Shown one piece after another: positions 1 to 30,856 of a DNA stretch of 30,856 bases. Below the pieces are notes generated by a model that saw only the letters and a program-made list of their open reading frames with translations, made no database searches and was not told the origin of the DNA. The stretch covers positions 1 through 30,856 of the IMG/VR virus record IMGVR_UViG_3300020479_000002; one strand, 5' to 3'. This DNA is from a virus. The stretch's first letter is position 1. Each line of letters begins with the position of its first letter. The position numbers were made by a program, and so were the translations under genes.

Positions 1-48
1 CGATTTGTAATCGGTAGGTCACGGGTTCGATTCCTGTTGCCGGCACCA
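1..48 (+). tRNA. tRNA-Thr (anticodon TGT), 3' part
   Basis: The window starts inside a tRNA gene. Visible parts are the anticodon loop TTTGTAA closed by CGA/TCG, a T-arm ACGGG-TTCGATT-CCTGT, the acceptor 3' strand TGCCGGC, the discriminator A and an encoded CCA ending at 48. The central triplet TGT reads threonine ACA codons. The 5' half lies outside the window. This is a host gene serving as the phage integration site, because an integrase gene ends 15 bases further on. Confidence 0.9.
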
Positions 49-62
49 TGTTTTTCATGCGG
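1..62. other. probable left attachment junction (attL) in tRNA-Thr 3' end
   Basis: A tyrosine integrase gene ends at 63, pointing at the tRNA 3' end, the standard layout of an integrated phage. The attL core should lie within the tRNA 3' half so that the gene stays intact after insertion. No second copy of the T-arm/acceptor sequence was seen, so attR is outside the window and the exact core cannot be drawn. Confidence 0.6.
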
Positions 63-1088
63 TTAGGTCGCACTCGGCACAACTCGGATCAGGGGCTGTG
101 CCTTTTTTGTACCATTCACTTCCACATTCCCCGCGTACTGCGCGACGTGATCCGACGACAGATGCGCGTACCGCTGCACCATATCAAGCGACGCCCAGCC
201 GCCCATCTGCTGCAGGACGAGCAGCGGGGTGCCAGCCTGGACGTGCCACGAGGCCCAGGTATGGCGTAGGCCGTGCCAGGTGAAGTCCTCGATGCCAGCA
301 CGAGCAAGAGCCTTGCGCCACGCCTTCGTGTTCGTCTGGGTGACGGGCTGCCCCTGGTAGGTGAACACGACGCGGGTATGCTTGCCGATCTGCCGACGCA
401 GCACAGCAATGGCCTGATCGTTTAGGCTGACCGGGATCGGCTTGCGGGCCTTGGCCTGGTCCGGATGGATCCACGCGCACCGGCGCTGCATGTCAACCTG
501 CGCCCACTCGAGGCCCGTCACGTTGCTCTGGCGCAGGCCGGTGAGCAGCGAGAACTCGGCCATGTCGGCTAGGTGCTGCGGAAGCTCCTGCAGCAGCCTT
601 GCGGCCTCCTCCTGCGTGAGCCAGCGCAACCGCTGCGACTGCACCGGGTAGGGCTCAAAGGTGGGCACTACCTCCAGCCAGCCCCACTTGTGCGCCCGGC
701 GCAGGATGGCGCGGATCAGCGCCAAGTAGTGATTGGCCGTGCTCGCCGACGCCTCCTTGCGCTTGCGCTCGAGAATGCCGCGCACCATCTCCGTGCTGAT
801 GTCTTCGAGCCTTTTGCCGGAAAGGTACGGCTGCAACCACTCCAGCTGCTGCATGTCGCCCTTGATGCTGGCCTTGTGCGCCTTCTCATCCAGCCAGCGC
901 AGGGCTGCTTCATCCCAGGTGCGAGCCGGGGACTCTTTCAGCCGCGACTGCCGCCATGCCTCCGCTTTGAGCCGGTCGTGCAGCTCTTGGGCGGCTGCTT
1001 TCTCCGCTGTGCCAGTCGAGCGCCTAACTCGCTGGCCGCGCGGGTCGATGAAATCAACCCACCAAAACTTACCACGTTTGTAGAGCAT
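63..1088 (-). CDS. int: phage integrase (tyrosine recombinase)
   Basis: 341 aa, normal length for a phage tyrosine recombinase. It catalyses site-specific insertion and excision of the phage between attP and attB. The N-terminus carries a short strand-rich segment (KRGKFWWVDF) typical of arm-binding domains, followed by a SAM-like core-binding region around residues 55-135. The catalytic domain shows Arg186 in LLTGLR, the HGLRH motif with His272 and Arg275, Trp298 in GGW, and the nucleophile Tyr307 in QRYAHLS. A lysine-rich KARK turn near 214 may hold the catalytic Lys. It is the last gene of the leftward operon, directly beside the tRNA target, and its start lies inside the upstream excisionase-like gene, so the two are probably translationally coupled. 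Confidence 0.95.
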   Translation of the reverse strand: MLYKRGKFWWVDFIDPRGQRVRRSTGTAEKAAAQELHDRLKAEAWRQSRLKESPARTWDEAALRWLDEKAHKASIKGDMQQLEWLQPYLSGKRLEDISTEMVRGILERKRKEASASTANHYLALIRAILRRAHKWGWLEVVPTFEPYPVQSQRLRWLTQEEAARLLQELPQHLADMAEFSLLTGLRQSNVTGLEWAQVDMQRRCAWIHPDQAKARKPIPVSLNDQAIAVLRRQIGKHTRVVFTYQGQPVTQTNTKAWRKALARAGIEDFTWHGLRHTWASWHVQAGTPLLVLQQMGGWASLDMVQRYAHLSSDHVAQYAGNVEVNGTKKAQPLIRVVPSAT

Positions 1089-1282
1089 TGGGTTTCTCCT
1101 TTGCCCGTCTGCCGGGGACGAGTTTGCAGCTCACGCAGGTAGGCGACAAGATCCTCTTCCAAGAACACCCACGACTTGCCGGGCTTGGCGGCGGGCACAT
1201 CACCAGCCTTGGCGCGACGCTGGAGCGTGTCGGGGTGCAAGTGCAGGAAGGCGGCTGCTTGGTGGAGGTCAAGGGTTTTCAT
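938..1282 (-). CDS. excisionase-like HTH DNA-binding protein
   Basis: 114 aa. Residues 1-53 form a MerR/Xis-type winged helix-turn-helix (LDLHQAAAFLHLHPDTLQRR, later GKSWVFLEEDLVAYL), the fold used by phage excisionases and recombination directionality factors. The ATG overlaps the stop of the methylase gene as ATGA, which fixes the start. The reading frame stays open for another 60 codons and runs 151 bases into the integrase gene in a different frame. That tail is Arg/Ser-rich and may simply be read-through of int coding sequence, although I recall similar tails in related prophages. Position directly before int supports a role in excision. No experimental function can be inferred beyond that. 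Confidence 0.75.
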   Translation of the reverse strand: MKTLDLHQAAAFLHLHPDTLQRRAKAGDVPAAKPGKSWVFLEEDLVAYLRELQTRPRQTGKGETQCSTNVVSFGGLISSTRAASELGARLAQRRKQPPKSCTTGSKRRHGGSRG

Positions 1283-2145
1283 GCCAACAAATCCTGTTGC
1301 TTTGGACCAAGCAACGCTTCCGCGCATTTTGGGTTTATCCACACGCATTCGGTACGTGTTACCGTTCCACGATGTCCACTAATTCTTGCCTCCTTTGAAA
1401 AGCGCGGCCATCCTGCCAAAGCCTCGTTGTAAGTTTCTGTCATGTAACCAGACAGCACGACAAAGCCTTTCACTTGCCTAATCTTTTCCAAAAGCGCGAA
1501 ATGTTGCGAGTCGTCCATCTCATGTCGATAGTATTTGCCCCCTGTTATGACGCGCGATTCAAACATGTACGGCGGATCCACGAAAAACAGTGTACCCGGC
1601 GCGTCATGACGGTTGATCACGTCCAGCGCATCACCGGACTCAATGATCACACCGCGTAGCCGTTCGCAAAAGGCGGGTATCGCTTCTGGAAATGAAGCCC
1701 AATACATAGCCGGGGTTACGCTCCGATCATCCGCTGAATAGGTGCGAAATCCGGTTCGCCCTTTCGTCGCCCCAGCGCTTCCAAATCCAGCAGCCGCACG
1801 AAATATGGTACGCCGGGCTTTCTCTACCGGATCAGAAGTATCCTCATAAGCGGTCATAAATTCGCTTCTTGCGCATGGCGTCAAAGCGCACAACGTTGCC
1901 AAATGGCTTGACTGTTCTGGATCGCGCAACACACGGAATACGTTTACCACCTCGTCGTCCAGGTCGTTGTACACTTCTGCCGGGCTGCGCGGCTTGCGCA
2001 TCAGCACGCTCGCCGCGCCACCAAACGGTTCTACATACGTGTGGTGCTCGGGGAAGAAGGATATTACCCACTCCGCCAAGCGCCACTTGCCGCCGTGATA
2101 GCGCATCACCGGGCGAGAGGGATCCGGTTTATCTTGGGTTTTCAA
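1279..2145 (-). CDS. dam: DNA adenine N6-methylase (Dam/D12 class)
   Basis: 288 aa from a TTG start. Class D12 methylases transfer a methyl group from S-adenosylmethionine to adenine N6. Motif X is visible as RYHGGKWRLAEW near the N-terminus, the SAM-binding motif I as YVEPFGGAASVLMRK, and the catalytic motif IV as DPPYMFESR. The TTG was chosen because GGGGAG lies at the right distance upstream and TTGA overlaps the stop of the preceding gene; an internal ATG at 2106 just before the HGGK motif is the alternative. In a phage such an enzyme usually protects DNA from host restriction or alters regulation. The target sequence cannot be read from the protein, though GATC is common in this class. 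Confidence 0.9.
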   Translation of the reverse strand: MKTQDKPDPSRPVMRYHGGKWRLAEWVISFFPEHHTYVEPFGGAASVLMRKPRSPAEVYNDLDDEVVNVFRVLRDPEQSSHLATLCALTPCARSEFMTAYEDTSDPVEKARRTIFRAAAGFGSAGATKGRTGFRTYSADDRSVTPAMYWASFPEAIPAFCERLRGVIIESGDALDVINRHDAPGTLFFVDPPYMFESRVITGGKYYRHEMDDSQHFALLEKIRQVKGFVVLSGYMTETYNEALAGWPRFSKEARISGHRGTVTRTECVWINPKCAEALLGPKQQDLLA

Positions 2146-2333
2146 AACAAGCTCCCCTGCCCTTTCCCCAGGCTTTCCGCATAGTTCCTGCGGGCACGCT
2201 GCGCCCACTCGAATACATCCCACCAGAAGGTGTTCCAGAGCGGCTCTCTCAGCTTCACGCGCAACTGGTGGTGGTAGACGCGGGCTATGTGGGCGTATTG
2301 CTCTGGCGTGGTTTGGGTTTGCATTCCGGGCAT
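2142..2333 (-). CDS. small phage protein, unknown function
   Basis: 63 aa, rich in aromatic and basic residues (NTFWWDVFEWAQRARR) with a predicted helical character and no signal peptide or membrane segment. The ATG at 2333 follows the upstream stop by one base, and its own stop overlaps the TTG of the methylase gene, so it is part of the continuous leftward operon. A longer reading from 2387 would overlap the upstream gene without a ribosome binding site. I do not recognise the family. Confidence 0.65.
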   Translation of the reverse strand: MPGMQTQTTPEQYAHIARVYHHQLRVKLREPLWNTFWWDVFEWAQRARRNYAESLGKGQGSLF

Positions 2334-2334
2334 G

Positions 2335-2634
2335 TCACACCTCCGGTGGTGCCAAAGGGCCAATATACAAACCATCGCGCACTTCAAGGTGAGGGAAAAC
2401 GTAGATAACCGTCCACGCAGTGCCGCCTCTGCGCTGAAACCAGTATGCGCCGTCTTTTGTCACCTGCTCCGGTTCCAGCACCTTGTGTGGCGCTTTCAGG
2501 CGCTCGATCTCGGCGCGTAGGCGTTCAATCTCGGTTTCCAGTGCGGCGTATTCCTCATACCGCACAAAATCGCCGTCATCACATTCACCGAGCATCACAT
2601 CCGTGGATCGGAAATCATAGCGTTGCAGTTTCAT
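2335..2634 (-). CDS. phage protein with short coiled coil, unknown function
   Basis: 99 aa. The central part (ALETEIERLRAEIERLKAP) is a clear heptad-repeat coiled coil, followed by a C-terminal beta-rich region with aromatic residues. The start ATG overlaps the previous gene's stop (ATGA) and follows a GAGG-type ribosome binding site. Small proteins with a single coiled coil are common in phage early operons, but the family is not recognised. Its stop is one base before the next start, so expression is coupled to its neighbours. Confidence 0.65.
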   Translation of the reverse strand: MKLQRYDFRSTDVMLGECDDGDFVRYEEYAALETEIERLRAEIERLKAPHKVLEPEQVTKDGAYWFQRRGGTAWTVIYVFPHLEVRDGLYIGPLAPPEV

Positions 2635-2957
2635 TCCTCGCCCTCCTTGCCCACCACTTGAACCAGTTCAAAATCGTGATAAATATGCACCCCTGTCCAC
2701 TCGTTCAGATCAACATGTACCCTGCCATCGCGGAGGGATCGAACATCGCAAACACGCTCTCGTCTATGGTTTCCCGTAATGATGACATGGCCTTCTCTCA
2801 AATCAGACGCATAAACATAGTGTGCTACACCCATCACTTGTTCCCCACTCGCACAGTGATATTCAAGAAAAGATAGGAACGCCATTCCTGGCCCCCATAG
2901 GCACTCGCTCAAAGGGCGGTGGTCGGTTGATACATAAACATCGTTGCAGTTTCTCAT
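2631..2957 (-). CDS. phage protein, unknown function
   Basis: 108 aa. The ATG at 2957 overlaps the upstream stop as ATGA. The sequence is beta-rich (segments such as EGHVIITGN and HIYHDFELVQVV) without recognisable catalytic motifs, membrane segment or signal. Base composition of this gene and its upstream neighbour looks more AT-rich than the recombination genes of the same operon, which suggests a more recent acquisition. No function is proposed. Confidence 0.6.
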   Translation of the reverse strand: MRNCNDVYVSTDHRPLSECLWGPGMAFLSFLEYHCASGEQVMGVAHYVYASDLREGHVIITGNHRRERVCDVRSLRDGRVHVDLNEWTGVHIYHDFELVQVVGKEGEE

Positions 2958-3370
2958 TCCCCGTCCTCCGCAAGTTCGGCGTGGTCCCAAACAACAAATC
3001 CAAATTGATTATACGCTGTCCAAGATGTGCGCCCATCACGCCAACACATGGGCCGTCCGTCCACATGTACCCCGGCAAAATATCCCTTATGTTTTTTGGA
3101 TGAGCCTTCGTCCCAAAACCACGCCTTCGCATCTATCGGCCAATCATGGTACGGCCTGACTTCTTCGATCACTAGCACGCCGCTGTATATACAGCATAGT
3201 GTTTCTGGGTTTACGTTAAAAACCGAGTATTCAGTTACTCCGACTATTACCGGCCTGTTGCTACTATAAATAAAAAATCCTGTTATCTCTACCGGCTGCC
3301 GCCCATCCACCATGCGCCACTTTTTCTTTCGCATCTCATTAAACTTCTGTTGCAGTTCGTCGATGTTCAT
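2954..3370 (-). CDS. phage protein, unknown function
   Basis: 138 aa. The ATG at 3370 has a strong GGAGGA ribosome binding site and overlaps the upstream stop (ATGA). An N-terminal amphipathic helix (IDELQQKFNEMRKKKWRM) is followed by an all-beta body with many Trp and Tyr residues (KAWFWDEG, RTSWTAYNQFGFVVW). Like the next gene downstream it is AT-richer than the rest of the arm. The two proteins share a beta-rich style but no alignment that I can see by eye. Confidence 0.6.
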   Translation of the reverse strand: MNIDELQQKFNEMRKKKWRMVDGRQPVEITGFFIYSSNRPVIVGVTEYSVFNVNPETLCCIYSGVLVIEEVRPYHDWPIDAKAWFWDEGSSKKHKGYFAGVHVDGRPMCWRDGRTSWTAYNQFGFVVWDHAELAEDGE

Positions 3371-3702
3371 AAATCCTCCTCCCACGCATACCCAGCCAGC
3401 GTCAAAGCCGGCGTCGTCCTCGGCTCGTACCGAAACGGCAACCGCTCCCCTCGGTATTCTCCGCGCTCTCTGGGCGATTCCTTGGGGCCGCCGTACTGCG
3501 GCGGGTAATACCGGGCGTAGCCGCCCTTGCGACCGTCAGCAAGCACCGTGTGACGCTTATCCGACGCCAGACGCCCAGCCTTCACGAGATCGCGGCAGCG
3601 GATCGTGACGCTGCGCTGTGGGGCTTGAAAGGCCAAGGATATGTCGTAGGACGTGCAGCCTTGGTGCGCGCGGATGTAGTCCAGAATCTGGTCGTCAGGC
3701 AT
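3367..3702 (-). CDS. winged-helix DNA-binding protein
   Basis: 111 aa. Residues 1-65 read as a winged helix-turn-helix: DQILDYIRAHQGCTSYDISL, a recognition helix in APQRSVTIRCRDLVKAGRL, and a wing around KRHTVLADGRKGGY. The rest is basic and proline-rich. This fold occurs in phage regulators and replication accessory proteins. It overlaps the MazG-like gene by eight bases and the next gene by four. The target is unknown; it may regulate this operon or host genes. Confidence 0.65.
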   Translation of the reverse strand: MPDDQILDYIRAHQGCTSYDISLAFQAPQRSVTIRCRDLVKAGRLASDKRHTVLADGRKGGYARYYPPQYGGPKESPRERGEYRGERLPFRYEPRTTPALTLAGYAWEEDL

Positions 3703-4069
3703 GGTCGCCCTCCTTCACAAAAACGCCGTCAACCATGCAACCCTTGCGGTCTTTGATCTGTTCCCAGGCCACGTCCTGGCACGCCTCTATACTTGCCCCG
3801 AGTTGCGCGGCAAGTATCGTCAGCACGACGGTCATGTCGCCGATGGCGTCCATTGCTTCGTCGGTTTTTCCGCGCGCAATGGCGGCGCATAGCTCGCCAT
3901 ACTCTTCCCCTAACTTGATGGTCTGGTTCTTGGGGTCGCTTCCGTGGATCAGGTTGCGGGCCGCAGCCCACCGCACGACGCGCTCGTTGCGCTCGTTGGC
4001 GGCTGCGAGCAGGTCGGTGAGGCGGTCCCACTCGGCGTGGAGGTGCTGGATTTGTTCGTCGGGGGTCAT
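3695..4069 (-). CDS. MazG-like nucleotide pyrophosphohydrolase
   Basis: 124 aa, the size of a single all-alpha MazG/dUTPase-superfamily domain. The metal-binding signature is visible as KLGEEYGEL (Glu55, Glu56, Glu59) followed by TDEAMDAIGDM with Asp74 and Asp78 on the partner helix. These enzymes hydrolyse nucleoside triphosphates to monophosphates and pyrophosphate; in phages they are thought to clean the nucleotide pool or blunt host stress signalling. The ATG overlaps the upstream stop. The substrate cannot be read from the sequence. Confidence 0.8.
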   Translation of the reverse strand: MTPDEQIQHLHAEWDRLTDLLAAANERNERVVRWAAARNLIHGSDPKNQTIKLGEEYGELCAAIARGKTDEAMDAIGDMTVVLTILAAQLGASIEACQDVAWEQIKDRKGCMVDGVFVKEGDHA

Positions 4070-4902
4070 TCTGTAATGCTCTTTATGTTGGGTCGGATCA
4101 AATCGGCAATGGCCGCAACTTCGCGGTTAACGTCGGATATCTGCACTTTGGTCAGGTGCGCGCATTTGGGGTCGAACGCCTTGAAAGCCCTGGCGAGAAG
4201 GTCTTGTTCCTGCGCCCTGCCGCTGCTCGCGGTAAGACGCCCGTCCAAGGCGGCAGAGGCCAATGCAATGGCTATGCGCGGCAGTGATTGCGTTTCCATG
4301 TGGATCAAGTCTCGGTAGACTTGAAAGGCGTGTTCACCATTGCCGATCAAGTCGTGGATACAGGCGGACAAGCGAAAAGGGTTGGAAGAAAAGATACGCT
4401 TCCTGGTGCCGCACGTTTGCAGAAGACGCTCGTGGGACTCTTTCAACAAATCCACCATGAACTCAACGTGGAAGTCCGCGGGCCGCTGAAAGCACACCCT
4501 GGCCGCCAGATTGGCGCACTCAGCCAGGCGCTTTTCTGTGCCGTGCGCATCTGCAAATGAGCGCATCTGGCCGCGATCAATTACTGCGAACACTTCACGC
4601 GGGATGTTCTCCCAGACGACGCATTCCTGGGGGATTCCAGTCTCGACGATGGCCCATAGCCGGTGTTGGCCGTTGAGCAAAACACCGTCCGGGTCAAAGC
4701 AAATCGCCTCTGGCGTGAGCAGCCATTTGCCGTGCTCCATGATGATGGCGTAGCGCTTCGCTGCTCCTGGGCGAAAGCGCCGATTGATGCTGTTCTTCTG
4801 CATCATGACTTGCGCTTCCCTGGGCGTGATCCGACGTATGGACACGCGCCATCCGTTGGGAAAGGTAAACTCGTTTATGCGTAGTCGTTCTGCCAGTTTC
4901 AT
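4066..4902 (-). CDS. ParB-like protein with NGQHRL motif
   Basis: 278 aa from an ATG with a perfect AAAGGAGG ribosome binding site. The region around residues 60-95 contains WLLTPEAICFDPDGVLLNGQ followed by HRLWAI, matching the (D/N)GQHR core of the ParB/sulfiredoxin-like fold, where it binds nucleotide. The remainder is mostly helical with no DNA-binding domain that I can identify. ParB-like proteins in phage early operons are variously annotated as nucleases or anti-restriction factors, but nothing here settles which. A 94-base gap separates it from the recT gene, the longest inside this operon. Confidence 0.7.
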   Translation of the reverse strand: MKLAERLRINEFTFPNGWRVSIRRITPREAQVMMQKNSINRRFRPGAAKRYAIIMEHGKWLLTPEAICFDPDGVLLNGQHRLWAIVETGIPQECVVWENIPREVFAVIDRGQMRSFADAHGTEKRLAECANLAARVCFQRPADFHVEFMVDLLKESHERLLQTCGTRKRIFSSNPFRLSACIHDLIGNGEHAFQVYRDLIHMETQSLPRIAIALASAALDGRLTASSGRAQEQDLLARAFKAFDPKCAHLTKVQISDVNREVAAIADLIRPNIKSITE

Positions 4903-4996
4903 GTTGCCTCCTTTGCGGAATAATCGCCCCACTCACGCCGGGGCCCAGCGGTCGCCTTACGCCCTGGGAGTCTCAGCGACGCGGCGACGGCCTCCG

Positions 4997-5881
4997 TTAC
5001 GCACGGTGGGCTGGCGTCACCCGCTGCAATGCCGCCGCAGACGCTCTGTTCACCTCGTCGAACAGGTCCGGGAACTCGGCCTTGAGCCGCTGATACACCG
5101 GAAGCTCCGACACTTTCTTGAGCTCTTCCTTGGTGGTTGCCTCGCCGATCAGCGAGATCAGGTCGTCTCGGGCCAATTCGGGGTCGAAGTCGGGTATGGG
5201 TTCTACATCGACGCCCATGTCGTCGGTGGCGACAGGGGCGGCCTCTGGCCCATTAGCAACGTCCTGTACCGTTATCGGGTGCTGCTCGGGCGTGATGTCG
5301 ATGATGTCGCGGGCTTCCTCTGCGGTCGTGAGGCCCATGGATAGCTCGGGCGCATACGCGCGCACCCACCAAGCACCGGCGCGGTACATGAGCATCTGCT
5401 GCGGCATGGTCTGCCACTTGCTGCCGTTCTTCTGATGCCAGCCCTCTTTTTTCGCCATGCCGATGCTGATCCAGGTGCCGTCCAGCCGCTCCTGCGTTTC
5501 CTTCTCAATGGCCCACGCGCGGCAGGCCCAGTCGTCGGTGCCTTCCTTGCCCTTGAACTCAAAGCGCAAAGCCGAGAACCGCCCGCAACTGTTGGCCGTG
5601 GCGATCAGGAACTGCGCCGACCAAGTGGGTCTCCCATGCACGATCACGAGGTTCTGCATGACCATGAGCGGGTCGGCGTTGAGGCGCTGGGCCATGTTGA
5701 GCGCCACGATGCAGTTGGGCAGGTTGCCTTGGTACTCCTTGGGGACCAGCGTGCTGCTGGATAGGGCCTTGGCAGCGCGCTGGGCCAACTCAAAGCCCTG
5801 CAGGGTGGTGAAACCCACAGTGACGGGCTCTTGGTGCTGCGCGGGTAGGGTGTTGCGTAATTCCTGGATGCTGACAGCCAT
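4997..5881 (-). CDS. recT: RecT-family single-strand annealing protein
   Basis: 294 aa. RecT/Bet-type proteins anneal complementary single strands during phage recombination. The family core is visible: an N-terminal helix, LPNCIVALNMAQRLNADPLM, then the VHGRPTWSAQFLIATAN segment and a central KWQTMPQQMLMYRAGAWWVR stretch leading to LSMGLTTAEEARDI. The C-terminal third is acidic and variable, as usual, and ends in a short helical domain. The ATG follows GGAGATACACC. The exonuclease gene ends ten bases upstream, giving the classic exonuclease plus annealase pair. Confidence 0.92.
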   Translation of the reverse strand: MAVSIQELRNTLPAQHQEPVTVGFTTLQGFELAQRAAKALSSSTLVPKEYQGNLPNCIVALNMAQRLNADPLMVMQNLVIVHGRPTWSAQFLIATANSCGRFSALRFEFKGKEGTDDWACRAWAIEKETQERLDGTWISIGMAKKEGWHQKNGSKWQTMPQQMLMYRAGAWWVRAYAPELSMGLTTAEEARDIIDITPEQHPITVQDVANGPEAAPVATDDMGVDVEPIPDFDPELARDDLISLIGEATTKEELKKVSELPVYQRLKAEFPDLFDEVNRASAAALQRVTPAHRA

Positions 5882-5891
5882 GGTGTATCTC

Positions 5892-6668
5892 CTATGCGTG
5901 ATAGGGACAGGTGGTAAACGCTGGGCAGTATTTGGCGCTGCACAGCAGGGACTTTGGGTTCGGCGGGAACAGGCCCGTCTGGAGCATCTGCGCGGCCATG
6001 GTGATCAGGCCGGGGTGTGTGTCATCGCCGATCAGGGGCGCTTTCACGTCCTCGATGACGCCGGTGCCAACTGCGGGCTTGCCCTTGGTCTTGAGGCCCA
6101 CGATCTCGGCAGGCGCGTCCATAGGCATCTGCAGGGATTGCTCGGCCATGATCTGATAGATGCCGAGCTGGAGGTGGTGGCCCTTGGTCACGGCGCGGCC
6201 ATCGGACCCGACGGCAGTGCTGCCCGTCTTGAGGTCGGTGATGCCGAGCTTGCCGTCCTCCTGGCGCACTCGGTCGGTTGTGCCGGTGATGGTGACGGTG
6301 CCGTACTCCGTCGCAATATCCAGCGCGTCGCATTGCACCTCGACGGCGGCATACCGGCGGTGCGCGCCGATGGTCTGACAGTAGCCAGCGGTCAGGGCGG
6401 CGGCGGTGTCGATGGCCTTGCCTTGCGGCAGGTCGTCGTCCCAAAGCACGTCTTGCTCGGGTTCCTTGGCGGTCTGCACCGCGGTCTCGACAGCGGCCTC
6501 AAGGTCGTGCGCCGCGTGGGCGTCGTAGACGGCGGTCCCCGCATGGACGGCGGTACCCAAGGCAGCAGCGCCGCTGGACGGTAGCCGCAGGCCTTGCACG
6601 TTCTTGGCGTACCAGCGGGCTGGGCAGTCGAACAAGTCCGCCCAGGACGAGGCGCGTATTATGGTCAC
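5892..6668 (-). CDS. PD-(D/E)XK exonuclease with Fe-S cluster cysteines (Cas4/AddB-like)
   Basis: 258 aa from a GTG that overlaps the upstream stop as GTGA. Nuclease motifs are GTAVHAG (His42), TTDRV (Asp132), ITDLKTG (Asp145, Lys147) and a following Gln167 in HLQLGIYQ, the order seen in RecB/Cas4 nucleases. Cys15 in DCPARWY and Cys243, Cys248 and Cys254 at the C-terminus bracket the fold as the four ligands of a 4Fe-4S cluster do in Cas4 and AddB. It should resect double-stranded DNA ends to feed the adjacent RecT. It replaces the lambda-type or RecE-type exonuclease. Confidence 0.88.
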   Translation of the reverse strand: MTIIRASSWADLFDCPARWYAKNVQGLRLPSSGAAALGTAVHAGTAVYDAHAAHDLEAAVETAVQTAKEPEQDVLWDDDLPQGKAIDTAAALTAGYCQTIGAHRRYAAVEVQCDALDIATEYGTVTITGTTDRVRQEDGKLGITDLKTGSTAVGSDGRAVTKGHHLQLGIYQIMAEQSLQMPMDAPAEIVGLKTKGKPAVGTGVIEDVKAPLIGDDTHPGLITMAAQMLQTGLFPPNPKSLLCSAKYCPAFTTCPYHA

Positions 6669-6862
6669 GCTGCACCCCCACTCGGCGGCATAGGCCAGTC
6701 TTGGACTGTTTTCTTGCCGCGCGTGCGGAACGGAACGATCTGGGCGTTGCCTTGGGCTGGATGGGCAAGGCGGTCCAACTGCCTCTCCATCTCGCGCAGG
6801 GCGACGCTGGTGGGCAACTGGGTCAGGCGCAGGAGTTCGCTGGATGGGAGGCGCGTGATCAT
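6665..6862 (-). CDS. small phage protein, unknown function
   Basis: 65 aa. An N-terminal helical part (SELLRLTQLP, ALREMERQLDRLAHPAQ) is followed by a basic, proline-containing tail. ATG overlaps the upstream stop, and its own stop overlaps the GTG of the exonuclease gene, so it is translated with the recombination genes. Whether it helps them is unknown. Confidence 0.6.
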   Translation of the reverse strand: MITRLPSSELLRLTQLPTSVALREMERQLDRLAHPAQGNAQIVPFRTRGKKTVQDWPMPPSGGAA

Positions 6863-7071
6863 TTCTTCCGCGCCTCCATCATAGCGTCAGACATGAGATA
6901 GCAAAACTCAGCTATGCTCGGCATATGTTCTGGCTTTATCGTCTCGTCGCCAGGAATGCTCGCGAGATAGCCATTCAAAGCCTGTCCCGCAAAGTAGTCG
7001 CGCAGGTCCATTCCCCATTTGTCAGGGTTTCCCGGTTCTTCCGTTGGAAATGCTGGGACGTGATCTCTCAT
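6859..7071 (-). CDS. small phage protein, common prophage family
   Basis: 70 aa. It shows the pattern MDLRDYFAGQALNGYLAS and then AEFCYLMSDAMMEARKK, which I recognise from many small hypothetical proteins of enteric and related phages (YFAGQAL...ADAM..AR). No function is established for these. Start and stop both form four-base overlaps with neighbours. Confidence 0.7.
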   Translation of the reverse strand: MRDHVPAFPTEEPGNPDKWGMDLRDYFAGQALNGYLASIPGDETIKPEHMPSIAEFCYLMSDAMMEARKK

Positions 7072-7361
7072 TTCTCACCCCCTTCCGCCAGCGCAATAAC
7101 CCGGTCCATTTCACCTAGCCACGGGTCGTAGGTGTTGCAGTTGCAGGCTGCTATGATGCTGCTCAGGTTGCGCCGGCTGGTTTTCAGCAAGGCGAGCGTC
7201 TCGGGGGATGCGGCTATCAAAGCTGGCCTGTGGGCACGCCTTTGATCGGCCTGCTCTGGACCCTGAGGCAATAGGCATACCATATCTTTGGTATCAGCAT
7301 CTTCCACGTACAACGCTTGTTTTATGATCGAGGATCGCACCACTTGCCATTTCTCGCTCAT
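7068..7361 (-). CDS. phage protein, unknown function
   Basis: 97 aa. The sequence includes an N-terminal strand region (WQVVRSSIIKQALYVEDADT), then ALIAASPETLALLKTSRRNL, which resembles the 'A-L-I-A-A-A-P' segment found in many small phage early proteins. No catalytic motif is visible. It is coupled by four-base overlaps on both sides. Confidence 0.65.
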   Translation of the reverse strand: MSEKWQVVRSSIIKQALYVEDADTKDMVCLLPQGPEQADQRRAHRPALIAASPETLALLKTSRRNLSSIIAACNCNTYDPWLGEMDRVIALAEGGEK

Positions 7362-7750
7362 GACTTCCCCTCCGTGTGCTTGATGATCGCCGCCAGAGCC
7401 GGGCTGACAGACGTTGGCTTGACGTAGTGCTGGCTGGCGCAGGGCTCATAGTTCGGGGCTACCCATTCCACGTGGAAGGCTGCGGGCAGGTGCGCCGGGT
7501 AGGGCTTGCAGTAACCATCCCGGATGATGGCGACGGGCAGCTTGCCAGGATAGGTCTCCTGAACCGTTGGGATTTCGGCCGAGGCCACCCACTCAGATAT
7601 CTGGCGCAGGCCCGACTTGGATTGGTGGTGCTCGCCGGAGTCAAAGCCCAACCAGGCAGCACCAATCATCGTGCCAACGGTTGCGGTGAAGATCATTGCG
7701 TTTCTCAAGGCCCTGCCTTGGCGCTGCAACTTCGTTATCTCTTCGTGCAT
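7358..7750 (-). CDS. single-pass membrane protein, unknown function
   Basis: 130 aa from ATG 7750. A short basic N-terminal part (KLQRQGRALRN) is followed by a hydrophobic segment at about residues 18-36 (AMIFTATVGTMIGAAWLGF), giving a signal-anchor; the rest would be periplasmic. The reading frame extends upstream to 7948, but that part overlaps a different, better coding frame, so the internal start is preferred. It begins 16 bases before the end of the broken gene next to it. No family recognised. Confidence 0.55.
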   Translation of the reverse strand: MHEEITKLQRQGRALRNAMIFTATVGTMIGAAWLGFDSGEHHQSKSGLRQISEWVASAEIPTVQETYPGKLPVAIIRDGYCKPYPAHLPAAFHVEWVAPNYEPCASQHYVKPTSVSPALAAIIKHTEGKS

Positions 7751-7938
7751 GGCATCCCCCAAACTTTGGGCGCTCTGGCCCGTTCTTCCAGTTCCTGGCT
7801 GATGACGATTTCCATCAGCATGCTGATCTCCTCCCGGGTCTCGGGATCCTCCGTGGCCGCACGGGCACCGTGCAGTCACATCCAGCGGTGCTCTTGCTGC
7901 CAGATGTAGGCGATGGATTGCTCTAAGTCGGGTCTCAT
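7735..7938 (-). pseudogene. small early gene interrupted by in-frame TGA
   Basis: The ATG at 7938 overlaps the stop of the upstream gene as ATGA, like its neighbours, but the frame meets TGA at 7876-7878 after 20 codons (ending EHRWM). The same frame then stays open to a TAA at 7735, encoding a Glu-rich helical segment (EISMLMEIVISQELEERARA) of protein-like composition. Without the stop the product would be 66-67 aa, normal for this operon. A strong GGGAGGAG lies before an internal ATG in the second half, so a short restart peptide is possible. A one-base nonsense change, a sequencing error, or UGA readthrough (UGA followed by C) could each explain it. Confidence 0.5.
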
Positions 7939-8285
7939 TGGCGACCATCCACGGCCTTGACGGCGGCCTGTTCGGTGACCTTTTCTAGAGTGCAGGTCAG
8001 CTCAATGAAGGCGTCCAGGATCCCGCGCTCGCGCTCGGCGTCTGTACGACGCTCGATGGCGTAGTATTCGTTTGCCATCTCGACGACCGCGTCTATGAGC
8101 TTGTCGTAGGTGGTGTCGTCAGTGGCGCAGGCGTCTTTCAGGATTTCGGTCAGCGTGCGGCGGTCTGCAAGCGCATGTTCTGTGAAGCCCTCGATGGCAA
8201 ACTCGCGGGCCGCCATGCGGTCTTCGTAGTCTTCGGCGATGCGAAGCAACTGCTCGCCGGTTGCAAACTGCGGATAGTAGTTCAT
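7935..8285 (-). CDS. first gene of left early operon, unknown function
   Basis: 116 aa from ATG 8285, which follows GGGAGAA at proper spacing; a longer frame from 8360 would start inside the operators and is rejected. The protein is acidic and almost entirely helical (QLLRIAEDYEDRMAAREFAI, LIDAVVEMANEYYAIERR). It lacks any recognised motif. As first gene after the left operators it should be among the earliest expressed on induction; in lambda this place is held by the antiterminator N, but the acidic composition argues against an N-like RNA-binding protein. Confidence 0.65.
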   Translation of the reverse strand: MNYYPQFATGEQLLRIAEDYEDRMAAREFAIEGFTEHALADRRTLTEILKDACATDDTTYDKLIDAVVEMANEYYAIERRTDAERERGILDAFIELTCTLEKVTEQAAVKAVDGRQ

Positions 8286-8327
8286 GATCGTTCTCCCAAG
8301 GTGCCGCTCCGGGGCGGGCGGCTTCGA

Positions 8328-8343
8328 TGTAAGCAACCTTACA
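8328..8343. promoter_or_regulatory. left operator site 1 (CI/Cro-type palindrome)
   Basis: TGTAAGCAACCTTACA, a 16-bp near-perfect inverted repeat with half-site TGTAAG. The same half-sites flank four unconserved bases between the repressor and cro genes at 10814. It lies 43 bases upstream of the first left-operon gene, overlapping the -10 region of the candidate leftward promoter. Confidence 0.75.
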
Positions 8344-8364
8344 ACATCGAGGGCCGACATGCAA
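8336..8364 (-). promoter_or_regulatory. candidate leftward early promoter (PL)
   Basis: On the minus strand TTGCAT and TAAGGT are separated by 17 bases upstream of the left operon. The -10 match is weak (first two bases and last base of the consensus), so the call rests mainly on position between and over the two operator sites. Repressor bound there would block it. The leader to the first ATG would be about 45 bases. Confidence 0.35.
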
Positions 8365-8375
8365 GCATGCTTACA
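8360..8375. promoter_or_regulatory. left operator site 2
   Basis: TGCAAGCATGCTTACA, 16 bp, one mismatch from a perfect palindrome and differing by few bases from the site at 10862. It starts 32 bases from left operator 1, about three helical turns, suggesting binding on the same DNA face. It overlaps the -35 box of the candidate leftward promoter. Confidence 0.75.
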
Positions 8376-8513
8376 CCAGAGGTTCCCAAAATGTTTTTAT
8401 GCCTTGTCTAGGCTTTGCTTATGGGATGCCGTGGAGGTCTGTGGCGGGGGTCTGTAGCGGGGGTGGATTTGTGCTAATCTCCCCAAAGGGCAGGCAACAT
8501 TCAGGAGGGTGAA

Positions 8514-8717
8514 GTGAAGCGGAAAGCTGCGATTTCTTTGACGCTGCGCGGAGCAGGAACGGTCTTGTGCCTAGAACCAGAACGGGCGCACCATAGGCGC
8601 TATCGAGTTTACCGCGAGCCATCGTCCATCGAGAGCGCGTTAGCTTCCGATTGGAAAAACGTGGGCGAGTCCTTGCGTGTAGCTATGGAAAAGTATCAAG
8701 AAGCTCATGCCGGGTGA
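8514..8717 (+). CDS. small phage protein, unknown function
   Basis: 67 aa from GTG 8514, preceded by AGGAGGG at ideal spacing. The N-terminal part is basic and beta-like, and the C-terminal part (SALASDWKNVGESLRVAMEK) is an amphipathic helix resembling the 'D-W-x-x-V-G-x-D-L-R-x-A-M' end of small proteins in other lambdoid prophages. It runs rightward, away from the left operators and towards the repressor operon, and overlaps the DUF2335-type gene by eleven bases. The pair may be a separately expressed cassette. Confidence 0.55.
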   Translation: MKRKAAISLTLRGAGTVLCLEPERAHHRRYRVYREPSSIESALASDWKNVGESLRVAMEKYQEAHAG

Positions 8718-9168
8718 GGACAACTCTAGGGGTTCCCCTTCGGCTCCAAAACCTTCTCCAGTTGGCCCCTTCCCTCCGGGCGGCGCGCCGTTTGCCATCT
8801 TGCAACAGAGTCACGCGGGACCGCTGCCTCCTGCTGAACAGTTCATCAGATACCCACCCGCAGCCCAGACCGTCATTTTGCAGATGGCTCAAGAAGAACA
8901 GCAACGAAGGAATAATCGCCTGGACAAAGGCCAGAATGCAGAGATTCGAGACATGGAATCTGAGAGATCCCAAAAGGCCACGGGGCAACTTTACGGTCTG
9001 ATCATAGCGCTGGCTGGCCTGGTCTGAGCCACAGTGCTTGGGCTGGGCGGTTACGAGGTAGCTTCTTCGGTGATTGGGGGCGCTGACTTGGTAGCGCTCG
9101 TCGCTGTATTTGTCACGGGGCGCGCCATGCCATTGCGAAAAGGCGACGAGGAAGTCTCTCAGAAATAA
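8707..9168 (+). pseudogene. DUF2335-type membrane protein interrupted by in-frame TGA
   Basis: The N-terminal part matches the DUF2335 layout: PLPPAEQFIRYPPAAQTVIL, a charged helix (MAQEEQQRRNNRLDKGQNAE), then the first hydrophobic segment GQLYGLIIALAGLV. A TGA at 9025-9027 stops it there at 106 aa. The same frame continues with a typical family ending (ATVLGLGGYEVASSVIGG, then LVALVAVFVTG) to a TAA at 9166. The intact protein would be about 152 codons with two membrane segments. The stop cuts precisely the membrane hairpin, so the truncated product is probably inactive unless UGA is read through. DUF2335 proteins are of unknown function and frequent near prophage immunity regions. Confidence 0.7.
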
Positions 9169-9187
9169 GCTGACATGCACAGGCAAC

Positions 9188-9210
9188 AAAAAACCGGCGC
9201 GAGGCCGGTT
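9188..9210 (-). terminator. intrinsic terminator of the repressor operon
   Basis: AACCGGC and GCCGGTT pair around a five-base loop, and on the minus strand the hairpin is followed by six T residues. It lies 20 bases past the stop of the coiled-coil membrane gene and closes the leftward lysogenic transcript. On the plus strand the hairpin lacks a T tract. Confidence 0.8.
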
Positions 9211-9230
9211 CTGTGGATCTGGTGTGCGGG

Positions 9231-9755
9231 TTAGTGCTTGGGCACCGTGTTCAGGATCGTAAAGATACTGCCAAGGGCTCCAAGCGCTCCCGCAATGGCT
9301 ACCGCCAGAGTCACTTGTACCCAAGACTTGGAGGCGAGATGTGGTAGCTGGCTTTCCACGGCAACCAGCCTTTTGTCAATGTCTGTCAACTTGTCGGCAA
9401 TCTGGTCAACCTTCGTTTCAATCCTGGCGATGGCAGCGTTCTGCTGGGCCATCTGCCGATTGAAGTTGTCGTTTTGCTGCTCAATCAGCTTGGTCAAGCC
9501 TTCGATGTCCATTTCGGTCAACCCTTCGGAGAAAAGCATCAAATCTGATGGCGTATATCTTGAGAGAATATCCTCAAGGAGGGTCTGCGCATCCCACCCG
9601 TAAGATACTAACTGCGAGCCTTGGGGTGTGTCTACACTGCTGAAGGCGCTCTGAATCTTGACATCAGCCTCCGTCGAGATGCCATATTGCCTTAACAGCG
9701 ATGGGAGAGCCGCCGGCAAGGGCTTGGGCTCATTCGGTTTTTGTTGTGTTCTCAT
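9231..9755 (-). CDS. coiled-coil, C-terminal membrane-anchored protein in repressor operon
   Basis: 174 aa. Residues 1-80 are soluble with no recognised fold. Residues about 85-140 form a long coiled coil (IEQQNDNFNRQMAQQNAAIA, ETKVDQIADKLTDIDKRL), and residues about 146-169 are a hydrophobic segment (VTLAVAIAGALGALGSIFTI) near the C-terminus. The protein would be a tail-anchored inner membrane protein with its bulk in the cytoplasm. It overlaps the upstream gene by 26 bases and is the last gene before the terminator, so it should be made in the lysogen with the repressor. Superinfection exclusion or phage defence is an inference from this context only. Confidence 0.7.
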   Translation of the reverse strand: MRTQQKPNEPKPLPAALPSLLRQYGISTEADVKIQSAFSSVDTPQGSQLVSYGWDAQTLLEDILSRYTPSDLMLFSEGLTEMDIEGLTKLIEQQNDNFNRQMAQQNAAIARIETKVDQIADKLTDIDKRLVAVESQLPHLASKSWVQVTLAVAIAGALGALGSIFTILNTVPKH

Positions 9756-10047
9756 TTTGCTTTTGCGCCTCGCGCAGCGCGTTCATCTGAGCGTTCAAAG
9801 CCGCCAACTGGCCCTGAATAGCTGCTTGCACTTGTTGCACAAAGTTCGCCGCGGTGGGCAAAGACATGACAATACCAGTCTCTCCGACAATGACGTTTCC
9901 GCTCTCTGTCGGCAGTATGCGTCCCAACTCCGCAAAGATCTCGCCTCCAGAGGCATAGATCTTGAACGCATTGGCGTAATAAAACCGCTCGGGGGGCGTC
10001 GACTTCATCTGCTGAGTGGGCGGCTTCTTCTGGTCTGGATCGGTCAT
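9730..10047 (-). CDS. DUF3467-like small protein in repressor operon
   Basis: 105 aa with an AGGAGA ribosome binding site. The middle part (FYYANAFKIYASGGEIFAEL, then a strand pair ending IVMSLPTAANFVQQVQAAIQ) resembles the short beta-plus-helix DUF3467 proteins, whose function is unknown; the match is by eye and tentative. The C-terminus is a Gln/Asn-rich helix. It lies 16 bases after the repressor gene and overlaps the next gene by 26 bases, so all three share a transcript. Confidence 0.6.
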   Translation of the reverse strand: MTDPDQKKPPTQQMKSTPPERFYYANAFKIYASGGEIFAELGRILPTESGNVIVGETGIVMSLPTAANFVQQVQAAIQGQLAALNAQMNALREAQKQNENTTKTE

Positions 10048-10063
10048 GCGCGTCTCCTGGGTG

Positions 10064-10792
10064 TTACTTGATAGGCTTGATCAGCATGTTGGTGCTCTCC
10101 ACTACGCGGCCCAGAACATCGACGTGCTCAAGGTCTTGCGCTGGGACCACGACATCCGGCTCCGAGGGGTTGAACGATCTCAAGATCAGACCGCCGTCGT
10201 AGCGCCTGAACAGGAACTTGACCGAAATCTGGTCCCCATACCGCAAAAGGTAGGTGCCCCCATCGTTGACTTGGGTGTAGCCCATTTCAACGGTGATCCA
10301 GCTTCCATCGCTGATGAACGGATCCATGCTCGTCCCGCGCACACGGTAGCGGACCAGCTTTTCTGGCTTGAGCCCGTAGCGTTGAATCCAGTCCAGGGAG
10401 TAGCGGAAGCGCCGTTCTTCCTGCACCTGTTCGGTGTGGATGCGATTGCCCGCGCCCACGCGGACGTTCACGGCAGGAATCTCGACTTCACCGTCGGCCA
10501 GCGGATCTTCGGCATGGTATAGCCCTATCGGAACCGGGCCGGATAGCGCCAAGGGCTCGACGACGCGGGCGGTGGCCGCTACGCGCCGCGTTTTTCCCTC
10601 GATCAGCCAATCTGGATCCACGCCCATCACCTTGGCAGCGCGGAGCAAATTGGTTGCAGAAGGGCTTTTGGTTGTTCCGGATATCCACTGACTAACGGCT
10701 TGGGGACGTATACGTATGGCCCTGGCTAGCTCGGAGGCGGTCATGCCACTTTCTTTCAGGGCGTGCTCTAGCCTTTCGGCAATGGTCTGCAT
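10064..10792 (-). CDS. cI: CI-like prophage repressor (HTH + S24 peptidase)
   Basis: 242 aa from ATG 10792 with GAGG upstream; the longer frame from 10870 covers the operators and is rejected. Residues about 8-62 are an HTH_3/XRE domain (GMTASELARAIRIRPQAVSQ). The C-terminal half is a LexA-like S24 peptidase with catalytic Ser155 in RGTSMDPFI and Lys192 in ISVKFLFRR. An Ala114-Gly115 pair in NVRVGAGNR is a candidate self-cleavage site, so induction through RecA is likely. It faces cro across three operator-like sites and probably maintains lysogeny by binding both these and the left pair. Confidence 0.92.
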   Translation of the reverse strand: MQTIAERLEHALKESGMTASELARAIRIRPQAVSQWISGTTKSPSATNLLRAAKVMGVDPDWLIEGKTRRVAATARVVEPLALSGPVPIGLYHAEDPLADGEVEIPAVNVRVGAGNRIHTEQVQEERRFRYSLDWIQRYGLKPEKLVRYRVRGTSMDPFISDGSWITVEMGYTQVNDGGTYLLRYGDQISVKFLFRRYDGGLILRSFNPSEPDVVVPAQDLEHVDVLGRVVESTNMLIKPIK

Positions 10793-10813
10793 GGTGTCCT
10801 CGGCGCGATGCGA

Positions 10814-10829
10814 TGTAAGAAAACTTACA
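10814..10829. promoter_or_regulatory. right operator site nearest the repressor gene
   Basis: TGTAAGAAAACTTACA, half-sites perfectly inverted around four bases. It lies 21 bases upstream of the repressor start and could serve autoregulation, as OR3 does in lambda. The half-sites are identical to left operator 1. Confidence 0.75.
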
Positions 10830-10838
10830 GGCAATTCG

Positions 10839-10854
10839 CTAAAGCATGCTTGAT
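10839..10854. promoter_or_regulatory. degenerate middle operator
   Basis: The central ten bases AAGCATGCTT match the core of the sites at 8360 and 10862, but the outer three bases on each side do not. It is centred between its two neighbours (starts 25 and 23 bases apart), as expected of a weaker OR2-like site. It overlaps the -35 box of the cro promoter. Confidence 0.5.
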
Positions 10855-10879
10855 TTTGGCTTGTAAACATGCTTACAAT
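10850..10879 (+). promoter_or_regulatory. rightward early promoter (PR), probably leaderless
   Basis: TTGATT and TACAAT are separated by 18 bases; each matches the sigma70 consensus at four to five of six positions. The -10 box ends seven bases before the cro ATG at 10886, so transcription should begin at or next to the start codon. No ribosome binding site is visible between them, consistent with a leaderless message. Confidence 0.6.
10862..10877. promoter_or_regulatory. right operator site over the cro promoter
   Basis: TGTAAACATGCTTACA, 16-bp inverted repeat with one mismatch. It covers most of the -10 box of the rightward promoter and ends eight bases before the cro ATG, so repressor bound here should shut off cro and the right operon. 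Confidence 0.75.
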
Positions 10880-10885
10880 CTCCGC

Positions 10886-11089
10886 ATGACGAAAGATGAA
10901 GCCATCAAACTGTTCGGAACTGGTTCGGCCCTCGCCCGAGCAATCGGTGTGAGCCCGCAGGCGATATACCAGTGGCCGCCCGTTTTGACTCGCGCGCTTG
11001 AGGATCGAGTGCTTGCCGCTATCGCGCGCTCAGAGGCAATCGGTCGCGAGAGTATTGCCGCCATCAATGCGGACCGAGGTGCAGCGTGA
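10886..11089 (+). CDS. cro: Cro-like antirepressor of lysogeny
   Basis: 67 aa, typical Cro/YdaS size. The HTH is at residues about 10-31 (FGTGSALARAIGVSPQAIYQ), with the glycine-serine turn and 'ARAIG-S-QA' pattern of Cro-type proteins. It starts immediately after the operator/promoter overlap and opposes the repressor gene. It probably competes for the same operators to commit the phage to lytic growth. The start is fixed by the promoter and HTH position; the upstream frame extension would cover the operators. Its stop overlaps a GTG (GTGA) of a tiny following frame. Confidence 0.88.
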   Translation: MTKDEAIKLFGTGSALARAIGVSPQAIYQWPPVLTRALEDRVLAAIARSEAIGRESIAAINADRGAA

Positions 11090-11151
11090 CCCGCGCCGAC
11101 CTCCGCCCGGACATATTCGGGCCGGTTGAGCCGGATAGGGGGGCGGCGTGA
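11086..11151 (+). CDS. tiny ORF coupled to cro, uncertain
   Basis: 21 codons from a GTG that overlaps the cro stop as GTGA; the product begins MTRADLRPDIFGPVEP. Its own stop again forms GTGA with a following frame. The chained overlaps resemble true coupling in this phage, but the peptide is too short to judge and may be chance. Confidence 0.3.
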   Translation: MTRADLRPDIFGPVEPDRGAA

Positions 11152-11213
11152 AGGTTTCCCTTTTGCGGTTCTCAATAGAGGCCGCCTCGGAGGAAGCCGT
11201 TGATGCCTTGGTT

Positions 11214-11417
11214 TTAGCTTTTCAACAGTCCGGCCTTTCGCAGCGCATCCTCGATGAACTCCTTCGCGGCCTTGTCGTGAATCTTCTTGACATCCGCCTC
11301 GGTGAACACGCGCCCACAACTGGCGCATGTTGCCCCAACATAGTTTTTCGCCTCCGGGTCCAAAAGGATCTCTTGCCCTCCGCAATACGGGCATTTGCCT
11401 CTGATTTCTGTAGTCAT
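11214..11417 (-). CDS. small zinc-ribbon protein, antisense to the right operon
   Basis: 67 aa from ATG 11417 with GGAGAG at good spacing. Two knuckles, CPYCGG and CASCGR, form a four-cysteine zinc ribbon, followed by an amphipathic helix (DVKKIHDKAAKEFIEDALRK). Small proteins of this shape recur in prophages (a family annotated as ECs_2282-type zinc-binding). It lies on the strand opposite to cro and cII, so it must have its own promoter or be read from the repressor side. The plus-strand frame across it is a poor coding sequence. Probably a late-arriving extra gene; function unknown. Confidence 0.75.
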   Translation of the reverse strand: MTTEIRGKCPYCGGQEILLDPEAKNYVGATCASCGRVFTEADVKKIHDKAAKEFIEDALRKAGLLKS

Positions 11418-11496
11418 GGAGCTCTCCAATGATTGCCGACCGTAGGAAGTCGCAGTCTACCATGGGGGGTTCCTCCTATTCCGATGGGCTCACGCC

Positions 11497-11808
11497 ATGA
11501 GCCTACTGTCGCACTCCCCGATCGAAAGGGCACGCAAGTCACACGCGCGCATCTTGCAGTCCGTGCAAGAGCCTGGGAGTCAGGTCGCCATCGCGAAAAC
11601 CCTTGGCACGAGTGAGTCCACCGTCAGTCGGATCAAAAACCAGATGCTGGAGGACGTGCTTGCCTTCCTCTACTGCGCCGGCTGGAAAGTCGTGCAATCG
11701 GATCGGGTCTGCGTTGACCCAGGCGCACTGGACTTCATGCGGCGCACCACATCTCGGGTGATGTCGCAGTCGGAGCTTGCGGCCAAACTGTGGGAGGAAG
11801 ACGAGTGA
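11497..11808 (+). CDS. cII: CII-like transcriptional activator
   Basis: 103 aa. Residues about 10-70 match the lambda CII layout: RKSHARILQSV, an HTH in QVAIAKTLGTSESTVSRIKN, then the helix DVLAFLYCAGWKVV. CII proteins activate repressor establishment and integrase promoters and are unstable in the cell. Its position, second recognised gene after cro, is the lambda cII place. No good ribosome binding site precedes the ATG, so translation may be weak or the true start may differ slightly. Confidence 0.75.
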   Translation: MSLLSHSPIERARKSHARILQSVQEPGSQVAIAKTLGTSESTVSRIKNQMLEDVLAFLYCAGWKVVQSDRVCVDPGALDFMRRTTSRVMSQSELAAKLWEEDE

Positions 11809-11990
11809 GCCGGCGCGGATCAACGCTCTCTACGCGCACCCCATCGTCTTCCCAGGCCGCAGCCCAGCGCGTAGCCGAAGAACTGGAGGCCAATCGGGCC
11901 ATCGCCAAGGCAGCGGGCTCGGCCACCATCGAAGACTACCTGGAGCGCAAGCGGCAGGAGTTTCTGGCGCGTGGGAGGTCCACCGTATGA
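11805..11990 (+). CDS. small basic phage protein, unknown function
   Basis: 61 aa from a GTG that overlaps the cII stop as GTGA and follows GGGAGGAAG. The N-terminal third is Ser/Thr/Arg-rich; the rest is a helix (AAAQRVAEELEANRAIAKAA). It sits between cII and the replication initiator and its stop overlaps the initiator ATG. Family not recognised. Confidence 0.6.
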   Translation: MSRRGSTLSTRTPSSSQAAAQRVAEELEANRAIAKAAGSATIEDYLERKRQEFLARGRSTV

Positions 11991-12958
11991 ACGGTTTCCT
12001 TTTTCTCACGGCGGAAGAGATGGAATCTCTTGAGGGTCTCCCATACTTCGTCTTCTGCCTCTACATTGCGCTCAAGCGTCACGTCGACTACGCAACCGGC
12101 ATCGTAGGGCAGCGCAAGCGCATTTCCTGGAGCTTGCTCTCCCAAGAATTGTTCGTCGAGCAGCACCAGGGGTTCGAGGATTCCGGCAGTCCTTCCAGGT
12201 TCCGAGTAACCCGCGCAATGGAGTGGCTCAAAAAACGGGGGCTTGTGGAGGATATCGGCAGCAAGCGGCTGGGAGAGCCCATTGTTTTCAAACTGCTTTT
12301 GTCGCAAGCGCCTTCGTCTGTCCAAAATAAACCCGCACAGAACCCGCACAGAACCCGCACAGGGTATCCCGCACAGGAAGATTCAGCGGATTTCGTCAAA
12401 GATACCGATAGTTGCGAGACGGATGACAAAAAACCCGCGCTGAACCCGCACAGGCAAAAACCGAAAAACCCGCACGATATCAATAGTCAATTATCAGTAT
12501 TACCTACAGATATAAACAACCTACCTATAGAACCCCCTGTAGTAACAATACATACGTCAAAATCGGCTTCGCCTTCGGCTCCGCCCCCTGCTCTGGCCGA
12601 GCAGGTGCGTGTGGTTTTTGCCCATTGGCAGAAGGTCATGGGTTCCCCCACGTCCCGACTGGACCGAACCAGGAAGACGCGCATCGAGTGGGCACTGAAA
12701 ACCTACGACCTGGAGTCGTGCATCGCCGCCATTGACGGCTGCGCCCTGTCCGAGTGGCACATGGGCAAGAACGAGCGCGGGCAGAAGTACAACGACATCA
12801 CGCTGATATTCCGCAACGCCGAGAAGTTTGAGCGGTTTCTGGCTAACCGACAGCAACCGAAACCCAAGAGCAACGCCACGACAGAGACGTTGCAACGCTG
12901 GATGGGCAACGAGCCCATCGAGGGCGTGATCATCCACCACGCAGCAGGAGGAAGCTGA
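11987..12958 (+). CDS. lambda O-like replication initiator
   Basis: 323 aa from an ATG that overlaps the upstream stop and follows GGGAGG. The N-terminal 105 residues read as a winged-helix DNA-binding domain (GLPYFVFCLYIALKRHVDYA, RFRVTRAMEWLKKRGLVEDI). The middle, about residues 110-200, is low-complexity and coincides with 11-bp DNA repeats. The C-terminal 120 residues form a helical domain (LAEQVRVVFAHWQKVMGSP, then KTRIEWALKTYDLESCIAAI) like that of phage O proteins that recruit the helicase loader. The gene thus appears to hold the origin it binds, as in lambda. The loader-like gene starts two bases later. Confidence 0.8.
   Translation: MNGFLFLTAEEMESLEGLPYFVFCLYIALKRHVDYATGIVGQRKRISWSLLSQELFVEQHQGFEDSGSPSRFRVTRAMEWLKKRGLVEDIGSKRLGEPIVFKLLLSQAPSSVQNKPAQNPHRTRTGYPAQEDSADFVKDTDSCETDDKKPALNPHRQKPKNPHDINSQLSVLPTDINNLPIEPPVVTIHTSKSASPSAPPPALAEQVRVVFAHWQKVMGSPTSRLDRTRKTRIEWALKTYDLESCIAAIDGCALSEWHMGKNERGQKYNDITLIFRNAEKFERFLANRQQPKPKSNATTETLQRWMGNEPIEGVIIHHAAGGS
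12330..12477 (+). repeat. iteron array, 11-bp AACCCGCACAG repeats
   Basis: Four exact copies begin at 12330, 12341, 12352 and 12443; the first three are back to back. Variants with one to three changes begin at 12366, 12432 and 12467. Eleven is not a multiple of three, so the tandem copies are read in different frames and the peptide is not repetitive, which argues that the DNA sequence itself is under selection as binding sites for the initiator. Confidence 0.85.
12478..12555 (+). other. AT-rich unwinding region of the probable origin
   Basis: Directly after the last iteron the sequence turns AT-rich for about 78 bases within an otherwise GC-rich gene, with stretches such as AATTATCAGTATTACC and ATATAAACAACC. 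An iteron array next to an AT-rich tract within an initiator gene is the lambda origin arrangement. Confidence 0.7.
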
Positions 12959-12959
12959 C

Positions 12960-13790
12960 ATGCAGGCGAACGAGCGCGGAAAATTAGCGGATCTGATCCG
13001 CACCATCTGCAAACCCTACCGCATCGAGCTGGACGACTCCGATATCGGCATCTGGTGGATCGTTCTGCAGGAGTTCCCGTTCGAGGCCGTGGAGTCGGCA
13101 GCCATCGAGCACCTGAAAACCGGCAAGTTTGCTCCGAAGCCTGCCGATCTGTACACGCGGATCATGGACGGACTAAAGGGGCTCTGGTTTTCCCCCGATG
13201 CGGCCTGGGCGCACGCTCTCAAGGCGGCGGACGAAAACGAAACCGTCATCTGGACGACAGAGGCAGCATTGGCCTTCGAGTCCGCGCGCACGATCCTGCT
13301 CCGTGGCGACGAAGTGGGCGCCAGGCGCGCTTTCTGCCAGGAGTACGAGCGCCGGGTCAAACAGGCCATTGAAGAACGCAGATCGCCGAAGTTCGTGGTC
13401 TCACTGGGCCACGACCGCCAGCGGCGAATCGCGGCCATCGGCCGAGCCAAGGCACAAGGCTATCTACCGGCAGAGCGAGCCGATCCGCTCCTCGCCGAGT
13501 TGGACGCCGAGCGCTCGGAAGTGGCTTCTGTGGCCTCCGCCATGCTCACCGGCAAGGTGATCCCAATGCCATCGGAGAACGCAAAGAAGCTGGCCGAGTT
13601 CATGCGCGAGGCGCTGGAAAAGGCCGAAGCGCAGCAGCGCGCCGACATGGAGGCGAAGGCGGCAGAGCGCGAGCGTAAGCGGCAAGCGCAGGAAGAGCGA
13701 CGCCAGATGCTGATCCGTCAGGCCGAGGCTTTGGCGAGGAACGCTCAGGAAGCCCAGGAAAAGGCGCAGGAACATGACGCCGCTGTTTGA
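12960..13790 (+). CDS. helicase-loader-like replication protein (lambda P position)
   Basis: 276 aa with GGAGGAAG before the ATG. The first 70 residues (IRTICKPYRIELDDSDIGIW, FEAVESAAIEHLKTGKFAPK, PADLYTRI) match the N-terminal helical domain of phage replicative-helicase loaders such as SPP1 gp39-type and lambda P analogues. The centre is helical, and residues about 200-276 are a highly charged coiled coil rich in Gln, Glu and Arg. No ATPase motif is present, so it is not DnaC-like. Position immediately after the initiator supports loading of the host helicase at the origin. Confidence 0.65.
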   Translation: MQANERGKLADLIRTICKPYRIELDDSDIGIWWIVLQEFPFEAVESAAIEHLKTGKFAPKPADLYTRIMDGLKGLWFSPDAAWAHALKAADENETVIWTTEAALAFESARTILLRGDEVGARRAFCQEYERRVKQAIEERRSPKFVVSLGHDRQRRIAAIGRAKAQGYLPAERADPLLAELDAERSEVASVASAMLTGKVIPMPSENAKKLAEFMREALEKAEAQQRADMEAKAAERERKRQAQEERRQMLIRQAEALARNAQEAQEKAQEHDAAV

Positions 13791-14148
13791 CCTGACCTTC
13801 CCCTGGCCGCCATCCGCGCTGTCGCCCAACCAGCGCCAGCACTGGGCGCAGCTTGCCAAGGCGAAAAAGTCCTACCGGGAGCAGTGCTGGGCGCTTGCGA
13901 AGCATCAGGGAGCGCACCAGATCATCGCGGAGCGCTTGGACATTGGCCTGGAGTTCGTGCCCCCGAGCCGGCGCAAGTTCGATCTCGACAACCTGCTTGC
14001 GCGCATGAAAGCCGGCCTCGATGGACTCGCGGACGTGCTCGGCGTGGACGACAGCCGATGGAGCATCCGCATCGAGCGCTCTGACGAGCCCGTTCCCCCA
14101 GGTTTCGTTCTCGTTACCGTCACGCCCATCTCGCAGGAGCCTTTATGA
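13774..14148 (+). CDS. rusA: RusA-family Holliday junction resolvase
   Basis: 124 aa, the family's usual length. RusA cleaves four-way junctions as a dimer. The N-terminal strand LTFPWPPSALSPNQRQHW is the family hallmark, and the active-site region is RRKFDLDNLLARMKAGLDGL followed by GVDDSRW, giving Asp70, Asp72 and Asp92 as probable metal ligands with a nearby Lys79. The start overlaps the preceding gene by 17 bases. It likely resolves recombination intermediates made by the RecT system before packaging. Confidence 0.92.
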   Translation: MTPLFDLTFPWPPSALSPNQRQHWAQLAKAKKSYREQCWALAKHQGAHQIIAERLDIGLEFVPPSRRKFDLDNLLARMKAGLDGLADVLGVDDSRWSIRIERSDEPVPPGFVLVTVTPISQEPL

Positions 14149-14336
14149 ACAAAATCTTCTCCATCTTGGTGGCCCGCAACGACATGCGACTCGTAGCCGC
14201 GCCAGATTGGGAAACGGCCATCAGAGCCGCGAGCATCGTGTACGGGGCCGACGCAATCTTGAGCGCAGCATTGGTCGGCAACCTGGACCTGGATGCCGAA
14301 GACCTAGCCACCGACGAAGGGGAGACGCTCCAATGA
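14145..14336 (+). CDS. small phage protein, unknown function
   Basis: 63 aa, starting with ATGA overlap on the rusA stop. The protein has an N-terminal strand-helix pattern (FSILVARNDMRLVAAPDWET, IRAASIVYGADAIL) and an acidic tail. No motif recognised. Its stop overlaps the next start. Confidence 0.6.
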   Translation: MNKIFSILVARNDMRLVAAPDWETAIRAASIVYGADAILSAALVGNLDLDAEDLATDEGETLQ

Positions 14337-14833
14337 CGCACATCAGGTATGGCGATCATCCTGCCGAGCTCGTGATTCGTTACGCAGTCTCCCCTTCCCA
14401 AGCGATCGAATCTGCGCGCCAAGAAGCCGAACGCCAGCAATACCTGCACGAGACGTTTTTCGGAAAAGCCACAGAAACGCCACAGGAGCAACGCAAGGAG
14501 GATGAGAGCATGGGATGTACCACCCAAGGCGAGAAAATCGATTCTAGGGCCGTTTCTGGGGGGGGAATGGGCATGTCGGAGCGTGAGATTCGGTCTTCCG
14601 ATCAGGATGCCGGGAGTCTCCCGCCGGACGCGGGATCGCACGACCATAGGCTCCAAGACTTGATCCAGACAGCGCGCCTAAGCGACGTCGCTATAATCCG
14701 GGAGCACGACCGCCAGAAAGAGATCGACCGAGGCCAAGCCCTACGCGACGCCCTCTCCCTGATCATGGCCGAGCTTCCGGCGCTGCTGGAGGATCGGGAG
14801 AAGCTGCGGAAACTGCGGGAGGTGTTGGGATGA
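14333..14833 (+). CDS. phage protein, unknown function
   Basis: 166 aa from ATG 14333 (ATGA overlap). The first 45 residues are helical with a Gln/Glu-rich part (QAIESARQEAERQQYLHETF). A disordered Gly/Ser/Asp-rich linker follows, and the last 55 residues form a helix with coiled-coil character (LIMAELPALLEDREKLRKLR). The frame is open further upstream but overlaps RusA there. It may be two small domains joined by a linker. Not recognised. Confidence 0.55.
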   Translation: MTHIRYGDHPAELVIRYAVSPSQAIESARQEAERQQYLHETFFGKATETPQEQRKEDESMGCTTQGEKIDSRAVSGGGMGMSEREIRSSDQDAGSLPPDAGSHDHRLQDLIQTARLSDVAIIREHDRQKEIDRGQALRDALSLIMAELPALLEDREKLRKLREVLG

Positions 14834-15172
14834 AAGAGTGTTGCGGGGTTTGCTTGTATTCAAATCGTGATATGGATCTTGATCTTCGTTGCTTGAGATT
14901 TCCTCCGCAAATAATTGGGCCAATACCCACTGCCGAGGAGTCACGAAACCAAAATAAGGGATATTGAGATTGAATCGGGACATGGCGTCTGCAAACGCAT
15001 ACCAGAATATGATACCCATGCGGTTCCGGTTAATGGTGGCATGTGGTATGCGGAGGTTATTTCTGACGATTGTTCTGACGTTGCTGCTCACATGCGTGGT
15101 GAAGAGGAATCGTGGATGCTTGAGCTGCATACGCTGCCAAAGTTTGGCTGCGTCGAGTTTCAAGAAAAATGA
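14830..15172 (+). pseudogene. cysteine-rich small protein gene, probably frameshifted
   Basis: The first frame (14830-14967, 45 aa, ATGA overlap with the upstream stop) begins MKECCGVCLYSNRDMDLDLR with a C-x2-C knuckle and a following CLRFPP, the pattern of small zinc-binding phage proteins. It stops at TGA 14965. From about 14960 a second frame stays open to TGA 15172 and carries further Cys residues, ending PKFGCVEFQEK, which looks like the usual end of such proteins. The second frame's only early start is a TTG without ribosome binding site, which favours a single gene split by an indel near 14941-14967. Two separate small genes remain possible. The stretch is AT-rich compared with its surroundings. 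Confidence 0.45.
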
Positions 15173-15363
15173 CGCTTGAGAGTTGGGAGTACAGAGATCC
15201 GCTCGAAGTCGCCGAGCGCCGCGAGTCTCGGACATGCAAAGGCTGCGCATGGCTCACCGTCGTCAACTGCCTAGGATCTACGTTCGAGCGGTGCCAGGCA
15301 CTCCCAGAGCGCACCGAGCTGAGACGTTGCAAGAAATACCATGCGCTTCCTGAGGCGCGATGA
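15169..15363 (+). CDS. small cysteine-rich phage protein
   Basis: 64 aa with ATGA overlap at the start. Four cysteines (TCKGCAWL, VNCLG, ERCQALP, RRCKKYH) suggest a metal-binding fold; similar 'C-x2-C...C...RRC-x-x-Y' proteins are found in many phages of Burkholderia-type and enteric hosts, with unknown function. The C-terminus overlaps the next gene by 23 bases. Confidence 0.65.
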   Translation: MTLESWEYRDPLEVAERRESRTCKGCAWLTVVNCLGSTFERCQALPERTELRRCKKYHALPEAR

Positions 15364-15544
15364 GTATTACTCCAGCACGGACGACGGGCAGTACCACATC
15401 TGCCGGGTTTTCATACGAAAACAGGAGTTTTTCGAGGCATGGAAAGGCAAGCGACGACTGGGGTTGGTGAAAGTCGACCAAGACCGGAGGGTAGCATGGC
15501 AGAAGGCAGTAGCGATGTGCGCGAAAGAATCCTCGAGTACCTGA
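15341..15544 (+). CDS. small phage protein, unknown function
   Basis: 67 aa. The N-terminal half (RDEYYSSTDDGQYHICRVFI) is a beta hairpin-like sequence and the rest resembles small 'W-E-x-x-S-D-D-G-x-Y-x-I-x-K' proteins of phage early operons. The ATG lies inside the previous gene, and its end overlaps the winged-helix gene by 49 bases, unusually long for this phage, so one of these starts might be later. Confidence 0.5.
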   Translation: MRFLRRDEYYSSTDDGQYHICRVFIRKQEFFEAWKGKRRLGLVKVDQDRRVAWQKAVAMCAKESSST

Positions 15545-15699
15545 GAGCAACTGACGGGAACACGATCAGAGAGGTGGCGGCATTCGCCAAAATCTGTCCT
15601 TCGCAAGCCCTGCGATGGCTGCACGCGCTCGAGGACGAGGGGAAGGTTGAGTTTCTGGTGATGAGGGGGTTATGGAGGCTATGTGCTCGAGATCTATAG
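15496..15699 (+). CDS. small winged-helix DNA-binding protein
   Basis: 67 aa from ATG 15496, preceded by GGAGGG. The whole protein is one winged helix: DVRERILEYLRA, NTIREVAAFAKICPSQALRW as the HTH, and a wing in EDEGKVEFLVMRGLWRL. The upstream extension to 15439 has no ribosome binding site. It probably regulates the late switch or host genes; no direct evidence for a target. It overlaps the Q-like gene by 17 bases. Confidence 0.65.
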   Translation: MAEGSSDVRERILEYLRATDGNTIREVAAFAKICPSQALRWLHALEDEGKVEFLVMRGLWRLCARDL

Positions 15700-16234
15700 C
15701 CTGCTGAACCCCAAGGTGAGCAGCTACGGCGATGCCAAGTGCGGCGTCCCGGAAATCACGCCCGAGATGGTAGCCGCGTGCCTTGGGCAGATTCCGATCA
15801 CAGGGCCTTCACTCCTGGTGCGTACCATGTCCGGTGACGATACCTGCCGAGAACCGCTCACGACGGCGCTACGCAAGCACATGGCGCATCTCGCGTCTCT
15901 GAAACGGTGGAAGACGGGTCCCAAGTTCTGGGACTACTTCGAGGGGTTGGTTCGGGCGAGTGTCCACTTCTACGTCCTTCCAGACACCTGCAAACGCTGC
16001 AAGGGACGTGGGGAGATCGTTCGCATGAAAACGCGCGTCGAGAAGTGCGGGGTGTGCCAGGGCGCCGGACGAAAGGAGCCGAGGGAGGCGGACAAGGCAG
16101 CCTTCGCCGGCATACCGAGGGCAACGTGGGACGACACTTGGGCCGATCGCTACGCGCAGGCGCGAGACGTTCTTAGCGAGTGGGAAGACATGGCTGATCG
16201 GGCCACGAAGCGCATCTGGTGGAGGGAGATTTGA
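15683..16234 (+). CDS. Q-like late antiterminator with DnaJ-type zinc finger
   Basis: 183 aa from GTG 15683 behind GGAGG. Residues about 100-130 hold CKRCKGRG and CGVCQGAG (Cys103, Cys106, Cys122, Cys125), the paired zinc knuckle seen in one class of phage antitermination proteins Q. The N-terminal 90 residues are helical with a basic patch, and the C-terminus is a Trp-rich helix. It is the last early gene, directly before a strong -35 box and the terminase genes, exactly where Q sits in lambdoid phages. Two intrinsic terminators within the late operon fit a need for antitermination. A DnaJ-like chaperone cofactor is the alternative reading. Confidence 0.6.
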   Translation: MLEIYSLLNPKVSSYGDAKCGVPEITPEMVAACLGQIPITGPSLLVRTMSGDDTCREPLTTALRKHMAHLASLKRWKTGPKFWDYFEGLVRASVHFYVLPDTCKRCKGRGEIVRMKTRVEKCGVCQGAGRKEPREADKAAFAGIPRATWDDTWADRYAQARDVLSEWEDMADRATKRIWWREI

Positions 16235-16259
16235 CAACCCGTAATTTTTGGCCTACCGT
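16231..16259 (+). promoter_or_regulatory. candidate late promoter (PR' type)
   Basis: A perfect TTGACA overlaps the stop codon of the Q-like gene. Seventeen bases later comes TACCGT, keeping the three most conserved -10 positions. The 94-base gap between the Q-like gene and small terminase has no other visible function. Transcription would start about 60 bases upstream of the terminase ATG. The pause sequence expected of Q-dependent promoters was not identified. Confidence 0.5.
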
Positions 16260-16328
16260 TTTTCCAACGATGAGATACTACGCCCTGACTCCTACGAGCC
16301 GGGGCGTTTGCGCTTCTGGGGTCCGTTG

Positions 16329-16847
16329 ATGGCAGCAAAACCACTGCCGAAAGCAACAAAAGACGCCATATTGACCGACTGGCGAATCGGGCAGTTAAGC
16401 ATACGCCAGATCGCCGAAAAGCATGGCGTAAGCAGAGGCGCTGTTGGGAATATCTGCAAGGGAGTGGAGCAAGATGTGGCCCCCATCGTGGACGCTGGCG
16501 TCCAATATCGGCGGGCACTGCAAGCCCATGATGGACGCATTGTGGACGCGGTGGAGAAAACCGTGGACACCATTGTCTCGCGCCTGGAATGGCTCAATGA
16601 GCAAGCCCTGCGAAACGTCAAAGAGGCCATGGACGCAGAATGCGAAAACCAGTCGGACTTCCGTAGCCGTGCGCTCACGATCAACGCGGCAAAGGAAACC
16701 CTGGTAGGAAAGACGCCAGAGACGGCTATCCAGATCAACAACCAGAATGGCGGAGATCGCGTACAAGAAATTCGGAGAACCATCGTTGATCCTCGACATA
16801 CCGACTCCGAGAGTATTCCTCCCGCTACTGAAACCGGCGAGATATAA
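16329..16847 (+). CDS. terS: terminase small subunit
   Basis: 172 aa from ATG 16329. Residues about 8-45 form an HTH (DAILTDWRIGQLSIRQIAEK, HGVSRGAVGNICKG) that would bind the packaging site. The central part is a helical oligomerisation region (VDAVEKTVDTIVSRLEWLNE), and the C-terminal tail is flexible. This matches the small terminase of phages whose large subunit belongs to the PBSX/Terminase_3 group. It overlaps the large subunit gene by 101 bases in another frame. The ribosome binding site is poor, so the start is the first ATG before the HTH. Confidence 0.85.
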   Translation: MAAKPLPKATKDAILTDWRIGQLSIRQIAEKHGVSRGAVGNICKGVEQDVAPIVDAGVQYRRALQAHDGRIVDAVEKTVDTIVSRLEWLNEQALRNVKEAMDAECENQSDFRSRALTINAAKETLVGKTPETAIQINNQNGGDRVQEIRRTIVDPRHTDSESIPPATETGEI

Positions 16848-18057
16848 GGGGGTACACGGAGGACGGGGCTCAGGGAAGAGCCACTTCTTCGCCGAGCACC
16901 TTATAGAGCGGTGCCTAACAGAAAAGATCGACGCGGTATGCCTGCGCGAAGTCCAGCGCACGCTCGACGAGTCGGTCAAAAAGCTGCTTGAGGAAAAAAT
17001 CCAGCAGCTCGGCGTTGGGCATCTGTTTGAGGTGCAGCACAACCGCATCCTGACGCCGTATGGTGGACGGATCATCTTCGTCGGGATGCAGGACCAGAAC
17101 GCCCAGAACATCAAGTCGCTGGAGGGCTTCCAGATCGCGTGGTTCGAGGAAGCGCAGACCATGAGCGCGAGGAGTCTTGAGCTTCTACGGCCCACGATCC
17201 GCGCGCCTGGATCGGAGCTCTGGTTCAGTTGGAACCCCGACAACGAAAGCGACCCGATTGATCAGTTCCTGCGCGGCCCAGAACGCCCCGATGACGCCAT
17301 CGTCGTCGAGGCCAACTGGCGCGACAATCCCTGGTTCCCAGAAGAGTTGAACCAAGAGCGCCTGCTGGATCTGAAAGTCTTCCCGGGCCGCTACCGGCAC
17401 ATCTGGGAAGGAGACTACGGCATCGACGGGGATACGTTCTTCCCCATGGATATGCTGCTGGTGGACAAGCAGCCCGTGGATATCACCTGGCGGCCAGATT
17501 ATCTGTTCGCCATCGTCGACACCGCCAACAAGGACGGGGCCAAGCACGACGGGAGCGCAATGGCCATCTGGGCCAAGAGCCGCGATCCGTTCATTCCTCT
17601 TGTGCTGATGGACTGGGATGTGGTCCAGATCAAGGCCAGCCTGCTCATTGAATGGCTGCCCAGCATCGACGCGCGGCTGGAGGAACTGGCTGACCAGTAC
17701 AAGCCGCGCCACGGGAACGTTGGCACTTGGATCGAGGATGCGGCCAGCGGTATCCAGTTGCTACAAACGGCTGAGGCGCAAGGGCGGAATGTCCACTCCA
17801 TCGATAGCAAGCTCACGGCGGCGGGCAAAGAGGGCCGCGCCATCGCGAGCAGCCCGTACATCGCCCGCGACATGGTGAAAATCAGCCGCTACGCCTTTGA
17901 CAAGACGGTGAAGTACCGAGGCCAGACCAAGAACCACATGTGGGACCAGATCAGCCGATTCGCCATGGGGCAGGAGAAGAAGGATCACATGAAAGACCTG
18001 CTGGATTGCTTCATGTACGGCCCCCTGATCGCCCTCGGCAACGCGGACGGGTACTGA
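16747..18057 (+). CDS. terL: terminase large subunit
   Basis: 436 aa. The ATPase domain carries a Walker A motif HGGRGSGKSH (Lys44) and a Walker B-like GFQIAWFEEAQ (Glu134/Glu135). The C-terminal RNase H-like nuclease domain carries AIVDTANKDGAKHDGS (Asp258), TWIEDAASG and a late MKDLLDCFMYG. It packs DNA into proheads and cuts the concatemer. The N-terminal IPTPRVFLPLLKPARYKG is typical of the Terminase_3 family. The long overlap with the small subunit gene and lack of a clear ribosome binding site leave the exact start a little uncertain. Confidence 0.95.
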   Translation: MAEIAYKKFGEPSLILDIPTPRVFLPLLKPARYKGVHGGRGSGKSHFFAEHLIERCLTEKIDAVCLREVQRTLDESVKKLLEEKIQQLGVGHLFEVQHNRILTPYGGRIIFVGMQDQNAQNIKSLEGFQIAWFEEAQTMSARSLELLRPTIRAPGSELWFSWNPDNESDPIDQFLRGPERPDDAIVVEANWRDNPWFPEELNQERLLDLKVFPGRYRHIWEGDYGIDGDTFFPMDMLLVDKQPVDITWRPDYLFAIVDTANKDGAKHDGSAMAIWAKSRDPFIPLVLMDWDVVQIKASLLIEWLPSIDARLEELADQYKPRHGNVGTWIEDAASGIQLLQTAEAQGRNVHSIDSKLTAAGKEGRAIASSPYIARDMVKISRYAFDKTVKYRGQTKNHMWDQISRFAMGQEKKDHMKDLLDCFMYGPLIALGNADGY

Positions 18058-18060
18058 CCG

Positions 18061-19557
18061 ATGCCCTTCACGAACGGCGTAGACGAGGGAGGGACCGGCT
18101 ACATCGGCATATCCGGCAGCGGCATGCCTTCGGAGTTGATGAAAATCCTGGAACAGGACGCCATCGACCCTGGCGCGGACATCGGCTACGAAGCGTGCAA
18201 GATCATCTACAGCTACCATCCCCTGGGGGCGCGGATGGTGGACAAGCCATTGCAGATGGCTATGAGCCAAGAGCGCGAGTTGGAGATCCCCGGCGCTCCC
18301 GAAGAAGTGCTCAAAAAGGCCTTCCGAAAGGAGTGGAAGCGAATCGGCGGCGTTGGTGCCGACAACATCATCTACCGAGCAGCGCAGCTTTCGTTCATCT
18401 ACGGCATATCGACGCTATTCTGCAACGTGCTGCAGAAAGACGGCACAGCCGCCCCGCTTGAGAAGCCGCTCGACTACGACAACCTCTGGAAAGAGGATGT
18501 GTATTTCAACCTGTACGATCCGCTGGTGACGGCGGGATCGCTGGTTCTGAACCAAGACCCGCTCGCCGTCGACTACATGCACCCTAAGCAGGTGACGGTA
18601 TCCGGCCAGCCGCTTGCGAACAGCAAGACTTTGGTGCTGATGCACGAGCAGCCGATCTGGATTCAGTGGACCAACAGCGCCTTCGGATTCGTTGGCCGCA
18701 GCGTTTACCAGCGGGCCTTCTTTCCGCTGAAATCGTTCGTCGTGTCCATGCTCGCGGACCAGATGGTGCAGGACAAGCTCGGCCTGCTCGTCTACAAGGC
18801 CAAAAGCCCGGGCAGCGTTCTGGACCGTGTAGCCACGGCGTTCAAGAACATGCAGCGCTCGGCTATTCAGGGCGCGCGCACCAACAATGTTCTGAGCATC
18901 GGCGAGTCCGAGGACTTGGCCAGCCTGAACCTTGAGCACGTCCACCAAGCAGGCGAGTACACGCGCCGCAATATCCTGGTGAACATCGCCACGGCTGCGG
19001 GACAGCCAGCGCAGTTCCTGACGCAGGAGACGCTGGCGGAGGGCTTTGGCGAGGGCACCGAGGATGCTAAGCAGATAGCCCAGTATATCGACCGGGTGCG
19101 CATCGAGATCAACCCGGCCTTTGAGTTTATGGACAACATAGTCCAGCGCCGAGCTTGGAATCCGGTGTTCTACCAGGAAGTGCAGCGCCTGTTCCCTGAG
19201 CGGTACGGGCGCGTACCTTACAAGGTGGCCTTTGAGGAATGGCAGGATGCTTGGTCGCCCAAGTGGCCCAACCTGCTCACCGAGCCCGACAGCGAAAAGG
19301 CCAAGACGTCCCAAGCCAAGCTGGACTCCGCGGTGAAGATCGCGCAGACCATCCTTGCCGCGCAACCTGGGCCAGAGACGAAGGGGGCGATCTGCGCGTG
19401 GTTGGCTGACGTGGCAAACGACGAGAAGGAGTTCTACAGCTCGCAACTCCTGATTGACGAGGACGCCATAGCCGAGTACGAGCCGGAAATGCCAGCGGAG
19501 GCCATGGGCGATGATCCCGAGATACCCAAGGAAGAAGCCGCCCGTGGGCATGGTTGA
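18061..19557 (+). CDS. portal protein (DUF1073-type)
   Basis: 498 aa, standard portal size, starting three bases after the terminase stop. Family features include MVDKPLQMAMSQERELEIPG near the N-terminus, AAQLSFIYGISTLFCNV, a central AFFPLKSFVVSMLADQMVQD helix region and GQPAQFLTQETLAEGFGEGT. The portal forms the dodecameric DNA channel at one head vertex and docks the terminase. The acidic C-terminal tail (YEPEMPAEAMGDDPEIPKEE) is disordered. Confidence 0.88.
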   Translation: MPFTNGVDEGGTGYIGISGSGMPSELMKILEQDAIDPGADIGYEACKIIYSYHPLGARMVDKPLQMAMSQERELEIPGAPEEVLKKAFRKEWKRIGGVGADNIIYRAAQLSFIYGISTLFCNVLQKDGTAAPLEKPLDYDNLWKEDVYFNLYDPLVTAGSLVLNQDPLAVDYMHPKQVTVSGQPLANSKTLVLMHEQPIWIQWTNSAFGFVGRSVYQRAFFPLKSFVVSMLADQMVQDKLGLLVYKAKSPGSVLDRVATAFKNMQRSAIQGARTNNVLSIGESEDLASLNLEHVHQAGEYTRRNILVNIATAAGQPAQFLTQETLAEGFGEGTEDAKQIAQYIDRVRIEINPAFEFMDNIVQRRAWNPVFYQEVQRLFPERYGRVPYKVAFEEWQDAWSPKWPNLLTEPDSEKAKTSQAKLDSAVKIAQTILAAQPGPETKGAICAWLADVANDEKEFYSSQLLIDEDAIAEYEPEMPAEAMGDDPEIPKEEAARGHG

Positions 19558-20374
19558 CTTTTATCGGATCTTGGCCGCAGCACTGGACGAGTTTCGCCGC
19601 ACAGGATACGACAGCCGCGACCGATTGAACTACTGGCTCGGACAGCTACGCATTGCGGCTAATCGCGTGCTGCCAAGCCCGGAGCAGTCTCGGCGCGCGG
19701 TTCAGGCCGCTCTCGGCAAGATGTACCGAGACGCCACGAGCAAAGCCGGTTTCCGGCGCGCCCACCCCGCTCTGACCCAGTACGCACTACAGCGCATGGG
19801 GCCGAAGCTCGCGCCGATCCTGGAGCGCCGCATTCTGGCCAGCGTCGACCTCATCAAGTTGCACCGGGAGCAGAGCATCGAAAAGGTGCTCCAGAGGTTC
19901 CAAGGGCTGGTGACCAGCATTCCCCCTGGAGGCACGCGCAGCGCCGGCGCGCGCAAAGAGAAAGCCGCCATCGGCAAATCGCTCCGGCAGATGAGCTTTG
20001 AAGAGCGCCGCGTGGTGATTGACCAGGGGCACAAGCTCGTGGCCAACGTGAACCAGACCATCGCCGAGGACAACAACGCGCTGGGGTTCTTCTGGAGGCA
20101 CGTCCACCAAGCCAACTACGACGCCAGGCCGGAGCACGAGGCCCGTGACGGCCAGTTCTTCGCCCTGCGCGGCAACTGGGCTATCGAGGCCGGCCTGATG
20201 AAGCGCGGGCCGAACCCATACTCCGACGAGATCGACATGCCATCCGTGGCGCCTTACTGCCGATGCTGGGCCGTGTGGGTCTACAACATTCGCGATTTGC
20301 CAGAGGACTGCCTGACGGAGAAGGGTATGGCCCGCGCTAGGAAACGCGGTCATGAAGATGGATTCACGATATAG
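19550..20374 (+). CDS. head morphogenesis protein (SPP1 gp7 / Mu F-like)
   Basis: 274 aa from ATG 19550, overlapping the portal stop by eight bases; an upstream in-frame ATG at 19511 would overlap more. The C-terminal region HQANYDARPEHEARDGQFFA, then APYCRCWAVWVYNIRDLPED, is the hallmark of the minor head protein family, which works with the portal in head assembly and DNA ejection. The N-terminal two thirds are helical. Its last 25 bases overlap a convergent minus-strand gene. Confidence 0.85.
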   Translation: MVDFYRILAAALDEFRRTGYDSRDRLNYWLGQLRIAANRVLPSPEQSRRAVQAALGKMYRDATSKAGFRRAHPALTQYALQRMGPKLAPILERRILASVDLIKLHREQSIEKVLQRFQGLVTSIPPGGTRSAGARKEKAAIGKSLRQMSFEERRVVIDQGHKLVANVNQTIAEDNNALGFFWRHVHQANYDARPEHEARDGQFFALRGNWAIEAGLMKRGPNPYSDEIDMPSVAPYCRCWAVWVYNIRDLPEDCLTEKGMARARKRGHEDGFTI

Positions 20375-20730
20375 GAAGAGTCGCTTTTAGCAGCCTCTTG
20401 GCATATCTTTTTCGACGAAAAAAAGTCCACGAAATCATAAATCTGCGGCAAGTGAACGCGGCGATTGCCGGAAACTACCGTAACCAAGATTTTTGCCTTT
20501 GGTGAATCTAGCCGAGAAATATGGACGTGCGTGTGGTTCCCAAAGGTTCGGAGCATGTAAGCAGCAAGCGTCCCTGGAGTTCTCAAGATGGATCGCTGGT
20601 GAGCGGACGGAAGGGAGAGCGTGTTATAGCAAACCCTTGTCCCCCTTTCGCGCACATACCAAGGATGTGCAACAGCAGTTATCGGAGCCGCAAGTAACGG
20701 CAGGATGATAAGCAGGCATCGAGTGTTCAT
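20350..20730 (-). CDS. secreted/periplasmic protein inserted among head genes (moron)
   Basis: 126 aa from ATG 20730 with AGGAGAACC upstream. A clear signal peptide occupies residues 1-21 (RCLLIILPLLAAPITAVA, cleavage after AVA). The mature protein is about 105 aa with two cysteines (RVCYN, KICQE) that could form a disulfide, and a beta-rich middle (HTHVHISRLDSPKAKILVTV). It runs opposite to the whole late operon and looks AT-richer, both signs of an extra gene expressed in the lysogen. A role in lysogenic conversion or cell-surface exclusion is inferred from this pattern; the family is not recognised. No convincing promoter could be assigned. Confidence 0.65.
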   Translation of the reverse strand: MNTRCLLIILPLLAAPITAVAHPWYVRERGTRVCYNTLSLPSAHQRSILRTPGTLAAYMLRTFGNHTHVHISRLDSPKAKILVTVVSGNRRVHLPQIYDFVDFFSSKKICQEAAKSDSSYIVNPSS

Positions 20731-20773
20731 GCGGTTCTCCTGTAGCAGACCAAAGCAACGAAAAGGATAGCAA

Positions 20774-21451
20774 ATGCCAGCCAAGTCCGCCGCCCAGGAA
20801 CGCCTCATGGAGTGCGCTGCACACACAAAAGGCGGCTGCGGAGGAGTCCCGCAGGCGGTGGGCAAGGAGTTCGTGCGCGGGGATGCCATGGACGGCAACA
20901 CCGAGATGGACATCGCCAAGGCCATCCGCGACGGGAAGATGGAAAGCCCTCAGCGTCTGGATCACGTCTGGCTGTTTGACTTGCGCGTGACCGGAACCGG
21001 CGTGGCTTACCGCGCAAGCCTCGACGAATGGGTCTATCGCCCCCCCGAGTTCTACTTGACCGATGAGTTCCTGGAGCGATGCCAAGGGCTGCCGGTCCTG
21101 TTCGACCATCCAGCCAAGGGCATGACCGACACCGAAGAATGGCGGCAGCGGGCCATAGGCGCCCTGATCCTGCCCTACATCCCGACGACGGACGACGAGC
21201 ACCACGCCACTAACGAGGTGTGGGCCATCGCGCGGATCTACGACGACGACGCGGCAGAGCTGATGCTGCAGACCCACATCAGCACATCGCCAGCCGTCGA
21301 GTTTGGGAAAGATCAGCCGCTCAACTACGTCCGCACCGAAGACGGCGCCCGGATGCTCATCGAGGGCAAACCGGAGTACCTGGACCACTTGGCGATCTGC
21401 GAAGAGGGCGTATGGGACAAGCTGCAGAATCCGAGGGGCGTTGCGCAATAA
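20774..21451 (+). CDS. prohead maturation protease (DUF2213)
   Basis: 225 aa. The N-terminal 35 residues (AQERLMECAAHTKGGCGGVP) resemble a small segment often fused to this family. The DUF2213 body shows YRASLDEWVYRPPEFYLTDE, GLPVLFDHPAKG and THISTSPAVEF, the last two probably supplying the His and Ser of the active site. It would cleave the scaffold and head proteins during maturation. It precedes the scaffold and capsid genes as usual, but is separated from them by a terminator. The frame covers nothing on the other strand that looks coding. Confidence 0.85.
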   Translation: MPAKSAAQERLMECAAHTKGGCGGVPQAVGKEFVRGDAMDGNTEMDIAKAIRDGKMESPQRLDHVWLFDLRVTGTGVAYRASLDEWVYRPPEFYLTDEFLERCQGLPVLFDHPAKGMTDTEEWRQRAIGALILPYIPTTDDEHHATNEVWAIARIYDDDAAELMLQTHISTSPAVEFGKDQPLNYVRTEDGARMLIEGKPEYLDHLAICEEGVWDKLQNPRGVAQ

Positions 21452-21541
21452 CCGAGCAATTCCCAGATGATTGACCTCAAGTTGAACCGAGAACATCGCG
21501 TAAAACAAAAGTAATTCAGACATTTACCGTTGTACCCACAA

Positions 21542-21565
21542 GGCTGCCGATTGGCGGCCTTTTTT
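21542..21565 (+). terminator. intrinsic terminator between protease and scaffold genes
   Basis: GGCTGCC and GGCGGCC form a seven-pair stem (one G-T pair) with loop GATT, followed by six T residues. It lies within a 139-base gap inside the late operon, 26 bases before the scaffold ATG. Transcripts must pass it for capsid genes to be made, unless an unseen promoter lies after it. Confidence 0.75.
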
Positions 21566-21590
21566 GTTCCGCCAATCTGGAGAAATACCC

Positions 21591-22574
21591 ATGACTGAAG
21601 CTGAAGAGAAGAAGCTGGAGGCCTCCGACCGGAAAGACCGGAAGGATGCCGAGCGCGATATGGGTGAAGACCCAATCGAGACCACTGAGGGCAAGCCGCG
21701 CAAGGATGCCAAGCGGCGCGACGGGCAGGACGAAGAAATACCTGCCTGGGCGGACGCCATCATGAAGCGCCTGGACGCCATCGAGCGCCGCGACCGCAAA
21801 GATGAGGACGAGAAACGCCCCATCGAAGCCGCCGACCGGAAGGACCGCAAGGATGGCGATGAGAAGGAGCACGACGCCGGCGAGCGTGCGGCTGGAGCCG
21901 AGGAAGAGAAGCGCAAGCTGGAGGACCGCAAGGATCGCCGCGATGAATCCGAAGCCAAGCGCGAGCGCGACTGGAAGGAAGGTGGCCACAAGGCCAACGA
22001 GGATCGCTGGGCCAAGGAGCGCAAAGATGAAGGCGACCACGACGAAGACACCGACCGCGAGGATCGTGCCCGTCGGGATGCGCAGGTCATGGCCGAGAAC
22101 CGGCGCCTGGCCGCGAAGATCGCCGAAATGGAATCGCGCCTCAAGGCCGTCTACCGCGAGCCCTCCATTGAGGACCGCGAGGCTCTAGCCGAAGCCCGCA
22201 GCCGGGCCGATGTGCTGTACCAAGCCCTGGAAAACCGCCCGGCAAGCTCTCCGATCCCCGGCGAGTCGCCCATTGCCTACCGAAAGCGGCTCGTTGACGG
22301 GTTGCGCAAATACAGCGACCGCATGAAGGACGTGCGCGTCGACGCGCTGGCCGGTGAGGCATTCGCGGTCATCGAGGACCGCATCTACACGGATGCCGAA
22401 AAGGCCATCCGCTCCGACGCCATCATCCCGGCCAACACTCTCCGCCCCATCACCGTCAACGACCGCGGTCATTTCCGCACCGATTACGTCGGCGACTCCA
22501 GCGTGTGGACCGAGCCGTTCTCGGCGGGCGCCGTCCGCCGACTGAAGTTCATCAACCCCAAAGCCGCGCACTGA
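21591..22574 (+). CDS. capsid scaffold-like protein, highly charged
   Basis: 327 aa from ATG 21591 (GGAGAA upstream). Residues 1-165 are extraordinarily charged, with four degenerate repeats of the type DRKDRKD-x-D-E-K at about residues 12, 67, 81 and 111. A coiled coil follows (MAENRRLAAKIAEMESRLKA), then a conserved-looking C-terminal domain (SPIAYRKRLVDGLRKYSDRM, FAVIEDRIYTDAEKAI). Position between protease and capsid genes, high helical charge and coiled coil all point to an internal scaffold removed by the protease. The C-terminal domain would contact the capsid protein. Confidence 0.7.
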   Translation: MTEAEEKKLEASDRKDRKDAERDMGEDPIETTEGKPRKDAKRRDGQDEEIPAWADAIMKRLDAIERRDRKDEDEKRPIEAADRKDRKDGDEKEHDAGERAAGAEEEKRKLEDRKDRRDESEAKRERDWKEGGHKANEDRWAKERKDEGDHDEDTDREDRARRDAQVMAENRRLAAKIAEMESRLKAVYREPSIEDREALAEARSRADVLYQALENRPASSPIPGESPIAYRKRLVDGLRKYSDRMKDVRVDALAGEAFAVIEDRIYTDAEKAIRSDAIIPANTLRPITVNDRGHFRTDYVGDSSVWTEPFSAGAVRRLKFINPKAAH

Positions 22575-22585
22575 GGAGATAACCC

Positions 22586-23188
22586 ATGAGCACCGTATCT
22601 TTCAACCCGGCTTTGATGACGCAGCCGCAGAATAGCTTCATCCTTCAAACCAACAACCGCTGGTTTCAGGGGCTCACCAAAGACGACTGGGCAAGCCGTG
22701 CATGGCTGCGCTCGGGCATCATCGGGGGCACCGTTTCCCTCTGGGGCGGCATTGCCGTTGCCGTCAATACACCATCGTCTCCCAGCAACAATCGGCAGGG
22801 CGACGAAATCGTCCCGGCCACGACCAGCCAGATCAACGGCTTCACGGTCTACGACCAGGGCATCAACGCCATCCAGACCCCGGGCAGCCAGGTGCCGACT
22901 TTCCCCACGGGCTTTAACGTCCCCTACTACCTGTTCGGTAGCAACGCCCGTGTCCCGGTGCCGTTGGCGTCTGGCGTGCTGGCGTCCCTCGAGAGCGCAG
23001 ACATCTCCGGTACGTTCTACTGGGATACAGCCAACTACAACCTCACGCTGACCAGCTCTACGACCACCGTTCAGCTGCCGTCCAGCGTCCGTGTCCTGCA
23101 GGTCTCCGATAACTGCCGGATGATTCTCAACAACTCCGGCACGTTGTCGTGGAGCGATCCGAGCGACGCGGCCCTGATCGTCATTTAA
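22586..23188 (+). CDS. probable head decoration/structural protein
   Basis: 200 aa with AGGAG before the ATG. After an N-terminal segment with aromatic residues (QTNNRWFQGLTKDDWASRAW) comes a Gly-rich strand region (GIIGGTVSLWGGIAVAVNTP) and a beta-rich, Ser/Thr-rich C-terminal half (YNLTLTSSTTTVQLPSSVRV). The composition is that of a virion surface protein. It sits between scaffold and major capsid genes, where decoration or cement proteins are found. No family recognised with certainty. Confidence 0.6.
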   Translation: MSTVSFNPALMTQPQNSFILQTNNRWFQGLTKDDWASRAWLRSGIIGGTVSLWGGIAVAVNTPSSPSNNRQGDEIVPATTSQINGFTVYDQGINAIQTPGSQVPTFPTGFNVPYYLFGSNARVPVPLASGVLASLESADISGTFYWDTANYNLTLTSSTTTVQLPSSVRVLQVSDNCRMILNNSGTLSWSDPSDAALIVI

Positions 23189-23203
23189 GGAGGCGAGCCT
23201 ACC

Positions 23204-24232
23204 ATGAGTTACTTATTCCCCGCGCAGGCGAAAATCACGCCTTCTTTCTCCGAGCCGCAGCTGATCGTTCAGTACGCCCAGGCTTCCGGCTTCCAATCCA
23301 CCATGGCCGACGGCAAGCTCCGGCAGCGCCTGTCCGCCGACGATCTGGCCGTGTACATAAACGCGCTGTACATCGCCACCGAGTCGCAGGCTTCTCAGTT
23401 CGGCGCCAACTGGCTGCCCAGCGTCGACCTGCAGGCCGAGTTCGAACAGGCTCTGACCTACCTGCTCCAGGTGCGCAACAACTACGACGCAGAGATGGAG
23501 CGTGCAGCGGCGCGCTACAACGTGTCCCTGCCCAATGCCATTGAGTTGGGCGGACGGCAGGCCATCTATCAGCAGCTGCGCTCCATGTACCTGTATGGCT
23601 ACAACGCGGCCAACAACGAGGGCCTGCTCAACACGCAGGGCGCCACCGCCATCACGCTGCCTGCCGACAGCCTCGGCAATACCACGTTCAGCCAGTACAA
23701 CCCCAACGATATGTACCAGCTGATTCTGAACCTAATCGTGAGCCTCAAGAGTCGGATGTATCAGTCGGGCGCGTCCATCGCCAACAAGATCCGCATCCTG
23801 AGCCCGCAGCGCGAGTTCCTGGCCTTGGAGTACGCCAGTATCGTGCAGGTGACAAGCTACCAACGGCCTGGCGGTGGCACCTCGACCGTGGGGCAAGCCA
23901 TTCAGAAGGTGGCCGAGGAAGCGGGCGACGAGATCGAGTGGGGCTTCGACGACACGCTCATCGGCAAGGGCGCTGGCGGCACGGACATGATCATCATCAC
24001 CATCCCCGAGATCGAAGTGCCGACCATGGGCGACCTGAACACCAACATCTTCGGCAAGCTCCAGCCCAGCACCGAGGCGGTCAACATGCAGTATTGCGAC
24101 GTGGCCGCGCCCTACAAGGTCATCACGCCGATCCCGGACGGCGGATTCACGCAGGTGCTCAAGATGCGCGCAACCGCCGGGTGGAACGTGCGCCCACAGG
24201 GCATCACTCTCCTGAGCGCTCCCTACAACTGA
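23204..24232 (+). CDS. major capsid protein (DUF2184-type)
   Basis: 342 aa with a strong AAGGAGG ribosome binding site, as expected for the most abundant protein. Features of the DUF2184 capsid family include FGANWLPSVDLQAEFEQALT, the SGASIANKIRILSPQREFLA segment and MIIITIPEIEVPTMGDLNTN, finishing with MRATAGWNVRPQGITLL. The fold should be HK97-like. A strong terminator follows immediately. High-level expression is supported by the ribosome binding site and the following transcript end. Confidence 0.88.
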   Translation: MSYLFPAQAKITPSFSEPQLIVQYAQASGFQSTMADGKLRQRLSADDLAVYINALYIATESQASQFGANWLPSVDLQAEFEQALTYLLQVRNNYDAEMERAAARYNVSLPNAIELGGRQAIYQQLRSMYLYGYNAANNEGLLNTQGATAITLPADSLGNTTFSQYNPNDMYQLILNLIVSLKSRMYQSGASIANKIRILSPQREFLALEYASIVQVTSYQRPGGGTSTVGQAIQKVAEEAGDEIEWGFDDTLIGKGAGGTDMIIITIPEIEVPTMGDLNTNIFGKLQPSTEAVNMQYCDVAAPYKVITPIPDGGFTQVLKMRATAGWNVRPQGITLLSAPYN

Positions 24233-24251
24233 TCGCTGATAGCCACGACTG

Positions 24252-24274
24252 AGCCGCCTTCGGGCGGCTTTTTT
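24252..24274 (+). terminator. strong intrinsic terminator after major capsid gene
   Basis: AGCCGCC and GGCGGCT form a perfect seven-pair stem with a TTCG tetraloop, running into six T residues. It starts 20 bases after the capsid stop and ends 15 bases before the next gene's ATG. The next gene's ribosome binding site lies just beyond the T tract. Confidence 0.85.
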
Positions 24275-24288
24275 CTTTGGAGGATCTC

Positions 24289-24780
24289 ATGATCGTCGCC
24301 AATACATCCCGCCGAAACTGGGAAGTGCGTCACTACATCCGGGAAACCGGAAAGAACATCCTCATGGTCATCCCCATGGGGCACCAAGAAGAAATCAAAC
24401 ACCTGACTCCCAAAGAGCAGGAAGCATTCATCGCGCACCTGCGTCGCTTTGGCGCGCTGGAGCGCACGGAGGTCCACCAGAAGCACCAAGGCTTTGAGGG
24501 CTTGGTGTACTCGATGGACCGCCCTCTCCGCGAGGAAGAGTTCCGCGCCGGCAACGAGGAAGTGTTGGACGAAGCCCAGAGCCGGGCCGTCGTCGAGGCC
24601 ACCCGCAGTGCCGTTGCTGGAGACATAGCGGTCACCAAGCAGACCCGAGGCAAGCGCCTGGTAGGCGACACCGAGGTGGCCATGGAGCAGGAAGAGCGTG
24701 GCAAGAACGGGCGTCGCGAGCAGATGCGCGTCACCGTCACCCCGACCGTCGCGCAGTCTGACCGGATTCCGCTGCAGTAA
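24289..24780 (+). CDS. virion-module protein, unknown function
   Basis: 163 aa from ATG 24289 (GGAGGATCTC upstream). The first 60 residues are strand-helix (SRRNWEVRHYIRETGKNILM, IPMGHQEEIKHLT) and the C-terminal half is charged and partly disordered (QTRGKRLVGDTEVAMEQEER). It follows the capsid gene and precedes connector genes, so it may be a head-associated protein. Its TAA overlaps the next ATG by one base. No family recognised. Confidence 0.6.
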   Translation: MIVANTSRRNWEVRHYIRETGKNILMVIPMGHQEEIKHLTPKEQEAFIAHLRRFGALERTEVHQKHQGFEGLVYSMDRPLREEEFRAGNEEVLDEAQSRAVVEATRSAVAGDIAVTKQTRGKRLVGDTEVAMEQEERGKNGRREQMRVTVTPTVAQSDRIPLQ

Positions 24781-25235
24781 TGGCCTTCACCGACCCGACG
24801 ACGCCCAATCTGGCGGACTTCACCACATACGCCACCAACCAGGGCGTCGTCGCGTCCTACACCGCTTCGGATTCGGATTATTTCCAGTGGGCGTTCAACC
24901 GCGCTGTAGCACAGGCGCTGACAGCGCCGACCATTGTCGCCATCGAGTATGTCCTGGCGGTCTACAACCTCGGCACGGATCGGTTCGTCCGGCTGGCTAT
25001 GGACGACGGCCAAGGCACGTTCTATTCCACGCAGCGGTCCAACTTCGACATCCTGGAGTTTAAGCCCGGCGTCGTCATGGCCTCGGGAGACAACTCCACG
25101 AGCCAGACGCTGGTCGTGCCGGACTACTACAAAGAGCTGCCCATGTGGGGCCAGGAGTTGCTCAAGACGCCTTGGGGTCGTGAGTACCTCGCCTACGCCC
25201 AGATGTACGGTCCCTATGTCGTTGGGGTGTCCTGA
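24780..25235 (+). CDS. head-tail connector-like protein
   Basis: 151 aa starting in TAATG with the upstream stop. The sequence SDYFQWAFNRAVAQALTAPT with helices followed by FVRLAMDDGQGTFYSTQRSN resembles the adaptor (DUF4054-like) proteins that attach below the portal; the assignment is mainly from order and size. It finishes one base inside the next gene. Confidence 0.5.
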   Translation: MAFTDPTTPNLADFTTYATNQGVVASYTASDSDYFQWAFNRAVAQALTAPTIVAIEYVLAVYNLGTDRFVRLAMDDGQGTFYSTQRSNFDILEFKPGVVMASGDNSTSQTLVVPDYYKELPMWGQELLKTPWGREYLAYAQMYGPYVVGVS

Positions 25236-25666
25236 TGCAAAAGCTCCATCTTGGCGTTGAGGATGTGGCCTACAGTGACCCAGATGCCAAGGGCGCTACA
25301 ACCACCGGCCAAGTAGCAGACATCCTTGAGGACAAGTACCACGTCATGCGCGTATTCGCCGAGCTGCACGGACAAGAGATCGCCGACGCGCTGGCCAAGG
25401 ATATGGCAAACAGCCTGGACGCCATGCTGAACAACGAGCGTATCAGCAAGATACCGCTGGCTGGGGCAATGGCCCAGATCGGTTCCGACTTCCGGGATTA
25501 CCTGAGCGCCGACGAGTGGCAGAAAACCACGGGGCAGGCGATTGCCGCGGCGCAGAATGGAGTGTCGCATCGGTTCAAGAAGGTGAAGGGGAAGGCGCGC
25601 GGTCCCCGACCAGCATTCATTGACACCGGCCTTTACGCGGCCAGCTTCAAGGCTGAAATCTCGTGA
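25235..25666 (+). CDS. HK97 gp10-like neck/tail completion protein
   Basis: 143 aa. The start forms TGATG with the previous stop. A helical body (EIADALAKDMANSLDAMLNN) is followed by the sequence GPRPAFIDTGLYAASFKAEI, which recalls the C-terminal 'D-T-G-x-L-x-x-S' segment of gp10-type head-tail or tail completion proteins. Location between connector and tail genes agrees. The last four bases overlap the following GTG. Confidence 0.6.
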   Translation: MQKLHLGVEDVAYSDPDAKGATTTGQVADILEDKYHVMRVFAELHGQEIADALAKDMANSLDAMLNNERISKIPLAGAMAQIGSDFRDYLSADEWQKTTGQAIAAAQNGVSHRFKKVKGKARGPRPAFIDTGLYAASFKAEIS

Positions 25667-26649
25667 GCATCGCCGCAGAAGCAACCGGCCAGCCAAACCA
25701 ACTGACCACGGCGCTGCGTCAAGGTCTAGGCAACCTCAGCCGCGACCAGCAGCTGGCGTTCACGCAATACACTAAGCAGACCATCTCCGAGGATGGGTTC
25801 GTCTTTTGGGTGGCGACGGCGAAGACGCTCACGGCCAAGGGCAGCCTGCACTACAGCACCGACCGGAGCCAGGAAGAAGACCAGACCATCGGCATGAACT
25901 CGGTGATCTTCACGTCCGAGTCCGAGGTGTCTGAGTTGAACGCCATCAACCCGGGGACGCTCTGGATATGCCCATGGCAGACGCCAGACGGCACAACCAT
26001 CCAGATCGCATTTAGCAGCCGTGGCGCGTACTACGAGCAGGCCGGCCTGTTCCACTATGCGGGTTTTGCGGTATTCCCGGCGCTGCAGTCGCAGCTGGTA
26101 GCCAGCGCTTCGGACCTTCCATCGGGGCCGATCGTCAGCAACAGCCTGCCGATCTTTCTGGGAGCTCCTTCCGGCTTTCAGGGAATGCCTATGTCGCAGG
26201 CTCCGACCATTACGCTGTACCCATCGTACCTGGTGAGCGAGAACATCGTGCCGCCCTACGGCGTGGTGCATATTGAGCCCGGCATGACCCAGGCCATCCA
26301 GATGATGCCGCGCTACCGCTGGAGCCAAAAAACCGGCACTGGACCCTACGATCTGCCCGACTCGCAGCTCATGCGTGACCGGGTGCGACTCACGCTGTAT
26401 GGCCTGAACAACCAAGAGGCACGGCAATGGCTGAACGCTCTGATCCTGTACTCCGAATGGTCTGGCCTGTTTGGTTTCATGAGCAGCCCGGCCATCCAAG
26501 ACGAAAAGCGCGTCCAGTCCGAAATCAAGGCCATCGCCATGAAAAAAACCATTGAGTTCACCGCCGATTACTACCAAGGCACGGCGGACGCCATTGCTCG
26601 CCAGCTCATTCTGTCGGCTTCCCTTTCCTACAACATCAGCGGGGTATAA
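25663..26649 (+). CDS. neck or tail structural protein, unknown family
   Basis: 328 aa from a GTG in GTGA overlap. The body is beta-rich (GTLWICPWQTPDGTTIQIAF, ITLYPSYLVSENIVPPYGVV), with a helical segment near the C-terminus (ARQWLNALILYSEWSGLFGF) and a final AIARQLILSASLSYNISGV. This resembles neck or tail terminator proteins of contractile-tailed phages only in position and style. The gene is complete and in the late operon; function otherwise unassigned. Confidence 0.6.
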   Translation: MSIAAEATGQPNQLTTALRQGLGNLSRDQQLAFTQYTKQTISEDGFVFWVATAKTLTAKGSLHYSTDRSQEEDQTIGMNSVIFTSESEVSELNAINPGTLWICPWQTPDGTTIQIAFSSRGAYYEQAGLFHYAGFAVFPALQSQLVASASDLPSGPIVSNSLPIFLGAPSGFQGMPMSQAPTITLYPSYLVSENIVPPYGVVHIEPGMTQAIQMMPRYRWSQKTGTGPYDLPDSQLMRDRVRLTLYGLNNQEARQWLNALILYSEWSGLFGFMSSPAIQDEKRVQSEIKAIAMKKTIEFTADYYQGTADAIARQLILSASLSYNISGV

Positions 26650-26652
26650 ACC

Positions 26653-26985
26653 ATGGCTGCAACCTACCGAATGGGGCCTGCGGGCTCTCGGTCCGCGCTC
26701 AATATCACGGCGACCACCGTGATCCAGGCATCCGGCAACGGCTGGGTCTATGGCATCGAGGTCATCACGGCGCCGTCTGCCGCTGGCGGTGTGTACGACG
26801 CGGCAACCACGGCTGACGCCACCGCAGCCAACCAGATGGCCCAGATCGCCACGACCGACGTGCATATCAACCTGGGCGGCAAGCCCTTCTTCAACGGCCT
26901 GACGGTCAACCCCGGTACGGGCGGCGTCGTTGCTGTGTACTACGACCCGGCCTACATCACACCACCCCTGAACATCAGCTACTGA
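26653..26985 (+). CDS. small beta-rich virion protein, copy 1 of a tandem pair
   Basis: 110 aa, Gly/Ala/Thr-rich without Cys. A strand pattern runs from LNITATTVIQASGNGWVYGI to NGLTVNPGTGGVVAVYYDP. The arrangement of strands, the Gly-Trp/Phe step near residue 35 and the 'G-L-x-V...G-x-x-x-V-x-Y-Y' ending recur in the next gene, suggesting an old duplication. Such small beta proteins decorate heads or tails. It lies between the neck and sheath genes. Confidence 0.55.
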   Translation: MAATYRMGPAGSRSALNITATTVIQASGNGWVYGIEVITAPSAAGGVYDAATTADATAANQMAQIATTDVHINLGGKPFFNGLTVNPGTGGVVAVYYDPAYITPPLNISY

Positions 26986-26999
26986 CGAGGTAACGCCCC

Positions 27000-27308
27000 A
27001 TGCAACAGTATCCCCTAAACCGCCCTCTCGGTGCCCAGATCAGCGCCGCCATTGACTCCAACGCCACGACCAAAATCAACAGCGGCAACAATACCGTGTT
27101 CTCCGGCATCCTCGTCGGCACGGCTGGCAGCGCGTGGAACGCCGAAATCTATAACGGCAACCCGTCCAGCGGCGGCACTCTGCTCACCACCATCAGCGCC
27201 GATGCCGTGGGCCCGGTGGCCTGTCCTCTCCTGGCGTGCCCCCAAGGGCTCTACGTCGTCACCAGCGGCACCACGGCGGGCAACCTGACCGTCTGCTACT
27301 ACGCGTAA
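27000..27308 (+). CDS. small beta-rich virion protein, copy 2 of a tandem pair
   Basis: 102 aa, Gly/Ala/Ser/Thr-rich. AAIDSNATTKINSGNNTVFS aligns in style with the first copy's ALNITATTVIQASGNGWVYG, and the ending GLYVVTSGTTAGNLTVCYYA parallels its GLTVNPGTGGVVAVYYDP. Two cysteines near residues 77 and 82 and one near the end are unique to this copy. The ATG follows GAGGTAACGCCCC. Probably a surface or tail-associated protein, function unknown. Confidence 0.55.
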   Translation: MQQYPLNRPLGAQISAAIDSNATTKINSGNNTVFSGILVGTAGSAWNAEIYNGNPSSGGTLLTTISADAVGPVACPLLACPQGLYVVTSGTTAGNLTVCYYA

Positions 27309-27318
27309 GGACAAGATC

Positions 27319-28755
27319 ATGGCTACTTCGCAGCTATTGCGGATCGTCAGTGAAAATCTGACGGTCCAGTATCCTCCCGAGCCGTCGCAACTGCAGCAGT
27401 CCGGCGCGCTCATCTCGGTTGGCGGAACGACGCTTTCGACTGGCAGCTATCAGTACCTGAGCAATTCCGACGCCCTGTCCAGCATCGTCAGCAGCGCGGG
27501 CAATTACCAAGAGCTGAAAAACATGAACGCCACGTTCTTCGATCAGGGGAACTTGCAGGGCGTCTATGTGCTGGAACTGGGCGCCCAGAGCACCCCGCAG
27601 GACGGCATATCTGCGCTGCAGACATGGATCACCGCCAATCCCAAGGTGTTCTACGCCTTCTGCGTGCCCGACGACTGGGACACGCTGCCAGCTCCTGCAG
27701 AGCCCACCGTCACGGTCACAGCGGACACGAGCAGCACGCTGCCGAGCGGGACGTATTACACCCAGATCGCCTACATCAACAGCGACGGCACCATCGGTCA
27801 GCTTTCTGCCACGGTGACCAGCGACGTGTCTAGTTCGGATTCCGACTCTCTGGTGGTGACGAGCCCGTCGACGCTCACGGGTGCTACGGCCTACCTGGTG
27901 TACATGGGCACGTCCGAAAGCGATCTGTACCTGCAGAACGGCTCCAGCGGCACGGCCATCGGCACCAATTACACGCAGGCAGCGCCTATCTCCACCACGA
28001 CGGGCACGAGCACCACGCTGGCGGACCTGGGCAACCAACTCAGCGGAAACACGGCCAAGACGTTCTTCTGCGTCAACACCAGCGTCACCAACTGCGCAGC
28101 ATACGGGACGATGAGCGCGGATAGCGTCTGGAACGGATACAAGGCCATGATCGCCGTAGCGCCATCGCCCACCGCCCAGTCCGGCGAGTTCACCGCCGCA
28201 GCGTGGCTCTACAACGTCGTCGTCAACAACCCCAGCGCGACGGACAAATTGGCGCCTTTGCAGTACCGCTTCCTTTTCGGCGTTACTCCGTGGCCTGCTA
28301 CCGGCTACCAGAACGACATCCAGACGCTCGCCAATTACGGCGCGAACTGGGTGGGCACCGGCGCGGAAGGCGGAATCGCTCAGAACTGCATCTTCAAAGG
28401 CACCACGTCCAGCCTCGTGCAGATCAGCGAGTGGTATGGCGTGGACTGGGCAGGCATCAACACCGACCAGGCGCTGGCGAACGCGGTCATCAACGGTAGC
28501 AACACGAACCCGCCTCTAGAGTACGATCAGCACGGCATCAACTATCTGGCAGAAGTAGCGCAGCAGAAGATCGACGACGCCATCACGTTTGGCTGCTTGC
28601 AGTCCGGCACCGTGAGCGCGACGCCTTTTGCCACCTACTACCAGCAAAACCCCGGCGACTATTCGGATGGAATCTACAACGGCATAAGCTGTTCCGCCGT
28701 GGGGCAAGCCGGATTCCTGAACCTCGTGTTCAATCTCAACGTCAGCGGCCTATAA
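27319..28755 (+). CDS. tail sheath protein (DUF3383-type) with extra beta domain
   Basis: 478 aa. N-terminal residues 1-128 and C-terminal residues from about 245 match the sheath family: STGSYQYLSNSDALSSIVSS, FFDQGNLQGVYVLELGAQST, and a C-terminal NPGDYSDGIYNGISCSAVGQ running into LNLVFNLNVSGL. Between them, residues about 132-235 are a Ser/Thr-rich, all-beta stretch (PSGTYYTQIAYINSDGTIGQ, TGATAYLVYMGTSESDLYLQ) that reads like an Ig/FN3-type domain inserted in a loop. The sheath contracts to drive the tube through the envelope, so this phage is a myovirus. Confidence 0.85.
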   Translation: MATSQLLRIVSENLTVQYPPEPSQLQQSGALISVGGTTLSTGSYQYLSNSDALSSIVSSAGNYQELKNMNATFFDQGNLQGVYVLELGAQSTPQDGISALQTWITANPKVFYAFCVPDDWDTLPAPAEPTVTVTADTSSTLPSGTYYTQIAYINSDGTIGQLSATVTSDVSSSDSDSLVVTSPSTLTGATAYLVYMGTSESDLYLQNGSSGTAIGTNYTQAAPISTTTGTSTTLADLGNQLSGNTAKTFFCVNTSVTNCAAYGTMSADSVWNGYKAMIAVAPSPTAQSGEFTAAAWLYNVVVNNPSATDKLAPLQYRFLFGVTPWPATGYQNDIQTLANYGANWVGTGAEGGIAQNCIFKGTTSSLVQISEWYGVDWAGINTDQALANAVINGSNTNPPLEYDQHGINYLAEVAQQKIDDAITFGCLQSGTVSATPFATYYQQNPGDYSDGIYNGISCSAVGQAGFLNLVFNLNVSGL

Positions 28756-28768
28756 GGGGGAATGAATC

Positions 28769-29215
28769 ATGGCAACTGGTAATCCTCTCGTCCCGCAAGG
28801 CTTGCTGAACCGGGTCCGGGGCAGCGTCGTCATCCCGGCGTTTCCGAATCTCAACATCACTGCCGCCTATGTCGCCGAGGAAGGCATATCGCTCGACATC
28901 GACGACGACGGCACGGATCAGATCAAGACGATGACGGGCGTAGTGAACAGCCCGGCCCCTTACGTCTTGGCAACGGCCACGATTCACGTACTCAAGACGC
29001 AAGCCTTGGGCGAATCCTGGGCGCAGCAGTTTCAGAGCAACGGCCAGATCGGGCGCGTGGTCATTCACACCGACGCCAGCACCCTGAGCCAGTATCGCTT
29101 GCATAACTGCTCGCTCCTGAAGCCTCAGCCTGGCGCCCTGAACGGCAAGAACGCCTCCCTGATTCTCACCATTCGAGGCGTCTACAACACCAACGACTAC
29201 ATCTGGAGCTTGTAA
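28769..29215 (+). CDS. tail tube protein
   Basis: 148 aa, the usual size for myovirus tubes, directly after the sheath gene. The segment GLLNRVRGSVVIPAFPNLNI, the helix region around QALGESWAQQFQSNGQIGRV and the ending LILTIRGVYNTNDYIWSL fit the DUF3277-like tube family. Hexameric rings of this protein form the inner channel of the tail. It is followed within three bases by the chaperone gene. Confidence 0.8.
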   Translation: MATGNPLVPQGLLNRVRGSVVIPAFPNLNITAAYVAEEGISLDIDDDGTDQIKTMTGVVNSPAPYVLATATIHVLKTQALGESWAQQFQSNGQIGRVVIHTDASTLSQYRLHNCSLLKPQPGALNGKNASLILTIRGVYNTNDYIWSL

Positions 29216-29217
29216 TA

Positions 29218-29787
29218 ATGGATATTGACGGCAGCCTGAATGTCCTCGTGCCCATAGAGGATCCGGTGCAGGCGTTCTCGGCGCCACTTCCAGAATCGGT
29301 ATTCAAGGCCAGCTACCGGGTGCTCGCCCGGGCCAACGAGGAAATCTTCGGGCGCGGCATGAAAGCGGCCCTGCTCACCGGCCCACGCACGGCGGCCCTG
29401 GCGATCGCCGACGCGGGCAAGCGCATCGCCGAGGAAGACGGCAAGGAAGGAGACTCCGGCGCATCGGCATTTCTGGCCGAGGTGAAGCGGCTGACGACGA
29501 TCCTGGCGCCGACGGACGCGGGATTCGACATGCTGCCTGTGGATTCGGCTATCCAGGCTGGGAAGATCACCGCCGATGACTGGGGCGATGTGCTGGGTGC
29601 CCTCTGTTTTTTTACGCTCGGCTCGCAGTTCGAGACGAGGCGGGCGCGGGCCGGACTGCTGGACTTCCTGACTGGAGCCTTGAGCTGCTCGCTTACGCCG
29701 TTGAACTGCGAGGCTTTCGCGGATTCCTTGACGACATCGAAGCCGGAGCCTACGCCCAAGCCCAAAGCATCGTCGGTGCCTGTCTGA
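29218..29787 (+). CDS. tail assembly chaperone, short (G-like) form
   Basis: 189 aa. The protein is helical (VFKASYRVLARANEEIFGRG, SGASAFLAEVKRLTTILAPT), with a late ALCFFTLGSQFETRRARAGL and a proline/lysine-rich C-terminus (TTSKPEPTPKPKASSVPV) like other G-type chaperones. It lies between tube and tape measure genes, the conserved place for the chaperone pair. A run of seven T residues at 29607-29613 is in the correct phase to act as a -1 slippery site, yielding a longer fusion product. Confidence 0.8.
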   Translation: MDIDGSLNVLVPIEDPVQAFSAPLPESVFKASYRVLARANEEIFGRGMKAALLTGPRTAALAIADAGKRIAEEDGKEGDSGASAFLAEVKRLTTILAPTDAGFDMLPVDSAIQAGKITADDWGDVLGALCFFTLGSQFETRRARAGLLDFLTGALSCSLTPLNCEAFADSLTTSKPEPTPKPKASSVPV

Positions 29788-29924
29788 GGCAAGCGTCGAA
29801 GCGGCCAGAATTGCTGACGTTCGCCGCCAACGAATGCGGCATCGAGGGCGCGTACCAAGGGCCGCAGCAGTTCCGGTATCGGCACCTGCTGGATGAATTG
29901 AGGGGGATGCTTCATGGCGTTTAA
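29607..29924 (+). CDS. tail assembly chaperone, frameshifted C-terminal (T-like) part
   Basis: In the -1 frame the sequence is open from a TGA near 29577 to TAA at 29922-29924 and contains a protein-like segment LELLAYAVELRGFRGFLDDI, then IVGACLRQASKRPELLTFAA and GPQQFRYRHLLDELRGML. It has no ATG, GTG or TTG start before about 29810, so it should be reached by slippage. The heptamer T-TTT-TTT at 29607-29613 sits in the frame required for -1 frameshifting. The fused product would be about 235 aa. Its last bases overlap the tape measure start by eleven. Confidence 0.65.
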   Translation, partial: FFYARLAVRDEAGAGRTAGLPDWSLELLAYAVELRGFRGFLDDIEAGAYAQAQSIVGACLRQASKRPELLTFAANECGIEGAYQGPQQFRYRHLLDELRGMLHGV

Positions 29925-30856
29925 GTCCGTGATAGACATCGACGTTCAAGACGAGAAGTTCTCCGAGTTCCTGACCAAGTTCGAGAAGTTCAGCAAGGAC
30001 GCCAAGGACATTCCCGAGCCGTTCCAAAAGATGGACAAGAAGATCAGCGCGGCCCGAGACGGGTTCAGCAAACTTGGAGGCCATCTCAAGCGGCACATGC
30101 GCGAGAGCGCGGGGGCAACCAAGGACTTCACCGTCGAGCTGCACCACGCCGGGCAGCGCATGGCGACGCTCACGGCGCGCGTGAGCCAGGGCCGCAGCGA
30201 ACTCTCCAAGATGGGCGAGACGGGGCGTAAGACCTTCGGCATCATCGCCCGCGCGGGCAAGGATTTGTTCTCAGCCATTCCGTTGATCGGTGGTGCTGCA
30301 GCTGGGGCAGGGTTGGCTGCAGTCGAGCTGTACCGGCACCAGAGCAACACCATACTAAACCGCTACAAGAACGCCAAGTTCTTGGGCATGACGCCGGGAC
30401 AGGTCTCGGCCATCGACACGCAGTATCAGGGCGTGCTGGCGAACCCGGCGGCGTCTTTGGCGGCCATGCGCCAAGCGGAGTTCATGCCTTCCGCGCAGTC
30501 GTACTTCGCGCGCGCCATCGGACCCGGCTGGCAGAAAATGAGCCAGACGCAGTTGTTTGACGAAGCGTTGCGCAAAGCAAAGCACCTAGCTGATCACACG
30601 CGCACTAGTCTGCTTGGGGTCATGGATACCGTGCGCGGATTTCGTCCAATCGGTATCGGCGTAGAGAACCTAGCCATCCTCAAGCGCACGAGCTGGGCCA
30701 CCCTCAACGCCGATATCGCCAACGCGCACAAGCAGGCCGCCGCCATGAACTTCTCGGCCAAGACGGGCCGCGACATGACGAAGCTCGCCATCACGATCTC
30801 GCAGAAGGAAGTGGAACTCAGCACGGACCTGAGCCGCACGCTGGCGAAGGGTGCGC
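29914..30856 (+). CDS. tail tape measure protein, N-terminal part (runs off window)
   Basis: At least 314 codons from ATG 29914, which follows GAGGGGG. The N-terminal 90 residues are charged and helical (KFSEFLTKFEKFSKDAKDIP), followed by HHAGQRMATLTARVSQGRSE and a hydrophobic Gly/Ala segment at about residues 115-135 (FSAIPLIGGAAAGAGLAAVE), typical of tape measures. It sets tail length and is ejected with DNA. The open frame reaches the window end without a stop. Position after the chaperone pair confirms the call. Confidence 0.85.
   Translation, partial: MAFKSVIDIDVQDEKFSEFLTKFEKFSKDAKDIPEPFQKMDKKISAARDGFSKLGGHLKRHMRESAGATKDFTVELHHAGQRMATLTARVSQGRSELSKMGETGRKTFGIIARAGKDLFSAIPLIGGAAAGAGLAAVELYRHQSNTILNRYKNAKFLGMTPGQVSAIDTQYQGVLANPAASLAAMRQAEFMPSAQSYFARAIGPGWQKMSQTQLFDEALRKAKHLADHTRTSLLGVMDTVRGFRPIGIGVENLAILKRTSWATLNADIANAHKQAAAMNFSAKTGRDMTKLAITISQKEVELSTDLSRTLAKGA

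What the first reader, a model, noticed from the sequence alone, without database searches (positions are those of the whole stretch)
9231..10047. Two unknown genes co-transcribed with the repressor: candidate exclusion/defence pair
A DUF3467-like small protein and a tail-anchored coiled-coil membrane protein lie directly behind the repressor gene, overlap each other, and end at a strong terminator. They should be expressed in the lysogen with the repressor. This is the location of lambda rex and of many prophage-encoded anti-phage systems, and neither protein matches a defence family I know.
Basis: inference. Interest (0 to 1): 0.62.

Follow-up and report, generated by a model that had tools for sequence, protein, structure and literature searches.

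The report
Prophage gene pair in rex position
Directly behind its repressor, where phage lambda carries its anti-phage rex genes, this unknown prophage carries two other genes: a small protein distantly like an uncharacterised bacterial family, and a membrane-anchored coiled-coil protein with no known relatives; they are plausible but unproven helpers of the lysogen against other phages.

Summary
Two minus-strand genes (105 aa, 9730-10047; 174 aa, 9231-9755) follow the CI-like repressor after 16 nt, overlap by 26 nt and end at an intrinsic terminator (9188-9210). Both have coding-type codon usage. I add a stronger positional argument: four near-perfect copies of one operator (TGTAAG-N4-CTTACA; 0 in 100 shuffles) lie at 8328-8375 and 10814-10877, so the pair sits between OL-like and OR-like sites behind cI, the lambda rexAB slot. 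'DUF3467-like' is supported only indirectly: Pfam misses the protein, but its single relative found (a gene in a type VI secretion cluster, E 1.5e-6) matches DUF3467 at E 0.0011. DUF3467 genes also lie behind rpoBC in a Bacteroidota-type contig and behind RTX proteins, so homology gives no clear function. The 174-aa protein is an orphan: helical head, strong coiled coil, one C-terminal membrane helix. No Rex or PADLOC family fits; unlike RexB it has one membrane segment, not four. Best reading: lysogen-expressed two-part exclusion pair working like Rex, not homologous to it; about 45%. Rivals: Hex-like lysogeny control, toxin-antitoxin, unrelated cargo. Interesting candidate, no functional evidence.

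The parts
10064..10795 (-). CI-like repressor (HTH + S24 peptidase), first gene of the unit; Ala-Gly, Ser and Lys of the self-cleaving type
   Evidence: PF00717 E 1e-15, PF01381 E 8.8e-13; phrog_4 transcriptional repressor E 1e-43; A-G/S/K positions
10054..10058 (-). ribosome-binding site AGGAG of the 105-aa gene
   Evidence: sequence
9730..10047 (-). gene of a 105-aa soluble DUF3467-like protein with a Q/A-rich C-terminal helix (P0001)
   Evidence: codon score; relative in L035 E 1.5e-6, which matches PF11950 at E 0.0011
9231..9755 (-). gene of a 174-aa orphan tail-anchored coiled-coil protein: head ~14-81, coil 84-139, membrane helix ~146-168 (P0002)
   Evidence: no relative
9188..9210 (-). 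intrinsic terminator closing the repressor-pair unit
   Evidence: stem-loop followed by T run; fold of 76 nt -22.1 kcal/mol, z -2.26
10814..10829 (.). OR-like operator TGTAAGAAAACTTACA
10862..10877 (.). OR-like operator TGTAAACATGCTTACA, overlapping the cro-side promoter-like site 10850-10879(+)
8328..8343 (.). OL-like operator TGTAAGCAACCTTACA
8360..8375 (.). OL-like operator TGCAAGCATGCTTACA, at the start of the leftward early operon

Best explanation
The pair is a lysogen-expressed two-component exclusion module that works like lambda RexAB but is not homologous to it. It is transcribed with the repressor from the repressor's own promoter (inferred). The 105-aa DUF3467-like protein is the soluble sensor or adaptor, and the 174-aa protein is the effector: an oligomer held together by its coiled coil and anchored in the inner membrane by one glycine-rich C-terminal helix. 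On infection by another phage the soluble partner would release or trigger the membrane oligomer, which would disturb the membrane or block entry or replication, aborting the infection. Shown here: gene order, overlap, terminator, operators, coding nature, protein architecture. Inferred: co-transcription, partnership of the two proteins, oligomerisation, membrane effect, exclusion.
For: Position: the pair lies behind cI and inside the interval bounded by two pairs of near-identical operators (0 in 100 shuffles), the slot of lambda rexAB. Only 16 nt separate it from the repressor, and one terminator closes the unit. Order soluble then membrane protein, with overlap, as in characterised pairs: RexABpp of a P. 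putida prophage lies downstream of a CI-like repressor and acts by membrane damage (PMC12894663); [quoted passage not shown] Butters gp30/gp31 are similar (PMC7542560). Lower G+C of the pair (about 0.53-0.54 against 0.60 for the window) fits recently acquired cargo.
Against: No defence family matches. Known membrane partners of this kind (RexB, RexBpp, Sbash gp31, Butters gp31) have four membrane segments; this one has one. No related pair was found anywhere, so conserved association of the two genes cannot be shown. The other neighbourhoods of DUF3467-type genes (secretion clusters, rpoBC) do not suggest defence.
Confidence: 0.45

Rival explanations
1. Lysogeny-control module. One or both proteins tune repressor stability, RecA-stimulated cleavage or transcription in the lysogen, as 434 Hex does, rather than excluding other phages.
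For: 434 Hex is translated from the repressor transcript and blocks RecA-stimulated repressor cleavage (PMC3564112). The repressor here has the Ala-Gly/Ser/Lys layout of self-cleaving S24 repressors. A DUF3467 gene lies directly behind rpoB-rpoC in a Bacteroidota-type contig, which hints at a transcription link for that family.
Against: Gives no role to a membrane-anchored coiled-coil partner.
Confidence: 0.15
2. Toxin-antitoxin-like stabilisation module: the upstream small protein restrains a membrane-active downstream protein.
For: Overlapping two-gene order, small soluble protein first, glycine-rich single membrane helix second.
Against: No toxin-antitoxin family matches in Pfam, NCBIfam or PADLOC; the unit already has its regulator (the repressor).
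Confidence: 0.1
3. Lysogenic cargo with an unrelated role at the cell envelope or in host physiology, or without selected function.
For: Lower G+C than the phage; a second lysogenic-cargo-like gene (phrog_3996 'moron' membrane protein, E 1.9e-7) is next to it; DUF3467-type genes occur beside secretion systems.
Against: Coding frames are intact and well formed with RBS, overlap and terminator; the position is the classical exclusion slot.
Confidence: 0.3

Closest known systems
lambda RexA/RexB and RexABpp of Pseudomonas putida (PMC12894663)
   Same: two-gene soluble + membrane pair downstream of the CI-like repressor, inside the OL-OR interval (for lambda, from general knowledge)
   Different: no sequence match to RexA or RexB families; 105 aa instead of a larger DNA-binding RexA; one C-terminal membrane helix with a long coiled coil instead of four membrane segments
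Sbash gp30/gp31, CarolAnn gp44/gp43 and Butters gp30/gp31
   Same: orphan-type prophage pair, soluble + membrane, lysogenically expressed
   Different: unrelated in sequence as far as family searches show; four-pass membrane partner; Gram-positive hosts; here expression is inferred only
Pfam DUF3467 (PF11950)
   Same: size, and YAN and I-V/M-M-S/P motifs that align in register; bridge relative matches the profile nearly full length at E 0.0011
   Different: below any threshold itself; carries an extra Q/A-rich C-terminal helix; phage repressor neighbourhood not seen in the other members examined
434 Hex
   Same: translated from the repressor transcript in a lysogen
   Different: Hex is a single gene overlapping the repressor; here a separate pair with a membrane protein
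XhlA-like and other coiled-coil + membrane-helix phage proteins (PF10779, phrog_1103, phrog_1193)
   Same: coiled coil followed by one C-terminal membrane helix
   Different: matches cover only the coil and helix (E 0.0004-0.1), as any such sequence would; not evidence of descent

Membership tests
RexAB exclusion systems | located behind the CI repressor in the immunity region | tested here: met
   16 nt behind the repressor, between operator pairs
RexAB exclusion systems | soluble partner related to RexA | tested here: not met
   no RexA-type family among Pfam or PHROG matches at E <= 1
RexAB exclusion systems | membrane partner with four transmembrane segments | tested here: not met
   one hydrophobic segment, residues ~146-168
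RexAB exclusion systems | aborts growth of superinfecting phages through membrane damage | not testable with these tools
   needs expression and phage challenge
DUF3467 (PF11950) | score above the Pfam gathering cut-off (25 bits) | tested here: not met
   no match; the bridge relative scores 19.4 bits
DUF3467 (PF11950) | related through an intermediate sequence | tested here: met
   P0001 to L035:8157-8486 E 1.5e-6 per genome in 369 genomes, 31 bits against at most 8 for 2000 shuffles; that protein to PF11950 E 0.0011
434 Hex-type lysogeny factors | inhibits RecA-stimulated repressor cleavage | not testable with these tools
   only the repressor's self-cleavage layout was checked
PADLOC-listed defence systems | full-length match to a system component | tested here: not met
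   only coiled-coil stretches (LmuB, JetC, E >= 0.0008) and HTH matches of the repressor
Toxin-antitoxin modules | downstream protein toxic alone, neutralised by upstream protein | not testable with these tools
   no family match

The most novel reading that the evidence does not exclude
A new class of prophage exclusion system in which a DUF3467-type protein, from a family of unknown function found beside RNA polymerase genes and secretion clusters, senses infection (for example a change in host transcription) and triggers a single-span, coiled-coil membrane oligomer.
Probability: 0.07. Interest if true: 0.8.

Novelty: new variant of a known kind. Interest (0 to 1): 0.42.

Why it matters
Genes in the rex slot of temperate phages are a productive source of new anti-phage systems, and pairs with no relatives are missed by homology-based defence searches. 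If confirmed it would give a function to a DUF3467-type protein and a Rex-like system with a different membrane effector. If not, it is still a well-delimited lysogenic cargo pair.

Tried and rejected
Direct relatives: tblastn of each protein in phages and plasmids, pattern scans of IMG/VR and of bacterial genomes (14, 15, 22), HMM-type searches of 369 and 246 genomes (54, 64, 114, 119). Hits for the 174-aa protein are coiled-coil or out-of-context noise. The IMG/VR hit L041 for the 105-aa protein is the N-terminus of what looks like a phage sliding clamp; at 35 bits after scanning the whole collection I treat it as chance. Two of three genome hits (L033, L034) lie inside unrelated reading frames. 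Structures: single-sequence AF2 models are weak (pLDDT 68.6 and 59.5) and Foldseek found nothing significant; sequence searches of solved structures gave nothing meaningful. Host: the tRNA-Thr half at the window start had no exact match in 274 genomes, so the host remains unknown. Downstream genes of seven phage repressors among the closest (~30-35% identity) are unrelated to the pair by inspection.

Full report
What is there. The window is a 30.9-kb IMG/VR virus record that begins inside a tRNA 3' half (anticodon TGT by eye) next to an integrase (66-1088), followed by leftward recombination genes, an immunity region, and rightward replication and head genes. It looks like the left and middle part of a lambdoid prophage. 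No near DNA relative exists in the phage collection.

The two genes are real ORFs at the stated coordinates. The first begins 16 nt after the repressor stop with a good ribosome-binding site; the second overlaps the first by 26 nt; a stem-loop with a T run closes the unit at 9188-9210. Codon usage scores are in the range of the weaker known genes of this phage and above every wrong frame tested, while the opposing ORFs score negative. A 174-codon open run by chance has probability about 0.003 per start at this composition.

Immunity-region anatomy. Searching TGTAAG-N4-CTTACA with at most one mismatch gives exactly four sites, two between the repressor start (10795) and the cro-like start (10886), and two just in front of the leftward operon near 8360; 100 shuffles gave none. 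The consensus was taken from the first pair of sites, so the independent part of the test is the second pair near 8360. These are the expected OR-like and OL-like repressor sites (inference from symmetry, repetition and position). The repressor, the pair and a convergent stretch with small membrane-protein ORFs are all that lies between them. In lambda the same interval holds cI, rexA and rexB (general knowledge). The repressor carries Ala-Gly, Ser and Lys in the spacing of self-cleaving S24 repressors, so the prophage is probably SOS-inducible.

The 105-aa protein. No family library recognises it and the DUF3467 profile does not find it even at E 10. A search of 369 genomes found one convincing relative, a 110-aa protein of the same length and layout (E 1.5e-6 for its genome; 31 bits against at most 8 for 2000 shuffled copies). 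Without the Q-rich tail the score falls to 21.5 bits, so the claim is moderate, not overwhelming. That relative matches Pfam DUF3467 at E 0.0011 over nearly the full profile, its only Pfam match, and bona fide DUF3467 members align with P0001 in register. The relative sits in a type VI secretion cluster between a PAAR-like gene and TssB, with an oppositely oriented regulator gene before TssB. Other DUF3467 genes seen here follow RTX-type proteins, and one lies between rpoC and rpsL of what is evidently a bacterial (Bacteroidota-type) contig filed as a phage (gene names read from the translations by eye). One paper in the library mentions DUF3467, as a function-unknown protein. So the family name tells us little about function.

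The 174-aa protein. No relative was found in phages, plasmids, IMG/VR patterns, GTDB patterns, or 369 and 246 genomes by HMM-type search; all hits are coiled-coil or chance matches. Architecture: helical head, coiled coil 84-139 with 81% hydrophobic a/d positions, mostly isoleucine at one core position and Leu/Ile/Val at the other, which favours trimers or tetramers over dimers (inference from known core preferences), then one hydrophobic helix with Gly/Ala repeats and a short tail. The models are too weak for fold comparison.

Mechanism. The best reading is a Rex-like, two-part exclusion module, expressed with the repressor, in which the soluble protein controls a membrane-anchored oligomer. 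Precedents with this genetic layout and a shown phenotype are RexABpp (PMC12894663), CarolAnn/Sbash (PMC6426596) and Butters (PMC7542560). All of those have a four-pass membrane partner, so this pair is not a member of those families; it could only work like them. 434 Hex (PMC3564112) shows that genes on the repressor transcript can instead control lysogeny, which is the main mechanistic rival; unrelated cargo is the main dull rival.

Verdict. Observation confirmed, interpretation partly supported; a good candidate with no functional evidence and no comparative evidence that the two genes belong together beyond their overlap.

Noticed in passing
8707-9168 (+): Convergent small membrane-protein gene (phrog_3996 'moron' membrane protein, E 1.9e-7 for the first part) whose frame is interrupted by a TGA at 9025-9027 inside the membrane region and runs on in the same frame to a TAA at 9166-9168. 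It reminded me of DUF2335, but Pfam gives no match even when read through. Broken gene, two short genes, or sequencing error.
   Followed up: partly
8328-8375 and 10814-10877: Four near-identical 16-bp palindromes TGTAAG-N4-CTTACA, OL-like and OR-like repressor sites; none in 100 shuffles.
   Followed up: yes
1-45 (+): The record starts inside a tRNA (anticodon TGT, Thr) 3' half beside the integrase: probable attachment site.
   Followed up: partly
L035:7055-9857: A DUF3467-like protein encoded between a PAAR-like gene and TssB in a type VI secretion cluster; possible unrecognised small component.
   Followed up: partly
L045, L046, L047: DUF3467 gene directly behind a large protein (RTX/LysM-type in L045) and before a ~600-aa protein in three genomes, a conserved neighbourhood that looks secretion-related.
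   Followed up: no
L056 (MT836236.1): 'Bacteriophage sp.' record that carries rpoB-rpoC-DUF3467-rpsL-rpsG-fusA-ribosomal proteins, so evidently a bacterial contig filed as a phage.
   Followed up: yes
8514-8717 (+): 67-aa ORF with GTG start and a possible RBS, just upstream of and overlapping the phrog_3996-like gene; weak codon signal.
   Followed up: no
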